A DNA stretch of 64,000 nucleotides from Bradyrhizobium roseum (GTDB taxonomy: Bacteria > Pseudomonadota > Alphaproteobacteria > Rhizobiales > Xanthobacteraceae), in NCBI RefSeq assembly GCF_030413175.1, contig NZ_CP129212.1:1798001-1862000 (forward strand). Direction: 5' to 3'. Each line of letters begins with the position of its first letter. The stretch's first letter is position 1. The notes beneath the pieces are model-generated. The model searched no databases, was not told the DNA's origin, and saw only the letters and a program-made list of their open reading frames with translations. Shown piece after piece: positions 1 through 64,000 of this stretch. The translations under genes were made by a program, and so were the position numbers.

Positions 1-91
1 CACGAACCTGGCCGGGGGCAGGCTGGGCAGTGGCGAGGGATGAAAGGGATGCGGATACCGTGGCAGCGAGGAGGAGTCTGAACAGCGGCAT
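1..91 (-). CDS. N-terminus of an exported protein, cut by window edge
   Basis: Reading the minus strand from the ATG at 91, thirty codons stay open to the window edge. They begin MPLFRLLLAATVSAS and run through a hydrophobic stretch to SLATAQPAPG. This is a typical Sec signal peptide with a likely cleavage after ATA or AQ, so the product is probably periplasmic or secreted. The rest of the gene lies outside the window and I cannot name a family. It is divergent from the molybdenum hydroxylase operon. Confidence 0.55.
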   Translation of the reverse strand, partial: MPLFRLLLAATVSASLSSLATAQPAPGQVR

Positions 92-167
92 CGATGTTCC
101 CGGTAAAGCGTGAGTCAGAAAACCACGTTCTAGACCGGCCGGCCAGATTAGCCAACGCCGCCAGCCC

Positions 168-226
168 CGTCATTGCGAGCGCAGCGAAGCAATCCATCTA
201 TCCCCGAGTTGAGACGTGGATTGCTT
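168..226. repeat. REP-like palindromic intergenic repeat (CGTCATTGCGAG family), copy 1
   Basis: The element opens with CGTCATTGCGAGC and contains AAGCAATCCA followed after about 19 bases by TGGATTGCTT, so the arms form a hairpin. Related copies sit at 36439-36523 and 41814-41930. It is the only structured element I see in the 330-base gap between 92 and 421. This copy is degenerate at its right end, since it lacks the closing CGCAATGACG. Confidence 0.75.
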
Positions 227-421
227 TGGCCGCCGCCCAGCCCCACCTCGGTACGATCCGCCCCCGCAAGCCCCGCCGTGCGCATGGGAGACCGCCGGAT
301 CAACCCGGTCTGACAGGCTGTTCCAATCGCCTCCCGCCGTGTAGGCTTGGCGCACTGCCGGGCCGGGATAAGGCCTCGCCCATGTGGGACGGGCAGACAA
401 AATGGGAGATTGCGGAAGACC

Positions 422-1291
422 ATGACGGAACTCCGATATCTGGCGCCCACCTCGCTTGACGAAGCGATCGGCGCATTTGCGAAAGCCGGCAGCGCCGCGC
501 GTATCCTGGCCGGCGGAACGGATTTGCTGGTGCAGATGCGTTCAGGCGCGCTGAAGCCCGGCGTGATCGTCGACATCAAGAAAATCCCCGAGATGACGCA
601 GATCGAGCAGACCGCCGATGGCGGTTTTCGCATCGGCGCCGCCGTCTCCGGCATGGCGCTGCACGATCACGAAACGTTCGGCAAGGTCTGGCCCGGCGTG
701 CTGGAGGCGATCAACCTGATCGGCTCCAAGCAGGTGCAGGGCCGCGCATCCGCCGGCGGCAATCTTTGCAACGGCTCGCCCGCCGGCGACAGCGTACCCG
801 CGATGGTCGCGGCCGGCGCCGTGGTCACCGTGCAGGGTCCGAACGGCCGCCGCGAGCTCAAGGTCGAGGACGTGCCCGCCGGTCCCGGCCGCACCAACCT
901 CAAGCCCGGCGAGATACTGGTGAGCATTACGTTACCGCCGCGTCCGGCCGGATCGAGCGATGCGTATCTGCGCATGATCCCGCGCACCGAGATGGATATC
1001 GCCGTGGTCGGCGTCGGCGTCAGCCTGACGATCAAGGACGGTACGGTCACCGCCGCCCGCGTCGGCCTCGGCGCGGTGGCGCCCACCGTGCTGCTGGTCG
1101 AAGACGCCGCGAAAGCGTTGATCGGCTCGAAGCTGGACGACGCCGCGCTGGCGAAAGCAGCCGCGGCGTGCTCCGCGGCCTGCCGTCCGATCGACGACAA
1201 GCGCGGCACCATTGCCTATCGCACCAAGGTGGCCGGCGTGCTGCTCAAGCGCACCGCCGCCATCGCCGCCAAACGCGCCGCAGGGAAATAA
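422..1291 (+). CDS. Molybdenum hydroxylase FAD-binding (medium) subunit
   Basis: 289 residues, the usual size of the FAD subunit of xanthine dehydrogenase/CO dehydrogenase-family enzymes. It should carry electrons from the 2Fe-2S subunit to FAD and an external acceptor. The protein begins MTELRYLAPTSLDEAI and has the FAD-binding stretch ILAGGTDLLVQMR near residues 30-42, and GRASAGGNLCNGSPAGD near residues 105-120. The open frame extends upstream, but the ATG at 422 is chosen because homologous subunits begin close to this sequence and a GGAAG sits just before it. The 2Fe-2S and Mo subunits follow immediately, giving the M-S-L order of cox-type operons. The substrate cannot be read from this subunit. 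Confidence 0.88.
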   Translation: MTELRYLAPTSLDEAIGAFAKAGSAARILAGGTDLLVQMRSGALKPGVIVDIKKIPEMTQIEQTADGGFRIGAAVSGMALHDHETFGKVWPGVLEAINLIGSKQVQGRASAGGNLCNGSPAGDSVPAMVAAGAVVTVQGPNGRRELKVEDVPAGPGRTNLKPGEILVSITLPPRPAGSSDAYLRMIPRTEMDIAVVGVGVSLTIKDGTVTAARVGLGAVAPTVLLVEDAAKALIGSKLDDAALAKAAAACSAACRPIDDKRGTIAYRTKVAGVLLKRTAAIAAKRAAGK

Positions 1292-1296
1292 GCTCA

Positions 1297-1773
1297 ATGG
1301 CCAAAGTTCACGTCACCACCACGATCAACGGCGAGCCGATGGAATTCCTCTGCGAGCCGTCGGATACCATGCTCGACGCGCTGCGCGGCAGCTTGAACCT
1401 CACCGGATCCAAGGAAGGCTGCGCCTCCGGCGACTGCGGCGCCTGCTCGATCACGCTGGACGATCAACTGGTCTGCTCCTGCCTGATGCTCGCGGTCGAG
1501 TCCGAAGGCCACGAGATCCGCACCATCGAAGGCATGGCCAACGGCGACAAGCTGCATCCCCTCCAGCAGAAGTTCCTGGAAATGGCCGCGCTTCAGTGCG
1601 GCATCTGCACCTCCGGCATGCTGGTCGCCTCCGACGCGCTGCTCAAGCGCAATCCGAACCCGAGCGAGGAGGAAGTCCGCTTCTGGCTCGCCGGCAACCT
1701 CTGCCGATGCACCGGCTATGACAAGATCGTCCGCGCGGTGATGGACACCGCCGCTGAAATGCGCGCGCAATAA
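1297..1773 (+). CDS. Molybdenum hydroxylase 2Fe-2S (small) subunit
   Basis: 158 residues, the standard length of this family. The N-terminal half holds the plant-ferredoxin-type cluster ligands in GCASGDCGACS and a later Cys in LVCSC. The C-terminal helical half has the second cluster ligands in QCGICTSGM and NLCRCTGY. It relays electrons from the molybdopterin site to the FAD subunit. The ATG at 1297 starts MAKVHVTTT and lies 5 bases after the stop of the FAD-subunit gene, so the two are surely co-transcribed. All eight expected cluster cysteines are present. Confidence 0.92.
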   Translation: MAKVHVTTTINGEPMEFLCEPSDTMLDALRGSLNLTGSKEGCASGDCGACSITLDDQLVCSCLMLAVESEGHEIRTIEGMANGDKLHPLQQKFLEMAALQCGICTSGMLVASDALLKRNPNPSEEEVRFWLAGNLCRCTGYDKIVRAVMDTAAEMRAQ

Positions 1774-1787
1774 GCGGGAGACAGCCA

Positions 1788-4061
1788 ATGAACGTCGTCA
1801 CCAACAACAAGTGGATCGGCCAGCGCACCATTCGTCCTGACGGCATGGACAAGGTCACCGGCCGCGCGCAGTTCGCCGCCGACACCACCATGCCCGGGAT
1901 GATCTGGGGCAAGGTGCTGCGCAGCCCGCATCCGCATGCGCGCATCAAGTCGATCGACACGTCGAAGGCGGAAAAGCTGCCGGGCGTGAAGGCCGTCGTC
2001 ACATCGAAGGATATCTTCGATTTCACGATCGAGAAGGGCGCCGTCATGCTCGGCATCCAGGACATGCGCTGGATGTGCCGCAACGTGATGGCGCGCGACA
2101 AGGCGCTGTTCCCCGGCCACCCCATTGCTGCCGTCGCCGCCACCACCGAAGCGATCGCCGAAGAGGCCTGCAAGCTGATCGAGGTCGATTACGAAGTGCT
2201 GCCGTGGTCGATCGAGATCGAGGACGCGATCAAGCCCGATGCGCCGATCCTGCACGAGTTCAACAAGTTCGAAGGCAAGCCGTCCAACATCGCCGGCCGC
2301 CTCGAGCACAAGAAGGGCGATATTGAAGAAGGCTTCAAGAAGGCCGACGTGGTCATCGAGCGCACCTTCACCACGCGCCCGGTTCACCAGGGCTATATCG
2401 AGCCGCACGCCTGCCTGATTTCGGTGGCGCCCGACAACAAGACCACGATCTGGAGCTCCAGCCAGGGCCAGTTCATGGTGCGCGCGATGACGTCGATGCT
2501 GACCGGCATCCCGCAGAGCGACATCCGCGCCATCCCCGCCGAGATCGGCGGCGGCTTTGGCGGCAAGACCATCGTCTATCTCGAACCGCTCGCGACCATG
2601 CTGGCGAAGAAATCCGGCCGTCCGGTGAAGATGGTGATGACGCGCGAGGAAGTGATGCGCGCGACCGGCCCCACCTCGGGCTCGAAGAGCACGGTGAAGA
2701 TCGGCGCCACCAAGGACGGCAAGATCGTCGCCGCCCACGGCACCTTCTATCTGCAGGCCGGCGCCTTCCCGGGTTCGCCGATCCGCGGCGCCGCGGGCTG
2801 CAGCTTTACCCCCTACGACATTCCGAACCTGCTCTCCGAGGGCTATGACGTCGTCTCCAACCGCTCCAAGGTCGCGGCCTATCGCGCGCCGGGCGCGCCG
2901 ATCGGCGCCTACGCCGTCGAATGCGTGCTCGACGAAGTCGCCGAGGCGCTGAAGATGGACCCGCTCGACTTCCGCCTGAAGAACGCCGCGAAGGAAGGCA
3001 CCAAGGCGGCGCACGGCCCGGTGTTCCCGCGCATCGGCTATATCGAGACGATCGAGGCCGCCAAGAACTCGGATCACTACCAGGCGCCGCTCGGCGACGG
3101 CCACGGCAAGCTGAGGGGCAGGGGCGTCGCCAGCGGCTTCTGGTTCAACGCCGGCGGCGAATCCTCCGCCCAGGTCAACATCACCGAGGACGGCAACGTC
3201 GTCGTCACCACGGGCCACCCTGATATCGGCGGCTCGCGCGCCGGCATCGCCAACATCTGCGCCGAACTGCTCGGCATCGACTACAGCCGCGTCTCCGTCA
3301 TCATCGGCGACACGCAAACGATCGGCTTCTCCAACCTTACCGGGGGCAGCCGCGTGCTGTTCGCCTCCTCGATGGTGGTGACGCAGTCGACCGAAAAGAT
3401 CATCCAGACGCTGCGCGAGCGCGCGGCAAAAATCTGGGAGATCGATCCCGAGGCCGTCAAGTGGGAGCAGGGCGCCGCGCATCCGGTCAGCCCGAACGCT
3501 GGCCAGTTCGAACCGCTAACGCTGAAAGAACTCGCCGAGAAGGCGCCCGCGATGGGCGGACCGATCGGCGCCGGCGTGCAGCTCAACACCGTCGGCGCCG
3601 ACGGCGGCTTCGGCACCCATGTCTGCGACGTCGAAATCGATGTCGATCTCGGCATCGTGCGCGTCACCCGCTATACGGCTGTGCAGGACGTCGGCCGCGC
3701 CATCCACCCCGGCTATGTCGAGGGCCAGCTTCAGGGCGGCGTCGCGCAAGGCATCGGCTGGGCGCTGAACGAGGAGTACATCTACACGAAGGAAGGCAAG
3801 GTCGATAACCCCGGCTTCCTCGACTACCGCATGCCCGTTTGTTCGGACCTGCCGATGCTCGACTGCATCATGGTCGAGATTCCGAACCCGAAGCATCCGC
3901 AAGGCGTCAAGGGCGTCGGCGAAGTGCCGCTGGTCCCCGTGATGGCCGCAGTGGCGAATGCGATCTACAACGCGCTGGGAAAGCGGTTCTACGCTCTGCC
4001 GATGTCGCCGCCCAAGGTGCTGGAAGTGCTGGACGCACCGACGCAGCAGGCCGCGGAGTAA
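1788..4061 (+). CDS. Molybdenum hydroxylase molybdopterin-binding (large) subunit
   Basis: 757 residues, full length for the xanthine dehydrogenase-family catalytic subunit. The molybdopterin-binding stretch EIGGGFGGK lies near residue 255. The active-site loop reads AAYRAPGAP near residue 365, the form usual in generic members; it is neither the AYRCSFR of form I CO dehydrogenase nor the AYRGAGR of form II. The catalytic base is the Glu of KGVGE, near residue 712. Hence it hydroxylates an organic substrate that I cannot identify, and calling it CO dehydrogenase would be wrong. It starts 14 bases after the 2Fe-2S gene. No cofactor-insertion gene such as coxD, coxF or xdhC is in the neighbourhood. 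Confidence 0.9.
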   Translation: MNVVTNNKWIGQRTIRPDGMDKVTGRAQFAADTTMPGMIWGKVLRSPHPHARIKSIDTSKAEKLPGVKAVVTSKDIFDFTIEKGAVMLGIQDMRWMCRNVMARDKALFPGHPIAAVAATTEAIAEEACKLIEVDYEVLPWSIEIEDAIKPDAPILHEFNKFEGKPSNIAGRLEHKKGDIEEGFKKADVVIERTFTTRPVHQGYIEPHACLISVAPDNKTTIWSSSQGQFMVRAMTSMLTGIPQSDIRAIPAEIGGGFGGKTIVYLEPLATMLAKKSGRPVKMVMTREEVMRATGPTSGSKSTVKIGATKDGKIVAAHGTFYLQAGAFPGSPIRGAAGCSFTPYDIPNLLSEGYDVVSNRSKVAAYRAPGAPIGAYAVECVLDEVAEALKMDPLDFRLKNAAKEGTKAAHGPVFPRIGYIETIEAAKNSDHYQAPLGDGHGKLRGRGVASGFWFNAGGESSAQVNITEDGNVVVTTGHPDIGGSRAGIANICAELLGIDYSRVSVIIGDTQTIGFSNLTGGSRVLFASSMVVTQSTEKIIQTLRERAAKIWEIDPEAVKWEQGAAHPVSPNAGQFEPLTLKELAEKAPAMGGPIGAGVQLNTVGADGGFGTHVCDVEIDVDLGIVRVTRYTAVQDVGRAIHPGYVEGQLQGGVAQGIGWALNEEYIYTKEGKVDNPGFLDYRMPVCSDLPMLDCIMVEIPNPKHPQGVKGVGEVPLVPVMAAVANAIYNALGKRFYALPMSPPKVLEVLDAPTQQAAE

Positions 4062-4068
4062 CAGGTGC

Positions 4069-4102
4069 GTAGGGTGGGTTAGCCGCAAGGCGTAACCCAC
4101 CA
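4069..4102. repeat. Short palindromic repeat (GTAGGGTGGGTTA family)
   Basis: GGTGGGTTA and TAACCCACC form a hairpin around a short loop (GCCGCAAGGCG). A longer relative lies at 5318-5400. It sits 7 bases after the stop of the large-subunit gene and could also help end transcription, but there is no T-run. Confidence 0.7.
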
Positions 4103-4154
4103 TTGCCACGCACCGGCGGCGGATTCGTTTCGCGAATCCGCCCAACGCCACGGC

Positions 4155-4230
4155 GTAGCCCGGATGAGCGCAGCGATATCCGGGACGTCACTGTCATCCC
4201 TGCATATCGCTGCGCTCATGCAGGCTACGG
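4155..4230. repeat. Palindromic repeat (GTAGCCCGGATGAGCGCAGCG family), copy 1
   Basis: Outer arms GTAGCC and GGCTAC bracket inner arms GAGCGCAGCGATAT and ATATCGCTGCGCTC, giving a long imperfect hairpin. A second copy lies at 5231-5301. It fills most of the gap before the DinB-like gene. Confidence 0.75.
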
Positions 4231-4243
4231 ACCAGCACCGCAA

Positions 4244-4813
4244 ATGACCGACGTCCTTCCCTACCGCACCATGGCCTACAACAACGCCTGGGCCAATCAT
4301 CGCCTGCTCACCGCCTGTCTCGCGCTGTCGCCGGAAGAATTCACCGCCAAACGAACCGGCTTCTTCCCCAGCCTGCGCGCCACGCTCAACCACATCCTGA
4401 TCATCGACCACTTCTACGTCGACGCCATGGAAGGCGGCACGCTCGGCCCCGCCGCCTGGGCGGACCAGCAGCCTTGCGCCACGGTCGCCGCGCTGAAGGA
4501 GGCCCAGGCCGCGGTTGATCGCCGTTTGCTCAAGATCGTCGAAGCGCTCGACGGCGCCGGCCTGCAGCGCATCGTCTCCGTGCATCGCGGCAGCTCCATC
4601 CAGCGCGAGCGGATGGACCGCCTGCTGCTGCATCTGTTCCAGCATCAGGTGCATCATCGTGGCCAAGCCCACAGCATGCTCAGCGGCACGTCGGTAAGCC
4701 CGCCGCAACTCGACGAGTTTTTCGCGGTCGGCGAGGCGCCGTTGCGGGCGAAGGAGTTTGCCGAACTGGGGTGGACCGAGGAGAAGGTGTGGGGCAAGCT
4801 TGAACCGTCATGA
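4244..4813 (+). CDS. DinB family protein
   Basis: 189 residues starting MTDVLPYRTMAYNN. It is a four-helix-bundle DinB/YfiT-type putative metal-dependent protein. The expected metal-binding His triad is visible as His50 (TLNHI) and His134/His138 in the HxxxH segment QHQVHH. Proteins of this family include thiol transferases and hydrolases, and the actual reaction here is unknown. The frame is open further upstream, but only through the palindromic repeat, so the ATG at 4244 is preferred. Its stop overlaps the start of the VOC gene by four bases (ATGA), indicating translational coupling. Confidence 0.85.
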   Translation: MTDVLPYRTMAYNNAWANHRLLTACLALSPEEFTAKRTGFFPSLRATLNHILIIDHFYVDAMEGGTLGPAAWADQQPCATVAALKEAQAAVDRRLLKIVEALDGAGLQRIVSVHRGSSIQRERMDRLLLHLFQHQVHHRGQAHSMLSGTSVSPPQLDEFFAVGEAPLRAKEFAELGWTEEKVWGKLEPS

Positions 4814-5214
4814 CCGATCAGCAAGCTTCCCCCTTCAACTCCATCCGCAGCATCGACTACACCGTGATCCTCGTGCGCGACATGGCGGCGATGCGACGCT
4901 TCTATGAGGGCGTCCTTCGCTTTCCGCTGACGCGAGAATTGTCGGCGAATTGGATCGAATATCAGATCGGCGGCAACACGCTGGCGCTGTCGCGGCCGGG
5001 CCGGACGGCGAAGGATGCGCCGACGCCGAAGGGCAGCGCGTCGCTGCAGCTGGCATTCAAGGTCGCAGTGGGTGATGTCGATCGCTGCGCGGAGGAGCTG
5101 CTGCGGCATGGCGTCGAGCTGCTGGAGCCGCCGACCAACCAGCCGTTCGGGCATCGCACGCTGTTCTTCAGGGATCCTGACGGGAATCTGCTGGAGGTGT
5201 ATGCGGAGATTTGA
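4810..5214 (+). CDS. VOC (glyoxalase/bleomycin-resistance) superfamily protein
   Basis: 134 residues with the two beta-alpha-beta-beta-beta modules of the vicinal-oxygen-chelate fold. The first begins IDYTVILVRDMAAMRRFY; the C-terminal module ends in the typical FFRDPDGNLLEVYAE, which supplies the conserved metal-ligand Glu. The first-module metal position appears to be Tyr instead of His, so canonical glyoxalase I chemistry is doubtful. It overlaps the DinB-like gene by four bases, so the two products are probably made together. The substrate is unknown. Confidence 0.82.
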   Translation: MTDQQASPFNSIRSIDYTVILVRDMAAMRRFYEGVLRFPLTRELSANWIEYQIGGNTLALSRPGRTAKDAPTPKGSASLQLAFKVAVGDVDRCAEELLRHGVELLEPPTNQPFGHRTLFFRDPDGNLLEVYAEI

Positions 5215-5230
5215 GGTGGGGCGATAGATT

Positions 5231-5301
5231 TGGCCCGGAAGAGCGCAGCGATATCCGGGGTGTGTCGATCCCGCATATCGCTGCGCTCATGCAGGCTACG
5301 G
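5231..5301. repeat. Palindromic repeat (GTAGCCCGGATGAGCGCAGCG family), copy 2
   Basis: Contains GAGCGCAGCGATATCCGGG and, opposite, ATATCGCTGCGCTCATGCAGGCTACGG, shared almost base for base with 4155-4230. The left outer arm is altered (TGGCCCGGAAG). The same repeat family therefore bounds the dinB-VOC gene pair on both sides. Confidence 0.75.
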
Positions 5302-5317
5302 AAGTCGCGACATTCAG

Positions 5318-5400
5318 TAGGGCGGATTAGCGTCAGCGTAATCCGCCGGATGTGCGCGGGAAAAAAGCTGGTGGGTTACGATGCGCTAACCCACCCTACA
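5318..5400. repeat. Palindromic repeat (GTAGGGTGGGTTA family), long form
   Basis: The element opens GTAGGGCGGATTAGCG and closes CGCTAACCCACCCTAC. Internally GGCGGATTA/TAATCCGCC and GGTGGGTTA/TAACCCACC give two nested or alternative hairpins. It is related to 4069-4102 and ends 9 bases before the 3' end of the convergent zinc-ribbon gene. Confidence 0.75.
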
Positions 5401-5409
5401 AAACCGTGT

Positions 5410-5697
5410 TCAATTCAGCGTCTGCCACACCAGGTTGCCGTCGTGGCTGCAGGTGTTGCAGTGCGCGGGCTGGTTGAAGGTGTTGGCGAGCTGCCATTCC
5501 TGCGCTTCGTTGCTCCATTGCGCGGTGGCGTGGCAGATGATGTCGTCGGAGCCGCAGGCGGCGCAGATCGGCGTGGCGCGGGCGGCGCGATTGGCGATCT
5601 TCAGCTCCGGCTGCGGCCGTTCGGGCGCAGCCCGGTCTGGCGTGACCAGATCCTGCACGATTTCGAACGGGTTCATCAGCTTGACGCGTCGCAGCAT
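5410..5697 (-). CDS. Small zinc-ribbon-like hypothetical protein
   Basis: About 95 residues. Two CxxC pairs are visible: CAACGSDD in the middle and CNTCSHDG near the C-terminus, separated by about 35 residues that include aromatic positions (AQWSNEAQEW). The spacing fits a single zinc ribbon, so a nucleic-acid or protein-binding role is possible, but I recognise no named family. Start choice is uncertain: GTG at 5706, ATG at 5697 and ATG at 5676 are all in frame and none has a strong ribosome site. It stands alone on the minus strand. Confidence 0.6.
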   Translation of the reverse strand: MLRRVKLMNPFEIVQDLVTPDRAAPERPQPELKIANRAARATPICAACGSDDIICHATAQWSNEAQEWQLANTFNQPAHCNTCSHDGNLVWQTLN

Positions 5698-5913
5698 GGC
5701 ATACACTCATTTGCGAGTCGGAATTCGCTTCTTTCAACCTAGCGAACCGGCCCGACCGTTCCATCGCTAAATTGCGCAATCCCCGGGATTTAACTTTGTC
5801 ATTTTAAAGAAGGTTCAGGCAAGCCGCCCATGGAAAAAGACGGCCTGTGTTGACGTATCGCAACACACCGGCCGCCGGCCAGCCTAAACATCCGTAAATT
5901 CCCGGAGGTTTGG

Positions 5914-6249
5914 ATGCCTGGCTTTACGTTGCGAATGTGGGCTGCGCTCGCCTGCATCATGCTGCCGCTCGCCGCCGCGCAGGCGCGCGATGCCGAGCAT
6001 GCCCCCGCCAAGGCGATGCTGGAAGAACTCTGCGGTCGCTGCCACGCCGTCGGCCGGATCGGGAAAAGTCCAAATCCGCTCGCCCCGCCGTTTCGCAATT
6101 TTGGCGAAAAGCTCTACGACACCGACATGGTGCAGCGGCTGCAGGATGGTCTGACCACCGTGCACAAGGAAATGCCGACCTTTCGCTTCAACCGGGAAGA
6201 GGCGGCGGCCGCGGTGAACTATCTGCGATCGATCCAGAAGAGCAAATGA
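5914..6249 (+). CDS. Small periplasmic c-type cytochrome
   Basis: 111 residues. An N-terminal signal peptide (hydrophobic run AALACIMLPLAAAQA) is followed by a mature domain of roughly 85 residues with one haem attachment site CGRCH and a plausible axial Met in KEMPTF. This is the class I cytochrome c layout. It is monocistronic, with a GGAGG in front of the start. Its redox partner is not evident from the neighbours. Confidence 0.85.
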   Translation: MPGFTLRMWAALACIMLPLAAAQARDAEHAPAKAMLEELCGRCHAVGRIGKSPNPLAPPFRNFGEKLYDTDMVQRLQDGLTTVHKEMPTFRFNREEAAAAVNYLRSIQKSK

Positions 6250-6280
6250 TGTTGCGGCCGGGTCGATCCGCCGTTCCGGC

Positions 6281-6643
6281 TCACGCCGCCAGCGCCTGCA
6301 GCGTTTCGACGATGCGCTGCTGGTCATAGGGCTTTGCGAAGAATAGCGCGCCCTCGGGAAGCTGGGGGGGCCTGACGGCGCTGTGCCCGGACACCACGAC
6401 GATCCGGATCGGCGGCCATCGGTCGCGGATCGCGGCTGCAAGCTTGATCCCGTCCATCGAGCCCGGCATCTCGACGTCGGTGAACACGATCCGGATATCC
6501 TGCCGCGCTTCCAGGATCGCGACAGCCTCGTCGGCATTTCCAGCATGGAGCGGCTGCAGGCCGGCTTCCTCGACGAGGGCGGTCGCCATCAACAGCAGGA
6601 GAGGTTCGTCCTCTACCACCAGCACCACTTTCGCCTTATCCAT
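6281..6643 (-). CDS. Single-domain response regulator (receiver only)
   Basis: 120 residues forming one CheY-like receiver domain with no output domain. Acidic pocket residues are Glu11-Asp12, the phospho-acceptor is Asp56 in FTDVEMPG, the conserved Ser is in VVVSGHS and the Lys is in FFAKPYD. The ATG at 6643 (MDKAKVVLVVEDE) is chosen over the open frame upstream. It overlaps the 3' end of the kinase gene by eight bases, so the kinase is the obvious phosphodonor. Confidence 0.9.
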   Translation of the reverse strand: MDKAKVVLVVEDEPLLLLMATALVEEAGLQPLHAGNADEAVAILEARQDIRIVFTDVEMPGSMDGIKLAAAIRDRWPPIRIVVVSGHSAVRPPQLPEGALFFAKPYDQQRIVETLQALAA

Positions 6644-8177
6644 GCGATTGCCCGACCTGATGTTCGATGAGATGCAACGGCGCGCGAAACTCAGCGCTGA
6701 ATCCGGAATGTGCAAAAGTCTTCCGGACGGCGCCGGTTCCGACCATCCCGATATCGATCAGGCGGGAGCCGAGGCCGGTACGCTCAGGCGGCGCCGCGGG
6801 CGGTCCGCCCTGTTCCACCCAGCCGAGGACGAGGGCGCCATCTTCCCGGCGCCAATCCACCTGGATGGTGCCGTCGGGCACGCTCAGTGATCCGTACTTG
6901 ACGGCGTTGGTCGCGAGTTCATGCAGCAGCAGGGAAAGCGAAAGTGCGGCTTTCGGTTCGAGGCTCACGTCGGGGCCGGTACGGATGACCCGCGCCGGAT
7001 CGGTATGGGCGCTGATGGCGCCCAGCACGACATCGGCGAGATTTGCCGACGTCCAGCTTTGCTGCAGCAGAACGTCGTGGGCGCGGCTGAGGGCTGCGAT
7101 GCGCTGGTTGAATGCCTGCACCGCGACGCGATCGCCGGCGCCGCGCAGGGTCTGCGAGGCGATCGCCTGAACCAGCGCCATGGAATTCTTCATGCGATGG
7201 CCGAGTTCCTCGTTGAGCATGATCTGCTGCTGCTCGGCGTTGCGGCGCGAGGTGATATCGTTGAACAGGACTGCAACCTGGCGCGCCGCGCGCGGCCCGA
7301 TCCTGAAGGCGCGGACGTCGTACCAGCGACGATCCAGCGCTTTCGCCTCGTGCTCGAAACGAACCGGCTCGCCGGTGAGCGCGACCTTGCCATAGATTTC
7401 AAACCAGTACGGCTCGTGATCGGGCGCGAGATCGCGCATCCACTTTCCGGTAGCATCCCGCAGACCCGTCTGCTCGACAAAGGCCTCGTTCACCTCGACG
7501 AACCTGTAATCATTGGGAGTGCCGTCCTTGTCGAACGCCAGTTCGATGACGCAAAAGCCTGCGTCGAGCGAATTGAACAGCGAGCGATAGCGGTCGTCGC
7601 TGAGCTCGAGCGCAGCCTGCGCGGTCTTGCGCTCCGCAATCTGCTGGCGCAATTCGAACGCGTGCTCGTCGTGCAGGGCGATCAACCGGCGCTGCTCGAG
7701 CAGCGTCATCACCTGCCGCGCCAGCGCTTCGATCGCCACGATCTGTCCGGCATCGAGGCCGCCGGGGCGCGGCGCCGTATCGATCACGCAGATCGTCCCG
7801 ATCACCAGGCCGGAACTGGCGATCAGCGGCGCGCCCGCGTAAAAGCGGATGAACGGCTCGCCGGTCACGAGCGAATTGTCCCGGGTCCGGGCGTCCTGGG
7901 TCAAATCGGGTATGTTGAGCGTTTCATGCTGCGCCAAGGCATGCGCGCAGACCGACTGGTTGATAGGCGTCTCGCAGATATCCAGCCCGGAAACGGCCTT
8001 GAACCATTGCCGGTCCCGATCCACGAGGCTGACCAGCGCAATCGGCGTGTTGCAGATTTGGCGGGCGAGCGTGACGACGTCGTCGAATCCCGGTTCGGGC
8101 GGGGTGTCGAGAATGTCGTATTTTTTCAGGATCTGGAGGCGCTGCGGATCATGAACCGCTGCCGGTATTTCAGTCAT
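6636..8177 (-). CDS. HWE-family sensor histidine kinase with GAF and PAS domains
   Basis: About 513 residues from the ATG at 8177 (MTEIPAAVHD); an ATG at 8189 is also possible. Order: an N-terminal GAF domain with the typical opening LQILKKYDILDTPPE, a coiled linker (RQQIAERKTAQAALELSDD), a PAS domain (RYRSLFNSLDAGFCVIE), then the kinase core. The H-box reads ELGHRMKNSMALVQAI, characteristic of the HWE class, followed by HELATNAVKYG and a final GLGSRLID. There are no membrane segments, so it is cytosolic and probably senses a small molecule, redox state or light. The receiver gene directly downstream is its likely partner. Confidence 0.88.
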   Translation of the reverse strand: MTEIPAAVHDPQRLQILKKYDILDTPPEPGFDDVVTLARQICNTPIALVSLVDRDRQWFKAVSGLDICETPINQSVCAHALAQHETLNIPDLTQDARTRDNSLVTGEPFIRFYAGAPLIASSGLVIGTICVIDTAPRPGGLDAGQIVAIEALARQVMTLLEQRRLIALHDEHAFELRQQIAERKTAQAALELSDDRYRSLFNSLDAGFCVIELAFDKDGTPNDYRFVEVNEAFVEQTGLRDATGKWMRDLAPDHEPYWFEIYGKVALTGEPVRFEHEAKALDRRWYDVRAFRIGPRAARQVAVLFNDITSRRNAEQQQIMLNEELGHRMKNSMALVQAIASQTLRGAGDRVAVQAFNQRIAALSRAHDVLLQQSWTSANLADVVLGAISAHTDPARVIRTGPDVSLEPKAALSLSLLLHELATNAVKYGSLSVPDGTIQVDWRREDGALVLGWVEQGGPPAAPPERTGLGSRLIDIGMVGTGAVRKTFAHSGFSAEFRAPLHLIEHQVGQSHG

Positions 8178-8363
8178 GGGGCTCGGCATTCGATGACAGC
8201 GCGTCCGGGGTGGAGAGTTATGGCCATGTTCTCCGGGATGATGATCGCATAGCACCAACCAACCATCTGGGGGATAGGCGGTTCCCTCAACCTTGAGCGG
8301 ATCGGGGCAAGGCAGCCCTGTGCCAGCGTTTCGCAGGCGCGCCGCGTCGAGAGAGCCGGGCCC

Positions 8364-9809
8364 TCACAGCTCCCTTGCGTTCGAGAACGCGAACGAGCTC
8401 ACCCGCCGCGTGTTCTCGTCCAAAATCAGCGTGCGCGTGATCGGCGGCTCGGCGCGCTGGCTGCAGTTTTCGCGTTCGCAGAGCCGGCAGTTGACCCCGA
8501 TCGGCGTGCCCTCGGCCTTCTCCAGGTCCATCCCGGCGGCGTAGACCAGTTTGGCCGCATGGCGAATTTCGCAGCCCAGACCGATCGCAAAGCGCGGCTG
8601 CGGCTGCGGGTGCGGCGCCACCGGCCGGCGCACCATCTGCGCAATGGAAAAGTAGCGGGTGCCGTCGGGCAGTTCGATCACCTGCTTCAGGAGGCGGTCC
8701 GGCGTGTCGAAGGTCGAATGCACGTTCCATAGCGGACAGGTGCCGCCGAATTTCGAGAACGGAAACGTGCCGGAGGAAAACCGCTTTGAGACGTTGCCGG
8801 CATTGTCGACGCGCAGCAGGAAGAACGGCACGCCGCGCGCGTTCGGCCGCTGCAGCGTGGTGAGGCGGTGGCACACCTGCTCGAAGCCGGCGTTGAAGCG
8901 CTGCGCCAGCACGTGCACGTCATAGTTCAGCGCTTCAGCCGCGCTGTGGAACGGCTGGTATGGCATCATCGCGGCGGCGGCGAAATAATTCGCCAGCGTG
9001 ATCCGGTAGAGCCGGCGCGGCGTATCGTCGAGCGGGCCGCCACGATTGACGATGGCATCGATGCTGGCGCCGCATTCGGTCAGGCCGATCTGCAGCGCGA
9101 GCTGGAAGGCGCGGCCGGAGCCGTCGACCAGTTCCGAAATCAGAAGCTGCCGGCGATGGCGGTCGAACCGCCGCAGCGTCTCGCGCATCACGTCCACCGG
9201 CATGATGCGGGTCTGAATCGAATGCTTTTCGCGCAGGCGCGCCGCCAGGGCGGCGAACAGCTCCTCGGCGGAAACGTTTAACTCGTCGCGCAGGTTTTCG
9301 GCGGCCTGTTCCAGCTCCGGGAAATAGTTGCGGTTGGCCTCGATCAAATCGCGCACGCGCTCGATCGGGTTGGCCTCGAACCGGGCGCCCTCGTCGCGGT
9401 CGGCCATCTGCGCCGCGACCAGCGTCTCGCCACGGCGGGCCTCGGTATAGGCGGCGTACAGCCGTTGCAGGGAGTGGGTGACGCCGGGGCAAAGTTCGGC
9501 GAGGTCGCGCAACTCCTGCTTGGGCAGGTCGATCTGCCGGAACAGCGGATCGGAGAAGATTTCGTTCAGCTCGGCAAAGAAGCGGTCCTCGTCAGCGGTG
9601 GCGAGGTCGCGCAAATCGAGGTCATAGGTCTCCGCCAGCCGGAGCAGGATCTGCGCCGTCACCGGCCGCTGGTTCCGCTCTATCAGGTTGATATAGCTCG
9701 GAGAAATCCCGAGCCCCTCGGCGATCTGGGTCTGCGAGAGGCCGAGCTGCTGACGTATTCGCCGGAAACGGGGGCCGACGAAAAGCTTCTTTCCGGAATC
9801 GGTGGCCAT
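8364..9809 (-). CDS. XRE-family regulator with DUF2083 domain (RamB/ScfR type), probable glyoxylate-shunt regulator
   Basis: 481 residues. An N-terminal helix-turn-helix (RRIRQQLGLSQTQIAEGLGI) spans about residues 16-70, followed by the IrrE-like central region and a C-terminal DUF2083 domain with a Cys cluster in CRLCERENC near residues 445-455. This architecture is that of RamB and related short-chain fatty-acid/acetate-responsive regulators that control isocitrate lyase or methylcitrate genes. It is transcribed divergently from aceA with 180 bases between them, which supports control of aceA and of itself. Whether it represses or activates, and its ligand, are not readable. Confidence 0.87.
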   Translation of the reverse strand: MATDSGKKLFVGPRFRRIRQQLGLSQTQIAEGLGISPSYINLIERNQRPVTAQILLRLAETYDLDLRDLATADEDRFFAELNEIFSDPLFRQIDLPKQELRDLAELCPGVTHSLQRLYAAYTEARRGETLVAAQMADRDEGARFEANPIERVRDLIEANRNYFPELEQAAENLRDELNVSAEELFAALAARLREKHSIQTRIMPVDVMRETLRRFDRHRRQLLISELVDGSGRAFQLALQIGLTECGASIDAIVNRGGPLDDTPRRLYRITLANYFAAAAMMPYQPFHSAAEALNYDVHVLAQRFNAGFEQVCHRLTTLQRPNARGVPFFLLRVDNAGNVSKRFSSGTFPFSKFGGTCPLWNVHSTFDTPDRLLKQVIELPDGTRYFSIAQMVRRPVAPHPQPQPRFAIGLGCEIRHAAKLVYAAGMDLEKAEGTPIGVNCRLCERENCSQRAEPPITRTLILDENTRRVSSFAFSNAREL

Positions 9810-9832
9810 GGCTGGGTTCCTGATCCATTTTA

Positions 9833-9870
9833 TGACAAAATTTACAAAATAACATATGTGACAAGTTTAG
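9833..9870. promoter_or_regulatory. Candidate operator repeats between the XRE regulator and aceA
   Basis: In an unusually AT-rich intergenic stretch, TGACAAAATTTA (9833-9844) is repeated as TGACAAGTTTAG (9859-9870), 26 bases apart, close to 2.5 helical turns. Both lie within 65 bases of the regulator's start codon and about 120 bases upstream of aceA. They are candidate binding sites for the regulator; no experiment supports this here. Confidence 0.4.
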
Positions 9871-9989
9871 ATGTTACAATGCATCACCAATCAAAAACAA
9901 GCCATCTATACGAATTTCCTCTTTTAGCGTTTAGCTCGCGACACGTTTCGCAACGCACTGTCAAGAATGTCGATTGAAGGAATTACATC

Positions 9990-11627
9990 ATGAACTACCA
10001 GCCGCGCGGCATCGACCAGGCCATCCAGGGACCCGCTTCCTATGCGACCGAGCTCGCCGCCGCCAAGTCGCTGCTCGACACCAAGCCGACCTGGAACGGC
10101 GTCACCGCCGAGGCCGTGGCGCGCATGCGTCTGCAGAACCGCTTCAAGACCGGCCTCGACATCGCCCGCTACACCGCGGCGCTGATGCGCGCCGACATGG
10201 CGGCCTATGACGCCGATCCCACCAAGTACACCCAGTCGCTCGGCTGCTGGCACGGCTTCATCGCGCAGCAGAAGCTGATCTCGGTCAAGAAGCATTTTGG
10301 CGGCAAGACCGATCGACGCTACCTCTATCTCTCGGGCTGGATGATCGCAGCTTTGCGCTCCGAGTTCGGACCGCTGCCCGACCAGTCGATGCACGAGAAG
10401 ACCTCGGTGCCGGCGCTGATCGAAGAACTCTACACCTTCCTGCGTCAGGCGGACTCCCGTGAACTCAACGACATCTTCCGTGGCATCGACGCCGCCCGCA
10501 AGGCCGGCGACAAGGCGAAGGAAAAGGAGCTGATCGAGAAGGTCGACAACTTCCAGACCCACGTCGTGCCGGTCATCGCCGACATCGACGCCGGCTTCGG
10601 CAATGCCGAGGCGACCTATCTGCTCGCCAAGAAGATGATCGAGGCGGGCGCCTGCGCCCTGCAGATCGAGAACCAGGTGTCCGATGAAAAGCAGTGCGGC
10701 CACCAGGACGGCAAGGTGACGGTGCCGCACGAGGTCTTCCTGGCGAAGATTCGCGCCTGCCGCCATGCGTTCCTCGAACTGGGCGTCGAAGACGGCGTCG
10801 TCGTGACCCGCACCGACTCGCTCGGCGCCGGTCTGACGCAGCAGATCGCCGTCAGCCACAAGCCCGGCGACATCGGCGACCAGTACAACAGCTTCCTGGA
10901 TTGCGAGGAAGTGACGCCCGAGAACGCCCGCAACGGCGACGTCATCATCAACCGCAACGGCAAGATGCTGCGCCCGAAGCGGCTGCCTTCCAACCTTTAC
11001 CAGTTCCGCGCCGGAACGGGCGAAGACCGCTGCGTGCTCGACAGCATCACCTCGCTGCAGAACGGCGCCGACCTGCTGTGGATCGAAACCGAGAAGCCGC
11101 ATATCGAGCAGATCGCCAAGATGGTCGACCGCATTCGCGAAGTCGTTCCGAACGCCAAGCTGGCCTACAACAACTCGCCGTCGTTCAACTGGACGCTGAA
11201 CTTCCGTTGGCAGGTGTACGATGCGATGAAGGAAGCCGGCAAGGATGTCAGCAAGTACAACCGCGCCGAACTGATGAAGCCGGAATACGACGAGACGCCG
11301 CTGGCGATCGAAGCCGACGAGCGCATCCGCACCTTCCAGGCCGATTCCGCCAAGCGCGCCGGGATCTTCCACCACCTGATCACGTTGCCGACCTATCACA
11401 CGGCGGCGCTGTCCACGGACAATCTGGCGAGGGAGTATTTCGGCGACCAGGGCATGCTGGGCTACGTGAAGAATGTTCAGCGCGCCGAGATCCGTCAGGG
11501 TATCGCCTGCGCCAAGCATCAGAACATGGCCGGCTCCGACATCGGCGACGACCACAAGGAATACTTCGCCGGCGAAGCCGCGCTAAAGGCGGGCGGCGCC
11601 CACAATACGATGAACCAGTTCAGCTAA
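9990..11627 (+). CDS. aceA: Isocitrate lyase
   Basis: 545 residues. It cleaves isocitrate to glyoxylate and succinate, the entry step of the glyoxylate shunt needed for growth on acetate or fatty acids. Recognisable are the early SLGCWHGF stretch, the metal-binding region VVPVIADIDAGFGN, the catalytic loop around DEKQCGHQDGK with the active-site Cys, and the late NNSPSFNW segment. The loop reads KQCGH where many bacterial enzymes have KKCGH, a known variant of larger forms. AAGGAATTACATC precedes the ATG. The divergent XRE/DUF2083 protein is its probable regulator, and a DUF4170 gene follows. Confidence 0.95.
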   Translation: MNYQPRGIDQAIQGPASYATELAAAKSLLDTKPTWNGVTAEAVARMRLQNRFKTGLDIARYTAALMRADMAAYDADPTKYTQSLGCWHGFIAQQKLISVKKHFGGKTDRRYLYLSGWMIAALRSEFGPLPDQSMHEKTSVPALIEELYTFLRQADSRELNDIFRGIDAARKAGDKAKEKELIEKVDNFQTHVVPVIADIDAGFGNAEATYLLAKKMIEAGACALQIENQVSDEKQCGHQDGKVTVPHEVFLAKIRACRHAFLELGVEDGVVVTRTDSLGAGLTQQIAVSHKPGDIGDQYNSFLDCEEVTPENARNGDVIINRNGKMLRPKRLPSNLYQFRAGTGEDRCVLDSITSLQNGADLLWIETEKPHIEQIAKMVDRIREVVPNAKLAYNNSPSFNWTLNFRWQVYDAMKEAGKDVSKYNRAELMKPEYDETPLAIEADERIRTFQADSAKRAGIFHHLITLPTYHTAALSTDNLAREYFGDQGMLGYVKNVQRAEIRQGIACAKHQNMAGSDIGDDHKEYFAGEAALKAGGAHNTMNQFS

Positions 11628-11656
11628 CACAGCGAACCAAAAGCAGGAGACTAGTC

Positions 11657-11863
11657 ATGACGAAGAGCAATTTCTGGGTGATTGGCGGCGAGTTCGGTTC
11701 GATGAACTTCCACAAGCTCGTGGAAGGCTCGGCCCAGGTCCAGGGACCCTTCAAGACCCGCAAAGAGGCCGAAGATGCCTGGCGCACGGTCTCGGAAGAG
11801 AACCGCCACAAGGCCGGCGTGCGCTTTTCGATCGTCGAAGAGCCCTCCCGCGTCTCTGCCTGA
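11657..11863 (+). CDS. DUF4170 family small protein
   Basis: 68 residues starting MTKSNFWVIGGEFGSMNF with a clear AGGAGA ribosome site six bases upstream. The sequence (PFKTRKEAEDAWRTVSEENRHKA, shortened: FKTRKEAEDAW) matches the DUF4170 pattern of short alphaproteobacterial cytosolic proteins. It follows aceA by 29 bases with no terminator between them, so it is likely co-transcribed. Function unknown. Confidence 0.8.
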   Translation: MTKSNFWVIGGEFGSMNFHKLVEGSAQVQGPFKTRKEAEDAWRTVSEENRHKAGVRFSIVEEPSRVSA

Positions 11864-11890
11864 TAAAACTGAGGAAGCCCAAGGACAGGC

Positions 11891-11918
11891 GGCCCCATCC
11901 GGAAAACCGGGTGGGGTC
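11891..11918 (+). terminator. Hairpin terminator after aceA-DUF4170
   Basis: GGCCCCATCCGG, AAAA loop, CCGGGTGGGGTC form a GC-rich stem-loop 27 bases after the DUF4170 stop. The downstream T-run is weak (CGTCTGCGTTT), so termination may be partial or factor-assisted. Confidence 0.6.
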
Positions 11919-12096
11919 GTCTGCGTTTGGGGCTCTACCTCTCCTGGACCTTCGCGGGAAAAGAGCAGGGGCACGGGTTTGCTACCGCAATTCATCATGG
12001 TGGACCGCTAAGCTATTGCAAAACAACAGCCATTGCGTGCGTACTGGTTACTGATAGGTTAACCGGGCCCACCTCTCAGGATAAAGGCGGCAAGCC

Positions 12097-12648
12097 ATGG
12101 CAGAAGCCCAAAACACCAACGAGGCCCGCGACATCCGACCGACGCGGCTGCGCGACGCGCTGCGCAAAGCCCGCATCGAGGCCGCCGACCGCACTGGCGT
12201 CGTGGTCGAACTCCGCGATGCCGAGGTGGCTCGTCTCGAGATCCTCAACGAGGCGCTCGATCCCCTGTTCGCCGAGGTGCCCGAGAAGGTCGACCTGTTC
12301 GATCGCGGCGTCAGCCAGGGCGAGACGCCGCGGCTGTGGATCGACGTGGTGGCCCATGTGGTGATGGGGCGCGACAAGCGTATCTACCGCTTCGTGCAGG
12401 ATACCCGCTTCGGCCGCATCGTGATCGCCGAATCGCACGACGTGCCCGTCATGGTCGATGCCGTCACCAGCTACGTGGCCCGCCGCATGATCGAGCGCGA
12501 GCACGCGATGGTGGCGACGCCCGTGGCCGAGCCGGTGGAGGAGGGAAAGCCACGCCGCCGCGGCTTTGGCATGTTCGCGCTCGGCTTCGTACTGGGCGTG
12601 GTGGCGCTGTTCGGGCTGGCGTTGTATGCAGGCTTGAAGAATTTCTGA
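12097..12648 (+). CDS. Conserved hypothetical protein with C-terminal membrane anchor
   Basis: 183 residues. The first 150 are soluble and charged and contain RLWIDVVAHVVMGRDKRIYRF, shortened here to RLWIDVVAHV. The C-terminus is a single hydrophobic helix (MFALGFVLGVVALFGLALYAG) preceded by Arg residues, so this is a tail-anchored protein with most of its mass in the cytoplasm. An AAGGCGG lies upstream of the ATG. I do not recognise a named family. The glycine-rich protein gene follows on the same strand after 42 bases. Confidence 0.7.
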   Translation: MAEAQNTNEARDIRPTRLRDALRKARIEAADRTGVVVELRDAEVARLEILNEALDPLFAEVPEKVDLFDRGVSQGETPRLWIDVVAHVVMGRDKRIYRFVQDTRFGRIVIAESHDVPVMVDAVTSYVARRMIEREHAMVATPVAEPVEEGKPRRRGFGMFALGFVLGVVALFGLALYAGLKNF

Positions 12649-12690
12649 GGCTGGCCACGCAACGGATTGGAAAGTGGTGTCGATCGCATC

Positions 12691-13386
12691 ATGACCGTAC
12701 CGTTTGCCATTCTGCTGGTCATCGTCCTGTTCGTCTGCGTTTGGCTGTACGGCAAGTGGCAGACGCTGCGGCGCGCCGAATTCATCCGCACGTTCCGCTG
12801 GCCGCGCGGGCTGCTCGAGCGGCTCGAGAAGCACCATCCCGGCTTTGCGCGCCGGGACAGCGCGCTGGTGTCGCGCGGCTTGAGGCAATTCTTCCTCGCC
12901 TATCTGATGAGCGGCAAGCGCTACGTCTCGATGCCGTCGCAGGTCGCCGACGACCTCTGGCATGAATTTATCCTGTATACCCGCGACTACGACGCGTTCT
13001 GCCGCCGCGCCTTCGGCGGTTTCCTGCACCACACGCCCGCCGTCGTCCTCGGCGAACACCGCAAGAGCAACGAGGGCCTGCGCCGCGTCTGGTGGTATTG
13101 CTGCAAATACGAGAACATCGATCCGGTCACCCCGACGCGCCTGCCGCTGTTGTTTGCGCTCGACAGCAAGCTGAAGATCCCCAACGGGTTTGTCTATCAG
13201 CCCGACTGCAAGGCGCTGCGTGAGGGCGGCAGCAGCGGCGGGCAGTGCGGCGGCGATTTCTCGGATACGTCGATCGACGGCAGTTCGGACGGGTTCGGCG
13301 ATGGCAGCAGCGATTCCGGCGGTGATGGCGGCGGCGACGGCGGAGGTGGCGACGGGGGAGGCGGTGGCTGCGGTGGCGGGGATTGA
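12691..13386 (+). CDS. Membrane-anchored protein with DUF1399-like region and glycine-rich tail
   Basis: 231 residues from the ATG at 12691 (MTVPFAILLVIV). One N-terminal membrane helix is followed by a cytosolic or periplasmic domain with the tryptophan-histidine motif DLWHEFILYTRDYDAFC, resembling the WHxHxLDT signature of glycine-rich domain proteins (DUF1399-like). The last 50 residues consist almost only of Gly, Asp and Ser (SSDSGGDGGGDGGG) with one Cys. The low-complexity tail is probably disordered. Function unknown. Confidence 0.7.
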   Translation: MTVPFAILLVIVLFVCVWLYGKWQTLRRAEFIRTFRWPRGLLERLEKHHPGFARRDSALVSRGLRQFFLAYLMSGKRYVSMPSQVADDLWHEFILYTRDYDAFCRRAFGGFLHHTPAVVLGEHRKSNEGLRRVWWYCCKYENIDPVTPTRLPLLFALDSKLKIPNGFVYQPDCKALREGGSSGGQCGGDFSDTSIDGSSDGFGDGSSDSGGDGGGDGGGGDGGGGGCGGGD

Positions 13387-13390
13387 GCGC

Positions 13391-13499
13391 TAGAGCGTTT
13401 TCCAGCGAAGTGGAAACCGGTTCGCGTCAAGAAAACGCGTCAAAGCAAGAATCTAGAGCCCCGTTCCGATTCTATCGGAACGGAAAAGGCTCTAGAGCA
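13391..13499. repeat. Composite palindromic repeat (TAGAGCGTTTTCCAGCGAAGTGG family)
   Basis: Starts TAGAGCGTTTTCCAGCGAAG and ends CCGTTCCGAT-TCTA-TCGGAACGG followed by AAAAGGCTCTAGAG. The 9-bp hairpin and the flanking CTAGAGCC/GGCTCTAG arms are a common intergenic element of Bradyrhizobiaceae as I know them. It lies between convergent genes and its right end overlaps the stop codon region of the phosphoesterase, so it may act as a bidirectional terminator. Confidence 0.75.
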
Positions 13500-14385
13500 G
13501 CGTCACCTGCTTGATCTGCCTGATCTTGAAGTCGGCATCGATGGCGCGCACCGTCTGCACGCAGCGCCATTGGTTGCCGTTGCGTGTGATCGAAAACAGA
13601 TTATACGCCGCCGCCGGATAATGCCCGTGCGCCAGCGCTGACGCCGAGGGCACGCCGACCGCGGGAATTTGCCGATCGACGCCGTCGAGCCACACCGTCG
13701 AATGAATGTGGTCGTGGCCGTGCAGCACCAGTTCGACGCCGCGCCGCTTCAGCACCGCGCGCAACGCCTTCGAATCGGTGAGGCGTTTCATCCGCGCGCC
13801 TGAATGTAGCGGGTGATGCACCAGCAGAACCCGGAAGGCATCTTCGGTCGACAGTTTGGCCAGCCGGCGATCGAGCGCGTCGAGCTGCGCTTGGCCGAGC
13901 CTGCCGGTGGCCATCAAGGGCAGCGTCGGCACCGCCGACGATACGCCGATCAGCGCCAGCGGTCCGCGGTGGCGCACAAACGGAAATGCCGCGCTGTCGG
14001 CCTCGTCGGTGTCGGCGCGCAGGTAATCCTCGAACATGTCGGTGAAATGATGCCTTGTGGCGCGGACATAGGCGTCGTGATTGCCGGGCACGACGGTGAC
14101 TTCCCGCGGTGGGCCGACGCTTTCGAGCCAGGCTCTTGCGGGCATGAATTCCGCTTCCAGCGCCAGGTTGACGAGATCGCCGGTCACCGCAATGTGGTCC
14201 GGCCGCTGCGCCTGCATGTCGGCGACCAGCGCGTCGAGCACCTCGCGGCGGTGGTATTTGTGGCGGTTGCGGGTCCAGTTCAGATAGCCGAGCGCCCGCT
14301 TGCCCGCGAGGTCGCGCAGCCGCACCTCGGGCAGCGGCGGCAGATGCGGATCGGAGAGATGCGCCAGCGTGAAAGTGCCGCTCAT
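13492..14385 (-). CDS. Calcineurin-like metallophosphoesterase
   Basis: 297 residues with the full set of metallophosphoesterase motifs: SDPHL near residue 11, GDLVN near residue 70, PGNHDAY near residue 101, HHPLH near residue 190 and HGHDH near residue 223. These ligate a dinuclear metal centre. The closest general class is the cyclic-nucleotide phosphodiesterase (CpdA-like) group, but the substrate cannot be assigned. No signal peptide. The last codon and stop lie inside the neighbouring palindromic repeat. Confidence 0.88.
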   Translation of the reverse strand: MSGTFTLAHLSDPHLPPLPEVRLRDLAGKRALGYLNWTRNRHKYHRREVLDALVADMQAQRPDHIAVTGDLVNLALEAEFMPARAWLESVGPPREVTVVPGNHDAYVRATRHHFTDMFEDYLRADTDEADSAAFPFVRHRGPLALIGVSSAVPTLPLMATGRLGQAQLDALDRRLAKLSTEDAFRVLLVHHPLHSGARMKRLTDSKALRAVLKRRGVELVLHGHDHIHSTVWLDGVDRQIPAVGVPSASALAHGHYPAAAYNLFSITRNGNQWRCVQTVRAIDADFKIRQIKQVTLL

Positions 14386-14480
14386 TCGCGCCCCGCGGCA
14401 TTCGCTGTGATATAGAGCCGTCGCACGATCATGGCGTCGATATAAGGATCAAACGTGATAGCTGTCCATCCGGGGTTTGC

Positions 14481-14969
14481 GTGACGGCGCTGCAGGCTTT
14501 GCGAAGACGCCTCGAACCGCAGTTGCGGCGGGCCTTCCATCTCTACTGGCTGACCGCCCGCGGCATGACGCTGGGCGTCCGCGGCGTCGTGCTCGACGGC
14601 GATGACAGGGTTTTTCTGGTCCGGCACAGCTATGTCGCCGGCTGGCACCTGCCGGGCGGCGGGGTCGAGATCGGCGAGACCTTTCTGGAAGCCCTGAGGC
14701 GGGAGCTTTCGGAAGAGGGGCGGATCGAACTGACCGGGGAGCCCGCGCTGCACGGCCTGTTCTTCAACGGCCACGTCTCCCGCCGCGACCACGTCGCGGT
14801 CTATGTCGTCAGGCAATTCCGGCAAGACCGCCTGCCGGAGCCGAACCGCGAGATCGTCGAATGCGGGTTCTACGCGGCCGATGCGCTGCCGGCGGATACC
14901 ACGAGGGGTACGCGGCTGCGGATATCAGAGGTGCTCGACGGCGCGGCGCCGATGGCGACCTGGCGGTGA
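14481..14969 (+). CDS. Nudix hydrolase
   Basis: 162 residues with a GTG start. The Nudix box region reads LPGGGVEIGETFLEALRREL and continues SEEGRIEL. The metal-binding Glu pair is present, but the Gly after EE is one residue earlier than in the consensus REUxEExGU, so the helix end is slightly altered. Members hydrolyse nucleoside diphosphates linked to another moiety; the substrate is unknown. It is divergent from the phosphoesterase. Confidence 0.82.
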   Translation: MTALQALRRRLEPQLRRAFHLYWLTARGMTLGVRGVVLDGDDRVFLVRHSYVAGWHLPGGGVEIGETFLEALRRELSEEGRIELTGEPALHGLFFNGHVSRRDHVAVYVVRQFRQDRLPEPNREIVECGFYAADALPADTTRGTRLRISEVLDGAAPMATWR

Positions 14970-15038
14970 GTCCCTTCCGTTGCGCCCCAGCCCTGCACCG
15001 CCTAGAAGCGGATAGGTGGGGGCAGCCGTCGGTTCGAT

Positions 15039-16175
15039 ATGGACAGGATGAGATTTTTCAAGATTTTCTGCGGCATCGGCTTCCTGGTGGTGCTGATCAG
15101 CAACGTCTGGACCATTTCAGGATGGAACGAGAGCCGCGGGGTCTATGACGACGTCTGCTATTTGCGGCAGGCACATCTGTTCGAGCGGTTCGGCCTGCGC
15201 GGGATCAACACCGACGCCGTCTTCGATGACGATCACTATCTCAAGGACAAGCTGAAGGCGATCGGCTTCGCAGAATGGAACGACGTGAAGCGCATCCCCT
15301 GCCACACCTTCATTCCGGCGGCGGACAAATATGTCATGCAGTATCCGCCGGGGACGGGGTTTGCGCTGGCATTGTTTCCCAGCGGATTCCAGGTGGTCCC
15401 GCTCTACATCCTGACATCGGTCGTGGCCGTCGGGTTCGCCTTTATCGCCCTCGTTCGCGCTTCGACGTTCCAGCTGCTGATGCTGGTGGCCGCGTTCGGC
15501 GATGCTGCGATTTATCTGATGATCAATCCGACCAAGGCCAGCTATTCGATGGCGCCGACCATGATGCTCTGCGCGGCCGCCGGCTTTCTCACCGTGAAGT
15601 TCTTCACCGCACAACCCCGGCACCGGATGCTGTTGATCGCACTGACGGGTTTGCTGATCGGGTTGGCCGTCAATTTCCGCCTGCCCAATCTGTTCCTGGC
15701 GGCGGGCTATGGCTTCTATCTCGCCGGCGCGTTCCTGCTGGCGCGCAGCAGGACGACGTTCCTGCACGGGTTGTCGTTCGGCATCGCCTTCCTGATCGGT
15801 ATTGCGCCGACATTGATCGCGAATGCGATCAATGCCGGCAGTCCGTTCTCGACCACCTATGGCGGCGTCGACGTCGCGCCGCCCGAGTTGAACCCTGCCG
15901 TGTTGTTAAGCTATCTCGTTGACGTTCAATTCACCTTGCTGGCGATATCGGTGCTGTGGACCGCCTGGCTGTGGCGCGCCGATCGGGACCGCGGGCGGCC
16001 GATTGCGCTTCTGGTTGCCTTGAACCTCGCGGTCAACCTGATTTTCTTCATGACCCATCCGATATTTACGCCATATTATATCATTCCGATCGACATGCTT
16101 TCGCTCTGGACCCTGCTGTTCGCCACGCTCGATCTGCGCGGCCGTGCGGCCCTCCCTCAACCGGTCAACGCCTGA
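15039..16175 (+). CDS. Polytopic membrane protein, possible GT-C-type glycosyltransferase
   Basis: 378 residues. A first membrane helix (IFCGIGFLVVLISNVWT) is followed by an approximately 80-residue extracytoplasmic stretch with GVYDDVCYLRQAHLF, then eight to nine more hydrophobic helices. An acidic DD in the first external loop and the overall topology recall lipid-sugar-dependent GT-C enzymes, but I cannot match a named family. It is followed by a dolichol-phosphate-mannose-synthase-like GT2 gene, which would supply a lipid-linked sugar donor. That pairing is the best functional clue. Confidence 0.65.
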   Translation: MDRMRFFKIFCGIGFLVVLISNVWTISGWNESRGVYDDVCYLRQAHLFERFGLRGINTDAVFDDDHYLKDKLKAIGFAEWNDVKRIPCHTFIPAADKYVMQYPPGTGFALALFPSGFQVVPLYILTSVVAVGFAFIALVRASTFQLLMLVAAFGDAAIYLMINPTKASYSMAPTMMLCAAAGFLTVKFFTAQPRHRMLLIALTGLLIGLAVNFRLPNLFLAAGYGFYLAGAFLLARSRTTFLHGLSFGIAFLIGIAPTLIANAINAGSPFSTTYGGVDVAPPELNPAVLLSYLVDVQFTLLAISVLWTAWLWRADRDRGRPIALLVALNLAVNLIFFMTHPIFTPYYIIPIDMLSLWTLLFATLDLRGRAALPQPVNA

Positions 16176-16221
16176 TTGCGATGTGACGCGCCATGGACGG
16201 ACCTAACCCGGTGGACATGCG

Positions 16222-17157
16222 ATGACCGCGCCGGCCCTGCGGATTGCGGTCCTTGTGCCGTGCTTCAACGAGGAAGCCGCGGTCGCCACCGTCGTGTCCG
16301 ACTTCCGCAAGGCGCTGCCGACCGCCGAGATATTTGTCTACGACAATAATTCCAAAGACCGCACCGTCGAAGTCGCGCGCGCGGCCGGCGCCAAGGTGCG
16401 CAGCGAGCGCCGCCAGGGCAAGGGCCACGTGGTGCGGCGCATGTTCGCCGACGTCGATGCCGACATCTATGTGCTGGTCGACGGCGACGCGACCTATGAC
16501 GCACCGAGCGCGCCGCGCATGATCGACAGGCTGATCAACGAGCACCTCGACATGGTGGTCGGCTTTCGCATCGACCAGTCGGTCGCCGCCTATCGGCCCG
16601 GCCACCGCACCGGCAACTGGATGCTGACGACCTTCCTCTCGGCGGTGTTCGGCGAGGCGTTCAAGGACATCCTTTCCGGCTACCGCGTGTTCTCGCGCCG
16701 CTTCGTCAAATCCTTTCCCGTGCTGTCAGACGGTTTCGAGATCGAGACCGAACTCAGCGTGCACGCACTCGAACTGGCGCTGCCGGTGACGGAAGTCGAG
16801 ACGCCTTATTATGCGCGGCCCGAGGGCTCGTTCAGCAAGCTCAATACCTGGCGCGACGGTTTCAAGATTCTCGGTACCATCCTCAAGCTGTATCGCTCGG
16901 AAAAGCCGCTGCGGTTCTTCACCGTCATCGGCATGTTCCTGATGCTGGTCTCGCTCGGTCTCGCGATCCCCGTGATCGTCACCTATGTGGAGCAAGGCCT
17001 GGTGCCACGGCTGCCGACCGCGGTGCTGTCGATGGGCCTGATGATCGTGGCGGTGCTGTCGGTCTCTTCGGGGCTGGTGCTGGATACCGTAACGCGCGGC
17101 CGCCGCGAGATGAAGCTGCTGGCCTACCTGTCCCAGCCGGCCGTCAAAACGGATTAA
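16222..17157 (+). CDS. Family 2 glycosyltransferase with C-terminal membrane helices
   Basis: 311 residues. The N-terminal 220 residues are a GT-A fold: nucleotide-binding start VLVPCFNEEAAVATVV, DNNSKDRT near residue 45, and the DGDATYD metal-binding motif near residue 90. A later SGYRVFSRRF matches DPM1-like enzymes. Two C-terminal helices (FFTVIGMFLMLVSLGLAIP and AVLSMGLMIVAVLSVSSG) anchor it in the membrane. It probably transfers a sugar from a nucleotide donor to polyprenyl phosphate or another lipid. It sits 46 bases after the polytopic membrane protein gene. Confidence 0.85.
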   Translation: MTAPALRIAVLVPCFNEEAAVATVVSDFRKALPTAEIFVYDNNSKDRTVEVARAAGAKVRSERRQGKGHVVRRMFADVDADIYVLVDGDATYDAPSAPRMIDRLINEHLDMVVGFRIDQSVAAYRPGHRTGNWMLTTFLSAVFGEAFKDILSGYRVFSRRFVKSFPVLSDGFEIETELSVHALELALPVTEVETPYYARPEGSFSKLNTWRDGFKILGTILKLYRSEKPLRFFTVIGMFLMLVSLGLAIPVIVTYVEQGLVPRLPTAVLSMGLMIVAVLSVSSGLVLDTVTRGRREMKLLAYLSQPAVKTD

Positions 17158-17225
17158 GGCAATACCGGGATTGCCGTTTCCGGCGATGGACCACGCCGCC
17201 GCCAGATGCTATCTCGCGCCCCATC

Positions 17226-17738
17226 ATGAGCGAACTCGACGTCACCATTCTTGCCGAAACCCCTAAAGACGCCCAGGCGATCGAACGCCTGCACGAGCGC
17301 ACCTTCGGTCCCGGCCGTTTCGTTCTGAGCGCCTACCGCCTGCGCGAGCATGTCGATCACCTGCTCGACCTCTCGTTCACGGCGCGGATCGGCACGTTGC
17401 TGGTCGGCTCGGTGCGGCAGTTGCCGATCTGCATCGGCGATACGCCGGCCCTGATGCTCGGGCCGTTGACGGTCGAGCCGCCGTTCCGCAGCCGCGGCGT
17501 CGGCCGCATGCTGCTCGACCGCTCGCTGCACGATGCCAGGGCCAAGGGCCATCGCCTCGTCATCCTGGTCGGCGACGAACCCTATTACAGCCGCGTCGGC
17601 TTCAAGGCCGTTCCGAAGGGGCGGGCGACCATGCCGGGTCCGGTCGATTACAGCCGGCTCCTGGTCGTGGAATTGGTCGAGGGCGCTTTCGAGGGCGTCT
17701 CCGGCGATATCCGGCCGGACTGGAGCAAGGCACGGTAG
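17226..17738 (+). CDS. GNAT family N-acetyltransferase
   Basis: 170 residues. The acetyl-CoA-binding pyrophosphate loop is RSRGVGRML around residue 90, preceded by GPLTVEPPF and followed by the helix LLDRSLHDARAKGHRLVILVGDEPYYSRVGF (abridged: EPYYSRVGF), a hallmark of YhbS-like members. The acetyl acceptor is unknown. It lies 68 bases after the glycosyltransferase on the same strand and converges with the antiporter gene. Confidence 0.85.
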   Translation: MSELDVTILAETPKDAQAIERLHERTFGPGRFVLSAYRLREHVDHLLDLSFTARIGTLLVGSVRQLPICIGDTPALMLGPLTVEPPFRSRGVGRMLLDRSLHDARAKGHRLVILVGDEPYYSRVGFKAVPKGRATMPGPVDYSRLLVVELVEGAFEGVSGDIRPDWSKAR

Positions 17739-17762
17739 GCGCTGCGCATGGGCGCCGCCGAC

Positions 17763-19574
17763 CTACTCGCTGTGTCTGCGTCCGCGAGACAGTTTCCTTC
17801 TCACGCCGGTCGTCTCTCCGGCAGGCCGGGTACCTCCCGAGGCCTGCTGCAACTCGTGGCGGAATTCGTCGCGCTTTTCGTGGATCGACGCGACCACCAG
17901 CCCCATCGCGACGCCGAGGCCGATCAGGGCTGCTTCCGATAACAGCAGGCTGGCCTCGATGGTCTCGGGCACCGCATCGGTAACGCCGATCTGATAAAGA
18001 TGTCGCGCATGATCGGCGTCGCGGGCGCGCGACACGACCGGCATGTCCTGCCTGAGCGCACGAACCTGGGCTACGATTTCATCGATGCCCTTGGCCCCGC
18101 TGATGGTGACGATCACCGCCGCAGCCTCCATGAGGCCGCAGCTCTTCAAAAACTCCGGATTGGTCGCTTCCCCATAATAGACGGTGCGTCCCTGCCGGCG
18201 CTGCTCCGGCACGGCTGCGGCGTCATTGTCGACGGCAATGTATCGCAACTGGTGCCGATCGAGCATCGAGCAGACCACTTGCCCGACGCGGCCGTGCCCG
18301 ACGACGATGGCATGGCCGGTGCTCGCGCTCGGTACAACGCTAAGCTCGGGGTCAAGCGGCTTGTCTTCCCGCACCATTGGCGCCAAGCGCCGCGCGACAT
18401 GGGAAAGCGCGGGAATAAGCATCATGGTCAGCGACGTCAGCGCAACGGTGAAGCTCGACACCTTGGCATCGATCAGGCCGAGCGTTGTCGCCATGCCGAT
18501 GCCGACGAAGGCAAACTCGCCACCCGGGCCGAGCAGCAGTCCGGTTTCGATGGAAGCGCGCCAGGAAACGCGAAACAGCCGGGCGAGCGCGATGAGGATG
18601 ATCGCTTTCATGGCGACGAGCCCGATCGCGCCTCCGAGCAGCCAAACGGGATCGCGGGCAAGCTCACGGAAATCGATGTTCATCCCGACCGTAAAGAAGA
18701 ACAGGCCGAGCAGGAGACCCTTGAAAGGATCGATGGCGGTCTCGATCGCCTTGCGGAATTCGGTTTCGGCCAGCAGCAGTCCGGCGACGAAGGCGCCAAG
18801 CGCCATGGAGAAGCCGGCCACGGCGGCGGCCACCCCGGTGGCGACGATCACGAACAGCGTGGTGGCCACGAACAGGTCGCTCATGCCCGCGGACGCGACC
18901 AGACGGAACAGCGGCCGCATCACCACCCGGCCGACGACGACGATGACGCCAAGCGCGATGGCGGCGTTGGCGAGCGCCAGTAGGAGAGCGCCGGCGACCG
19001 AACCGGACCCGCCGGCGCCGTAAATGGAGATGAACAGCAGCAACGGCGCCACCGCCAGATCCTGCGCCAGCAGAACCGCGAAACTAGCGCGGCCCGCGGT
19101 CGTGTTCAGCCGACCCTGCCTCGAAAGCACCTCGACCACGATGGCGGTCGACGACAGCGCCAGGCAGGCACCGATGATGAGCGACACCGGCGGCTTGCCG
19201 CCCGCCAGCGTCACGACGGCAGCGATTGCGGCTGCGGAGAGCGCGATCTGCAGGCTGCCCAATCCAAAAACCAGGCGCCGCATCGTCTTCAGCCGTTCAT
19301 AGGATAGCTCCATGCCGATCAGGAACAGCAGGAACACGATGCCGAGTTCGGCAATGCCCGCGACGTTCTTGGCATCAACGACGCTGAACCAGTACAGCAG
19401 CGGGAACTGGCCGATGAACGAGCCAAGTCCCAGCGGACCGAGGACGGCGCCCGCTACCAGATAGCCAAGGACGGGATTGAAGCCGAACCGGTGCACCAGC
19501 GGAATGATGATGCCCGCCGTGCCGAGCAGGACAAGGACGTCGCTGTAGACGGGAATATTGATCGGCGAAGCCAT
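17763..19574 (-). CDS. CPA2-family cation:proton antiporter with RCK/TrkA-N domain (Kef/YbaL type)
   Basis: 603 residues. The first 390 form about 12 membrane helices starting VLVLLGTAGIIIPLVHRFG, with the typical CPA2 stretches GYLVAGAVLGPLGLG and LFFFTVGMNIDF. After a short linker the cytosolic TrkA-N domain begins GHAIVVGHGRVGQVV with a GxGxxG nucleotide-binding motif. It should exchange K+ or Na+ for H+ under control of a bound nucleotide. No ancillary KefF/G-type gene adjoins it. The C-terminal tail is Arg-rich (RRKLSRGRRHSE). Confidence 0.9.
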   Translation of the reverse strand: MASPINIPVYSDVLVLLGTAGIIIPLVHRFGFNPVLGYLVAGAVLGPLGLGSFIGQFPLLYWFSVVDAKNVAGIAELGIVFLLFLIGMELSYERLKTMRRLVFGLGSLQIALSAAAIAAVVTLAGGKPPVSLIIGACLALSSTAIVVEVLSRQGRLNTTAGRASFAVLLAQDLAVAPLLLFISIYGAGGSGSVAGALLLALANAAIALGVIVVVGRVVMRPLFRLVASAGMSDLFVATTLFVIVATGVAAAVAGFSMALGAFVAGLLLAETEFRKAIETAIDPFKGLLLGLFFFTVGMNIDFRELARDPVWLLGGAIGLVAMKAIILIALARLFRVSWRASIETGLLLGPGGEFAFVGIGMATTLGLIDAKVSSFTVALTSLTMMLIPALSHVARRLAPMVREDKPLDPELSVVPSASTGHAIVVGHGRVGQVVCSMLDRHQLRYIAVDNDAAAVPEQRRQGRTVYYGEATNPEFLKSCGLMEAAAVIVTISGAKGIDEIVAQVRALRQDMPVVSRARDADHARHLYQIGVTDAVPETIEASLLLSEAALIGLGVAMGLVVASIHEKRDEFRHELQQASGGTRPAGETTGVRRKLSRGRRHSE

Positions 19575-19662
19575 CTATCCGGGTTCGTCAGCTCGCGTCG
19601 GGCAGGGAATATCCTGAACGGTGCGATATCCGAATCTGGCATCGACCCGTCATCCTGCCGAC

Positions 19663-19685
19663 GTTAGCCGGTACCACCGGCTAAC
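19663..19685 (-). terminator. Perfect 10-bp hairpin after the TonB receptor gene
   Basis: GTTAGCCGGT, loop ACC, ACCGGCTAAC: a perfect inverted repeat 20 bases beyond the receptor stop codon (minus strand) and before the antiporter gene. No T-run follows on the minus strand, so it could be an mRNA-stabilising 3' hairpin or a weak terminator. Confidence 0.55.
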
Positions 19686-19705
19686 GCCACCCATCCACGC
19701 CTGCT

Positions 19706-22084
19706 TTAGAACTTCAGGTTGGCAAACGCCCGCACGCCAATGCCCGGCAGCAGGATCTCATCCTTGTTGAAGGACGCCGAGTTGCGGATGTTCTCGTTCA
19801 AGAGGTTGTTGCCGAGTAGCCCGACCGTCATTTCCCGCGCGCCGAACCAGGTGGGATCGAGCTTGGTTCTGTAGCTGACCTCCGCCTTCAGCAGATTATA
19901 ACCGGCCGTCGGCGTCTCGCCGATCGGCGCGATGTCGTTCTGCGCGAACGCGTGCAGCAGGTTGATCCGCGTCAGCCAGTTGGCGTCGCGCCAGAACAGT
20001 CCGCCGCCGGCGCGCACCGGCGGGATCCGCGGCACGTTGGTGCCGTCATTGAAGGTCGCGCGCACGACGTCGAACTGGTTCTCGATGCCCCAGATGCCGC
20101 CGTTGAGGGTGCCGACGTCCAACTGGCTCTGGAACTCGGCGCCACGGAAGGTGGCGTCGCGTTGCGAGTAGATCGCCTGGTTCAGCTCGAGCGGGAAAGC
20201 CGGATCGGCGGGACCGACGCAGGCAACTTCCTCGCAGGTGTTGCCGGTGAGGCGGCGGTAAATGAAGCCATTGAACTTGGTGTAGTAGGCGGTTGCCTCG
20301 AACCGGAAGGGGCCGGTGGCGCGTCGCAGCCCGATCTCGATCGACTTGGCCGTCTCCAGGCTCAGATTGGGATTGCCGATGTCGAAGGTGACGGTTGCTT
20401 CATGCACCCCGCGCGAAAACAGTTCCGCCGGTTTGGGCGCCCGCTCGACATACTGAGCGGTGATGCTCGCAACCATTTCGCCTGGAAGGTCCTGGAGCAG
20501 TCCGATGCTCGCGCTCTTCGGCGTGAAGGTGAGATTGCGGGCTGTCAGCGGACCGATATCGGCGGGATTGGCATTGAGGTCGAACAACTCCGGAATGAAT
20601 GCCGGCGTCGTTCCGCTCAGGTTGACATGCTCGATCCGGCCGGCGATCTGTGCCCTGGTCGTCTGGGTGAATTTGAGTTCGTTGAAGACGTAGCCGGCGA
20701 CCCGGGTATTCTTGTTGGCGTCAAACAACCCGTTCAGCGGGCTGCCCGGATCGTCCGGGCTCGGCGCTGTCAGCTTCTGATGTCCGGCCTGCAGGCCGAA
20801 GGCGGTCGTGACGGCGGCAAAGCGCGCGTTGAACGGCGACATCTGCACCTCGACGCGCCCTTCCTGTTCCTTATTGGTAAAGCTCTGCCGTACGCCAAGG
20901 GATGCGAGGTCGGTGGGATCGGCGAGCGCGATCTCGCTGTGCTTGTAGTCGGTGGCGCCTGCCCAGAACCTGATGGCGTCGATCGCCGCCGCGTCCGGCC
21001 GGTATTCGCCTTTGGCGGTGAATTTGGTTTGGCGCGCGTCGATCCGGGACAGGTGATCGGACGGTTCGATGCCGGGAATGCGGTACACCGAATCGTTTTG
21101 CGCGATTGCGGCGCCGATGAATCCGCCGTGGAAGATGTAGGAGCCGCCGATCGATGCACCGGTCGACTGCATCGCCGAGTTCGGTTGCCGGCCGTTGACC
21201 GGGCGGGTTTGGTCGAACAGATACGGATAGCTCGGAATGCTGTAATCGCTGGCCTTGCGGCCATAGGCGTCGGCGTGCACAGCGAAATTGCCACCGCCGG
21301 CATCGATCAGGATGCCGCCATCGACCCCGCGGTCGACGGAACTGACGGCCGTTCGGGTTTCGACCGTGACGCAGGAAGGTGATCCGACGTTGGCGAGCGG
21401 CGCCTTCGCCGGCAGTCCGTAGCTCTGGAACGGGGTGGCCGCACAGGAGGGCAGGGCGTCCGGGATCCGGTTGTTGGTCGCGCTGACGACGCCGCCGATC
21501 GATGTCGATCCGTAGCGCAATGCCGCCGGACCACGGATGACTTCGACCTGGTTTATCGCCAGCGGATCGATCGGCACGAAATGATCTTCGCCGAGGTCGG
21601 AGGCGCCGCCGGCGTTGATGCCGTTCTCGAGGATGCCGACGCGATTGACGTCGAGGCCCCGGATGATCGGCCGGCTCGCCGCGCCCGGCGCGAAGGTGGA
21701 GCCGGTAATGCCGGGCTTCGAGAACAGGAGATCGCCAAGCTGGGCGGTGCCTTGGCGGCGGATCTCCTCGTTGGGCACCACGGTGACCGTGGCGAACTGA
21801 TCGGTCACGACAGGCAGAATGCCCTGTTGAGGCGCGGCGGCGACCGGTGCGGCTGGCGGCTCCGGAGCGCGTTCGCGGTTCTGGCCGGGGGCCGCACGGG
21901 TAACGCGCGCCGGCGTTTGCGGGGGCGCTGGCTTGCGCCGCACGATCGGGCTCGGCGCCGTCACGGTGATTTCAGGCAGGGGCGTCGCCGCCGCATTCTG
22001 CGCCGCTGCTCCGTCGGCCATCGCGCACAGCAATAGCCCGCTTGCTCCACCGAGATGGAACGCTCGCTTCTTCAAAAATGTCAT
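19706..22084 (-). CDS. TonB-dependent outer-membrane receptor, probable zinc uptake (ZnuD-like)
   Basis: 792 residues. The signal peptide (GGASGLLLCAMADGAAAQ) is followed by a Pro/Arg-rich region, a plug domain near residues 90-210 (PIIRGLDVNRVGILENGI, GPAALRYGSTSIGG), and a beta-barrel ending in a terminal aromatic (RAFANLKF), as outer-membrane insertion needs. Two Cys pairs (SCAAT/PSC and TCEEVAC) could close extracellular loops. The segment ATDYKHSEIA is typical of ZnuD-like receptors. It lies downstream of a DUF2946-like gene whose promoter carries a Zur-type palindrome, so zinc is the favoured cargo. Another metal or metallophore remains possible. Confidence 0.87.
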   Translation of the reverse strand: MTFLKKRAFHLGGASGLLLCAMADGAAAQNAAATPLPEITVTAPSPIVRRKPAPPQTPARVTRAAPGQNRERAPEPPAAPVAAAPQQGILPVVTDQFATVTVVPNEEIRRQGTAQLGDLLFSKPGITGSTFAPGAASRPIIRGLDVNRVGILENGINAGGASDLGEDHFVPIDPLAINQVEVIRGPAALRYGSTSIGGVVSATNNRIPDALPSCAATPFQSYGLPAKAPLANVGSPSCVTVETRTAVSSVDRGVDGGILIDAGGGNFAVHADAYGRKASDYSIPSYPYLFDQTRPVNGRQPNSAMQSTGASIGGSYIFHGGFIGAAIAQNDSVYRIPGIEPSDHLSRIDARQTKFTAKGEYRPDAAAIDAIRFWAGATDYKHSEIALADPTDLASLGVRQSFTNKEQEGRVEVQMSPFNARFAAVTTAFGLQAGHQKLTAPSPDDPGSPLNGLFDANKNTRVAGYVFNELKFTQTTRAQIAGRIEHVNLSGTTPAFIPELFDLNANPADIGPLTARNLTFTPKSASIGLLQDLPGEMVASITAQYVERAPKPAELFSRGVHEATVTFDIGNPNLSLETAKSIEIGLRRATGPFRFEATAYYTKFNGFIYRRLTGNTCEEVACVGPADPAFPLELNQAIYSQRDATFRGAEFQSQLDVGTLNGGIWGIENQFDVVRATFNDGTNVPRIPPVRAGGGLFWRDANWLTRINLLHAFAQNDIAPIGETPTAGYNLLKAEVSYRTKLDPTWFGAREMTVGLLGNNLLNENIRNSASFNKDEILLPGIGVRAFANLKF

Positions 22085-22194
22085 TGTCCCGATCCTGATT
22101 CCGTCGATGGGCGACGGATCGATTCCGATTTTCCCTCGGTGGGTCAGCCGCGTGGCGCGGCGCGCCCCTTGAGGCGTGTGTCAATCAATCGAGG

Positions 22195-22608
22195 TCAGGA
22201 GGTGGGTGGTGCGCGGGACTGGAATGCGGAATGGAGCGAGCCGAGATGCGCGAACCCGGCGTCGGTGCTCACGTGCAGGAGTTGGACCGCCTGCGGCAGT
22301 TCCAGCAGCGGCGGCGTGGCAAACACGAAGGTGTTCGCCAGCGAGAGAACGGCGCACATCGCGCAGTCGGAGCCGTGCCGGTCGGTATCCGGGGCGGGGG
22401 GCTGCTGCTGCGCGACTTCGGAGGGAACCTCTGCGGCCGTCAGCGTTGCAGCAATGTCGTCGCCCGCGTCGTTCAGCGCGGCCTGGACAGCCGGCGCAGC
22501 GTGGGCGATCTCCCCGTGGAAATGTCCGAACGACAACGCAAACTGGATCGCGAGCGCAAACAGCGCCAGCCGCGAGCCAGATTTGATGTTCGACCGAAAC
22601 CACTTCAT
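22195..22608 (-). CDS. DUF2946-like small membrane/periplasmic protein, Zur-regulated
   Basis: 137 residues. An N-terminal hydrophobic helix (LALFALAIQFALSFGHFHG) is followed by a polar region with potential metal ligands: HFHGEIAH, then DRHGSDCAMCAVL with a CxxC pair, and a second hydrophobic stretch (LANTFVFATPP). This is the DUF2946 arrangement. It begins 50 bases downstream of a perfect 19-bp palindrome of Zur-box type and precedes the TonB receptor by 110 bases on the same strand. I infer a role in zinc acquisition, perhaps periplasmic metal handling; no biochemical function is established. Confidence 0.72.
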   Translation of the reverse strand: MKWFRSNIKSGSRLALFALAIQFALSFGHFHGEIAHAAPAVQAALNDAGDDIAATLTAAEVPSEVAQQQPPAPDTDRHGSDCAMCAVLSLANTFVFATPPLLELPQAVQLLHVSTDAGFAHLGSLHSAFQSRAPPTS

Positions 22609-22625
22609 GCCGACAGGCGCCCCAC

Positions 22626-22660
22626 ATCGAAGGGCCGGAAGCCCTTCCGACCCCTTCGAT
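22626..22660. other. 35-base hairpin abutting the Zur palindrome
   Basis: ATCGAAGGG and CCCTTCGAT form a 9-bp stem whose interior CGGAA-GCCC-TTCCG extends the hairpin. It occupies the 5' leader of the DUF2946-like gene and shares its last bases with the Zur palindrome at 22658. It may affect mRNA stability or access to the ribosome site. Confidence 0.5.
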
Positions 22661-22676
22661 GTTATAAAATAACATC
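22658..22676 (-). promoter_or_regulatory. Zur-type operator upstream of DUF2946-TonB receptor
   Basis: A perfect palindrome: GATGTTAT, AAA, ATAACATC. The half-site TGTTAT/ATAACA is the core of alphaproteobacterial Zur boxes (general consensus close to GTTATnnTATAAC). It lies 50 bases before the ATG at 22608. In the presence of zinc, Zur would be expected to bind and repress. Confidence 0.78.
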
Positions 22677-22909
22677 AGGCATCGCCGGACCGGTCAACCT
22701 GGGCCAGTCTGCGTGGCGGCACAATCTGAACAGCCTGTGTGATTAGGGCAACGGTGGACACCTTCAGGCGGCGAGCGCGCGGTGCGTCAGCGCTCCCTTG
22801 CTCGGTCAAACGAATGCGCTTGGATGCTGTCTCGTCTGGCTGGCGGACGACACCGCGGGGGGACCGATAAGGGCCATCATCCCGGTTGGTCTGACGCCGA
22901 TTTTCCTGG

Positions 22910-22938
22910 TTGACAGCCCTTCGACTTCGAATGTTATG
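22910..22938 (+). promoter_or_regulatory. Sigma-70-like promoter for the zinc GTPase gene
   Basis: TTGACA at 22910-22915 is followed after 17 bases by GTTATG (22933-22938). The -10 region overlaps the left edge of the Zur palindrome at 22936, the expected geometry for repression. The region between 22677 and 22909 shows no open frame or structure I would annotate. Confidence 0.5.
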
Positions 22939-22952
22939 TTATAATATAACAT
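22936..22952 (+). promoter_or_regulatory. Zur-type operator upstream of the CobW/ZigA-type GTPase
   Basis: ATGTTATA, A, TATAACAT: a perfect 17-bp palindrome containing GTTATAATATAAC, which matches the alphaproteobacterial Zur consensus as I know it. It lies 69 bases before the GTPase start. Together with the palindrome at 22658-22676 it makes a divergent zinc-starvation control region. Confidence 0.82.
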
Positions 22953-23021
22953 TTCGGAGCCCCCTCATGCCCCGCCACTCCCCAGTGGGACTCCGTCAAC
23001 TCAACAGGCTCTTCGATCTCC

Positions 23022-24230
23022 ATGCAAAAACTCCCCGTCACCGTCTTGTCCGGCTTCCTCGGGGCTGGAAAGACCACTTTGCTGAACCACGTGCTGAACA
23101 ACCGCCAGGGCCTGAAGGTGGCGGTGATCGTGAACGACATGAGCGAGGTGAACATCGACGCCGACCTGGTGCGAGACGGCGGGGCGAACCTCTCAAGGAC
23201 TGACGAAAAGCTGGTCGAAATGACCAACGGCTGCATCTGCTGCACGCTGCGCGACGATTTGTTGAAGGAAGTCCGCGCGCTCGCCGAGAGCGAGCGGTTC
23301 GACTACCTCCTGATTGAATCGACCGGTATTTCGGAGCCGCTTCCGGTCGCCGCGACGTTCGATTTCCGCACGGAAGAAGGCGACAGCCTCTCCGACGTGG
23401 CGGTGCTCGACACCATGGTGACGGTGGTCGACGCCGTAAACCTGCTGCGCGACTACGCCTCGTCCGATTTCATCAGGGATCGCGGCGAGTCCCTCGGTGC
23501 CGACGACAAGCGGACGATCGTGGATCTGCTGGTGGAGCAGATCGAATTCGCCGACGTCATTGTCTTGAACAAGATCAACGACACGGCCCCCGGCCAGCTG
23601 GACGCGGCGCGCAAGATCATCCGCGCGCTCAACCCGGTCGCCGATGTCGTTGAGACTGATTTCGCCAAGGCTCCCTTCGAGCGTATCCTTGACACCGGCC
23701 GCTTCGACTTCGCCCGGGCGCAGCAGCATCCGCTCTGGTTCAAGGAACTGTACGGTTTCGGCGATCACACGCCGGAGACCGAGCAGTATGGTGTCGGCAG
23801 TTTCGTCTACCGTGCGCGCCGACCGTTCGAGCCGGCGAAATTCCATCAGTTCCTGCGGGAAAGCTGGCCCGGCGTGATCCGTGCGAAAGGGCATTTCTGG
23901 ATCGCCACGCGTCCACAATGGCTCGGCGAACTGAGCCAGGCGGGCGCCATCGTCCGTACCGAAGGTCTGGGGTTCTGGTGGGCCAACGTGCCTTCTGAAC
24001 GCTGGCCGGACGATCCGGTCTGGCGGAAATCGCTGAAGAAGAACTGGAACGAACTTTATGGCGATCGCCGACAGGAGATCGTCTTCATCGGCACCGATAT
24101 GGACGAGGACGCCATCAAGGCGCGCCTCGATGCATGTCTCGTCTCGGGCAAGCCGGGAATGCACGTCAAGGAATGGGCCGGGCTTGCCGACCCGTTTCCA
24201 AGATGGCTTCGCGCCGACGAGGCGGCCTAG
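23022..24230 (+). CDS. CobW/COG0523 zinc-related GTPase (ZigA/YciC type)
   Basis: 402 residues. The G1 loop [13 protein letters not shown] is at residues 11-23, the CxCC metal-binding motif [11 protein letters not shown] is near residue 72, ESTGISEP is near residue 97 and the nucleotide-specificity NKIN is near residue 186. The C-terminal COG0523 domain has VPSERWPDD and ends WLRADEAA. These proteins are GTP-driven metallochaperones that deliver zinc to client proteins during zinc shortage. The Zur palindrome in its promoter supports a zinc role over the cobalamin role implied by the CobW name. No strong ribosome site precedes the ATG. Confidence 0.9.
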
Positions 24231-24266
24231 ACTTCCTCGCGGAAGGCGCAACGATCGACGCGGACC

Positions 24267-26330
24267 TTAGCGCCCCTCGCGCAGCCAGGTCGCCGCGAAC
24301 GCGCCGAGCAACAGCAACAGCCCGACCAAGCCGGCGAACATCGGCAGCACGCCGACGCCCTTCACCACGCTGGCGTCGCGCATCTTCACGCCCATCCAGC
24401 CGTCGCCGTGGAAAATGCCGGAGGCGCGCACCGGCACCACGCGGGGCAGGTCGACGCTGGTGCCGTCGACCACGCGGCGGGCATCGCCGCCGGTCGCCTG
24501 CGCCAGCGGCTTCAGCAGCTCGGTGGTGGAGGTGACTTCGGAAAATTCCCGGGGATTGGTCGGTCCGACATTGATCAGCGCCTTCAGCGCGCCGTCGGTG
24601 GCCTGCCATAGCCCGAGTTCGTTGGCGGGAAGGGTGGAGCGCCAGGTGCCGGGCTCGCTAGCGGTCAGCTCAAGCTCCTTGGTAGCACCGCTCGGCGATG
24701 TCACCGTCACCGGCGGCACGTTGTCGGCCATAGTCTGGCGCAGCACCACGAGGTCCTTGCCCTGGATCTGCAGGCGCAGTGCTTCCTCGTCGAGCTCCGG
24801 CTGCTTCATCAGCCAGTGCGAGGTCCGCCGCAACAGGTCCAGATGCGGTCCGCCGCCCTCAAAGCCGCGCGCCCACAGCCAGATGTGGTCCGACAGCAGC
24901 AGCGCGACGCGGCCTTCGCCGAAGCGCGACAGCAGCAGCAGCGGCTTGCCGTCGGCGCCCGTCATCACGGGCGCGCCGATCGCGTTGCGCGTATCGACCG
25001 TGCGGAAGAACCGGCTCCAGCGCGGCGGCTCGCTGGCGGAGCCTTCGAGGCCGCGCGTCACCGGATGACGTTTACCGGCGTCGCTGATGTGCGCGTAGAA
25101 CGGCTTTTCGGTGACGCCGACCGGTTCGGCCGGCAGCACCGTGTCGAGCGGTGTGCGCCAGATGCTGGTGGTGGAGGCGTAATCGGGGCCGGCCGATACC
25201 AGCACCGCGCCGCCGCCGCGGACATAGCGCGCGATGTTGTCGAAATAGGCGATCGGCAGCACGCCCTGGCGGGCGTAGCGGTCGAAGATGATCAGCTGGA
25301 ATTCGTTGATCTTCTGCTGGAATAGTTCGCGCGTCGGAAACGCGATCAGCGACAATTCGTTGATCGGTGTGCCGTCCTGTTTCTCCGGCGGGCGCAAAAT
25401 CGTGAAGTGCACGAGGTCGATGCTGGCGTCGGACTTCAACAGGTTGCGCCACGTGCGTTCACCGGAATGCGGCTCGCCGGACACCAGCAGCACGCGCAGC
25501 TTGTCGCGCACGCCTTCGATGGCAACGACAGCGCGGTTGTTGACCAGCGTCAGCTCGTTCTCGAGCGGCGAGGCCTCGATCTCGACGATATTTGCCCCGG
25601 CATGCTTGATATCGACCTCGACATTGGAGGTCTGTCCGCTGACGAGATTTCGCTCGCTGATCACCTCGCCGTCGCGGCGGATCACGATCCTGGCGCGCTG
25701 GCCGGAGACTCCCTGGTCGTCGAGCCGGTAGGTGATGGTCTGCGGCTGCCCCACGATGCCGAAGCGCGGCGCCGCCGTGATCGCGATGCGGCGGTCGCGC
25801 TCGTCCTTGCGCCCGGTGACGAGCGCATGCACCGGCGCCTGGAAACCGAGGGCGGCAGCGTTGGCGGGAATGTCGTGCACCCGGCCGTCGGTGATCAGGA
25901 ACGCACCGGCCACGCGTTCGACCGGGACGTCCGACAGCGCCGAGGACAGCGCGCCGAACAGCTTCGTGCCGTCGGTTTCGCCGTCGGCCTGCCCGGCCTC
26001 GACGACGCGCACTTCCAGTCCCTTGATTTTCTTCAACGTGTCGACCAGCGCTTCCTGCGCCTTCGCCGCCTCCTGATTGCGTGTGCCGAAATTCTGGCTC
26101 GGGCTCTTGTCGATCACGACGGCGGCGACCGAGGACAGCGGTTCGCGGTCCTCGCGGGTGAAGGAGGGATTGGCGAGCGCGAGCAAAATCAAAGCCAGCG
26201 CGGCGACGCGCACGGCGGCCCCGCGCGCCCGTCCGAACAGCAGCACCGCCGCGATAACGACGATCGCGGCCAGCGCGATCCACAGCACGATGGTCGGGAC
26301 GAGAGGGGTGAACGCGATGCCGTACTGCAT
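24267..26330 (-). CDS. Membrane protein with glutamine-amidotransferase-like/VWA-like region, last gene of the MoxR operon
   Basis: 687 residues. Two N-terminal helices (TIVLWIALAAIVVIAAVLLF and VRVAALALILLALANPSF) are followed by a large extracytoplasmic region with a VWA-like segment (AVVIDKSPSQNFG) and, in the middle, a class I glutamine-amidotransferase-like stretch (YVRGGGAVLVSAGPDYA), then a final C-terminal helix (GLVGLLLLLGAFAATWL). It begins three bases after the DUF4159 gene. The enzyme activity is uncertain because the amidotransferase Cys is not evident. It probably forms a membrane complex with the other operon products. Confidence 0.78.
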   Translation of the reverse strand: MQYGIAFTPLVPTIVLWIALAAIVVIAAVLLFGRARGAAVRVAALALILLALANPSFTREDREPLSSVAAVVIDKSPSQNFGTRNQEAAKAQEALVDTLKKIKGLEVRVVEAGQADGETDGTKLFGALSSALSDVPVERVAGAFLITDGRVHDIPANAAALGFQAPVHALVTGRKDERDRRIAITAAPRFGIVGQPQTITYRLDDQGVSGQRARIVIRRDGEVISERNLVSGQTSNVEVDIKHAGANIVEIEASPLENELTLVNNRAVVAIEGVRDKLRVLLVSGEPHSGERTWRNLLKSDASIDLVHFTILRPPEKQDGTPINELSLIAFPTRELFQQKINEFQLIIFDRYARQGVLPIAYFDNIARYVRGGGAVLVSAGPDYASTTSIWRTPLDTVLPAEPVGVTEKPFYAHISDAGKRHPVTRGLEGSASEPPRWSRFFRTVDTRNAIGAPVMTGADGKPLLLLSRFGEGRVALLLSDHIWLWARGFEGGGPHLDLLRRTSHWLMKQPELDEEALRLQIQGKDLVVLRQTMADNVPPVTVTSPSGATKELELTASEPGTWRSTLPANELGLWQATDGALKALINVGPTNPREFSEVTSTTELLKPLAQATGGDARRVVDGTSVDLPRVVPVRASGIFHGDGWMGVKMRDASVVKGVGVLPMFAGLVGLLLLLGAFAATWLREGR

Positions 26331-26333
26331 GGC

Positions 26334-29168
26334 CTATTGCCCCAACCGTTCGATCAACGCCGGCGCGTGCACCTGGTCGGCCTTGTAGTTGCCGGTGAGC
26401 GTGTACATCACGATGTTGACGCCGGAGCGGAAGGCGAATTCGCGCTGGCGCGGTTCACCCGGCGTCAGCGGCAGCATCGGCTGCCCGTCCGGGCGGTGCG
26501 CCCAGGCGCCGGCCAGATCGTTCGAGGTGATGATGAGGGGCGAGACACCGTCACCGCCGCGCGCCGGGCGTGAGGCCGCATCGTCGTCCTCCTCGCGCGG
26601 CAGGGTTTCCACCCAGGTCTGGCCCGAGGTGAAGCGGCCGGGGAAGTCGCGCAGCAAATAAAACGTCTTGGTCAGCACGTGCTCGCGCGGCACCGGTTCC
26701 AGCTCGGGCACGTCGAGCGACGAAAGAATTTGCCGCAGCGTCTGCATGCCGGGCGTCTGTGCCGCGCCGTTTTCCCCGGGCGGCGCTTCGACCGCGTCGC
26801 GGGTGTCGAACAGCACGGTGCCGCCCTGTTTCATGTAGGCTTCGATCCGGTTGATGGCATCCTGCGGCGGTTTCGGCGCACCCGGCACCACCGGCCAGTA
26901 GATCAGCGGGAAGAACGCCAGTTCGTCGCGCGCGGGGTCGATACCGACGGGATCGCCGGCCTCCAATGCCGTGCGCTGCGCCAGGAACAGCGTCAGTCCG
27001 GCCATGCCGGCCTTGACGATGGAATCGACGTCGGCATTTCCGGTGACGACATAGGCGAGCCGCGTCTGCGAAACCGCCTTGATGGCGAACTCGTCGTTGC
27101 CTTGCTTGCCCTGATTATTGCCTTGCGCGCGCGCCGGCCAGGGCGTTATTGCGCCGGCCGCCAGAATCATGGCCAGCAGAACGGCCGCTGTCGCCGCGCG
27201 CCGTCGCCACAAGGCGGCCAGCCCAGCGCCCAGCACCGCGACCACGATCGCATCGAGCAGGAACAGCACCAGCGACGACGACAGCAGGATGCCGCGCAGA
27301 TCGCGCGGTTCCGCATTCGTATAGGTGGCGCGCTGCGCGCGCAGCGCGGACGTCTCAAGTGGCGCGATGCGGTCGGCGGCGGCCAGCGTGTTGACCGCGA
27401 TCGGGCCATCGGCCGGGCCGTAGAAGCCCGGCGGATGATCCAGCGTGGCGCGGTCGCGGTAGTCCGCCGGCATCGGCTTGGCGGTCGAGGGCGGCGGTCC
27501 GAACGCGCCAAAGCCGTCGAGGGTGCGCAGCGGCGCCACGGTCTCGACATTGGTGGTTTCGCTGGCGACGCCCGCGCCGGGCTTCGACGTATAGCCGGAC
27601 ATGTCGACGATCCGCCGTAGCATCTCGACGAAACTGCCGGACATCGGCAGGTCGGACCAGCGTGAGTCGGCGCCGACGTGGAACAGGCTGACGATGCCCT
27701 TGCCGCGATGCTCGCCGGTCACCAAGGGCGTGCCGTCTTCCAGCGAGGCCCAGGTCTTGGTGGCGAGTACCGCGTCCGGCTCGGCCAGCACCTGCCGGTT
27801 CACGGTGATGTCTTTCGGCACCGCGAGGCCCGCGAACGGACCGTCGGCGGCGAACGAAGCCAGGTGCTGTGGTTTTTCCCAGGTCAGGCTGCCGCCCAGG
27901 ATGCGTCCGCCGCGGCGCAGCTTCACCGGCACCAAGTCGTCGTCGGCCTGCGCCAGCCGGGGACCGGCGAAACGCACCAGCACGCCGCCCTGTTCGATCC
28001 ATGCGTTCAGCCGCTCGCGGATTTCCGGCGACAGCGTGCCGACATCGGCGAGCACGATCATCGGCAAACGTTGATCGAGGAACTGCGCAATCACCTGTTG
28101 CGCCGCGCCGCGGTCGCCGAGCCGGACGTCCGCGAATGGCGCCAGCGCGCGGGTCAGATAGAAGGTGGATGCCAGTAGCGGCTGGGCCGTGTCGCTGGTT
28201 GCACCGGTGACGACGCCCACCGCGCGCCGCCGCCATCGCTTGTCGAGCAGTTGCACCGCGCCGGCCGAGCGTTCGCCCGCGATTTCCAGCCGCGAGATGT
28301 CGTTGCGCAGTTCGACCGGCAGATCGAATGCCGCTTCGGCTTCGCGATCCTGCATGCCGAACGCGTAGCGTGCCTCGCCGATCGGCGCGCCCTTGGCGTC
28401 GATGGCGCGGACCACGCCGGCGGCGACGCCGGTGGTGGCGCGCAGTACCTTGACCGTCATCTTGGCCGCGGCGTTTTCGGCGGCGACCAGCGCCTGTGTT
28501 GGAACCGCGCCGCCTTCGAACAGCGTCAGCTTGCGCTCGCCGATGGTCTTGGCGAGAGTCTCGACGAATTCAGCGCCGCGCCCGGTATCGACGCCGTCCG
28601 ACAGCCACGCGATCTCGGCATCGCCGGTGCTTTTCAGGAAGCGGTCGAGGGCAGCGAGCGTGTCGACGCGATCAACTGACCAGGGTTTTGGCGAGATCTG
28701 GCGCAGTGCCACCCGCGCGGTGCCGGCCGGCATCAGCGTGATGTCGCGCGTGGTCTCGGACAACGGAACCAGCGCGACGCCGCGGCGGTCGTTGTCCGCG
28801 TTGGCGATCAGCTCATCCGCGGCCTTGACCCGCGTGTCCCAGCTTGCCGCGGCACTCCAGCCGTCGTCGAGCAGGATCACCAACGGCGCATTGCTGCCGC
28901 CGACCCCGGTCTGCGGATTCCAGATCGGGCCCGCGGCGGCGAGGATGACGAGTGCGGCGGCGGCCAGCCGCAGCAGCGTCAGCCACCACGGCGTGCGCGA
29001 CGGGGTTTCTTCCTTGGGGCGGATGTCGAACAGCAGCCGCGTCGGCGGGAACTCGATCCGCCGCGGCCGCGGCGGCATCACGCGCAGCAGCCACCACAGC
29101 ACCGGCAAGCTCAGCAGGCCCAGAAGCAGCAGCGGTTGCGCGAAGGTGAGGGGGATCCCTGCGATCAT
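26334..29168 (-). CDS. BatA-like/DUF4159 membrane protein
   Basis: 944 residues from the ATG at 29168 (MIAGIPLTFAQPLLLLG), which overlaps the DUF58 stop as ATGA. The N-terminus has the BatA signature: two helices separated by PPRPRRIEFPPTRLL. A VWA-like domain follows (PLVILLDDGWSAAASW), then a large middle region, another helix near residue 690 (SSSLVLFLLDAIVVAVLGAG, AVLLAMILAAGAI), and a C-terminal DUF4159 domain beginning TRLAYVVTGNADVDSI and including FFPLIYWPV. Function unknown; homologous operons in other bacteria have been linked to stress tolerance. The long reading frame upstream of 29168 belongs to a shadow of the DUF58 gene. Confidence 0.82.
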   Translation of the reverse strand: MIAGIPLTFAQPLLLLGLLSLPVLWWLLRVMPPRPRRIEFPPTRLLFDIRPKEETPSRTPWWLTLLRLAAAALVILAAAGPIWNPQTGVGGSNAPLVILLDDGWSAAASWDTRVKAADELIANADNDRRGVALVPLSETTRDITLMPAGTARVALRQISPKPWSVDRVDTLAALDRFLKSTGDAEIAWLSDGVDTGRGAEFVETLAKTIGERKLTLFEGGAVPTQALVAAENAAAKMTVKVLRATTGVAAGVVRAIDAKGAPIGEARYAFGMQDREAEAAFDLPVELRNDISRLEIAGERSAGAVQLLDKRWRRRAVGVVTGATSDTAQPLLASTFYLTRALAPFADVRLGDRGAAQQVIAQFLDQRLPMIVLADVGTLSPEIRERLNAWIEQGGVLVRFAGPRLAQADDDLVPVKLRRGGRILGGSLTWEKPQHLASFAADGPFAGLAVPKDITVNRQVLAEPDAVLATKTWASLEDGTPLVTGEHRGKGIVSLFHVGADSRWSDLPMSGSFVEMLRRIVDMSGYTSKPGAGVASETTNVETVAPLRTLDGFGAFGPPPSTAKPMPADYRDRATLDHPPGFYGPADGPIAVNTLAAADRIAPLETSALRAQRATYTNAEPRDLRGILLSSSLVLFLLDAIVVAVLGAGLAALWRRRAATAAVLLAMILAAGAITPWPARAQGNNQGKQGNDEFAIKAVSQTRLAYVVTGNADVDSIVKAGMAGLTLFLAQRTALEAGDPVGIDPARDELAFFPLIYWPVVPGAPKPPQDAINRIEAYMKQGGTVLFDTRDAVEAPPGENGAAQTPGMQTLRQILSSLDVPELEPVPREHVLTKTFYLLRDFPGRFTSGQTWVETLPREEDDDAASRPARGGDGVSPLIITSNDLAGAWAHRPDGQPMLPLTPGEPRQREFAFRSGVNIVMYTLTGNYKADQVHAPALIERLGQ

Positions 29169-30109
29169 GCGCTGCGCCCCGCCTTGACGGTCGAGCCGCC
29201 CGGGCCGCCCTTGGCCGCCATCATGCCCGAATGCAGGAACAGCAGCAGTTCGGCCGCCGAACGGCTGGTGGTGTGGGTCGAAAACAGCCAGTTGAGCTTG
29301 TTGGTTTCGCTGCGGATCTCGTCGCGATGCAGGGCGACCCGCGCGACATAGTCGCTGGCCCAGCTCTCGGCACGGCCGGCGGTGACGACGCCAAAGCCTT
29401 CCGGCTCGACAAATTCGACGCGGCCCGCATAGGGAAAGGTTTCTTCGGCGGGGTCGACGACCTGGATCAGCGAGCCATGGGCGCCGGAGGCCGAAAGCCC
29501 CGCGAGCATCAGCCTGATCTCGCTCATCGGCGACCACAGATCGGACAGCACGACGATTTCGGCCAGCGCCGACGGCACGAACGACGGCGGCAGGCTCGCG
29601 CGCGCCGCGTCGTCATGCAGCAGCGCCTGCGCCATCTTGTCGATCACGTTGCGGTTGGCGGTCGGGTTCATCAGGCCGGGAATGCCGACGCGTTCTCCGC
29701 CCGACACCAGCAGCTCGGCGAGCGCGAACGTCACGATCAGCCCGCGCTCCAGCTTGGAGTCGCGCGCGCCCTTGGAGGCGAACGCCATCGACAGCGAACG
29801 GTCGGGCCACAGCCACACGGTATGGGCGGCCTCCCACTCCTGTTCGCGGACATAGAGATGATCGTCGCGCGCCGAGCGGCGCCAGTCGACATTCTGCGAC
29901 GGCTCGCCGGACACGAAGCGGCGATATTGCCAGAAGCTCTCGCCGGCCCCGGCGCGGCGCCGGCCATGCAGGCCATGGATGACGTTGGCGGCGATACGGC
30001 GGGCTTCGAGCACGAGACGAGGAAGCGAAGCGGCGAGCGTTCGGCTTTCGCCATCGGCACGTCGGATTGCTAGAATCTCCCTGGTCTCGTGGCTGGTCTC
30101 TGCGGCCAT
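29165..30109 (-). CDS. DUF58 domain-containing protein
   Basis: 314 residues from the ATG at 30109. It carries the DUF58 hallmark GESFWQYRRFVSGEPSQNVDW followed by RRSARDDHLYVREQEWE (abridged: RRSARDDHLYVREQE), then a VWA-like half with VWLWPDRSLSM. It is probably cytosolic. Its start overlaps the MoxR stop by one base (TGATG) and its stop overlaps the DUF4159 start by four, so all are translationally coupled. DUF58 proteins are usual partners of MoxR ATPases. Confidence 0.88.
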   Translation of the reverse strand: MAAETSHETREILAIRRADGESRTLAASLPRLVLEARRIAANVIHGLHGRRRAGAGESFWQYRRFVSGEPSQNVDWRRSARDDHLYVREQEWEAAHTVWLWPDRSLSMAFASKGARDSKLERGLIVTFALAELLVSGGERVGIPGLMNPTANRNVIDKMAQALLHDDAARASLPPSFVPSALAEIVVLSDLWSPMSEIRLMLAGLSASGAHGSLIQVVDPAEETFPYAGRVEFVEPEGFGVVTAGRAESWASDYVARVALHRDEIRSETNKLNWLFSTHTTSRSAAELLLFLHSGMMAAKGGPGGSTVKAGRSA

Positions 30110-31107
30110 CAACCGATCCGCGTCTTCAATTGCTTGATCACGTCGGGAATGGTGCGACCTTCCGCGCGCGCCGAGAAGGTCAGCGCCATGCGGTGCTTGA
30201 GAATGGGTTCGGCGAGATCGAGCACGTCGTCGATCGAGGGCGCGAGGCGGCCGTCGAGCAGCGCGCGGGCGCGCACCGCCAGCATCAGCGACTGGCTGGC
30301 GCGGGGACCCGGTCCCCAGGCGATCAGCTTGTCGCCGCCATCGGGATCGGGGCGCGCGGCGCGCACCAGCGACAGGATCGCCTCGACGACGCTATCGCCG
30401 ACCGGCAGCCGCCGCACCAGTCGCTGCGCCGCGATCAGGATTTCAGCGTTCATCGACGCCTTGGCGAGCGTCTCTTCGGCGCCGGTGGTCTCGAACAGGA
30501 TGCGGCGTTCAGCGTCCCGATCGGGATAGTCGACGTCGATCTCCATCAGGAAGCGGTCGAGCTGCGCTTCGGGCAGCGGGTAGGTGCCTTCCTGCTCCAA
30601 CGGGTTCTGCGTGGCGAGCACGTGGAACGGTTTCGGCAGGTCATGCCGCGCGCCTGCAACGGTGATGTGCTGTTCCTGCATGGCTTGCAGCAGCGCCGAC
30701 TGGGTGCGCGGGCTGGCGCGGTTGATTTCGTCGGCCATCAGCAATTGCGCGAACACCGGGCCTGCGATGAAGCGGAACGACCGCTTGCCCGAATTGCTTT
30801 CGTCCAGCACCTCGGCGCCCAGAATGTCCGACGGCATCAGGTCCGGCGTGAACTGGATGCGCTTGGCGTCAAGCCCGAGCGTGACACCGAGCGTTTCGAC
30901 CAACTTGGTCTTGGCGAGGCCGGGAACCCCGATCAGCAGCGCATGGCCGCCGGACAGGATCGTCACCAGGGTATTTTCAATCACCCGGTCCTGGCCGAAG
31001 ATGACGGTGGAGATCGCTTCCTTTGCGGCGCGAATCTGGCCGGCGACCTGTTCGGCTGAACGAACGATCGCGTCCTCGAGTTTCTCGACACCGTCTGCGC
31101 TCGCCAT
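30109..31107 (-). CDS. MoxR-family AAA+ ATPase
   Basis: 332 residues. Walker A is GVPGLAKTK near residue 60, Walker B is LLMADEINRA near residue 125 and sensor 1 is VLATQNPLEQEGTYPLPEAQ near residue 165, all characteristic of MoxR. These ATPases act as chaperones in maturation or assembly of protein complexes. It leads a four-gene minus-strand operon (MoxR, DUF58, DUF4159, membrane protein). The 265-base gap to the divergent DUF1285 gene should hold promoters for both, but I see no clear consensus. Confidence 0.93.
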   Translation of the reverse strand: MASADGVEKLEDAIVRSAEQVAGQIRAAKEAISTVIFGQDRVIENTLVTILSGGHALLIGVPGLAKTKLVETLGVTLGLDAKRIQFTPDLMPSDILGAEVLDESNSGKRSFRFIAGPVFAQLLMADEINRASPRTQSALLQAMQEQHITVAGARHDLPKPFHVLATQNPLEQEGTYPLPEAQLDRFLMEIDVDYPDRDAERRILFETTGAEETLAKASMNAEILIAAQRLVRRLPVGDSVVEAILSLVRAARPDPDGGDKLIAWGPGPRASQSLMLAVRARALLDGRLAPSIDDVLDLAEPILKHRMALTFSARAEGRTIPDVIKQLKTRIG

Positions 31108-31372
31108 CTGCTTCTCCTTGACCGCTCCATGACACCGCCGGTTGCGTCGTCATGCCAAGATCCTAGTGCTAAACCAGCCTCATGCTAAACCTGTGCAAAG
31201 GCCATGTATTCGTTGAATTAAACTATCCCCACATTATCGGCATTTCGGGGTATGAACGGCATCACGTTATGGCGACTTGATCCGCAATAATACGGAACAA
31301 ATCGTCAGGAACACGTAGCGCGAGACTTGCACCAATCGTGCCAGATCGAGCCGCTGAGAGTCAGGGCAAACA

Positions 31373-31984
31373 ATGGCGAAGCAAGGGCGAACCAGCAGCC
31401 AAGGTCTCGAAGGACTAACCGTCGCAGCACGGGAGGCCTCCGACGCTACGCCGGCCGGAAAAGGTCTGCCTCCCGTCCATCTGTGGAATCCACCGTTCTG
31501 CGGCGACCTCGACATGCGAATCGCCAGCGACGGCACCTGGTTCTATCTGGGTACGCCGATCGGTCGGCCGGCGCTGGTGCGGCTGTTCTCGACCATCCTC
31601 AAGCGCGAGGACGGCAAGCACTTTCTCGTGACCCCGGTCGAGAAGGTTGGCATTCGCGTCGACGACGCGCCGTTCCTCGCGGTCGAGATGCAAAAGGAGG
31701 CCGGCGATGGCGGTCGGCTCTTGCGCTTTCGCACCAATGTCGACGATTGGGTGCCGTGCGATGCCGGACACCGCCTGCGATTCGAGATGGCCGCCGATGG
31801 CGGGCTGACGCCTTACCTTCACGTTCGTGCCGATCTGTGGGCGAAGGTGACCCGCGCGCTCTATTACGATCTGGTTGACATGGGGGAAGAGCGGGTGGTC
31901 GATGGTCAGGCGATGTTCGGCATCGAGTCCGGCGGCGAGTTCTTTGCGATGGCGGATGCGAAGCAGGTGAGGGACGCAGTTTGA
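31373..31984 (+). CDS. DUF1285 domain-containing protein
   Basis: 203 residues starting MAKQGRTSSQGLEGL. The domain is recognisable from PPVHLWNPPFCGDLDMRI, the WFYLGTPIGRPALVRLFSTIL segment (abridged: FYLGTPIGRPALV) and YLHVRADLWAKVTRALYYDL (abridged: ADLWAKVTRALYYDL). It is cytosolic, with no known enzymatic activity. Its TGA overlaps the TTG start of the CoA diphosphatase, making it the first gene of a four-gene overlapping operon. Confidence 0.87.
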   Translation: MAKQGRTSSQGLEGLTVAAREASDATPAGKGLPPVHLWNPPFCGDLDMRIASDGTWFYLGTPIGRPALVRLFSTILKREDGKHFLVTPVEKVGIRVDDAPFLAVEMQKEAGDGGRLLRFRTNVDDWVPCDAGHRLRFEMAADGGLTPYLHVRADLWAKVTRALYYDLVDMGEERVVDGQAMFGIESGGEFFAMADAKQVRDAV

Positions 31985-32655
31985 ACGAGCCGATATTGAA
32001 AAAGATGGAGGCGGCTCCGATCAGCGCGACGGAGTTTTTCACGCGCAGCCAGGCGCGACTGAGTTTCGACGTGCCGCCTGGCCTGGTCGATCCCAATATC
32101 ATTCCGAGAACCGGCGACTCCGGTAACGACCGCATGCTCGAGATCGTGGCGCAGGAGCAGCCAGTGCGACCGGCGGCGGTGCTGATCCCGGTGGTCGATC
32201 ATCCCGAGCCGACCGTGTTGCTGACGCAGCGCTCGCCGCATCTGTCGAGCCACGCCGGCCAGATTTCCTTTCCCGGCGGCAAGATCGACGCAACCGATAC
32301 TTCGCCGCTCGACGCGGCCCTTCGAGAGGCGGAGGAGGAAGTCGGCCTCAAGCGCGACTTCATCGAGCCGATCGGCTATCTCGATCTCTATGGCACCGCC
32401 TTCGGGTTTCGAATCCTGCCGACGGTGGCGCGGGTCAAGCCCGGCTTTGAGCTGACGATCAACGAGGGCGAGGTGGTCGACGCCTTCGAGGTGCCGCTGT
32501 CGTTCCTGATGAACCCGGAAAACCACCAGATCCATTCCAAGGAATTCCGCGGCATGGAGCGATCCTATTACGCCATGCCGTTCGCCGAGCGTTATATCTG
32601 GGGAGCGACGGCAGGTATCCTGCGCGTGCTGTATGAGCGGATTTATCTCGCATGA
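31981..32655 (+). CDS. CoA pyrophosphatase (Nudix)
   Basis: 224 residues from a TTG at 31981 that has a GAGGGA ribosome site; an ATG at 32005 is the alternative. The CoA-specific motif LLTQRSPHLSSHAGQ runs straight into the Nudix box GGKIDATDTSPLDAALREAE followed by EEVGL. This combination marks the subfamily that splits CoA into 3',5'-ADP and phosphopantetheine. It overlaps DUF1285 by four bases and DUF6111 by four bases. Confidence 0.9.
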   Translation: MNEPILKKMEAAPISATEFFTRSQARLSFDVPPGLVDPNIIPRTGDSGNDRMLEIVAQEQPVRPAAVLIPVVDHPEPTVLLTQRSPHLSSHAGQISFPGGKIDATDTSPLDAALREAEEEVGLKRDFIEPIGYLDLYGTAFGFRILPTVARVKPGFELTINEGEVVDAFEVPLSFLMNPENHQIHSKEFRGMERSYYAMPFAERYIWGATAGILRVLYERIYLA

Positions 32656-32915
32656 TCCGTCCAGTTCTGACCGAAATCGGAATCTTCCTGATTCCGTTCG
32701 CAGCTTATGCGGTGTTTCTTCTCGCCACCCGCTCCGGCGTGCTGACGGCGTCGTCCTGGCCGGCGCATCTCGTCGCCAAGCTGGTGCTGGGATCGCTGCT
32801 GCTGGTCGTCATCAGCTTCGTCTTTCTCGCGCAATTTTCCGGCGCGCCGCCGGATTCGACCTACATTCCGGCGCATATCGAGAACGGCAGGCTGGTCGAC
32901 GGAGTAGAGAAATGA
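32652..32915 (+). CDS. DUF6111 small inner-membrane protein
   Basis: 87 residues with two hydrophobic helices (GIFLIPFAAYAVFLLAT and LVAKLVLGSLLLVVISFVFL) and a short polar tail that includes PPDSTYIPAHIENGRLVDG. The tail pattern matches DUF6111 of alphaproteobacteria. Both ends overlap the neighbouring genes by four bases (ATGA). Function unknown; the fixed position between the diphosphatase and the CCA enzyme is the only clue. Confidence 0.82.
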   Translation: MIRPVLTEIGIFLIPFAAYAVFLLATRSGVLTASSWPAHLVAKLVLGSLLLVVISFVFLAQFSGAPPDSTYIPAHIENGRLVDGVEK

Positions 32916-34171
32916 GCGAGGCGCGCGTGCTGTCGGACGCGCCCTGGCTCAGTTCCGGTCCGGCCGCGCGCGTGCTCGCCCTGCTCAACGGCGATGGGGA
33001 GGAAGCCCGCGTCATCGGCGGCGCGGTGCGCAACGCGCTGCTGCATGTTCCCCTGGGCGACATCGACATCGCGACCACCGCGCTGCCCGACGAGGTCGTT
33101 CGCCGCGCCAGGGCGGCCGGCATCAAATGCGTACCGACCGGCATCGACCACGGTACGGTCACGCTGGTCGTCGAATCCCACCCGTTCGAGGTCACGACCC
33201 TGCGCGAGGATACCGAGACCTTCGGCCGCAAGGCTAAGGTGGCGTTCGGGCGCGACTGGGTGCGCGACGCGGAGCGGCGCGACTTCACCATCAATGGACT
33301 GTCGATCGATGCTGGCGGCGTCGTGCACGACCATGTCGGCGGACTCGCCGATATCGCGGCCAGGCGCGTGCGCTTCATCGGCGACCCCGGCCAGCGCATC
33401 GCCGAGGACTGTCTGCGCATCCTGCGCTTCTTCCGCATGCACGCCGCCTACGGCGAGGGTGAGCCCGACCGTGCCGGATACCTCGCCTGCATCGCCGGAC
33501 GCGCCGGATTGTCGAGCCTTTCCGCCGAGCGCGTGCGCATGGAAATGCTGAAGTTGCTGGTTGCCGAGCGTGCCGCGGTTTCGGTGCAGGCGATGGCGGA
33601 TGCCGGATTGCTGCAGTCGATCATCGGCGGCGTTGCGTATACCGGCGTGTTCACGGCGATGGTCGCGGTCGAACATGCGCTGACGCTGCCACCGAACGCG
33701 GTGCGGCGGCTCGCCGCGCTCGCCGTTGCCGTTACCGAGGACGCCAAGCGTGTTTCGGTGCGGCTTCGGCTTTCCAACGCGGAAACCAAGGCGCTGGACT
33801 CCATGGGCCATCGCTGGTGGCGGTTCGCCGGCAAGGACGAGGCCCGCGCGCGGCGGCTGCTCTATCGCTTGGGCGAGGATCCCTACCGCGACCGCCTGAT
33901 GCTGGCATGGGCGCGGGCAGGGGGCACAGGCAACGGCGCCGTCCAATGGCGCGACCTCGCCACGCTGCCGCAGCGCTGGAGCGCGCCTAAATTTCCGCTG
34001 CGGGCGGCCGATTTCATTTCCCGCGGCATTGCCGAGGGGCCCGCGCTCGGCCATGTGCTGACGCTCGCCGAAGACGCCTGGATGGCCGCGGGTTTTCCGC
34101 TCGAAGCATCCGCGATTGCCTCAATCGCTGACCAGGCCGCCGCCCGCTTCACCCGCGATCATCGGCTGTGA
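32912..34171 (+). CDS. cca: CCA-adding tRNA nucleotidyltransferase / poly(A) polymerase family
   Basis: 419 residues from the ATG at 32912. The class II nucleotidyltransferase head has VIGGAVRNALL near residue 33, the catalytic GDIDIAT near residue 50 and RRDFTINGLSID near residue 125. The neck contains ERVRMEMLKLL. It maintains or adds the 3' CCA of tRNA. The start overlaps the DUF6111 stop by four bases. A poly(A) polymerase role is hard to exclude from sequence alone, but this short alphaproteobacterial form is usually CCA-adding. Confidence 0.88.
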   Translation: MSEARVLSDAPWLSSGPAARVLALLNGDGEEARVIGGAVRNALLHVPLGDIDIATTALPDEVVRRARAAGIKCVPTGIDHGTVTLVVESHPFEVTTLREDTETFGRKAKVAFGRDWVRDAERRDFTINGLSIDAGGVVHDHVGGLADIAARRVRFIGDPGQRIAEDCLRILRFFRMHAAYGEGEPDRAGYLACIAGRAGLSSLSAERVRMEMLKLLVAERAAVSVQAMADAGLLQSIIGGVAYTGVFTAMVAVEHALTLPPNAVRRLAALAVAVTEDAKRVSVRLRLSNAETKALDSMGHRWWRFAGKDEARARRLLYRLGEDPYRDRLMLAWARAGGTGNGAVQWRDLATLPQRWSAPKFPLRAADFISRGIAEGPALGHVLTLAEDAWMAAGFPLEASAIASIADQAAARFTRDHRL

Positions 34172-34302
34172 ACCTGCTGTCGGGTTTTGCCGACCTCTCG
34201 CTGATCCTCGATGCCGCCGTGATCGTCGGCGGCGCGTCATGATATCAGTGGCGCTGCGGCATTGATTTCGGGCGCAGAACGGGGTGAGGCCGGGTCCCAT
34301 CC

Positions 34303-34317
34303 TACTTTGCATGGGGT
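34303..34317 (+). repeat. 15-bp direct repeat TACTTTGCATGGGGT flanking the HAD gene, left copy
   Basis: The same 15 bases recur at 35131-35145 in the same orientation, on the other side of the HAD phosphatase gene. The left copy is five bases from the gene's stop codon. The sequence resembles a scattered intergenic element, so a duplication at an insertion site is only one explanation. Confidence 0.5.
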
Positions 34318-34321
34318 TGTT

Positions 34322-35059
34322 TTACAGGTTTTTATCCACAGGGCTCAGCAACTCGGTCAGCGAGCGGATGATGCGGTCGGGCTTCACCGGGGAGTCCGCG
34401 GGCAAGCCGTCGCCATGGACGTCGATCCAGATCGCGTAGATGCCGAGCCGCTGCGGCGCCACGACCTCCCATTCCAGATTGTCGCCGATCATCCAGGTCT
34501 CGGAGGCGGTGACGCCGAGTGCCTGCATGGCGTGCAGATAGGCGCGCTCTTCCGGCTTGCCGAAGCCGTGCTCGCCCTCGATCTGGATGTGATCGAAACG
34601 GTCCGACAGCGCAAAGCGTTCGATCTTGGCGCGCTGCGAGCCCGCCGCGCCGTTGGTCACCAGCGCCAGCTTGACGCCGCGCGCCTTCAACTCGTCGATC
34701 GCGTCATGCGCGCCCGGAAACACGAACATTTCCTCTTCGCGGTAGGCCGTGAAGCGGTTGGCGAGCCGCACCGCGAGATCCTCTGATAACGCATGGCCGT
34801 CAGCGGCCAGCACGGCAAATCCGCCGGCGACGGTCAAGCGCCGCGCCTCGTCCAGCTTCATCCGCCATTCGGCGCCGGCGACCGACCAGAATTTGCGCGC
34901 CGAATCCAGCACTGCGGCCGCGACCTGCTGCGATGTGAACGGTCCGAACTCGGCGGCGAATTCCGCGGCGACGTTGTGCCAGGCGATCTCGGGACGGCCA
35001 TAGGCCGACAGGATGGTGTCATCCATGTCGATGAGCATGGCACGGGGCAGTTGGGTCAT
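34322..35059 (-). CDS. HAD-superfamily hydrolase
   Basis: 245 residues. Motif I is LIDMDDTILS with the nucleophile Asp at residue 11 and the acid/base Asp two residues later. Motif II is LVTNGA near residue 134, motif III the Lys of GFGKPEERAY, and motif IV MIGDNLEWEV. The cap helical region between residues 20 and 110 places it among the HAD-IA phosphatases (YjjG/phosphoglycolate phosphatase-like). The substrate cannot be assigned. It stands alone on the minus strand and is bracketed by the 15-bp direct repeat. Confidence 0.87.
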   Translation of the reverse strand: MTQLPRAMLIDMDDTILSAYGRPEIAWHNVAAEFAAEFGPFTSQQVAAAVLDSARKFWSVAGAEWRMKLDEARRLTVAGGFAVLAADGHALSEDLAVRLANRFTAYREEEMFVFPGAHDAIDELKARGVKLALVTNGAAGSQRAKIERFALSDRFDHIQIEGEHGFGKPEERAYLHAMQALGVTASETWMIGDNLEWEVVAPQRLGIYAIWIDVHGDGLPADSPVKPDRIIRSLTELLSPVDKNL

Positions 35060-35099
35060 CGTTTCGCGGCCATTTTGCTTTCAGCGCCGAGGCCAGCGA

Positions 35100-35126
35100 A
35101 TATTCGCGGCCGATCGCCGCGAATAT
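35100..35126. repeat. Perfect 10-bp inverted repeat upstream of the HAD gene
   Basis: ATATTCGCGG, loop CCGATCG, CCGCGAATAT. It sits between the 3' end of the acidic-tail gene and the 5' end of the HAD gene, both on the minus strand, so it could end the upstream transcript. The right copy of the TACTTTGCATGGGGT direct repeat (35131-35145) begins four bases later. Confidence 0.55.
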
Positions 35127-35202
35127 CAGATACTTTGCATGGGGTCCAATGCCCCGAAGGGCGTCGCCGGGCCTTAGGATGCGGGGCGACGCCGGAAATC
35201 AC

Positions 35203-35463
35203 TCAGGACTTCTTCTTCTTGCCGTGGTCCTCGTCTTCTTCCTCTTCGTCGTCTTCATCTTCGTCTTCATCGTCCTCATCTTCCTCGTCGTCGTCCAGAT
35301 CGAGTTCGGCGCTTTCGAGCACCACCAGTGGCAGCGTCTCGCGGAAGAGATCGCCTTCATTGCCCATCCAGACGCACACCGCCTTGCCGTCGTTGACTTC
35401 CTCCACGCAAAGCGGATGGCCGCCCGACTTCAGCATGACGACATCCCCAGGCTTCAAATCCAT
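35203..35463 (-). CDS. DUF2158 (YodC-like) protein with long acidic C-terminal tail
   Basis: 86 residues. The N-terminal half has the small SH3-like DUF2158 fold signature MDLKPGDVVMLKSGGHPL and VCVWMGNEGDLFRE. The second half is almost purely Asp and Glu over about 28 residues, closing with GKKKKS. The acidic tail is encoded by a CTTCTTCGTC-type repeat and its length could vary by replication slippage. The product could act as a polyanionic binding or chaperone module. A good ribosome site (AGGAG) precedes the ATG. Confidence 0.78.
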   Translation of the reverse strand: MDLKPGDVVMLKSGGHPLCVEEVNDGKAVCVWMGNEGDLFRETLPLVVLESAELDLDDDEEDEDDEDEDEDDEEEEDEDHGKKKKS

Positions 35464-35531
35464 AGATCAGCTCCTTGACTACATGACACCGGTCCCAACC
35501 TAGCGACCGGTCATGACAACTGATCATGCGA

Positions 35532-36419
35532 TCATGGCCACTTTACCTGCGGCGGCATCGACGAGAGGATCGAATCCACATTGCCGCCGGTTTTCAGCCC
35601 GAAGATTGTTCCGCGGTCATACAGCAGGTTGAATTCGACATAGCGCCCGCGCCGGATCAGTTGTTCCTCGCGGTCGGCGTCGGTCCAGGGAAGCGCAAAA
35701 TTGCGCCGGACCAGCTCAGGATAGATTTTCAGGAAGGCCCGGCCGACATCCTGGGTGAAGGCGAGGTCTGCGTCCCAGTCGCCGGAATCGTGCCAGTCGT
35801 AGAAGATGCCGCCGATGCCGCGGGCTTCCTTGCGATGCGGCAGGTAAAAATATTCGTCGCACCACTTTTTGTACTTGTCGTAGTCGGCAACGCCGTTCGA
35901 TCCGGTGCAGGCTTCCTTCATCGCCTGATGGAAGGCCAGCGTGTCCGGGTCCTCCTGGGTGCGACGCCGGTCCAGCACCGGCGTCAGGTCGGCACCGCCG
36001 CCGAACCATGCCTTGGTGGTGACAACGAAACGGGTGTTCATGTGCACGGCCGGCACGTGCGGGTTATGCATGTGCGCGATCAGCGAGATGCCCGACGCCC
36101 AGAAACGGGGATCGTCGGCCGCGCCCGGAATCTGCGCCCGGAATTCAGGCGCGAACTCGCCATGCACCGTGGAACAGTGCACGCCGACCTTCTCGAACAG
36201 CCGCCCGTGCATCATCGACATCACGCCGCCGCCGCCGGGCTTGCCGGTATGGTCGGTGCGTTCCCAGGGCGTGCGCACGAAGCGTCCGGCATCCCCCGGA
36301 TAGAGCGCAGCCGGCGCATCGTCCTCCAGCCGCTCGAACGCAGCGCAGATGTCGTTGCGTAACGTTTCGAACCAGGCGCGTGCGCGCATCTTGCGGTCGT
36401 CGATCAGCGGCATGTCCAT
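35532..36419 (-). CDS. hemF: Oxygen-dependent coproporphyrinogen III oxidase
   Basis: 295 residues, the normal length. It converts coproporphyrinogen III to protoporphyrinogen IX in haem synthesis using O2. Characteristic segments are [27 protein letters not shown] near residue 115, FGGGADLTP near residue 140, GIGGIFYDW near residue 205, and [16 protein letters not shown] near residue 255. An ATG six bases further in (36413) is an alternative start. The gene is separated from the queuosine cluster by a REP element, so it is probably its own transcript. Confidence 0.96.
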
Positions 36420-36438
36420 GGGGAATTCCCTTTCTCCC

Positions 36439-36523
36439 CGTCATTGCGAGGAGCGAAGCGACGAAGCAATCCATTTTTCCGCTTTGTGACGCGATGGATT
36501 GCTTCGCTTCGCTCGCAATGACG
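36439..36523. repeat. REP-like palindromic repeat (CGTCATTGCGAG family), full copy
   Basis: Outer arms CGTCATTGCGAG and CTCGCAATGACG, then inner arms GAAGCAATCCAT and ATGGATTGCTTC around a short centre, giving one long hairpin. It fills the gap between hemF and queD. Related copies are at 168-226 and 41814-41930. Confidence 0.85.
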
Positions 36524-36525
36524 AT

Positions 36526-36891
36526 CTACCCCTGCGGCCCGAAGTATGTGCAGCTCTCGCCGCAACTGTCCCTGAATACGCTGACGCGCGTGATCTTGCC
36601 GGCGTGCTGGACCCGCTCCCAGATGAACCGCGAAATGTTTTCCAGCGTCGGCGTGCCCAGCGCCTCGACCTTGTTGAGCAGCTTGTGGTCGAGCGTCAAG
36701 CGGACCTCTTCCATGCTGCGCTGGAGCAGGCCGAGATCGATCACCATGCCGGTTTGCGGATCGGGCGTGCCGCGCACGCTCACCTCGGCGCGAAACGAGT
36801 GGCCGTGGATTTCCTCGCTGGCCGCGCCGAAGGTCGTCCCTTTCAGCGAATGGGCGGCCTCGAAGCGAAACGATTTCGTCAGTTCCCACAT
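36526..36891 (-). CDS. queD: 6-carboxytetrahydropterin synthase homologue
   Basis: 121 residues, the length of QueD. Zinc ligands are His14 (FEAAHSL) and HGH near residues 29-31; later catalytic positions include LDHKLLN and the ETC-like end DSCGESCTYFG. The usual catalytic Cys four residues before HGH (CxxxHGH) is replaced: the sequence reads ASEEIHGH, with Ser at that position and Glu three residues before HGH, reminiscent of the PTPS-III arrangement. Context argues for queuosine precursor synthesis, because queE lies 16 bases upstream. The exact reaction should be treated as open. Confidence 0.85.
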   Translation of the reverse strand: MWELTKSFRFEAAHSLKGTTFGAASEEIHGHSFRAEVSVRGTPDPQTGMVIDLGLLQRSMEEVRLTLDHKLLNKVEALGTPTLENISRFIWERVQHAGKITRVSVFRDSCGESCTYFGPQG

Positions 36892-36907
36892 CTTGAGTTT
36901 CTGGTTC

Positions 36908-37540
36908 CTATCTGATGCCGAGCGTCTTGTGTGTCTGCAGGCTGAGCCGCCATTGCGGATGGCGCAGGCAGTAGTCGACCGTGCGGGCGGTGTTTTCGAT
37001 CGCGTCGGGCCCGTCCATCGGCTGCAGCGAAAACCGTTCGAAATCGAGCCCCGCGAAATCTTCCGGTACCGCTCCCGCCTGCGGATAGACCAGCTTCAAC
37101 TCGTGGCCTCGGCGCACCACAAGCCCCGCGCCGGCTTTCGGGCTGACACAGACCCAGTCCATTCCGGCGGGCGGTTCGATCGTGCCATTTGTCTCGATGC
37201 CGATGGCAAAGCCGCGCGCATGCAGCGCGTCGATGAAGGGGGCATCAACCTGCAGCAGCGGTTCGCCGCCGGTCAGGACCACATAGCGGTTTGTGTTGTC
37301 GCCGGTCCATTGCCCGGCGATCACGTCGGCGAGTTCGTCGGCCGTGGCGTAGCGGCCGCCGAGCGTGCCGTCGGTGCCGACAAAGTCGGTATCGCAGAAC
37401 CGGCAGGTGGCGGTCGCGCGATCCTGTTCGCGGCCGCTCCACAGGTTGCAGCCTGAAAAACGGCAAAACACCGCCGCGCGGCCGGCATGCGCGCCTTCGC
37501 CCTGCAAGGTCAGGAAGATCTCTTTGACCGCGTAGCTCAC
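36908..37540 (-). CDS. queE: 7-carboxy-7-deazaguanine synthase (radical SAM)
   Basis: 210 residues with a GTG start that overlaps the TrmL stop by four bases (GTGA). The radical SAM cluster has the QueE-specific long spacing: Cys at RFSGCNLW, then fourteen residues later CRFCDTD. TGGEPLLQ and ETNGTI are the following SAM-binding motifs. It converts 6-carboxytetrahydropterin into 7-carboxy-7-deazaguanine for queuosine tRNA modification. The trmL-queE-queD order suggests a small tRNA-modification operon. Confidence 0.93.
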   Translation of the reverse strand: MSYAVKEIFLTLQGEGAHAGRAAVFCRFSGCNLWSGREQDRATATCRFCDTDFVGTDGTLGGRYATADELADVIAGQWTGDNTNRYVVLTGGEPLLQVDAPFIDALHARGFAIGIETNGTIEPPAGMDWVCVSPKAGAGLVVRRGHELKLVYPQAGAVPEDFAGLDFERFSLQPMDGPDAIENTARTVDYCLRHPQWRLSLQTHKTLGIR

Positions 37541-38022
37541 ACCTTCTCCGTGAAACCGGTGCCGCCCGCCCCTGGGCGTTCCGTCTGCCGCAGCGCCTCG
37601 CCCAATGCCATGGCGGCTGCCATGGCCACATTGAGCGAGCGCAAATCCGGTCTGATCGGGATCGCCACCCGGGCGTCCGCCGCGGCGGCGACCTCGTCGG
37701 TTACCCCGGCGGATTCCCGCCCGAACAGCAGGATATCGTCCTGCCGGTAGCTGAAATCCAGATAGGAATCAGCCCCCTTGGTGGTGAACAGCACCAGCCG
37801 GAATCCGGCCTCGTTACGCCATTGTTCGAATTTTGACCATGAGTCGTGCCGGGTGAGGGCGACGTGATCGAGATAATCCATTCCCGCCCGACGGAAATGC
37901 CGATCCGAGATCGGAAATCCAGCCGGCTCGATGATATGGGCCGCCGCGCCCAAGCAAGCGCAGAGGCGCAGAATCGTCCCGGTGTTCTGGGGGATGTCGG
38001 GCTGGAACAGGGCGATGTGCAT
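37537..38022 (-). CDS. trmL: tRNA (cytidine/uridine(34)-2'-O)-methyltransferase, SPOUT class
   Basis: 161 residues from the ATG at 38022 (MHIALFQPDIPQNTG); an in-frame ATG at 38052 would add ten residues. The SPOUT knot is visible in LLFGRESAG and in IPIRPDLRSLNVAMAAAMAL (abridged: IRPDLRSLNVAMAA), and the N-terminal NTGTILRLCACLG is typical of TrmL. It methylates the ribose at the wobble position of tRNA-Leu. It overlaps queE by four bases. Confidence 0.9.
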   Translation of the reverse strand: MHIALFQPDIPQNTGTILRLCACLGAAAHIIEPAGFPISDRHFRRAGMDYLDHVALTRHDSWSKFEQWRNEAGFRLVLFTTKGADSYLDFSYRQDDILLFGRESAGVTDEVAAAADARVAIPIRPDLRSLNVAMAAAMALGEALRQTERPGAGGTGFTEKV

Positions 38023-38303
38023 GGTGTCGGGCTGCGGAAAAGCGGGCGGCATGTATGGATTAAATCACGGCGCGGTACGGATTTAGTGCATTGCACGTTT
38101 GCCAGCCGATAGCGGGCTTGCGCTCTTACGGCAAGGGTGCCAATAGAACGATTCTGGACTGCTAGTTCCGCCGGGATTTGGGGGAAGGAACAGCGGTTTT
38201 TCTGCCGCCGCGGGGGCCGCGGGCGCCGGCAGCCACTTCAGGCCGCGTGTTCAACGTGTCCGGGGCGGTTGCGCCGGCTGCAGACAAGAAAGGGCTTGGA
38301 ATC

Positions 38304-38834
38304 GTGACGACAGCGTCTTCGGCGGACCATCCGACACGCCGTGATTTCCTCTATGTTGCAACGGGATCCGTCGCCGCCGTCGGTGCGGCCTTCACGGTGT
38401 GGCCGCTGGTTTCCCAGATGAATCCGGACGCCTCGACGATCGCGGCCGGTGCGCCGATCGAGGTCGACCTGACGCCGATCGCCGAGGGGCAGGACATCAA
38501 GGTGTTCTGGCGCGGCAAGCCGATCTACATCAGCCACCGTACTAAGAAGCAGATCGAAGCGGCCCAGAACGTTGCGCTTGCGAGCCTGCCCGATCCGCAG
38601 CCCGACTCGGCGCGCGTCAAGGCGGGGCATGACCAATGGCTGGTCGTGATTGGTATCTGCACCCACCTCGGCTGTATCCCGATCGCCCATGAGGGCGCCT
38701 ACGATGGCTTCTTCTGCCCTTGCCACGGCTCGGTCTACGACACCTCGGGCCGCATCCGTCAGGGACCTGCGCCGACCAATCTGCCGGTGCCGCCCTACAC
38801 ATTCGTTTCCGACACCAAAATCCAGATCGGCTAA
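38304..38834 (+). CDS. petA: Rieske iron-sulfur subunit of the cytochrome bc1 complex
   Basis: 176 residues from a GTG start ([18 protein letters not shown]). The twin-arginine motif TRRDFLY precedes a single membrane helix ([16 protein letters not shown]), and the periplasmic domain holds the 2Fe-2S ligands in CTHLGC and CPCHGS. It passes electrons from ubiquinol to cytochrome c1. Upstream ATG codons in the same frame would add a Pro/Ala-rich stretch atypical of the family. fbcH follows after 65 bases. In Bradyrhizobium this pair is called fbcFH. Confidence 0.94.
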
Positions 38835-38899
38835 CGGCCCGGGCGCCAGCCCGGGATCCCTTAATCCGTCGCGTCGTTTACTTCCTCAGGATCGCATCA

Positions 38900-40972
38900 A
38901 TGAGCGGACCATCCGATTTCCAGCCGACCAATCCCGCCTTGAAGTGGATCGAACGGCGCCTCCCGATTATGGGACTCATGCATTCCTCGTTCGTGGCGTA
39001 CCCGACGCCGCGTAACCTGAACTACTTTTGGACCTTCGGCGCCATCCTCTCGATGATGCTGGGCGTGCAGATCCTGACCGGCGTGATCCTGGCGATGCAC
39101 TACACGCCGCACGCCGATCTCGCCTTCAAGTCGGTCGAACTGATCGTCCGCGACGTCAACTACGGCTGGCTGCTGCGCAACATCCACGCCTGCGGCGCTT
39201 CGATGTTCTTCTTCGCCGTCTACATCCACATGTTCCGCGGACTCTATTACGGGTCGTACAAGGAGCCGCGCGAAGTGCTGTGGATCCTCGGCGTCATCAT
39301 CTATCTCTTGATGATGGCGACCGGCTTCATGGGCTACGTGCTGCCGTGGGGCCAGATGAGCTTCTGGGGCGCCACCGTCATCACCAACCTGTTCTCGGCC
39401 GTGCCGTATTTCGGCGAGAGCATCGTGACGCTGCTGTGGGGCGGCTATTCGGTCGGTAATCCGACGCTGAACCGCTTTTTCTCGCTGCACTTTCTGCTGC
39501 CGTTCGTGATCGCCGGCGTGGTCGTGCTGCACGTCTGGGCGCTGCATGTCGCGGGCCAGAACAATCCGGCCGGCGTCGAGCCGAAGACCGCAAAGGACAC
39601 CGTGCCTTTCACGCCGTATGCAACCATGAAGGATGCGTTCGGCGTCTCCTGCTTCCTGCTGTTCTTCGCCTGGTTCATTTTCTACATGCCGAACTATCTC
39701 GGCGATCCCGAGAACTACATCCCGGCCAACCCCGCTGTTACGCCCGCGCACATCGTGCCGGAATGGTATTACCTGCCGTTCTACGCGATCCTGCGTTCGA
39801 TCCCGAACAAGCTTGCCGGCGTCGTCGCAATGTTCGGCGCGATCGTCGTCCTGGCGTTCCTGCCCTGGCTCGACAGCGCGAAGACGCGTTCGTCGAAGTA
39901 CCGTCCGCTGGCCAAGCAGTTCTTCTGGATGTTCGTCGTGGTCTGCATCGGGCTCGGCTATCTCGGCGCCCAGCCGCCGGAAGGCATCTATGTGATCGTC
40001 GGCCGAATCCTCACGTTCCTCTACTTTGCGTACTTCCTCATCCTGCTGCCGGTGCTCTCCCGAATCGAGAAGCCGCGTCCGGTGCCGAATTCGATCGCCG
40101 ACGACGTGCTGGCCAAGTCGGGCGGCAAGGCTGCGACGATGGTGTCGAGCGTGATTGCGCTGATGGTCGCCGGCGGCTTGCTGCTGGGCGGCGCCGAGAG
40201 CGCGCGCGCGGCGGAAGGCGGACCCAAGCCGCCCGGCGAGAAGTGGTCATTTGCAGGCCCCTTCGGCAAGTTCGACCGCGGCGCATTGCAGCGCGGCCTG
40301 AAGGTCTACAAGGAGGTCTGCGCGTCCTGTCACGGCCTGTCGTTCGTCGCCTTCCGCAATCTCGCCGAACCTGGCGGCCCCGGTTACTCGGTCGCCCAGG
40401 CCGCGGCCTTTGCCTCCGAATACAAGGTCAAGGACGGCCCGAACGACGCCGGTGATATGTTCGAGCGGCCGGGCCGGCCCGCTGACTATTTCCCGTCGCC
40501 GTTCCCGAACGAGCAGGCGGCGCGCGCGGCCAATGGCGGCGCCTATCCGCCGGATCTGTCGCTGATCAACAAGGCGCGCAGCTACGGCCGCGGCTTCCCG
40601 ATGTTTCTGATCGACTTCTTCACGCAGTATCAGGAACAGGGCCCGGACTACGTGGCTGCGCTGCTGCAGGGCTATGAGGACAACGCGCCAGCCGGCTTTA
40701 CGCTGCCGGAGGGCTCCTACTACAACAAGTATTTCCCCGGCCACGCCATCAAGATGCCGAAGCCGCTGAGCGACGGGCAGGTGACCTACGACGACGGTTC
40801 GCCGGCGACGGTGGCGCAATATGCCAAGGACGTCACCACGTTCCTGATGTGGACGGCGGAACCGCACATGGAGGCGCGCAAGGCGCTCGGCCTGCAGGTG
40901 TTCGTGTTCCTGATCCTGCTCACCATCCTGCTGTATTTCACCAAGAAGAAGGTCTGGGCCAACGCCCACTGA
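38900..40972 (+). CDS. fbcH: Fused cytochrome b / cytochrome c1 of the bc1 complex
   Basis: 690 residues from the ATG at 38900. The first 415 or so are cytochrome b: haem His pairs in [18 protein letters not shown] (abridged: NIHACGA, YIHMFRG) and in [19 protein letters not shown], and the Qo-site PEWY. A linker with a helix and cleavage-like site ([12 protein letters not shown]) leads to cytochrome c1, with haem site CASCH near residue 475 and a C-terminal anchor ([16 protein letters not shown]). The fusion is processed after translation in Bradyrhizobium, which fits the AxA-like junction. Confidence 0.96.
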
Positions 40973-40996
40973 TCACCTCTTGGTCGCACGTTTCGG

Positions 40997-41020
40997 AAAA
41001 GCCCCTGCGGGGGCTTTTTT
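40997..41020 (+). terminator. Rho-independent terminator after fbcH
   Basis: AAAAGCCCC-TGC-GGGGGCTTTTTT: a GC-rich stem with a clean T-run, 24 bases after the fbcH stop. The best canonical terminator in the window. Confidence 0.92.
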
Positions 41021-41123
41021 GTTGCCCTGACCCGACATGCGCGCACGTATCGAGCGATTGCTTCCGAAACGCGCTGCGGACAAAATGCCAGCCAATCAGC
41101 CAGAAATCATACGGAGGAACCTC

Positions 41124-41798
41124 ATGGGTACCAGCATCACCTTCAAGCGGCCGGACGGCAAGGATGCGGCCGGCTATCTCGCCAACGCCGCGCGCGGCAA
41201 TGCGCCGGGCGTGGTCGTGATCCAGGAATGGTGGGGCCTGCAGGACCAGATCAAGGGCCTGTGCGACCGCTTCGCGGTGGCCGGCTTCGATGCGCTGGCG
41301 CCCGATCTCTACAAGGGCACGGTGGTGCCGTATCACGACACGGACGCGGCCGGCAAAGAGATGAACTCGCTGGATTTCATGGACGCCACCACGCAGACCG
41401 TGCGCGGCGCCGTGCAATACCTGTCGCGTAACGGCGCCAAGGTCGGGCTGACCGGCTTCTGCCTCGGCGGTGCGGTGACCATCATCGGCGCGGCCAAAAT
41501 TCCGGAACTTGCCGCCGGCGTTGTGTTCTACGGCATTCCACCGGAGCAGGCGGCCAAGCCCGCGGACGTGATGATTCCGTTGCAGGCGCACTTCGCCAAC
41601 AAGGACGACTGGTGCACGCCGCAGGTGGTCGACGCCTTCGAAAAGGGCATGAAGGCCGCCGGCAAGTCGCTCGAGATATTTCGCTATGACGCCGAGCACG
41701 CCTTCGTCAACGAGCAGCGGATGTCCGTGCACGACCGCCAGGCCGCCGAACTGGCCTGGGGCAGGGCGACGGATTTTTTCAAGAAGCATCTGGGCTGA
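41124..41798 (+). CDS. Dienelactone hydrolase family protein
   Basis: 224 residues from the ATG at 41124, chosen for its GGAGG ribosome site; the open frame begins earlier at 41037. An alpha/beta hydrolase with the DLH triad: nucleophile Cys in GFCLGG near residue 115, Asp in NKDDWCTP near residue 163 and His in AEHAFVN near residue 195. The early QEWWGL supplies the Glu that primes the Cys. Such enzymes hydrolyse dienelactones in aromatic catabolism, but many members act on unknown esters. It lies alone on the plus strand. Confidence 0.87.
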   Translation: MGTSITFKRPDGKDAAGYLANAARGNAPGVVVIQEWWGLQDQIKGLCDRFAVAGFDALAPDLYKGTVVPYHDTDAAGKEMNSLDFMDATTQTVRGAVQYLSRNGAKVGLTGFCLGGAVTIIGAAKIPELAAGVVFYGIPPEQAAKPADVMIPLQAHFANKDDWCTPQVVDAFEKGMKAAGKSLEIFRYDAEHAFVNEQRMSVHDRQAAELAWGRATDFFKKHLG

Positions 41799-41813
41799 AC
41801 AGTCGTACTTGTT

Positions 41814-41930
41814 CGTCATTGCGAGCGAAGCGAAGCAATCCACCTTTCTTTGTGACGAGGTATGGATTGCTTCGTCGCCTCCGCCTTCGCTCTTCGAGCT
41901 ACGGCGGACAAGTCGCTCCTCGCAATGACG
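41814..41930. repeat. REP-like palindromic repeat with nested insertion
   Basis: Same outer arms as the copy at 36439-36523 (CGTCATTGCGAG and CTCGCAATGACG) and the same inner AAGCAATCCA/TGGATTGCTT. The right arm is interrupted after GCTTCGTCG by about 35 bases (CCTCCGCCTTCGC to CGGCGGACAAG) that carry their own TCCGCC/GGCGGA hairpin, before TCGCTCCTCGCAATGACG resumes. This is one short palindrome inserted into another. Confidence 0.82.
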
Positions 41931-41952
41931 ACGGCGGGCTATGGTAGGTAAA

Positions 41953-42879
41953 ATGAAAATCTTCTGCACGGGCGCGTCGGGCTATATCGGCGGATCGGTA
42001 GCGGCGCATCTCATCGCCGCCGGGCATCAGGTGAGCGGTTTGGTGCGCTCGCCAGACAAGGCCGAGGCGGTTCGTGCCCGCGGCATCGAGCCGGTGATGG
42101 GCACGCTCGATGACAGCGCCGTCCTCGCGCAGGCGGCGCGCACCGCCGACATCGTCGTCAATGCCGCGAGCGCCGACCACAAGGGCGCCGTCACAGCACT
42201 GCTCGACGCTCTTGCCGGCAGCGGAAAACTGTTCGTCCACACCTCGGGCTCCAGCATCGTCGGCACGCGCGCCAAGGGTGGGCGCTCCGATGCGGTGTTC
42301 GACGAGGACACGCCGATCACGCCGTCACCGGCGCGCGCGGCGCGGGTCGCGCTCAACGAGTTCATTCTCGCCTATCGCGACAAGGGCTGCCGCCCGGCCA
42401 TCGTCTGTCCGAGCCTGATCTACGGCGACGGACTTGGGGCCAACCCCAACAGCGTGCAGATCCCGTTGCTAATCAAGCTCGCCAAAAAGCGCGGCAACGC
42501 GGCGCACGCCGGGCCCGGCGAGAACGTCTGGTCCAACGTGCACATCGACGACCTCGTGACGCTCTACGCGCTGGCGATCGAGAAGGCCCCGGCCGGCAGC
42601 TTCTATTTCGCCGAGAACGGCGAACTCTCGATGCGCGACGCCTGCGTCGCCATCAACCGCATGCTGGGTTTCGCGGGACCGCCCGCCGCGATGTCCATGA
42701 CCGAAGCCGCCGCCGAATGGGGCGAGGGCACTACGGAAGACACCATGGCTTCCAACAGCCGCGTCCGCGCCAGACGCGCGCGGCAGCTTGGCTGGAAGCC
42801 GAACGCACGTGGGCTGATCGAGGAGATCGAGCAGGGGTGTTATCGTGAGATGCTTCGCTTTTGGCGGCCTCAATCGTGA
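41953..42879 (+). CDS. NAD-dependent epimerase/dehydratase (extended SDR)
   Basis: 308 residues from the ATG at 41953 (MKIFCTGASGYIG), preferred over the ATG four codons earlier. The dinucleotide-binding GASGYIGGSV is at residues 7-16. A catalytic Ser/Thr is seen in VHTSGSSIVG; the usual YxxxK is not clear in its expected place, where RAARVALNEFI stands, so this is probably an atypical SDR. The C-terminal half has VHIDDLV and SMRDACVAINRML (abridged). The substrate is unknown. It is the last normal-GC gene before the AT-rich patch. Confidence 0.82.
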   Translation: MKIFCTGASGYIGGSVAAHLIAAGHQVSGLVRSPDKAEAVRARGIEPVMGTLDDSAVLAQAARTADIVVNAASADHKGAVTALLDALAGSGKLFVHTSGSSIVGTRAKGGRSDAVFDEDTPITPSPARAARVALNEFILAYRDKGCRPAIVCPSLIYGDGLGANPNSVQIPLLIKLAKKRGNAAHAGPGENVWSNVHIDDLVTLYALAIEKAPAGSFYFAENGELSMRDACVAINRMLGFAGPPAAMSMTEAAAEWGEGTTEDTMASNSRVRARRARQLGWKPNARGLIEEIEQGCYREMLRFWRPQS

Positions 42880-43031
42880 CGAGATAATTTGGCGGCGCTG
42901 TTCACATATCCGGTGGATCATCTTGGTCGTGAGTTCATCGGAGCGCATCTCGTCTGACACTAACGCCTGCGACTTGCTGAGATTGCGAGAATACGAAAGG
43001 ATGCGCGTAGTGGTTGATATGCGAGACTCAA

Positions 43032-43727
43032 ATGTTACGTCGCAAGATTCGGGATCTATTTTTGGGGGAGCTGATAACGCTCTATTTGAGGAGCGTTTGG
43101 CGGACACGACTCGATCTCAAAATCGTTCCAGATGGCATACAGGACGCGGCGAACTATGTTTGGCCGTGCATCTTCGCAACGTGGCATGGCCAAAACTACA
43201 TGCTACCTTTTTTTCGAAGGGATGGAGATGATATCGATATATTAGTTTCTCGTCACAAGGACGGGGAGCTTATGGTTCGAGCTCTATCTCGATTCGGATT
43301 TGGCATTATACGTGGCTCTGGAAACAGACGCTGGGATCGTCGCGGCGGCACTGGCGCGGCTAGGGCCTTGCTTGGTTCACTAAGTCACGGTAGATCAGTA
43401 GCATTGACCGCGGACGTACCTACGATCAGGCGCAAAGCTGGGCCCGGGATAATCAAGCTCGCATTTCAATCCGGCCGACCAATTGTGCCTATGGCTGTCG
43501 CAACAAGCCGGCGTCGCATTCTGCCAAAGACATGGGATTTAACATCGCTTCCGTGTTTTTTCAGCAAAGTGGTGTTTGTGGTTGGTTTGCCGATCTATGT
43601 TACGTCGGACGGTTCCGCAGATGGCTGGGCAGCAAAGCGGGACGAACTTGAGCGCGAGTTGGACAAACTGAACTCGCAAGCAATCAAAATCGCAACGGCA
43701 TACCGGAGGCAAATAGCCGAAGCATGA
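43032..43727 (+). CDS. DUF374 lysophospholipid acyltransferase-like protein
   Basis: 231 residues from the ATG at 43032. The LPLAT-like motifs of DUF374 are present: FATWHGQNYMLPFF, SRHKDGELM, IRGSGNRRW with a following GG, and ALTADVPTIRRKAGPG. The family normally has DGPxGP where this one has DVPTIRR. It may acylate a lipid or lipid A-like acceptor. Base composition and codon use are clearly AT-richer than the flanking genes, suggesting later acquisition. The gap of about 150 bases upstream shows no feature. Confidence 0.78.
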   Translation: MLRRKIRDLFLGELITLYLRSVWRTRLDLKIVPDGIQDAANYVWPCIFATWHGQNYMLPFFRRDGDDIDILVSRHKDGELMVRALSRFGFGIIRGSGNRRWDRRGGTGAARALLGSLSHGRSVALTADVPTIRRKAGPGIIKLAFQSGRPIVPMAVATSRRRILPKTWDLTSLPCFFSKVVFVVGLPIYVTSDGSADGWAAKRDELERELDKLNSQAIKIATAYRRQIAEA

Positions 43728-43820
43728 AGAACGAGTAGGCTGTCTCAGCGAGCCATACAGACCTGCCCTGAAATTGAAAATCACTTTCTCCGTCGATCTG
43801 ACACGTTAGCGCAGCATCAT

Positions 43821-44387
43821 CTACTCGATCTCAACTACCGCCTTTACTACCTCTCTTACGTCTTCAACAAAGTGCACCGTTGCATCTTGGAGGTATTGAG
43901 GGCGCAATTCCATGAAAGTTCGAGCTGATCTAATGTCACCGCCGTTCTTAGAGAGGTCATCAAGAAACTGATGTACATCAGTTTCAAGGTCGACTCGCTG
44001 TTCCTTCCATATATCCATTACCCTAACGATTTTTTGAGCTGCATCGGAAGTTAGTATCAATTTGCGCTCTGTCACATACGAAAGCAGGAAGCCATAGAGC
44101 TTCTGTTTGAAATCAAGGTCTACGATGTAATCTTCGAGATATGGAACCAGCGTTACTCCCTCTAGCCCGCGAGGATTTTGTGTTTCGAGCGCGTGTCCAA
44201 TCTTTCTGGCCAATTCTCTTTCCAAGCCATCTGACGAGGGAACACGAGACTTCAGAACTTCGCGAAACTGAAGCCGCAGCTTCCGACGATTTTCATTTCG
44301 ATATACGATAATGCATCCGATTAGGCCTGCGAAGACAGCTAACGTCGCGATGACGAACTCGAAATAATCCATCTGATTTCCGCTCAT
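43821..44387 (-). CDS. Hypothetical single-pass membrane protein, second gene of an AT-rich pair
   Basis: 188 residues. One N-terminal helix (FEFVIATLAVFAGLIGCIIVY) is followed by a basic stop-transfer segment (RNENRRKLRLQF) and a helical, charged cytosolic domain (about residues 45-188) without a motif I recognise. The domain looks mostly alpha-helical, with stretches such as TDVHQFLDDLSKNGGD. Its ATG overlaps the stop of the four-helix partner gene by four bases (ATGA), so the two are made together. Codon use is AT-rich like the partner. Function unknown. Confidence 0.7.
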   Translation of the reverse strand: MSGNQMDYFEFVIATLAVFAGLIGCIIVYRNENRRKLRLQFREVLKSRVPSSDGLERELARKIGHALETQNPRGLEGVTLVPYLEDYIVDLDFKQKLYGFLLSYVTERKLILTSDAAQKIVRVMDIWKEQRVDLETDVHQFLDDLSKNGGDIRSARTFMELRPQYLQDATVHFVEDVREVVKAVVEIE

Positions 44388-44908
44388 GGCAACGTTTTAC
44401 GCGTTCTGGGCTGTGGCAGTTTTGCCCGCTTCGCCCGTGCGGCTCGACACTCATCAGAAACAAAACAGTGTTGTTGGAGATACGAAAAGATGCAGGTGCC
44501 AATCATGGAAGCGAGAGCAATATAGAAAAGCAATCGTGGTTTGTGCGCATTCTGAGGGGCATACGCCGCCTTAAAGTATTGCTGGACGCATATCATGGCC
44601 AAAGCGATGACAGCAAAGGAGGTAAGGAATGTCCATCTGCCGACACCGTTCCAACCATCAAGCCTGGTGAAGGAAAGTATTGTATTGGAAAATGCTGCAA
44701 TTGCGATTACGAGACCGGCAAGTGCAAGGTCCGGAATTCCAAAATAGAAAGCGTCCAATTCGAAATTATCAGACAGATGCCAAAACACTGCCCAAAAATA
44801 GGGTAGTAGAGCGACAGCAGCTGAAGACCAAAATGCTCGCAATCTTTCACGTCTTAATTCGTCTTCTGTCATCGGTGGAAACGAAAATTGAATTAGATCA
44901 GGACCCAT
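44384..44908 (-). CDS. Hypothetical four-helix membrane protein, first gene of an AT-rich pair
   Basis: 174 residues from the ATG at 44908, which has a good AGGAG site; a TTG seven codons earlier is possible. Four hydrophobic helices are visible: SSAAVALLPYFWAVFW, LALAGLVIAIAAFSNTI, WTFLTSFAVIALAMIC and LLFYIALASMIGTCIFSYL (abridged). The N-terminus is acidic and the C-terminal tail strongly basic and polar (AARAKRAKLPQPRTRK), giving cytosolic ends. No family recognised. The overlap with the downstream gene implies a two-component membrane complex. Confidence 0.7.
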   Translation of the reverse strand: MGPDLIQFSFPPMTEDELRRERLRAFWSSAAVALLPYFWAVFWHLSDNFELDAFYFGIPDLALAGLVIAIAAFSNTILSFTRLDGWNGVGRWTFLTSFAVIALAMICVQQYFKAAYAPQNAHKPRLLFYIALASMIGTCIFSYLQQHCFVSDECRAARAKRAKLPQPRTRKTLP

Positions 44909-45079
44909 GGAGGCATCTCCTGAATGCAATCAAGGGTAGTTAATATAATTTGATGTAAACCTACAAGCGGAAAGAATGAGGAAGTGTTGCGATGCGGCGT
45001 TTGGGAGCGGCTGGCTTCATCGCAAATAGTATGGATAACGTGTTCGGGTCAGCATAAGTGCTGTGTCAGAGCAGGCCGC

Positions 45080-46078
45080 TCACCCTCCACGCACCCCATC
45101 CCACCACGCGCACGTCCCCGACATCAGCTTGTAATTCCCCTCCATCACCTGCACCGGCGCGCGCAGGCCTGACGCCGCGGCGCGCATCCGCATTTCGCGG
45201 GCGACGACGCGATCTTCCGGCGGCAGCCAGACGCGTTCGTGGCCCCACAGGCTTGGGCCGTCATGCATTTCGACCGGCTGCCAGGTCGCGGGATCGATCT
45301 CGCGGCCGCCCCAGCCGCACTCGATCATGAAGGACGACGGCGTCTTGGCGTAGAACGAGGTCATGAAATCGTTGGTGTGGCGGCCGAGCGTGACGCCGAC
45401 GCGGCCTTCCTCCATCTGCGCGATGTCGTAGCACTGTCCGACATCGTCGAGCGAGAACAGCTCCACCATCAGGTGGTGCATGCCGTTCTTGCCGGTCTCG
45501 ATCAGCGCGAGGCTGTGATGCCGCGCATTGACGTGGAAGAAATAGGCGCGGAACGGTTTTGTGATGTAGTCGGACAGCCCAAAGCCGAGCACGTCGACAT
45601 AGAACGCCATCATCGGCTCGATGTTCTCGACCGTCAGCACGGCGTGTCCGAGCCCGAGCGGGCCGGTGCGGAAACCAGAGATCGATCGTCCCGGCGTGAA
45701 CGGCGTGTCATCGATCTCGGCGCCGTAAAACGCCTCCAGCCGGTTGCCGGCCGGGTCGTGAAACGAGATCAGGCCGCGGACGCGCCTTGCATCGGCCAGC
45801 GTCTGCGGCTCCGCGGTAACCGCGACGCCGGCCTGTTCCAGCCGCGCCGCCAGCGCATCCAGCGCCGCAGCGTCGGCGACTTCCCAGCCGAAAAAGCGCG
45901 TACCGTTACCCAAAGCGCGGTCGATCACGATGCGCTGCTTGCGGTCGTCCATCCGGAACGCCAGCAGCGAATTGCCGCGCTCGACCGCCTGCAGCCCGAC
46001 CAGCCCGGTCCCGAACTGCCGCCAATCCTCGAGGTTGTCGGCGCCGAAACCGGCATATCCCAGACCCAGTACTGCCAT
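45080..46078 (-). CDS. Extradiol ring-cleavage dioxygenase-like VOC protein (BphC type)
   Basis: 332 residues from the ATG at 46078 with an AAGGAGG site. Two VOC modules: the N-terminal one starts LGLGYAGFGADNL and lacks ligands; the C-terminal one has the iron ligands of type I extradiol dioxygenases, His in LGLGHAVLTV near residue 143, His in ARHHSLAL near residue 207 and Glu in FMIECGWGG near residue 258. It would open a catechol such as 2,3-dihydroxybiphenyl or a steroid catechol between C2 and C1. No catabolic partner gene adjoins it. Confidence 0.87.
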   Translation of the reverse strand: MAVLGLGYAGFGADNLEDWRQFGTGLVGLQAVERGNSLLAFRMDDRKQRIVIDRALGNGTRFFGWEVADAAALDALAARLEQAGVAVTAEPQTLADARRVRGLISFHDPAGNRLEAFYGAEIDDTPFTPGRSISGFRTGPLGLGHAVLTVENIEPMMAFYVDVLGFGLSDYITKPFRAYFFHVNARHHSLALIETGKNGMHHLMVELFSLDDVGQCYDIAQMEEGRVGVTLGRHTNDFMTSFYAKTPSSFMIECGWGGREIDPATWQPVEMHDGPSLWGHERVWLPPEDRVVAREMRMRAAASGLRAPVQVMEGNYKLMSGTCAWWDGVRGG

Positions 46079-46209
46079 CGCCTGCCTCCTTCGATCTGCA
46101 ATCTTCGCGCATGGGGAGCGCCGCTGCTTGCCCAAATCCTACGCAAGTTTTCAACTTTCCGACACCCCGGGAAACAGCCCGGACGGGGGATTCCGGTCGT
46201 TCCGCTCCC

Positions 46210-46238
46210 TTGACATCACCGGCTCCGGATGGTGTCTA
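46210..46238 (+). promoter_or_regulatory. Promoter of the trp leader/trpE(G) operon
   Basis: TTGACA at 46210-46215, a 17-base spacer and TGTCTA at 46233-46238. A start about seven bases later falls at or next to the A of the trpL ATG (46246), so the leader transcript would be leaderless. This matches what I recall for trpL in Sinorhizobium meliloti. The spacing is read directly; the transcript start is inferred. Confidence 0.65.
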
Positions 46239-46245
46239 GGCTGCC

Positions 46246-46293
46246 ATGAACACCGTTTGCAGCCCCTCCCGACTGTGGTGGCGCACCTCTTAA
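46246..46293 (+). CDS. trpL: trp operon leader peptide
   Basis: A 15-codon frame, MNTVCSPSRLWWRTS, ending in TAA. The tandem Trp codons at 46276-46281 and the stop codon inside the loop of the next hairpin (CACCTC-TTAAAC-GAGGTG, 46284-46301) are the hallmarks of ribosome-mediated attenuation. Ribosome stalling at the two Trp codons when Trp-tRNA is scarce would prevent the downstream terminator. In related rhizobia the released leader RNA and peptide also act in trans; whether that holds here is inference. Confidence 0.85.
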   Translation: MNTVCSPSRLWWRTS

Positions 46294-46337
46294 ACGAGGT
46301 GGCCGGTGCGATTTCATTTTTCAATCGTCGAAGGTCG

Positions 46338-46361
46338 CCATCGCAGTGCGACGGTTTCCTT
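46338..46361 (+). terminator. Candidate attenuator terminator of the trp leader
   Basis: CCATCG-CAGTG-CGACGG forms a stem with one A/C mismatch, followed by TTTCCTT, and is embedded in a longer CGAAGG/CCTTCG pairing. It lies 45 bases after the trpL stop and 49 bases before trpE(G). An alternative pairing (CGATT/AATCG around 46309-46327) could compete as antiterminator. The exact structures would need folding. Confidence 0.55.
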
Positions 46362-46409
46362 CGTTTGTCCTGTGTGGCGCTCCCTGGCGAAGTTTCGTAA
46401 GAGGATCAC

Positions 46410-48572
46410 ATGAACAGGACCGCCTTCTCCCTGCCCGAGCACAGCGAATACCGCACCGGCGGCGGCCTCGCCATCTCGCGCGCCGTCGAGCAGTTCACCG
46501 GCGACGCCAAGCGCCTTGACGATTTGATCGAACTGCTGGACCGCCGCCGCGGCGTGGTGCTGTCGTCCGGCACCACCGTGCCGGGCCGCTACGAGAGCTT
46601 TGACCTCGGCTTTGCCGATCCGCCGCTGGTGCTGGAAACCGCCGGCGCGAATTTTTCGATCTCGGCGCTGAATGCGCGCGGCGAGGTGCTGATCGCTTTC
46701 CTCGGCGACGTGCTGCGCGAGCCCTGCGTCGTCATGTCGGAGAAAAGCCCGACGCGGCTGGCAGGCCATATCATTCGCGGCGAAGCTCCGGTCGAGGAAG
46801 ACCAGCGCACCCGCCGCGCCAGCGTGATGTCGCTGGTGCGCGATCTCGTCGCCGCGTTGTCCGCCAATGACGATCCGCTGCTCGGCCTGTTCGGCGCCTT
46901 TGCCTACGACCTCGTGTTTCAGATCGAGGACCTCGTGCAGAAGCGCGCCCGCGAGAGCGACCAGCGCGACATCGTGCTGTACGTGCCCGATCGCCTGCTG
47001 GCCTATGACCGCGCCACCGGCCGCGGCGTGGTGCTGAGCTACGATTTTTCCTGGAAGGGAAACTCCACCAAATGCTTGCCGCGCGACACCGCCGAGAGCG
47101 TCTACGCCAGGACGCCGCGGCAGGGATTTGCCGATCATGGCCCCGGCGAATATCAGGCCACCGTCGAGGTGGCGCGCGCGGCGTTCGCGCGCGGCGATTT
47201 GTTCGAGGCGGTGCCCGGGCAATTGTTCGCCGAACCCTGCGAGCGTTCGCCGGCGGAAGTGTTCCAGCGGCTGTGTCGCATCAACCCGTCGCCGTATGGC
47301 GCGCTGATGAATCTCGGCGACGGCGAGTTTCTGGTCTCGGCCTCACCGGAAATGTTCGTGCGCTCCGACGGCAGGCGGGTCGAGACCTGCCCGATCTCCG
47401 GCACGATCGCCCGCGGTGTCGATGCGATCGGCGATGCCGAGCAGATCCGGCAATTGCTGAACTCGGAAAAGGACGAGTTCGAACTCAACATGTGCACCGA
47501 CGTCGACCGCAACGACAAGGCACGCGTCTGCGTGCCCGGCACGATCAAGGTGCTGGCGCGGCGGCAGATCGAGACCTATTCAAAGCTGTTCCATACCGTC
47601 GATCATGTCGAAGGCATGCTGCGTCCAGGCTTCGATGCGCTCGACGCCTTCCTGACCCATGCCTGGGCGGTCACCGTGACCGGTGCGCCGAAACTGTGGG
47701 CGATGCAGTTCGTCGAGGACAATGAACGCTCGTCGCGGCGCTGGTATGCCGGCGCGATCGGGGCGGTGAATTTCGACGGCAGCATCAATACCGGGCTCAC
47801 CATCCGCACCATCCGCATGAAGGATGGCCTGGCCGAAGTACGCGTCGGCGCCACCTGTCTGTTCGACTCGGATCCCGCGGCGGAAGACCGCGAGTGCCAG
47901 GTCAAGGCGGCGGCGCTGTTCCAGGCGCTGCGCGGCGATGCGCCGAAGCCGCTGTCGGCATTTGCGCCCGATGCCACCGGCTCCGGCCGCAAGGTGCTCT
48001 TGATCGACCACGACGACAGTTTTGTGCACATGCTGGCGGACTATTTCCGCCAGGTCGGCGCCACCGTCACCGTGGTACGGCATGTGCATGCGCAGGAGAT
48101 GCTGAAGAAGAACTGGGACCTGCTGGTGCTGTCGCCGGGTCCGGGCCGGCCGGAGGATTTTGCGATTTCAAAAACTATCGCTACCGCGCTCGAACGAAAG
48201 CTGCCGATCTTCGGCGTCTGCCTCGGCGTGCAGGCGATCGGCGAATATTTCGGCGGCCAGCTTGGCCAGCTCACGCATCCGGCGCACGGGCGGCCGTCGC
48301 GGGTTCAGGTGCGCGGCGGGCGGCTGATGCAGAATTTGCCGAACGAGATCGTGATCGGCCGCTACCATTCCCTCTTCGTCGAGCGCGACAGCGTGCCTGA
48401 TGTCCTCGAGGTCACCGCGACCACCGAGGACGGCGTGGCGATGGCGATCGAACACAAGACCCTGCCGGTCGGCGGCGTACAGTTTCACCCGGAATCGCTG
48501 ATGTCGCTCGGCGGCGAGGTGGGATTGCGCATCGTCGAGAATGCGTTCCGGCTGAACGTGCGCGCCAATTGA
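46410..48572 (+). CDS. trpE(G): Fused anthranilate synthase (component I + glutamine amidotransferase)
   Basis: 720 residues. The N-terminal 510 or so are chorismate-binding component I (for example [25 protein letters not shown] and [12 protein letters not shown]). From about residue 525 a class I glutamine amidotransferase follows ([18 protein letters not shown]), with the nucleophile Cys in GVCLGVQAI and His/Glu in FHPES. It makes anthranilate from chorismate and glutamine, the first tryptophan step. The fusion is characteristic of rhizobia and relatives. An AAGAGGATC ribosome site precedes the ATG. The upstream trpL attenuator regulates it. Confidence 0.95.
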
Positions 48573-48588
48573 GGATTGCGAGATACCG

Positions 48589-49122
48589 ATGACATTCGAT
48601 CTGAAGGCCACCGTCCGCACCATTCCGGACTATCCGAAAAAGGGCATCCTGTTCCGCGACATCACGACCTTGCTCGCAGACGCGCGCGCCTTCCGCCGCG
48701 CGGTCGACGAACTGGTGCAGCCCTGGGCCGGGTTGAAGATCGACAAGGTCGCCGGCATCGAGGCGCGCGGTTTCATCCTCGGCGGCGCGGTGGCGCATCA
48801 GGTCTCCGCCGGCTTCGTGCCGATCCGCAAGAAGGGCAAGCTGCCGCACACCACGGTCCGCATCGCCTATTCGCTGGAATACGGCCTCGATGAAATGGAA
48901 ATGCATGTCGATGCGATCCAGCCCGGCGAGCGCGTCATCCTGGTCGACGATCTCATCGCCACCGGCGGCACTGCGGAAGGCGCGGTCAAGTTGCTGCGCC
49001 AGATCGGCGCCAACGTCGTCGCGGCCTGCTTCATCATCGACCTGCCGGACCTCGGCGGCGCCGACAAACTGCGCGCGATGGAAGTGCCGGTGCGCACGTT
49101 GATGGCGTTCGAGGGGCATTGA
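48589..49122 (+). CDS. apt: Adenine phosphoribosyltransferase
   Basis: 177 residues. Recognisable are the N-terminal [18 protein letters not shown], the flexible-loop [11 protein letters not shown], and the PRPP-binding motif [14 protein letters not shown] near residue 125. It salvages adenine to AMP with PRPP. It follows trpE(G) by 16 bases and is probably read from the same transcript; both enzymes draw on or feed PRPP/aromatic pools, but no functional link is established. Confidence 0.95.
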
Positions 49123-49190
49123 GCGGCTGCGCTCTTGTCCTCCCCCCTCAAGGGGCGGCTGAAGCAAGCGCGCGGTTGATGAATGGATCA

Positions 49191-49523
49191 CTACACCGCC
49201 TCAGCATTCAATTTTGCCCGCCAATACACCGCGCGCTCCTTCAACAGCGCATCGCGGATATAGGCCGTCGTTTCCTCTTCCAGCCGCTCGCATTCCCCGA
49301 ACTTAAGGCCATCCGGCCCGTGCGCAGTCCATGCCGCCTGCAGGGTGCGGCAGGTGTGGCTGCCCTGGCGCAGCGTGAACCAGATCCGGTTCTGGATCTT
49401 CTCGAGATTGGGGGTCTGGCCGACCCAGGCCTGGGAAGAGGCTTTGCAGCGGACGACGAAAACCCCTGCGAAGGTTTTCTGTTCCTTGTAGGCGGCAATC
49501 GCCGCTTTTCGGTCGGATGTCAC
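49191..49523 (-). CDS. GIY-YIG nuclease-like small protein
   Basis: 110 residues from a GTG at 49523 with a GAGG site; a TTG at 49565 is an alternative. The sequence starts TSDRKAAIAAYKEQK, then AGVFVVRCKASSQAWVGQ, then NRIWFTLRQGSH. This matches the small alphaproteobacterial GIY-YIG-like proteins, with VFVV in place of the canonical GIY and a Tyr/Arg arrangement that may be catalytically poor. Probable nucleic-acid role, function not known. It converges with apt. Confidence 0.68.
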   Translation of the reverse strand: MTSDRKAAIAAYKEQKTFAGVFVVRCKASSQAWVGQTPNLEKIQNRIWFTLRQGSHTCRTLQAAWTAHGPDGLKFGECERLEEETTAYIRDALLKERAVYWRAKLNAEAV

Positions 49524-49614
49524 GGGAGGCCTCGCCGGGTTGCGATCAGGCAGCGGCGATACCAAACCACACGCACGGCGTCAATATTATCCGGGTAATA
49601 TTGTCTGCGATCGC

Positions 49615-50283
49615 TTATGGCCGATCGGCCAGCAAGCTGAACTCCAGCTCGCGAAAGGCGGTGTAGTTCTTGCGGATCCACTGGTGCAGTTCGGTCGATG
49701 AATCCCGCTCATTGCGCAAATAGTCGGTGAAGGAGAACGGCAGCCGGTCGACATAGGTCTTCAGGAACGAAGGCAGCGCCGTTATTCGCAGCACCCGCCC
49801 CAGGGCCATATCCTCGGGCAGTTCGCCCCGCACGATATATTCATTATCGATCGTGATCAGCGATTTCAGCGGGAGCTGCTCCCGCAGCATCGGATAGGCG
49901 CGCGCCGAGACGCGGTCGATATCGGCCACGAACAGGACGATCGGGGCGACGTGGCGCCGTGACGCCTCTTTCAGGAACCCGATCTGGCTGGTCATCTTGA
50001 AGAACTCGTCGAAGGCGTGAAAGCCGAGGTCGACCACCTTGGCGACGCCGTCATGGACGATCAGCCGGTCCATCAGCGCCATCTTGCCAAACGTGTCCAT
50101 GATGTCGGCGGTCTCGGTCACCCGCGGCAGGTATTCGAGCAGCGACGGTTCCTTCAAATTGATGTCAAACGCGGAAACCGAGCCGTCCTTCAGCAGCAGG
50201 AATTCGCTCAGCAGGCGCGCGAGCAGCGTCTTGCCGACCATGGGCCGGGGCGAGCAGACTATATAGACGGGCGTGGCACTCAT
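49615..50283 (-). CDS. P-loop NTPase with deviant Walker A, upstream partner at 50344
   Basis: 222 residues. The phosphate-binding loop reads CSPRPMVGKTLLARLLSEFLL (abridged: SPRPMVGKTLL), a ParA/MinD-like loop in which the first Lys of KGGxGKT is replaced by Arg-Pro-Met. VSAFDINLKEPSLLEYLP follows as a switch-like region, and VAPIVLFVADIDRVSARAYP as Walker B-like. No membrane segment or DNA-binding motif is evident. It follows the second ParA-like gene by 60 bases on the same strand with an inverted repeat between. Function unknown. Confidence 0.75.
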   Translation of the reverse strand: MSATPVYIVCSPRPMVGKTLLARLLSEFLLLKDGSVSAFDINLKEPSLLEYLPRVTETADIMDTFGKMALMDRLIVHDGVAKVVDLGFHAFDEFFKMTSQIGFLKEASRRHVAPIVLFVADIDRVSARAYPMLREQLPLKSLITIDNEYIVRGELPEDMALGRVLRITALPSFLKTYVDRLPFSFTDYLRNERDSSTELHQWIRKNYTAFRELEFSLLADRP

Positions 50284-50316
50284 CGCCCGCTATATCAGAG
50301 GAAATTTTCTGCACTT

Positions 50317-50341
50317 CCAGCCCCCATTGTTGCGGGGCTGG
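50317..50341 (-). terminator. Inverted repeat between the two P-loop ATPase genes
   Basis: CCAGCCCC, nine bases, GGGGCTGG immediately after the stop of the upstream ATPase gene. On the plus strand it is followed by a short T-run (ACTATTTTT), but on the minus strand, where the genes are read, the T-run is absent. It may stabilise the upstream message or attenuate read-through. Confidence 0.45.
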
Positions 50342-50343
50342 GA

Positions 50344-51096
50344 CTATTTTTCGCCGCCGCGAACGCCGGGCTTGGCGCCGACCAGGTCGGTCAGCTTGAT
50401 GCGGTCGAACTCGCTCCAGACGTTGGCGAGCCAGTGCCGGACATAGCCGCGCAGCACGAACGAATAGTTCGCGGCCTCGTCGTCCTTGCCCTTGTTGGCG
50501 ACGAATTTCAGGAACGGCACCGAGGAGACCTCGACCTGCTCATAGGCCATTTCGTTGAGTTTTGGGATGACGAGGTCGGTGGCATCCTTGATACGGTGAA
50601 AATAGGAGTTGTAGGTCGCCTGGTCCCACTGGAAGAACTGGGTGTCGTTGATGAAGTTCTTCACCAGGAAGTACTTGGCGCCCTGCATGAAGCCCGCGGT
50701 CTCGGCGATTTCGTCCAGCGAGGCGATCGAGGGGCCCAGTATATGGAATACGGCGAAAGTGATCTGCCCCGCCTTGGCCGCATCGAGAAAGCCGATGTCG
50801 CGCAATGAGGCCAGCGCCGGCGACAGCAGTCCGGCGCGGACGTCGATCACGGTGACCGAGGGGCTGGCCGCGTTCAGCGTATCGAAGATCTTCATCTGGT
50901 CCGCGGTCGTCGTCATGTCGACGATCTCGGTGATGTCCGGGTGAAAGCGCTTCAGCGTGCCGCGCGGCGATTCGGTGTCGAACGCCCGTGTCGGCACGTT
51001 GTTGGCGCTGAAGTAATCCAGCAGCGTTCGCGACACGGTGGTCTTGCCAACCCCGCCCTTGTCCGCGCCCACCACAATCACGACTGGCTTTGCCAT
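50344..51096 (-). CDS. ParA/MinD-like P-loop ATPase of unknown role
   Basis: 250 residues. The canonical deviant Walker A GADKGGVGKTTVSRTL is at residues 9-24; a switch I-like AFDTESPRGTLKRF and Walker B-like SVTVIDVRAG follow. The C-terminal half is helical and charged and ends GVRGGEK. It lacks the membrane-targeting amphipathic helix of MinD and has no parB, minE or replication-origin neighbours, so plasmid or chromosome partitioning is not supported. Probably co-transcribed with the downstream variant P-loop protein. Confidence 0.78.
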   Translation of the reverse strand: MAKPVVIVVGADKGGVGKTTVSRTLLDYFSANNVPTRAFDTESPRGTLKRFHPDITEIVDMTTTADQMKIFDTLNAASPSVTVIDVRAGLLSPALASLRDIGFLDAAKAGQITFAVFHILGPSIASLDEIAETAGFMQGAKYFLVKNFINDTQFFQWDQATYNSYFHRIKDATDLVIPKLNEMAYEQVEVSSVPFLKFVANKGKDDEAANYSFVLRGYVRHWLANVWSEFDRIKLTDLVGAKPGVRGGEK

Positions 51097-51259
51097 GGAA
51101 TTCCTTTGAACCGCGTCTTCCGGCCATCAAAACGGCCGGCAGGACTCATTGCCTGCTTTGGGCGCGAACATGGCAGAAACAGGGGATAATTCAATTCCTT
51201 AGACCGTCGCCGCCATGATTCATACGGAATTCGTTAATCCGCAAGGTTATTGGCGGCGG

Positions 51260-52468
51260 TCAGGCATGCCTGCCCCAAGGGCCTTTGGAAGGGCCTTTGG
51301 AAAGGCCTTGGGCCGTGGCTTGCGCCGGATCGGCACCGGTGCCTGGGATGCCAGCGGGTTCGCCGGGGTCACTCCATGGTCCGCGGGCCGGCGGTTGTTC
51401 AGTGGGCGCTTCCGCGAGCTCCGCGGAACCATCAGCGGTATCGGCCGGGAGGGCCAGCGGTCCGGGGTCATGGCCGCCGGCAAACTGCACCAGCGCCTTG
51501 ACGCGGGCGTCGACCGACGGATGGGTCGCGAACAGGTCGGCAAATCCCTCGCGCGGATTGTCGATGCAGAGTTCCATGACCGCGGACGTCGCACCGGGAA
51601 GCTCGCCGCGGTTCTCGATCTTGCGCAGCGCCGTGATCATGGCGTCGGGATTCTTGGTCAGTTCGACCGAGCCGGCATCGGCCAGCAATTCGCGCGACCG
51701 CGACAGCGCCAGCTTGACGACCTGCGACAGCAGCCAGGCCAGCAGGATCAGCGCCACCGCGATGATGATCGCGATGATCGCCCCGCCGCCGCCCTTGCTG
51801 TCCCGGTCGGAGGACGAGGATGACGAGCGCGAGGACGATCCGCCGCCACCGGACGAATTCCACGACATATTGGTGAACATGCGGAAGAACAATTCGCCGA
51901 AAAAACCGACCACGCCGGCGATGATCACCGCGACCACCATCAGCTGCACGTCGCCGTTGCGGATGTGCGTCAGCTCGTGACCGAGCACGGCCTCGATCTC
52001 GGGATCGTCGAGTGCCCGCAAAAGGCCCGTCGTCACCGTGATGGAATATTGCTGGCGGTTGAGGCCGCTCGCGAATGCGTTCAGCGCCGGGCTGTCCATT
52101 ACTTTGAGTTTCGGCATCGGGATGCCGCGCGAGATGCAGAGGTTTTCCAGCAGGTTATAGAGCCGCGGCTCCTGCTGCCGCGTCACGCTCTCGCCGCCGG
52201 TCACCGCGTCGATCATGTTCTGGTGGAAGAAATAGGCGATCACGATCCACACCGCGGCGGCGATGGTGGCCCAAGGAAACGCCGCGATCAGGTCGCGCTT
52301 GGCGCTCGTCAGGTAGAAATTGACAGATCTGCCGCCGTGCAAAAACACCTCGGCGACCAGCGCGCCGGCGAACACCAGAACATAGATCAGCAGAAACAGC
52401 CCGCCGAGCAGCAGCATCGAACGCGTCTTGTTCGATGCGATGTGCGTGTAGAGACCGTATGCGGCCAT
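51260..52468 (-). CDS. M48-family membrane zinc metalloprotease (HtpX-like) with extended tail
   Basis: 402 residues. Two N-terminal helices (MLLLGGLFLLIYVLVFAGAL and PWATIAAAVWIVIAYFF), the zinc motif LGHELTHIRNGD near residue 163, another helix pair around a Ser/Gly-rich linker (SSGGGGSSSRSSSSSSDRD), and the third zinc ligand in SRSRELLADAGSVELT. The C-terminal 70 residues are low-complexity Pro/Gly/Ala and end in a repeated SKGP motif. It degrades misfolded membrane proteins. lemA lies 30 bases upstream, a frequent pairing. Confidence 0.86.
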   Translation of the reverse strand: MAAYGLYTHIASNKTRSMLLLGGLFLLIYVLVFAGALVAEVFLHGGRSVNFYLTSAKRDLIAAFPWATIAAAVWIVIAYFFHQNMIDAVTGGESVTRQQEPRLYNLLENLCISRGIPMPKLKVMDSPALNAFASGLNRQQYSITVTTGLLRALDDPEIEAVLGHELTHIRNGDVQLMVVAVIIAGVVGFFGELFFRMFTNMSWNSSGGGGSSSRSSSSSSDRDSKGGGGAIIAIIIAVALILLAWLLSQVVKLALSRSRELLADAGSVELTKNPDAMITALRKIENRGELPGATSAVMELCIDNPREGFADLFATHPSVDARVKALVQFAGGHDPGPLALPADTADGSAELAEAPTEQPPARGPWSDPGEPAGIPGTGADPAQATAQGLSKGPSKGPWGRHA

Positions 52469-52498
52469 GACGGGCGGCTCTGCCGAATCTTCGACGCG

Positions 52499-53059
52499 TC
52501 AGAACTTCACGCTCGGCACGGTTTCGACTTCGGCGCGGCTGGCGCCGAGGTCGAAGAATTCCTTATGGGTGAAGCCGAACATGCCGGCGAACAGCGCGGC
52601 GGGCAGCTGCTGGATGCCGGTGTTGTATTCCTGGACGGCGTTGTTGAAGAAGCGCCGGCTGGCCGCGATCTTGTTTTCGAGATCGGAGAGTTCGCCGGCG
52701 AGTTGCTGGAAGTTGGCGTTGGCCTTGAGGTCCGGATAGGCCTCCGACAGCGCGATCAGCCGCCCGAGCGCGCCGGAGAGCTGGTTCTCGGCGGCGCCGA
52801 CCTGCGCCGGCCCCTGCGCCGACATCGCGGAATTACGTGCCTTGATGACGTCGTCGAGCGTGCCGCGCTCATGGCTGGCGTAACCCTTCACGGTCTCGAC
52901 CAAATTCGGGATCAGATCGTGGCGCTGCTTGAGTTGCACGTCGATGTCGGCAAACGCCTGGCTGACGCGCTGGCTGAGCGCGACCAGACGGTTATACGCG
53001 CCGAACGCGAACAGCACGATGATGACGATGACGCCGAGAACGATCCAGCCGGTCGACAT
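52499..53059 (-). CDS. LemA family protein
   Basis: 186 residues from the ATG at 53059, with an AGGAG site. One N-terminal helix (WIVLGVIVIIVLFAFGAY) is followed by the helical LemA domain: NRLVALSQRVSQAFADIDV, LKQRHDLIPNLVETVKGY, then SEAYPDLKANANFQQL and FNNAVQEYNTGIQQLP. It is a small membrane-anchored protein of unknown biochemical role, mostly exposed to the periplasm or outside. Its position directly before the M48 protease gene suggests a joint function. Confidence 0.92.
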   Translation of the reverse strand: MSTGWIVLGVIVIIVLFAFGAYNRLVALSQRVSQAFADIDVQLKQRHDLIPNLVETVKGYASHERGTLDDVIKARNSAMSAQGPAQVGAAENQLSGALGRLIALSEAYPDLKANANFQQLAGELSDLENKIAASRRFFNNAVQEYNTGIQQLPAALFAGMFGFTHKEFFDLGASRAEVETVPSVKF

Positions 53060-53174
53060 GACGGACAACTCCTGAAGGGGGACGGAAAGGCAGGGAAACC
53101 AGACAAAAAGCAGGCAGGCGGAGCCCGCCCGCGATGTGGAGCCTGGCGTTAGTCGGAAGTAGGGCGGGATAAGT

Positions 53175-54176
53175 TCATCCGTTCTTGTCCCGCACGCGCA
53201 GCGGCGCTTCCTGCACCGCATCGCCCCACCGCCAGCGCCGGGCGGCGGCATAATCCGCTTTGGCGCGGCGCGGCACCTTCGTGATCGCGACGCCCTCCGG
53301 CATGCAGAGTTTTGCCGCTATTTCAACCTTGCTCACAGCCGGCTGCGCCAGCACCCGCGACGGGTGTGCGCCGACCGCTGCGCGCGTCAGTGCCACATAG
53401 CAGAACCTTTCGTCCTCGAACGGCAACTCTGCGCCCTTGACCTGCTTGTGCGCGCGCGAGCGCTGCAGACGTTGCGAAAAATGGCACCAGTCGGGCGGCT
53501 GCAGCGGGCATTTGCCGTCATGCGGGCAGGGCGCGGCGACATGGGCGCCCTTCGCGATCAACTGCTCACGGAGCGCGATGATGCGCCCATAGCCCGCCGG
53601 CGTGCCGGGCTCGACCACGAGCAGCGTGTCGCGGGTCTTCTGCCACATCAGTTCGGTGAGCGCGCGTCGCTCGCCGTCGCCGATCTCGCCGATCATGTAG
53701 CTCGCCACCACGAGGTCCGCCGCATCCGCTTTCGCCAGTGCCGCGCGGGCTTCTCCGCGTTCGTAGCCGACGTGGCGCAGCCGAAAGCTGTCGGCGACGA
53801 GGCCGAGGGCCAGCGTCCGCAAGGCGTCGTTGGCATCGAGCAGCGCAAAATCCTGTAGCGTAGGAAAAGCTTCGGCCGCCGCCCAAGTGGCCGTGCCCGG
53901 TCCGGCGCCGACGTCGAGCAAACTTTTCGGCGCAAACTGCGGCCTGATCTCGATCGTCGCGTTCAGGCTCGCCGTGACCGCGGCGTAGGTCGCGGGCATC
54001 CGCGCCAGCGCGTAGGCCAGCGCATCGGTTTCCGACCGGATGCCGCCGGAGCCACCGCCGTCGCGATAGGTCTTCGAGATCGACGCGGAGCGGCCGGCGG
54101 CGTCAGTGCGCGAAAAACCGCGCAGCTTGCCGTCGAGCGCGGCTTTCAGTTCGGCGGGGAGGTCGGGTGAGGTCAT
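53175..54176 (-). CDS. Rsm22-like SAM-dependent methyltransferase
   Basis: 333 residues. SAM-binding motif I is SLLDVGAGPGTATWAA near residue 85. Later comes a Cys-rich segment CPHDGKCPLQPPDWCHFSQR near residue 215, which in the Rsm22/METTL17 family has been linked to an iron-sulfur cluster. The family associates with the small ribosomal subunit. It is separated from lemA by 115 bases and from smc by a palindromic repeat. The methylated target is not established in bacteria. Confidence 0.85.
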   Translation of the reverse strand: MTSPDLPAELKAALDGKLRGFSRTDAAGRSASISKTYRDGGGSGGIRSETDALAYALARMPATYAAVTASLNATIEIRPQFAPKSLLDVGAGPGTATWAAAEAFPTLQDFALLDANDALRTLALGLVADSFRLRHVGYERGEARAALAKADAADLVVASYMIGEIGDGERRALTELMWQKTRDTLLVVEPGTPAGYGRIIALREQLIAKGAHVAAPCPHDGKCPLQPPDWCHFSQRLQRSRAHKQVKGAELPFEDERFCYVALTRAAVGAHPSRVLAQPAVSKVEIAAKLCMPEGVAITKVPRRAKADYAAARRWRWGDAVQEAPLRVRDKNG

Positions 54177-54189
54177 GGTGTGCCTCGAA

Positions 54190-54329
54190 CCCTCTCCCCT
54201 TGTGGGAGAGGGTGGATCAATCGCGCAAAGCGCGATTGAGACGGGTGAGGGGTTCTCTCCGCGAGCACCCTAGCCGAAAGAACCCCTCATCCGGCGCTTC
54301 GCGCCACCTTCTCCCACAAGGGGAGAAGG
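54190..54329. repeat. Palindromic intergenic repeat (CCCTCTCCCCTTGTGGGAGAGGG family)
   Basis: The element opens CCTCTCCCCTTGTGGGAG and closes CTCCCACAAGGGGAGAAGG. Inside, ATCGCGCAAAGCGCGATTGAG and GGGTGAGGGGTTC/GAACCCCTCATCC give further complementary arms. About 140 bases long, it separates the Rsm22 and smc genes and resembles elements scattered through Bradyrhizobium and Rhizobium intergenic regions. Confidence 0.8.
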
Positions 54330-54337
54330 AAGAAAAA

Positions 54338-57300
54338 TCACGCCACGTTCTGATCCAGAATCTTCACCGCGTCGTCGAGGCCGACCGAGACCAGTTGCGA
54401 GACGCCGCGCTCGGCCATGGTGACGCCGAACAGCCGGTTCATCCGCGCCATCGTGATCGGGTTGTGGGTGATGATGATGAAGCGGGTTTCGGTCGACGAG
54501 GTCATCTCGTGCAGCAGGTTGCAGAACCGTTCCACGTTGTGGTCGTCGAGCGGCGCGTCGACCTCGTCCAGCACGCAGATCGGCGACGGGTTGGTGAGGA
54601 ACACCGCAAAGATCAGCGCCAGCGCCGTCAGCGCCTGCTCGCCGCCTGACAGCAGCGACAGCGTCTGCGGCTTCTTGCCCGGCGGCTTGGCGATGATTTC
54701 GAGGCCGGCTTCCAGCGGATCGTCGCTCTCGATCAGGTGCAACGCCGCTTCACCGCCGCCGAACAGTTCGACGAACAGCCGCTTGAAGTGGTCGTTGACG
54801 GTCTCGAACGAGGTCAGCAGTCGCTCGCGGGCCTCCTTGTTGAGGCTCTGGATGCCCTGGCGCAGCCGCTTGATGGCTTCGACCAGGTCGTCGCGCTCGG
54901 TGGTCAGCGCGGTGTGCTGGGTTTCGACCTCGCGCAGTTCTTCCTCGGCGCGCAAATTGACGGCGCCGAGACGCTCGCGGTCGCGGCGCAGCTTTTCCAG
55001 GTTTTCCTCGATCTCGTTGAGCGGCGGCAGTTCGGCGCCCGGTTCGATCTCGGCGAGGGCTCCGACCGCTTGCGGCTCGACTTCGAGCATGTCGTGGATT
55101 TCGCGCTCGATGTCGGCCAGCCGGCGCCTGGTGCCTTCCATGCGCTCCTCGGCGCGGGCGCAGGCCTCGCGGGCGGAGGAGAGCGCTTCGAGCGAGGCCT
55201 TGGCCTCGCGGTCGGTCTCCGCCATCATGCTCTCGGCGGCGGCCAGTGCGTCGGCGGCAACGCGGCGGGCGCTTTCGGCCGATTCGATCTCGTTGATCAG
55301 CGACCGGCGCTTTTCGGCGAACAGCGCCGGCGCATCTTCCAGGTCGGCCCGCTCGGCCGTCACTTCGGTGATGCGCGCCTCGACGGTCGCGACCTGGGAC
55401 GCCGCGCTCTCCCTTCGGTTCTGCCATTCGGTGCGTTCGGACGTGATCGCCTGCACGCGCCGGTCGGCCAGTTCCGCCTCGCGCGCCAGCGCCTGGGCTT
55501 CGGCCCGCACCTGGGCTGCGAAGCGGCGGTGGCCGTCGATCTCGGTGCGGACGGTCGAGAGTTTTGCCTCGGTCTCGTCGGTCGGCGCGAGTTCGGTCAG
55601 CGCGGCTTCGGCGCTCTCATGCGCGGCTTCGGCTTCGCTGCGATCGGCGGCGAGGCGGCTACGGGCTTCGGTCAGCGCGGATTTACGCGCGGCGTGGCGG
55701 CTGATCTCGCGCTCGGTCGTGGCATGGCGCTCGCGGGCGGCATCGGCCTCGCGCTGCGCCGCGCGCCAGGCTTCGCGGGCGGCGGATTCAGCTGCGGAAG
55801 CCATCTTCAGTTCGGCCTCGGCGTCTTCCAGCGCCCGGCGCTTGGCCGTCGCCTCCACGCGGGCCTGCTCCAGCTCCTGTTCGATGTCGACGAGGCGCGC
55901 GCGTTCGGCAAGCCGCCGTGCGGCGCCGGTCGGCGCATGCGCGGAGGCGACAAAACCGTCCCAGCGCCAGACGTCGCCTTCCAGCGACACCAGCCGCTGC
56001 CCGGTCTTCAATTGCGACACCAGTTCGGCGCCGCGCTCCTTCGCCACCACGCCGATCTGGGCCAGGCGGCGCGCCAGTTCGGGCGGCGCCTCGACATGGG
56101 CGGCGAGCGGATCGACGCCGGCCGGCAGTGTCGGATCCTCAAAACTGGCGCCGGCATTGGTCCAGCGCATCGGCGCGGACGGATCGATCGGTGCGTCGAG
56201 GTCGTCGCCGAGCACGGCGCCGATCGCCTTCTCATAGCCCTTGGCGACCGTGACGCCGTCGATGATCGGCGGCCACAGGTTCTTGGTTTCGGAGTTGACG
56301 AGTTTTGAGATGGTGCGCGCTTCGGTCTCCAGCCGCTGCACCCGCTTGTCGGCTTCGGTGAGCGGAGATCGGGAGGCTTCCAGCTTTTGCCGCGCGGCGA
56401 CATGGCCGGTCTCGGCGGCCTGGGCGGCGGCCTCGGAGGCGGCCAGCGTTTCCTGCGCGGTCTCCATGGTGGCGGCGAGCGTGTCGAGGTCGCCGAGATG
56501 GCCGGTTTCCTCGCTCAGCTTCTGCTCGTCGGCCTGCACCTTGGCAATTTCCTGGTCGAGCCGGGCGAGGCGGTCGCGGTGGGTGCGGACGCCGCCTGCG
56601 AGCTGGGTGCGCTTCGCGGTGAGTTCGGCCAGCGCCGCGGTCAGTTCGCCGAACAGGCGCTCGGCCGCAGCCAGCGTCGCTTCCGCTTCCGACACGCGTT
56701 CATCCATGCCGGAGCGCTTTTCGACGCGCGACTTGATCTCTTCCTTTAATTCGGCGTCCTCGGTGTCGAGCCGCTGCAGCGCCACTTCGGCATCGGAGGC
56801 CTGCTGCTGCTCGCGCGCGATGTCGCCGGCGAACTGCTGCAGCCGCCGGTCGAGCTCGGCGACGCGCTCTTTGGCGCGCGCTTCCTCGCGGTCGAGCTGT
56901 TCGCGGGCGTTGGTCAGCCGCTGCAGACCGGCCGCGGCGCGGGCCTCGCCCTCGCGCAGCGCCGGCAGCTCGGAGGCGCGGATCGCCTGGATGCGCGCCG
57001 CCTCGGCCTGCTCGCGGGTGCGCTCGGCCATTTCGCGGACGTTGATGTCGTGGGTATGCCCGGCCTCGGCGACGTCGGCATTGGCGCCCAGCCAGCGCAG
57101 ATGGAACAGCGTGGCTTCGGCCTTGCGCACCTTGGCGGCGACTTCGCGGAAGCGAATGGCCTGGCGCGCCTGCTTCTTCAACCCTTCCATCTGGCCGGAC
57201 AATTGCCCGATCACGTCCTCGACGCGGGTGAGGTTGGTTTCCGCCGCCCGCAGCCGCAGTTCGGCTTCGTGGCGGCGGGCATGCAGACCGGCGACGCCGG

Positions 57301-57802
57301 CGGCGTCTTCCAGCACGCGGCGGCGCTGTTCAGGCTTCGCCTGGATGATCTCGCCGATCTTGCCCTGGTGGACCAGCGCCGGGGATCGCGCGCCGGTGGC
57401 GGCATCCGCAAACAGGATCTGCACGTCGCGGGCGCGCACGTCGCGGCCGTTGATGCGGTAGACCGAGCCGGCCTCGCGCTCGATCCGGCGGGAGATTTCC
57501 AGCACCTGGGCGTCATTGACGGCGGCCGGCGCCGAGCGATCGGAATTGTCGATCGTCATGGTCACTTCGGCGTGGTTGCGCGCCGGACGGTTGCCGGAAC
57601 CGGCGAAGATCACCGCGTCCATGTCGGCGGCGCGCAGCGATTTGTGCGATGTTTCGCCCATCGCCCAGCGCAGCGCCTCGACCAGGTTCGACTTGCCGCA
57701 ACCGTTCGGCCCGACGACGCCGGTAAGGCCGGGTTCGATCATGAAATCAGTGGCTTCAACGAACGACTTGAAACCGTGGAGGCGGAGGCGCGTGAGCTTC
57801 AT
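54338..57802 (-). CDS. smc: Chromosome segregation ATPase SMC
   Basis: 1154 residues from the ATG at 57802 (MKLTRLRLHGFKSF), the family's normal length. Walker A GPNGCGKSN is at residues 32-40. Two long coiled coils (about 165-510 and 665-1000) surround a hinge (FEDPTLPAGVDPLAAHV region). The C-terminal head has the ABC signature LLSGGEQALTALAL and Walker B CVLDEVDAPLD. It organises and segregates the chromosome with ScpA and ScpB, which are not in the window. The 231 bases to dsbA hold nothing I can annotate. Confidence 0.96.
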   Translation of the reverse strand: MKLTRLRLHGFKSFVEATDFMIEPGLTGVVGPNGCGKSNLVEALRWAMGETSHKSLRAADMDAVIFAGSGNRPARNHAEVTMTIDNSDRSAPAAVNDAQVLEISRRIEREAGSVYRINGRDVRARDVQILFADAATGARSPALVHQGKIGEIIQAKPEQRRRVLEDAAGVAGLHARRHEAELRLRAAETNLTRVEDVIGQLSGQMEGLKKQARQAIRFREVAAKVRKAEATLFHLRWLGANADVAEAGHTHDINVREMAERTREQAEAARIQAIRASELPALREGEARAAAGLQRLTNAREQLDREEARAKERVAELDRRLQQFAGDIAREQQQASDAEVALQRLDTEDAELKEEIKSRVEKRSGMDERVSEAEATLAAAERLFGELTAALAELTAKRTQLAGGVRTHRDRLARLDQEIAKVQADEQKLSEETGHLGDLDTLAATMETAQETLAASEAAAQAAETGHVAARQKLEASRSPLTEADKRVQRLETEARTISKLVNSETKNLWPPIIDGVTVAKGYEKAIGAVLGDDLDAPIDPSAPMRWTNAGASFEDPTLPAGVDPLAAHVEAPPELARRLAQIGVVAKERGAELVSQLKTGQRLVSLEGDVWRWDGFVASAHAPTGAARRLAERARLVDIEQELEQARVEATAKRRALEDAEAELKMASAAESAAREAWRAAQREADAARERHATTEREISRHAARKSALTEARSRLAADRSEAEAAHESAEAALTELAPTDETEAKLSTVRTEIDGHRRFAAQVRAEAQALAREAELADRRVQAITSERTEWQNRRESAASQVATVEARITEVTAERADLEDAPALFAEKRRSLINEIESAESARRVAADALAAAESMMAETDREAKASLEALSSAREACARAEERMEGTRRRLADIEREIHDMLEVEPQAVGALAEIEPGAELPPLNEIEENLEKLRRDRERLGAVNLRAEEELREVETQHTALTTERDDLVEAIKRLRQGIQSLNKEARERLLTSFETVNDHFKRLFVELFGGGEAALHLIESDDPLEAGLEIIAKPPGKKPQTLSLLSGGEQALTALALIFAVFLTNPSPICVLDEVDAPLDDHNVERFCNLLHEMTSSTETRFIIITHNPITMARMNRLFGVTMAERGVSQLVSVGLDDAVKILDQNVA

Positions 57803-58033
57803 GGAACACAGATCTCTGTTGGCCGGGCGCGAATCTTCCAGCCGCGACAATACCATGGAAGGCAGTGCCGGTACGGATGGACAGCCCCTTTGCGGCTCTA
57901 AACGAGCGGCGACAATGGCGAGGCCGGGGCCGGAGGGCAACGGGCCGAACCGGCTTTTCCCAAGGGATTTGAGGCGCTTGTGCGGCGTCTTTTGCTGGAC
58001 TTATCGGCTCGAATGAATCCGCGAGGCGCCGAA

Positions 58034-58687
58034 TCAGCTCTTCAGCATCGAATTGATGCGCTTGGCGAACTCTTCAAAGCTCTGCTCGCCCTTGAGCATC
58101 TCGCCGTTGACGAAGAAGGTCGGGGTCGACTGCACCTTCAGCACCTCGGCGGCGTATTTCTGATCGGCGGCGATCTTGTCGAGCAGGGCCTGGTCCTTCA
58201 GGCAGTCCTCGACCTGGGTCTGGGTGAGGCCGGCCTGCTTGCCGATCCGGGTCAGCGTCTCGGTGGTGTTCTTCGTCACCCAGGCTTCCTGCTGCTTGAA
58301 CAAGAGGTCGATGACCGCGAAATATTTCGGGGCGTCGTCCTTGGCGATGCAGCGCGCCAGCATCGAGCCCGCCGCGGCCTTGATGTCGAGCGGGAATTCG
58401 CGGAACACGAAACGGATCTTGCCGGTGTCGATGAATTCCGTCTTGATCTTCGGAAACACCTTTTCGGTGAACGCCGCGCAGTGCGGGCAGGTCATCGAGG
58501 CGAATTCGGTGACGGTGACGGTCGCGTTCGCCGGCCCGATCGCCATGTCGGGCAGCGACACCGGCTTCGCCACGTCGGTGGCGGACTGCGCCAAGGCGTC
58601 CGCGATCAGCCGCAGCGGCGACAAGCCGGCGAGCAGACCGAGCCCGGTCAGCGAGAGAGCGGCGGTGAGTGCGCGGCGGGTGATCAT
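58034..58687 (-). CDS. DsbA-like periplasmic thiol:disulfide oxidoreductase
   Basis: 217 residues from the ATG at 58687 (MITRRALTAALS). A signal peptide with an N-terminal twin-Arg-like pair and hydrophobic stretch precedes the thioredoxin fold, with the active site TCPHC near residue 66 and a cis-Pro in STPTFFVNG near residue 186. It introduces disulfides in exported proteins. The DUF721, dsbA and smc order on one strand is usual in alphaproteobacteria. Confidence 0.92.
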   Translation of the reverse strand: MITRRALTAALSLTGLGLLAGLSPLRLIADALAQSATDVAKPVSLPDMAIGPANATVTVTEFASMTCPHCAAFTEKVFPKIKTEFIDTGKIRFVFREFPLDIKAAAGSMLARCIAKDDAPKYFAVIDLLFKQQEAWVTKNTTETLTRIGKQAGLTQTQVEDCLKDQALLDKIAADQKYAAEVLKVQSTPTFFVNGEMLKGEQSFEEFAKRINSMLKS

Positions 58688-58808
58688 CAAGGTCTGCTCC
58701 CGAATGGCGCGTTCACGCCCGAAAGAGAAGTGTCGAAACACGCCTTCGCTAGCTTGAAACGCCGGATGAGGCAATGGCCGCTTGCGGCGGGCGTGCGGCG
58801 CAAAAGGC

Positions 58809-59288
58809 TCAATTTCGCTTGATCGCGGCGCCGAGCCGGGCCAGCGCGGCGCGCAGTTCCTCGTCCTCGACCGCCGACAGCGTTTCGGCAACTTTTGCCA
58901 CGGCCTTGGGGTCCGGCGCGCGGCCGCGCACGGGCGCCTTGCGGCGCGACAACGGCGCCTGCCGCAGCGCCAGCCGCCCGACCGCGCTCCAGCCGAAGAA
59001 GCGGTTGACCCGCTGCAAAATGACGTCGGAGGAGTGCTGGATCTCCAGCGCCGCCGGCCCCTCTACCCGCAGGATCAGCGTCGCCGGCTCCTGCGGCTGT
59101 CCTTGCACCGGCCGCGGCCATTGCATCTTCAGCGGCTCGGAATGGCGCGCGATCTCGGCCCCCGCGATGTCGGCCCAGCGCGTCACCAACTCGCGCGCTG
59201 CAAAGCCCTGCTTGGCGTAGGCCTCGGAGAACACGTCGTTGAGCAGGACGGACAGCGGTTTTGCCGAGATGCGGCCGGGTTTTGCCAT
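58809..59288 (-). CDS. DUF721 (DciA-like) protein
   Basis: 159 residues from the ATG at 59288. The N-terminal DUF721 fold is seen in LLNDVFSEAYAKQGF, LVTRWADIAGAEIARHSEP and LILRVEGPAALEIQHSS (abridged). DciA-type DUF721 proteins load the replicative helicase in bacteria lacking DnaC; this short form is a plausible member. The C-terminal basic region (APLSRRKAPVRGRAPDPKAV, abridged: SRRKAPVRGRAP) is probably a flexible nucleic-acid-binding tail. It is followed by dsbA and smc. Confidence 0.87.
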   Translation of the reverse strand: MAKPGRISAKPLSVLLNDVFSEAYAKQGFAARELVTRWADIAGAEIARHSEPLKMQWPRPVQGQPQEPATLILRVEGPAALEIQHSSDVILQRVNRFFGWSAVGRLALRQAPLSRRKAPVRGRAPDPKAVAKVAETLSAVEDEELRAALARLGAAIKRN

Positions 59289-59320
59289 GGTATGTCTTAT
59301 ACCCTTAGCTGCGGCCCGGG

Positions 59321-59608
59321 TCACGCCGCGCGCGGCCGTATCGTCTTCAGGTCCCGGTCGATCTCGCGCCGCCGCTGCATCAAGTCGTAGTCCATTTGCA
59401 GGCCCAGGAAGAAGCCCTCGGAAAGACCGAAATAGCGCGCCAGCCGGAGGTCGGTATCGGCCGTGATGTCCCGCTTGCCCAGGACGATTTCGTTGATGCG
59501 GCGCGGGGGCACATGAACGGCCCGCGCCAGCCCGTTCTGGCTCAGCCCCATCGGCTTGAGGAACTCCTCGAGCAGGATCTCGCCGGGATGCGGGTTGAAT
59601 TTGGCCAT
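59321..59608 (-). CDS. HigA-type antitoxin / XRE-family protein without visible toxin
   Basis: 95 residues starting MAKFNPHPGEILLEEFL, the signature opening of HigA (VapI) antitoxins. The helix-turn-helix is LSQNGLARAVHVPPRRINEIV near residues 22-42 (abridged: NGLARAVHVPPRRINE), followed by DLRLARYFGLSEGFFL. Normally a higB toxin gene lies directly upstream; on the minus strand above 59608 I find no open frame resembling HigB, so this is an orphan or a solitary regulator. It is close to, but probably separate from, DUF721. Confidence 0.85.
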   Translation of the reverse strand: MAKFNPHPGEILLEEFLKPMGLSQNGLARAVHVPPRRINEIVLGKRDITADTDLRLARYFGLSEGFFLGLQMDYDLMQRRREIDRDLKTIRPRAA

Positions 59609-59858
59609 GGCGTGTTTGTAGCACGTCGCAGTTGATCACAGAAGCCGACTGATGCCATCGCTGCATCTCAAGCTCCTCTGGAGAAATTCTCCACGTCCGT
59701 CTGAAGGACTTCTTCAAGCATCTCACCTCGATTTGTCCAATGTCGGCGACATGGCTGTGAACCCACTCACGAGCCTTCGCTCCGCCCGCTGACAGTTTGC
59801 CTGCGTGCGAAACATCGAATGACGGCAGCCCGCCGCTGACAACACAGGAGACGGATCC

Positions 59859-60428
59859 ATGACCGCAAACAACTCGACGGCCACGCAGGTCAAGAACGGC
59901 GTCAACGTAGAGGCCCTGCTCGGCGCGCGCGAAGCGCTGGAGAAGGCGCCGGAGGCCGCGCAGTTCAAATGGCGCGCCAGTTGCGAATGGTTGAACGGCA
60001 CGCACAGCCGCTCCACGATCGGAAAATTCTTCGGGCTCGGCGCCGAACAGTCGCGCGACACGACGTTCACCGTCGAGGCGGACCATCCCAAGGTTTTTGC
60101 GTCCGAGGACCATGCGCCGACGCCGGTCGAACTGGTTCTGTCCGGCCTGGCGAGCTGCCTGACCGCCGGCGTTGCCGCGATCGCCCAGCGCCGCGGCATC
60201 CAGCTTCATTCGGTCAAGGCGACGCTCGAGGCCGACATGGACATTCAAGGCATTCTCGGCATCGACGATGACGTGCGCAACGGTTTTGGCGCCATCCGCG
60301 TCCACTTCGACATCCGTGCCGATGCCGACGAAGACGACATCAAGGCGTTGGTGGCGCAATCGCAGAAGCGCTCCGCGGTCTTCGACATCATCACCAATCC
60401 GACTGCCGTCTTCGTCACGGTCAACTGA
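59859..60428 (+). CDS. OsmC family peroxidase-like protein
   Basis: 189 residues with a CAGGAGACG site. The OsmC fold has the Glu/Arg helper region (AQFKWRASCEWLNGTHSRS, abridged: FKWRASCEWLNG), the second helix Cys region VLSGLASCLTAGVAAIA with one redox Cys at about residue 105, and AQSQKRSAVFDII near the end, where the second Cys of classical OsmC/Ohr is replaced (RSAV). With only one of the two peroxidatic cysteines it may handle organic peroxides poorly. It is the first gene of an osmC-flavoprotein-MFS cluster. Confidence 0.82.
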   Translation: MTANNSTATQVKNGVNVEALLGAREALEKAPEAAQFKWRASCEWLNGTHSRSTIGKFFGLGAEQSRDTTFTVEADHPKVFASEDHAPTPVELVLSGLASCLTAGVAAIAQRRGIQLHSVKATLEADMDIQGILGIDDDVRNGFGAIRVHFDIRADADEDDIKALVAQSQKRSAVFDIITNPTAVFVTVN

Positions 60429-60449
60429 TCGCGAGCGGGAGCGAGTGTC

Positions 60450-61691
60450 GTGAGATCAGCGACCGCGATCATCATCGGTGCCGGCCATTCCGGCCTCGCC
60501 ATGAGCTGGCATCTGACAGCCCGTTCGATCGACCATGTGGTCCTCGAACGCGGCGAGATCGCCCATTCATGGCGAACGGAGCGGTGGGACTCGCTACGCC
60601 TGCTGACGCCGAACTGGCAAAGCCGGCTGCCGGGCCATGGCTATGCCGGCGCGGACCGGGACGGCTTCATGACCATGCCGGAGGTCGTGCACTTCCTGCA
60701 GCGCTATGCCGAAGTTTCGCGCGCACCCGTCATACCGGGTGTGCGCGTTACACGGGTGAGGCAGGATGCGGAGGGCTACGAACTCTCGACCAGCCAGGGT
60801 GGATGGCGCTGCCGCCAACTGGTGATCGCGAGCGGGGCGTGCAATCTCGCTTCGGTCCCGTCGCTGAGCGCCGGCCTGCCCACCAAAGTGGCCAGCCTGA
60901 CGCCCATGCAGTACCGGCGTCCCGACCTGTTGCCGGATGGCGGGGTCATGATCGTGGGCGCCTCCGCGAGCGGCGTCCAGCTCGCCCGTGAGATCCAGGC
61001 CGCCGGTCGTCGCGTCGTGCTTTCCGTGGGCGAGCATGTCCGGATGCCGCGAACCTATCGTGGCCGGGACATCCAATGGTGGATGGATGCCATCGGTGCG
61101 ATGGATCTCCGATACGACGCCGCGGAGAACATCGAGAGGGCGCGGCGGCTGCCGTCGCCGCAACTCGTCGGAACGCCCGAGCGCGCGACGGTCGACCTCA
61201 ACAGCCTGCGTCAGGCCGGCGTCGAACTCGTGGGCCGGCTCGCCGGGCTTCGTGATGGCAAGGCGCAATTCTCCGGCTCGCTGGCCAATGTCTGTGCTCT
61301 GGCCGACCTGAAGATGAACCGATTGCTGGCCGCCATCGATGCGTGGGTGACCGCAAGCGGACTCGAACAACGGTTCGCGGCCCCCCATCGCCCCGCACCG
61401 ACCGTGGTGGGCGCCGGGACGAAGCTGAGCCTGGACCTGATCGCGGAAGGCATCGCCACGGTGATCTGGGCGACCGGTTATCGGCCGGATTATTCCTGGC
61501 TCGACGTGCCGGTGCTCGACCGCCACGGACGTATCAGGCACGACGGCGGCGTTGTGGCCGCCCCAGGTCTGTACGTGATGGGCCTGCCGTTCATGCGCCG
61601 GCGCAAATCATCCTTCATCGACGGCGCCGCGGGGGACGCCGCGGACCTCGCGGCGCATCTGCACCAGAGCCTTGATCGTGCTGCGGCGTGA
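60450..61691 (+). CDS. Flavin-containing monooxygenase-like NAD(P)/FAD oxidoreductase
   Basis: 413 residues from a GTG at 60450. The FAD-binding GAGHSGLAMSWHL (GxGxxG) is at residues 10-22, LLTPNWQSRLPG is near residue 50, the NADPH-binding GASASGVQLA is near residue 170, and the conserved ATGYRPDYSWLDVP near residue 345. These resemble class B FMOs of the CzcO/ArsO type. The likely product is an N- or S-hydroxylated compound or a Baeyer-Villiger ester; the substrate is unknown. It follows osmC by 21 bases and precedes an MFS exporter by 12. Confidence 0.85.
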   Translation: MRSATAIIIGAGHSGLAMSWHLTARSIDHVVLERGEIAHSWRTERWDSLRLLTPNWQSRLPGHGYAGADRDGFMTMPEVVHFLQRYAEVSRAPVIPGVRVTRVRQDAEGYELSTSQGGWRCRQLVIASGACNLASVPSLSAGLPTKVASLTPMQYRRPDLLPDGGVMIVGASASGVQLAREIQAAGRRVVLSVGEHVRMPRTYRGRDIQWWMDAIGAMDLRYDAAENIERARRLPSPQLVGTPERATVDLNSLRQAGVELVGRLAGLRDGKAQFSGSLANVCALADLKMNRLLAAIDAWVTASGLEQRFAAPHRPAPTVVGAGTKLSLDLIAEGIATVIWATGYRPDYSWLDVPVLDRHGRIRHDGGVVAAPGLYVMGLPFMRRRKSSFIDGAAGDAADLAAHLHQSLDRAAA

Positions 61692-61703
61692 AAGGCCAAG
61701 GCG

Positions 61704-62981
61704 ATGACGCAAATCATCGGTGCACAGCATAAAGCGGTGCGCGGGATCGGCGCATGGGTGGCCGGTCATCGTGGCACGCTGGTCGTCGTTGCCGCGACCC
61801 TTGTCGTCGCCATGGGATTCGGCGGGCTGGGATTGATCACGGTGTTCATGGGGCCGATGGAGGCCGAACTCGGTTGGTCACGGTCGGACACCAGCCTGGC
61901 CTATGCCTTCTCCACGGCGGGAATGGCGATCGGGGGCTTGTGGTGGGGACGGCTGTCCGATCGCGTGGACGTGCGGCTGCTGCTCGCGATGGGTGCCGCC
62001 GGCATGGTCGGATCGTTGCTGGCGATGTCCGCGCTGCGTTCGCTGCCGCTGTTTTACCTCGCTCACCTGGTCTACGGGGGGCTGGGCTTTTCCGTGCTGT
62101 ACGCACCTCTGGTGTCGACGAGCGGGGAGTGGTTTCCGGAGCGGCGCGGGCTGGTGATGGGCATCGTCACCGCGGGCGGTGCCGCCGGGCAGGGCCTGTT
62201 GCCGTTCTTCGCCAGCCTCGCCATCAAGGCGTTCGGCTGGCGATGGGCGTTTGTCGAAGTCGGCTGCGCGATGCTGGTCGCGCTCGCGCTCACCTTGCCG
62301 TGGCTGCGATGGCCGCAGGGGTTTCGGCCGCCCGCAGGCATCGTCGCCGATGCGCCCGCCACGTCGCGGGCCGAAACCACCACGGTGGCGATGCTGGCGG
62401 CCGCCGCCTTCTTTTGCTGCATGTGCATGGGCGTGCCGGTGGTGCACCTGGCGGGCTTTGTCAGCGCGGTCTGCGGCTCGGTGAGCGCCGGCGCTACCAG
62501 CATGGTCGTCGCGATGATGTCGGGCGCGGTCGGCCGCGTCTTTTTCGGTTCGATTGCCGACCGGATCGGCGCTCTGAAGGCCTATGCTGCCGCATCGTTT
62601 GTGCAGACTATCTGCGTGGTGGCCTTTCCGGCGCTCCAGGAAGGATGGTCCCTGATGGCGCTTTCGGCTCTGTTCGGACTGGGTTTTGCCGGCAACATGA
62701 CGTGCCTGTCGCTGTGCGTGCGCGACGCCGTCCCGGCCAGCCGGTTTGGCGGGGCGATCGGGGTGGTCATGATGGTCGCGTGGGCGGGAATGGCGGCCGG
62801 CGGTTATGCCGGTGGCGTGCTCTTCGACCTGTCGCTGAGCTACACGCCGTCGTTTGTGGTGGCAGGCGCGGCCGGTGTGCTGAACCTTGCGGTTCTGGCG
62901 GCCCTTCAGCGTTTGAGGGGCGCCGATCGCCGGTCGGCGGAACCCGATGGATACGTCGCAGGAAATGGCCTCGTGCGATAG
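61704..62981 (+). CDS. MFS transporter
   Basis: 425 residues with about twelve hydrophobic helices, beginning LVVVAATLVVAMGFGGLG and including the inter-helix motif GRLSDRVDVR between helices 2 and 3. The closest general group is the monocarboxylate/oxalate-formate antiporter-like MFS (WSRSDTSLAYAFSTAGMA region). Direction and substrate cannot be read. It starts 12 bases after the flavoprotein gene, so it probably exports or imports the substrate or product of that enzyme. Confidence 0.85.
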   Translation: MTQIIGAQHKAVRGIGAWVAGHRGTLVVVAATLVVAMGFGGLGLITVFMGPMEAELGWSRSDTSLAYAFSTAGMAIGGLWWGRLSDRVDVRLLLAMGAAGMVGSLLAMSALRSLPLFYLAHLVYGGLGFSVLYAPLVSTSGEWFPERRGLVMGIVTAGGAAGQGLLPFFASLAIKAFGWRWAFVEVGCAMLVALALTLPWLRWPQGFRPPAGIVADAPATSRAETTTVAMLAAAAFFCCMCMGVPVVHLAGFVSAVCGSVSAGATSMVVAMMSGAVGRVFFGSIADRIGALKAYAAASFVQTICVVAFPALQEGWSLMALSALFGLGFAGNMTCLSLCVRDAVPASRFGGAIGVVMMVAWAGMAAGGYAGGVLFDLSLSYTPSFVVAGAAGVLNLAVLAALQRLRGADRRSAEPDGYVAGNGLVR

Positions 62982-63037
62982 ACGGCGCTCCATCTTCCAG
63001 GCTTGGCAATTGCGGTCTTCCAATCCTAAAATGGCGC

Positions 63038-64000
63038 ATGCACTCCATCGTCGCGACACAGAAGCCGGCCGCCGCCGACGGCGCCCCGCGCCCCGCGCTG
63101 CTGCTCGACTGGTACGACCGCCATCGCCGAAGCCTGCCGTGGCGGCCGCCGGCGGGCGAGCGGGCCGATCCTTACCGGGTCTGGCTCTCCGAGATCATGC
63201 TGCAGCAGACCGGCGTCAAAACGGTCGGGCCGTATTTCCTGAAATTTCTGGCGCGCTGGCCGGATGTCACAGCGCTCGGCCGCGCCTCGCAGGATGACGT
63301 GCTGCGGATGTGGGCCGGGCTCGGCTATTATTCGCGGGCGCGCAATCTGCATGCCTGCGCGGTCGCCGTGCTGCGCGACCATGGCGGGGTGTTTCCCGAT
63401 ACCGAGGAAGGCCTGCGCCAACTGCCGGGGATCGGCCCCTACACGGCGGCCGCCATCGGCGCGATCGCGTTCGATCTCAGGACCATGCCGGTCGACGGCA
63501 ATATCGAGCGCGTGACGTCGCGGCTCTACGCAGTCGAGGAGCCGCTGCCGCAGGCCAAGCCGCGGATCCAGGAACTCGCCGCGACGCTGCTGGGCGAGTC
63601 TCGCGCCGGCGACAGTGCGCAGGCCTTGATGGACCTCGGCTCCTCGATCTGCACGCCGAAGAAGCCGGCCTGCGCGCTGTGTCCGCTGAACGAGGACTGC
63701 GCGGCGCGGGCACGCGGCGATCAGGAGACGTTTCCGCGCAAGGCGCCGAAAAAGACCGGCGCGCTGCGCCGCGGCGCGGCCTTCATCGTCACGCGCGGCG
63801 ACGAACTGCTGGTTCGCACGCGCCCCGAAAAGGGCCTGCTTGGCGGCATGACTGAAGTGCCGGGTTCGGACTGGGTTTCGCGACAGGAAGACAAGGCGGC
63901 GCTAAGCCAGGCGCCCGTGCTGAAGAACGTAACGCGCTGGCACCGCAAGGCGGGCGTCGTCACCCACGTGTTCACGCATTTTCCGCTCGAACTCGTGGTC
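63038..64000 (+). CDS. mutY: A/G-specific adenine glycosylase, 3' end outside the window
   Basis: 321 codons are visible from the ATG at 63038 (MHSIVATQKPAAADG) and the frame is still open at the window edge. The catalytic Glu is in SEIMLQQTGVKTV near residue 56, the helix-hairpin-helix in LPGIGPYTAAAIGAIAF near residue 130, the catalytic Asp in VDGNIERVTSR near residue 152, and the 4Fe-4S ligands in CTPKKPACALCPLNEDC near residues 208-224. The C-terminal Nudix-like domain that recognises 8-oxoG has begun (VTRGDELLVRTRPEKGLLGG, abridged: RPEKGLLGG). It removes adenine opposite 8-oxoguanine. Confidence 0.93.
   Translation, partial: MHSIVATQKPAAADGAPRPALLLDWYDRHRRSLPWRPPAGERADPYRVWLSEIMLQQTGVKTVGPYFLKFLARWPDVTALGRASQDDVLRMWAGLGYYSRARNLHACAVAVLRDHGGVFPDTEEGLRQLPGIGPYTAAAIGAIAFDLRTMPVDGNIERVTSRLYAVEEPLPQAKPRIQELAATLLGESRAGDSAQALMDLGSSICTPKKPACALCPLNEDCAARARGDQETFPRKAPKKTGALRRGAAFIVTRGDELLVRTRPEKGLLGGMTEVPGSDWVSRQEDKAALSQAPVLKNVTRWHRKAGVVTHVFTHFPLELVV

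Follow-up and report, generated by a model that had tools for sequence, protein, structure and literature searches.

Genes and predicted elements of the locus

The window, by which we mean the whole stretch of 64,000 nucleotides that was analysed, contains a divergent locus in which a small ORF and a TonB-dependent receptor gene on the minus strand face a GTPase gene on the plus strand, with two Zur-type palindromes between them. The genes and predicted elements are as follows:

19706..22084, minus strand: TonB-dependent receptor, ZnuD-like, probable zinc receptor, with D167/H168, E384 and H561 at the mapped ZnuD ligand positions
22085..22194, minus strand: intergenic RNA of 110 nt whose predicted fold takes in the leader end and pairs UCCUGA with the receptor Shine-Dalgarno
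22093..22098, minus strand: receptor Shine-Dalgarno region UCAGGA, predicted to be masked
22195..22200, minus strand: predicted anti-Shine-Dalgarno UCCUGA, formed by the leader's last Ser codon and its stop
22195..22608, minus strand: putative CruR-type (DUF2946-like) arrest leader ORF of 137 aa that probably serves the receptor as a metal-sensing uORF
22204..22215, minus strand: RAPP, predicted ribosome-arrest motif, leader residues 132-135, followed by two codons and the stop; for the mechanism see PMC9426467 and PMC12992588
22354..22365, minus strand: CXXC (CAMC), leader residues 82-85, putative metal ligand
22516..22524, minus strand: HFH codons, leader residues 29-31
22624..22662, minus strand: stable hairpin (z -3.08) in the leader's presumed 5' untranslated region, beginning inside the Zur box
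22658..22676, no strand: predicted Zur-type box GATGTTAT-AAA-ATAACATC, some 50 bp ahead of the leader ORF
22931..22952, no strand: predicted Zur-type box ATGTTATA-A-TATAACAT (22936-22952), lying upstream of zigA, and an additional half-site ATGTTAT at 22931 that overlaps it
23022..24230, plus strand: ZigA zinc metallochaperone GTPase (COG0523, CICC motif), 616.3 bits against NF038288 with a cut-off of 600

Both palindromes reported in an earlier note on this DNA are present as written, and the pattern GTTATN{1,4}ATAAC is observed twice within the window against 0.01 expected in shuffles. The genome-wide motif scan suggested in that note returned three sites with the GTTAT-N3-ATAAC core in 7.32 Mb, all at zinc genes, two of them at this locus and one before an operon of a His-rich ORF and znuCBA. 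With the looser GTTATN{0,4}ATAAC there are four places in the genome (three with N3 spacing) against six for the backwards control pattern, so that by itself the core cannot be called vanishingly rare, and at least 11 further Zur-like places with one mismatch exist elsewhere in the genome. A leader-proximal box with 0-1 mismatch accompanies 69 of 70 fetched loci of the genus, the window's own included, and two control windows of these loci held no box with two or fewer mismatches; among 80 named loci, 79 have a box with at most one mismatch. The two sets overlap in genomes, and the 70 loci cover about 70 of the 191 genus genomes with a match. Overlapping double boxes on the zigA side occur in several relatives. 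Where palindrome 2 had been described as overlapping a -10 region, a scan of 22500-23100 gave no sigma-70-like site.

In comparison with solved structures, one Fur-family protein encoded in the genome is a Zur-like regulator, its best relatives being 7dh7 ('Fur family regulator', 120.5 bits), which we take to be a Zur, and 4mtd ('zinc uptake regulation protein', 106.3 bits), with the next at 32.5 bits. With a palindrome of this type upstream and a genome that encodes a Zur-like regulator, the locus falls into a putative Zur regulon, in which we infer binding of Zur to the boxes. The Caulobacter Zur regulon (znuK, znuL, znuM, zrpWX) offers a precedent: according to the available part of PMC4176598, experimentally tested Zur sites of the same form stand before TonB receptors and before zrpW, which is likely cotranscribed with a COG0523 gene, Zur control is experimentally proven, DUF2946 genes are lowered in the zur mutant and one of them heads a Zur-activated operon, but the same part describes no arrest leader in this regulon.

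The boxes, ZigA and the ZnuD-like receptor support the original reading as a zinc locus, and the gene described as a CxCC-containing COG0523 GTPase indeed carries CICC and passes the ZigA model. The proposal that all three genes form one module holds in part of the genus only, the ZigA motif adjoining the leader in 22 of the 70 loci (a lower bound, with flanks of about 0.7-1.5 kb) and in 5 of the 80 named loci (flanks up to 3.5 kb).

The receptor lies outside the segment 22195..24230 that the earlier note covered, and its annotation there as a probable zinc receptor is borne out by its likeness to ZnuD and by the mapped zinc ligands that it keeps. ZnuD is its best relative of solved structure (132.2 versus 39 bits), and the high-affinity zinc ligands H100, E340 and H499 of ZnuD, as given in the available part of PMC4557270, align with H168, E384 and H561. 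A fourth ligand is printed there as D90, whereas by chain numbering the Asp ligand adjoins H100, and it aligns with D167. Because the score against the ZnuD model NF038289 is 203 bits and does not reach the cut-off of 950, we call the receptor ZnuD-like only. The motif test for ZnuD type was failed by 21 of 77 named receptors, in at least two cases (L134 and L205) probably through small changes only; to the remaining failures the zinc evidence of the receptor does not apply.

Conservation of the putative leader ORF and predicted pairing at its stop codon

The 137-aa ORF looks, from its sequence, like a self-stalling leader peptide that senses a metal, probably zinc. Its previous label, DUF2946-like, is borderline, since scores of 23.5 and 23.0 bits fall below the Pfam PF11162 gathering cut-off of 23.7, and we describe the ORF as CruR-like and do not file it as a DUF2946 member. 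HxH (70/70 and 80/80 loci) and CXXC are invariant in both leader alignments, and the arrangement CXXC, 46 residues, RAPP or RGPP is found in the window ORF and in all loci of both sets. Exactly two residues follow RAPP in the window ORF and in 69 of 70 and 80 of 80 loci, but in just 4 of the 29 DUF2946 ORFs taken from other alphaproteobacteria. The leader's N-terminus is hydrophobic and the aligned leaders carry a hydrophobic export-like segment. As the first gene, the leader precedes a metal-related gene after a long gap, here 110 nt to the ZnuD-like receptor. Neither the CXXC/RAPP pair nor the intergenic helix had been mentioned in the earlier note.

Among the closest known systems is CruR, the DUF2946 uORF of bp2923-bfrG-bp2921 in Bordetella pertussis, likewise a small ORF with a predicted export signal that heads an operon with a TonB receptor, and likewise with a C-terminal RAPP, a CXXC upstream of it (45 residues away versus 46 here), an intergenic region of more than 100 nt and a downstream metal-uptake receptor. 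It differs in its copper response and Rho coupling, and the available part of its description mentions no Zur box (PMC9426467), whereas the present locus has Zur-type boxes, HxH, a ZnuD-like receptor and a predicted helix between stop codon and Shine-Dalgarno.

The last codon and stop of the leader read TCCTGA in 63 of 70 loci. All 63 Ser-ending leaders use TCC, with TCC at 120 of 577 internal Ser codons, and four of the remaining seven leaders keep CC-TGA with Pro, Ala or Thr. When G-U pairs are counted, all six bases find partners among the 19 nt that precede the receptor start in 110 of 130 cases versus 73 of 2600 shuffles. Six or more complementary bases were found for the leader end in 108 of 135 cases and for a control 30 nt upstream in 49 of 135, falling to 2, 4 and 3 of 135 in controls at -60, -90 and -120. 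The pairing is degraded in L061 and L063. The Shine-Dalgarno itself is conserved in any case, independently of pairing.

Against shuffles, the window's own fold comes out only moderately better (z -2.95 and -2.31); the same closing helix is predicted around RNA of unrelated sequence in L117, which belongs to another genus (z -6.23), and for two paralogues from the window's genome (z -3.43 and -3.27). Applied to the whole intergenic region, RNAalifold recovered the helix in a short-gap group of 39 sequences and not in a longer-gap group of 91 sequences, where the alignment is poor at the 3' end. The helix columns hardly vary, and compensatory change is therefore scarce.

The edge of a ribosome lies at +15. 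A ribosome stalled at RAPP, with the P site assigned as in PMC12992588, should sit over UCCUGA and so act in a SecM- or CutF-like switch. In SecM-secA, a ribosome stalled on an arrest peptide ending in RAGP, close to RAPP, opens the stem in which the downstream Shine-Dalgarno is otherwise hidden, although secretion and not metal is sensed and Zur has no part in the available account (PMC10987492). CutF of Rhodobacter capsulatus is a DUF2946-like leader with a C-terminal stalling-like sequence and a stem-loop masking the downstream Shine-Dalgarno; as far as the available part of its description goes, it differs in that copper favours stalling and oxidase expression, and in that CxxxC takes the place of CXXC and a proline-rich end that of RAPP (PMC9973294).

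The stretch richer in C than in G at the leader 3' end (37 C and 17 G in 78 nt) would also suit Rho coupling of the kind put forward for CruR in the available part of PMC9426467: the ribosome halted on the leader would keep a rut site covered, and transcription would not be terminated ahead of the receptor. Such coupling leaves the codon-level conservation of UCC-UGA and the Shine-Dalgarno pairing unexplained, and we rate it as possible, though rather unlikely; it can coexist with Shine-Dalgarno masking.

Relatives of the leader and alternative readings

Three paralogues in the same genome share RAPP, and their metal part is CCxxC; HxH (judged by eye) and a Zur box are absent from them. H-rich CXXC-RAPP leaders precede 7 of 30 fetched ZrgA zinc loci, in five genera and four families, some of them without a close Zur-like box. 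These relatives bear on whether the leader might sense copper, so that copper could veto a zinc receptor controlled by Zur. CruR, described in the available part of PMC9426467 as copper specific and using CXXC, would be the model for such a veto, but the paralogues differ in the metal part and have no Zur box, ZrgA zinc-uptake genes are preceded by H-rich leaders, and the present leader has a Zur-type box in front of it and a ZnuD-like receptor behind it; we consider copper sensing improbable.

At class level, 40 listed places were taken, 11 of which gave no CXXC-RAPP ORF, leaving n = 29. A Zur box was found at none of these 29 other alphaproteobacterial DUF2946 ORFs with CXXC-RAPP, and TCCTGA at one, which rules out UCCUGA/UCAGGA pairing as a general property of DUF2946 leaders. 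Among 18 other alphaproteobacterial ZnuD-type receptors (from 20 loci; for L290 the stretch inspected is not the true upstream), nine have a box with at most one mismatch upstream, and a RAPP leader is absent upstream of 17, the exception, L287, being without a Zur-like box; with a RAPP ORF at 1 of 18, leader plus ZnuD is ruled out as an alphaproteobacterial rule. Because of these counts (0/29 boxes, 1/29 TCCTGA and 17/18 receptors without a leader), we regard the combination of Zur box and RAPP leader as lineage-specific.

The DUF2946-like protein had been proposed as a new component of zinc handling, and a periplasmic protein that acts in trans, either as a chaperone or by binding zinc, and shares Zur control with the receptor would agree with the hydrophobic N-terminus, the HxH and CXXC ligands and the common Zur-type box. 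The conserved features fit a cis-acting arrest leader peptide instead, since the CXXC-46-RAPP arrangement is fixed (80/80), RAPP lies two codons from the stop and the stop region is complementary to the receptor Shine-Dalgarno; moreover, CruR and CutF were neither complemented in trans nor detected as proteins in vivo, according to the available parts of PMC9426467 and PMC9973294. The fixed spacing and the complementarity led us to reject the trans-acting protein, which we hold to be very improbable. We give just as little credence to an export monitor, in which the stall would report Sec or SRP export like SecM, for although RAPP arrest peptides are known upstream of sec genes and the aligned leaders have an export-like segment, it gives no role to the invariant HxH/CXXC or to the downstream zinc-uptake genes.

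Proposed two-layer control and its meaning

On balance we favour a zinc-starvation locus whose outer-membrane receptor is controlled in two layers, by Zur and by a CruR-type arrest leader. In the first layer, zinc-loaded Zur would bind both palindromes and repress zigA and the leader-receptor operon, as motif, regulon and precedent indicate. In the second, once the operon is transcribed, the ribosome would first make the 137-aa, probably exported leader and stall at its C-terminal RAPP, covering the UCC-UGA that is otherwise paired with the receptor Shine-Dalgarno UCAGGA; because of this coverage the stall would open the receptor start site. Metal, most likely zinc, would bind HxH/CXXC of the nascent chain and release the stall, and after the ribosome leaves, the helix would close and receptor synthesis would stop. 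Co-transcription of leader and receptor, stalling and the ligand are what we infer from the sequence, and the sign of the metal response, presumed to be the same, is borrowed from CruR.

A wider proposal, which we consider evenly balanced, is a zinc-sensing branch of arrest leaders, in which nascent-chain zinc sensors with HxH, CXXC and RAPP would gate zinc-uptake genes: ZnuD-like receptors in Bradyrhizobium, TonB receptors in two or more additional genera of the same family, and ZrgA operons in five genera belonging to other families. At the present locus the sensor would act beneath Zur, giving one receptor both transcriptional and nascent-chain control by zinc, and the stop codon of the leader would itself form part of the anti-Shine-Dalgarno. 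Riboswitches for copper or zinc had not been described according to Roy et al., who in the available part of their paper offer the arrest leader as the answer for copper (PMC9426467), and the part of the published literature on DUF2946, RAPP arrest and Zur that we covered yielded no zinc-sensing arrest leader. If true, the proposal would provide a zinc counterpart to CruR, and some members of a widespread 'unknown' family would become zinc sensors open to testing. A further suggestion concerns annotation, in that DUF2946-like genes next to TonB receptors should be labelled cis-acting leaders and not transport components, and the predicted pairing of stop codon and Shine-Dalgarno would be testable by single synonymous changes.

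Zur-type boxes, regulator and flanking genes

Sequence inspection of the window found both of the Zur-type palindromes around which the earlier note had described a divergent zinc locus, and they lie among the following features:

19706..22084 (-), TonB-dependent receptor gene, downstream of the leader
22195..22608 (-), DUF2946-like ORF of 137 aa (the leader)
22658-22676, Zur-type palindrome
22936-22952, Zur-type palindrome
23022..24230 (+), ZigA/COG0523 GTPase gene

The pattern GTTATN{1,4}ATAAC has two exact matches in the 64 kb against 0.01 expected from shuffles, and GTTATN{0,4}ATAAC occurs at four places in the 7,319,411-base genome versus six for the backwards control pattern. Three of these four places have the N3 spacing, and this genome-wide scan, which the earlier note had proposed, added to the two sites in the window a third at 6,540,108, upstream of a His-rich ORF of 61 aa, behind which lie genes encoding an ABC ATPase, an ABC-3 permease and a binding protein of the ZnuA family. 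The His-rich ORF (L125:2915-3100 (-), own genome, 6.54 Mb) has one hydrophobic segment and stands first before znuC, znuB and znuA. Among the four Fur-family genes of the genome, one encodes a protein whose best solved relatives are 7dh7 (120.5 bits) and 4mtd (106.3 bits), the next scoring 32.5; 4mtd is a 'zinc uptake regulation protein', and 7dh7, titled merely 'transcriptional regulator fur family', we take to be a Zur. A strong hairpin (22624-22662 (-), z -3.08) starts within the Zur box, near the 5' start of the presumed leader mRNA.

The GTPase exceeds the cut-off of the curated ZigA model (616.3 vs 600 bits). The receptor lies below that of the ZnuD model (203 vs 950 bits), and among solved structures ZnuD is its best relative (132.2 bits vs 39 for the next). 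The zinc ligands given for ZnuD in the available text of PMC4557270 include H100, E340 and H499, with which receptor residues H168, E384 and H561 align; the fourth is printed there as D90, which is not an Asp by chain numbering, and the Asp immediately preceding H100 aligns with receptor D167. By these alignments the receptor is probably a ZnuD-like zinc receptor and, together with the boxes, the Zur-like regulator and the ZigA score, they support the zinc reading of the locus. A tRNA-like element with undetermined anticodon (ARAGORN; 19045-19146 (-)), inside a 603-aa transporter-like ORF (17763-19574), is probably false.

A conserved putative leader of the RAPP kind

The DUF2946-like ORF, proposed in the earlier note as a component of zinc handling, is here reassigned as a putative metal-responsive RAPP leader, on account of its CXXC-46-RAPP arrangement and a predicted pairing between its stop codon and the receptor Shine-Dalgarno. 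It ends in RAPP-Thr-Ser-stop, with CAMC 46 residues ahead of RAPP and HFH at residues 29-31. Such leaders are already known, for copper: the DUF2946 leader ORF CruR of Bordetella pertussis shares the hallmarks CXXC and RAPP, and in the model set out in the available text of PMC9426467 translation stalls at RAPP until copper on CXXC releases it, whereupon Rho terminates transcription before the TonB receptor gene. In vitro work has since demonstrated that CruR arrest depends on RAPP, with RAPP residues 3 and 4 in the P- and A-site (PMC12992588, in part), and the related leader CutF acts through a stem-loop hiding the Shine-Dalgarno of the next gene (PMC9973294, in part). Treatment with N-acetylcysteine raises both the DUF2946 gene PA0433 and the TonB receptor gene PA0434 of Pseudomonas aeruginosa (log2 0.7 and 1.7), neither bearing a Zur-regulon mark in Table 2 of PMC9431628; the larger rise of the receptor in that table could fit leader-type control.

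The leader ORF was matched in 191 of 195 genomes sampled from the genus, from which 70 loci (the 30 best matches and 40 picked down the list, own genome included) were taken as the genus set. All 70 contain CXXC-46 residues-RAPP/RGPP and HxH, and 69 have a leader-proximal box within one mismatch of GTTAY-N3-RTAAC (63 with none, six with one); two control windows in the same loci held no box with at most two mismatches. In the named set, the best 80 of 179 relatives, whose genomes overlap with the genus set, RAPP occurs in 78 leaders and RGPP in two, the 46-residue spacing, HxH and exactly two residues beyond RAPP are present in all 80, TCCTGA ends 76, and 79 have a box within one mismatch, the exception being L205. 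Across the sampled order, the leader alignment was matched in 20 of 397 genomes and six of 141 genera.

The flanking genes vary. The ZigA motif stands beside the leader in 22/70 genus loci, with short flanks, and in 5/80 named loci, a partial association only. The ZnuD-type motif test was failed by 21 of the 77 named loci having a full-length receptor ORF, two of which (L134 and L205) have ZnuD-type N-termini although they fail; the others appear to have a different type of receptor following the same leader. A TonB receptor of ~755 aa that is not ZnuD-like follows a leader and Zur box of this kind in up to 19-21 of the 77 (e.g. at loci L138, L139, L141 and L147), the leader being kept and the receptor changed. 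Of 18 other alphaproteobacterial ZnuD-type receptors, one (L287) has a RAPP ORF upstream; this short CHFC-RAPP ORF lies ahead of the receptor, and a close Zur-like box was not found at that locus.

Predicted pairing of the leader stop codon with the receptor Shine-Dalgarno

When the leader end is folded together with the 110-nt gap (z -2.95, or -2.31 when the ends are set slightly differently), the predicted structure pairs UCCUGA, formed by the final Ser codon and the stop, with UCAGGA just ahead of the receptor start. The edge of a ribosome lies ~15 nt downstream of its P-site. Pro134 in the P-site would place that edge right after the leader stop, so a ribosome stalled at RAPP would mask UCCUGA, the putative anti-Shine-Dalgarno.

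TCCTGA ends 63 of the 70 genus leaders, TCC being used in 63/63 Ser-ending leaders versus 120/577 internal Ser codons; of the other seven, four encode Pro, Ala or Thr and retain CC-TGA, one ends in GCC-TAA and another in GTC-TGA, and the leader of L056 runs on in another frame through the same TCCTGA letters. At least five of the bases are paired in the minimum-energy folds of 58/70 genus loci. Once 5 of 135 sequences with doubtful receptor starts are set aside, 110 of the remaining 130 distinct sequences could form all six pairs, G-U included, versus 73/2600 shuffles; 17 could form five and 3 could form four. Six or more complementary bases were found at the leader end in 108/135 sequences vs 49/135 in a control stretch placed 30 nt upstream of it, and in 2, 4 and 3 of 135 at 60, 90 and 120 nt. 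RNAalifold recovered the helix among the 39 sequences with short gaps, nearly all of which keep CCUGA/UCAGG if G-U is counted, and did not recover it among the 91 with long gaps. Compensatory changes are few because both helix sides hardly vary, and recurrence argues more strongly for the helix. At L117, in another genus, it likewise closes around unrelated RNA (z -6.23), as it does in the own-genome paralogues L067 and L068 (UCCUGACG/CGUCAGGA; z -3.43 and -3.27). As a general property of such leaders the pairing is ruled out, since just 1 of 29 class-level CXXC-RAPP leaders ends in TCCTGA. The leader end is also C-rich and G-poor (37 C and 17 G in 78 nt), so Rho-dependent control may also operate.

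Proposed copper-type and zinc-type leaders

Three further DUF2946 genes of the own genome score higher than the window leader:

L067, 3452255, DUF2946 leader, CCxxC and RAPP
L068, 3447547, DUF2946 leader, CCxxC and RAPP
L066, 3511547, DUF2946 leader, CCxxC and RAPP

They have 46 or 47 residues from CCxxC to RAPP, and two of the three stand upstream of other TonB receptors, with the helix to the receptor Shine-Dalgarno. By resemblance to CruR we call them putative copper-type leaders. The window leader differs from them in its metal motif, CXXC with HxH, and in its Zur-type box; HxH was not found in the paralogues by eye, and their closest sequence to a Zur box is at least four mismatches away. 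For the window leader, zinc is the likelier ligand than copper.

ZrgA, a zinc uptake protein according to its Pfam description, is preceded in other families of the order by H-rich CXXC-RAPP ORFs (spacing 45 or 46), at seven of 30 fetched loci from five genera and four families:

L250, L252, L255, L256, L259, L270 and L273, H-rich CXXC-RAPP leaders upstream of ZrgA

Within 1.5 kb upstream, a Zur-like box with no more than one mismatch occurs at 9 of the 23 ZrgA loci without a leader ORF and at one of the seven with it (L273). In two related genera, loci L117 and L118 combine an exact GTTAC-N3-ATAAC box, leader, UCCUGA and UCAGGA, and TonB receptor. Among the papers listed by a literature search, without preprints and most subscription papers, a zinc-type RAPP leader under Zur with a stop-codon anti-Shine-Dalgarno was not found; in the branch that we propose from sequence comparison, Zur control, stalling, ligand and sign of the response are putative. 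From the distribution of boxes and leaders at the ZrgA, Bradyrhizobium and L117/L118 loci, zinc operons appear to use Zur, a leader, or both, with both in Bradyrhizobium and the two related genera.
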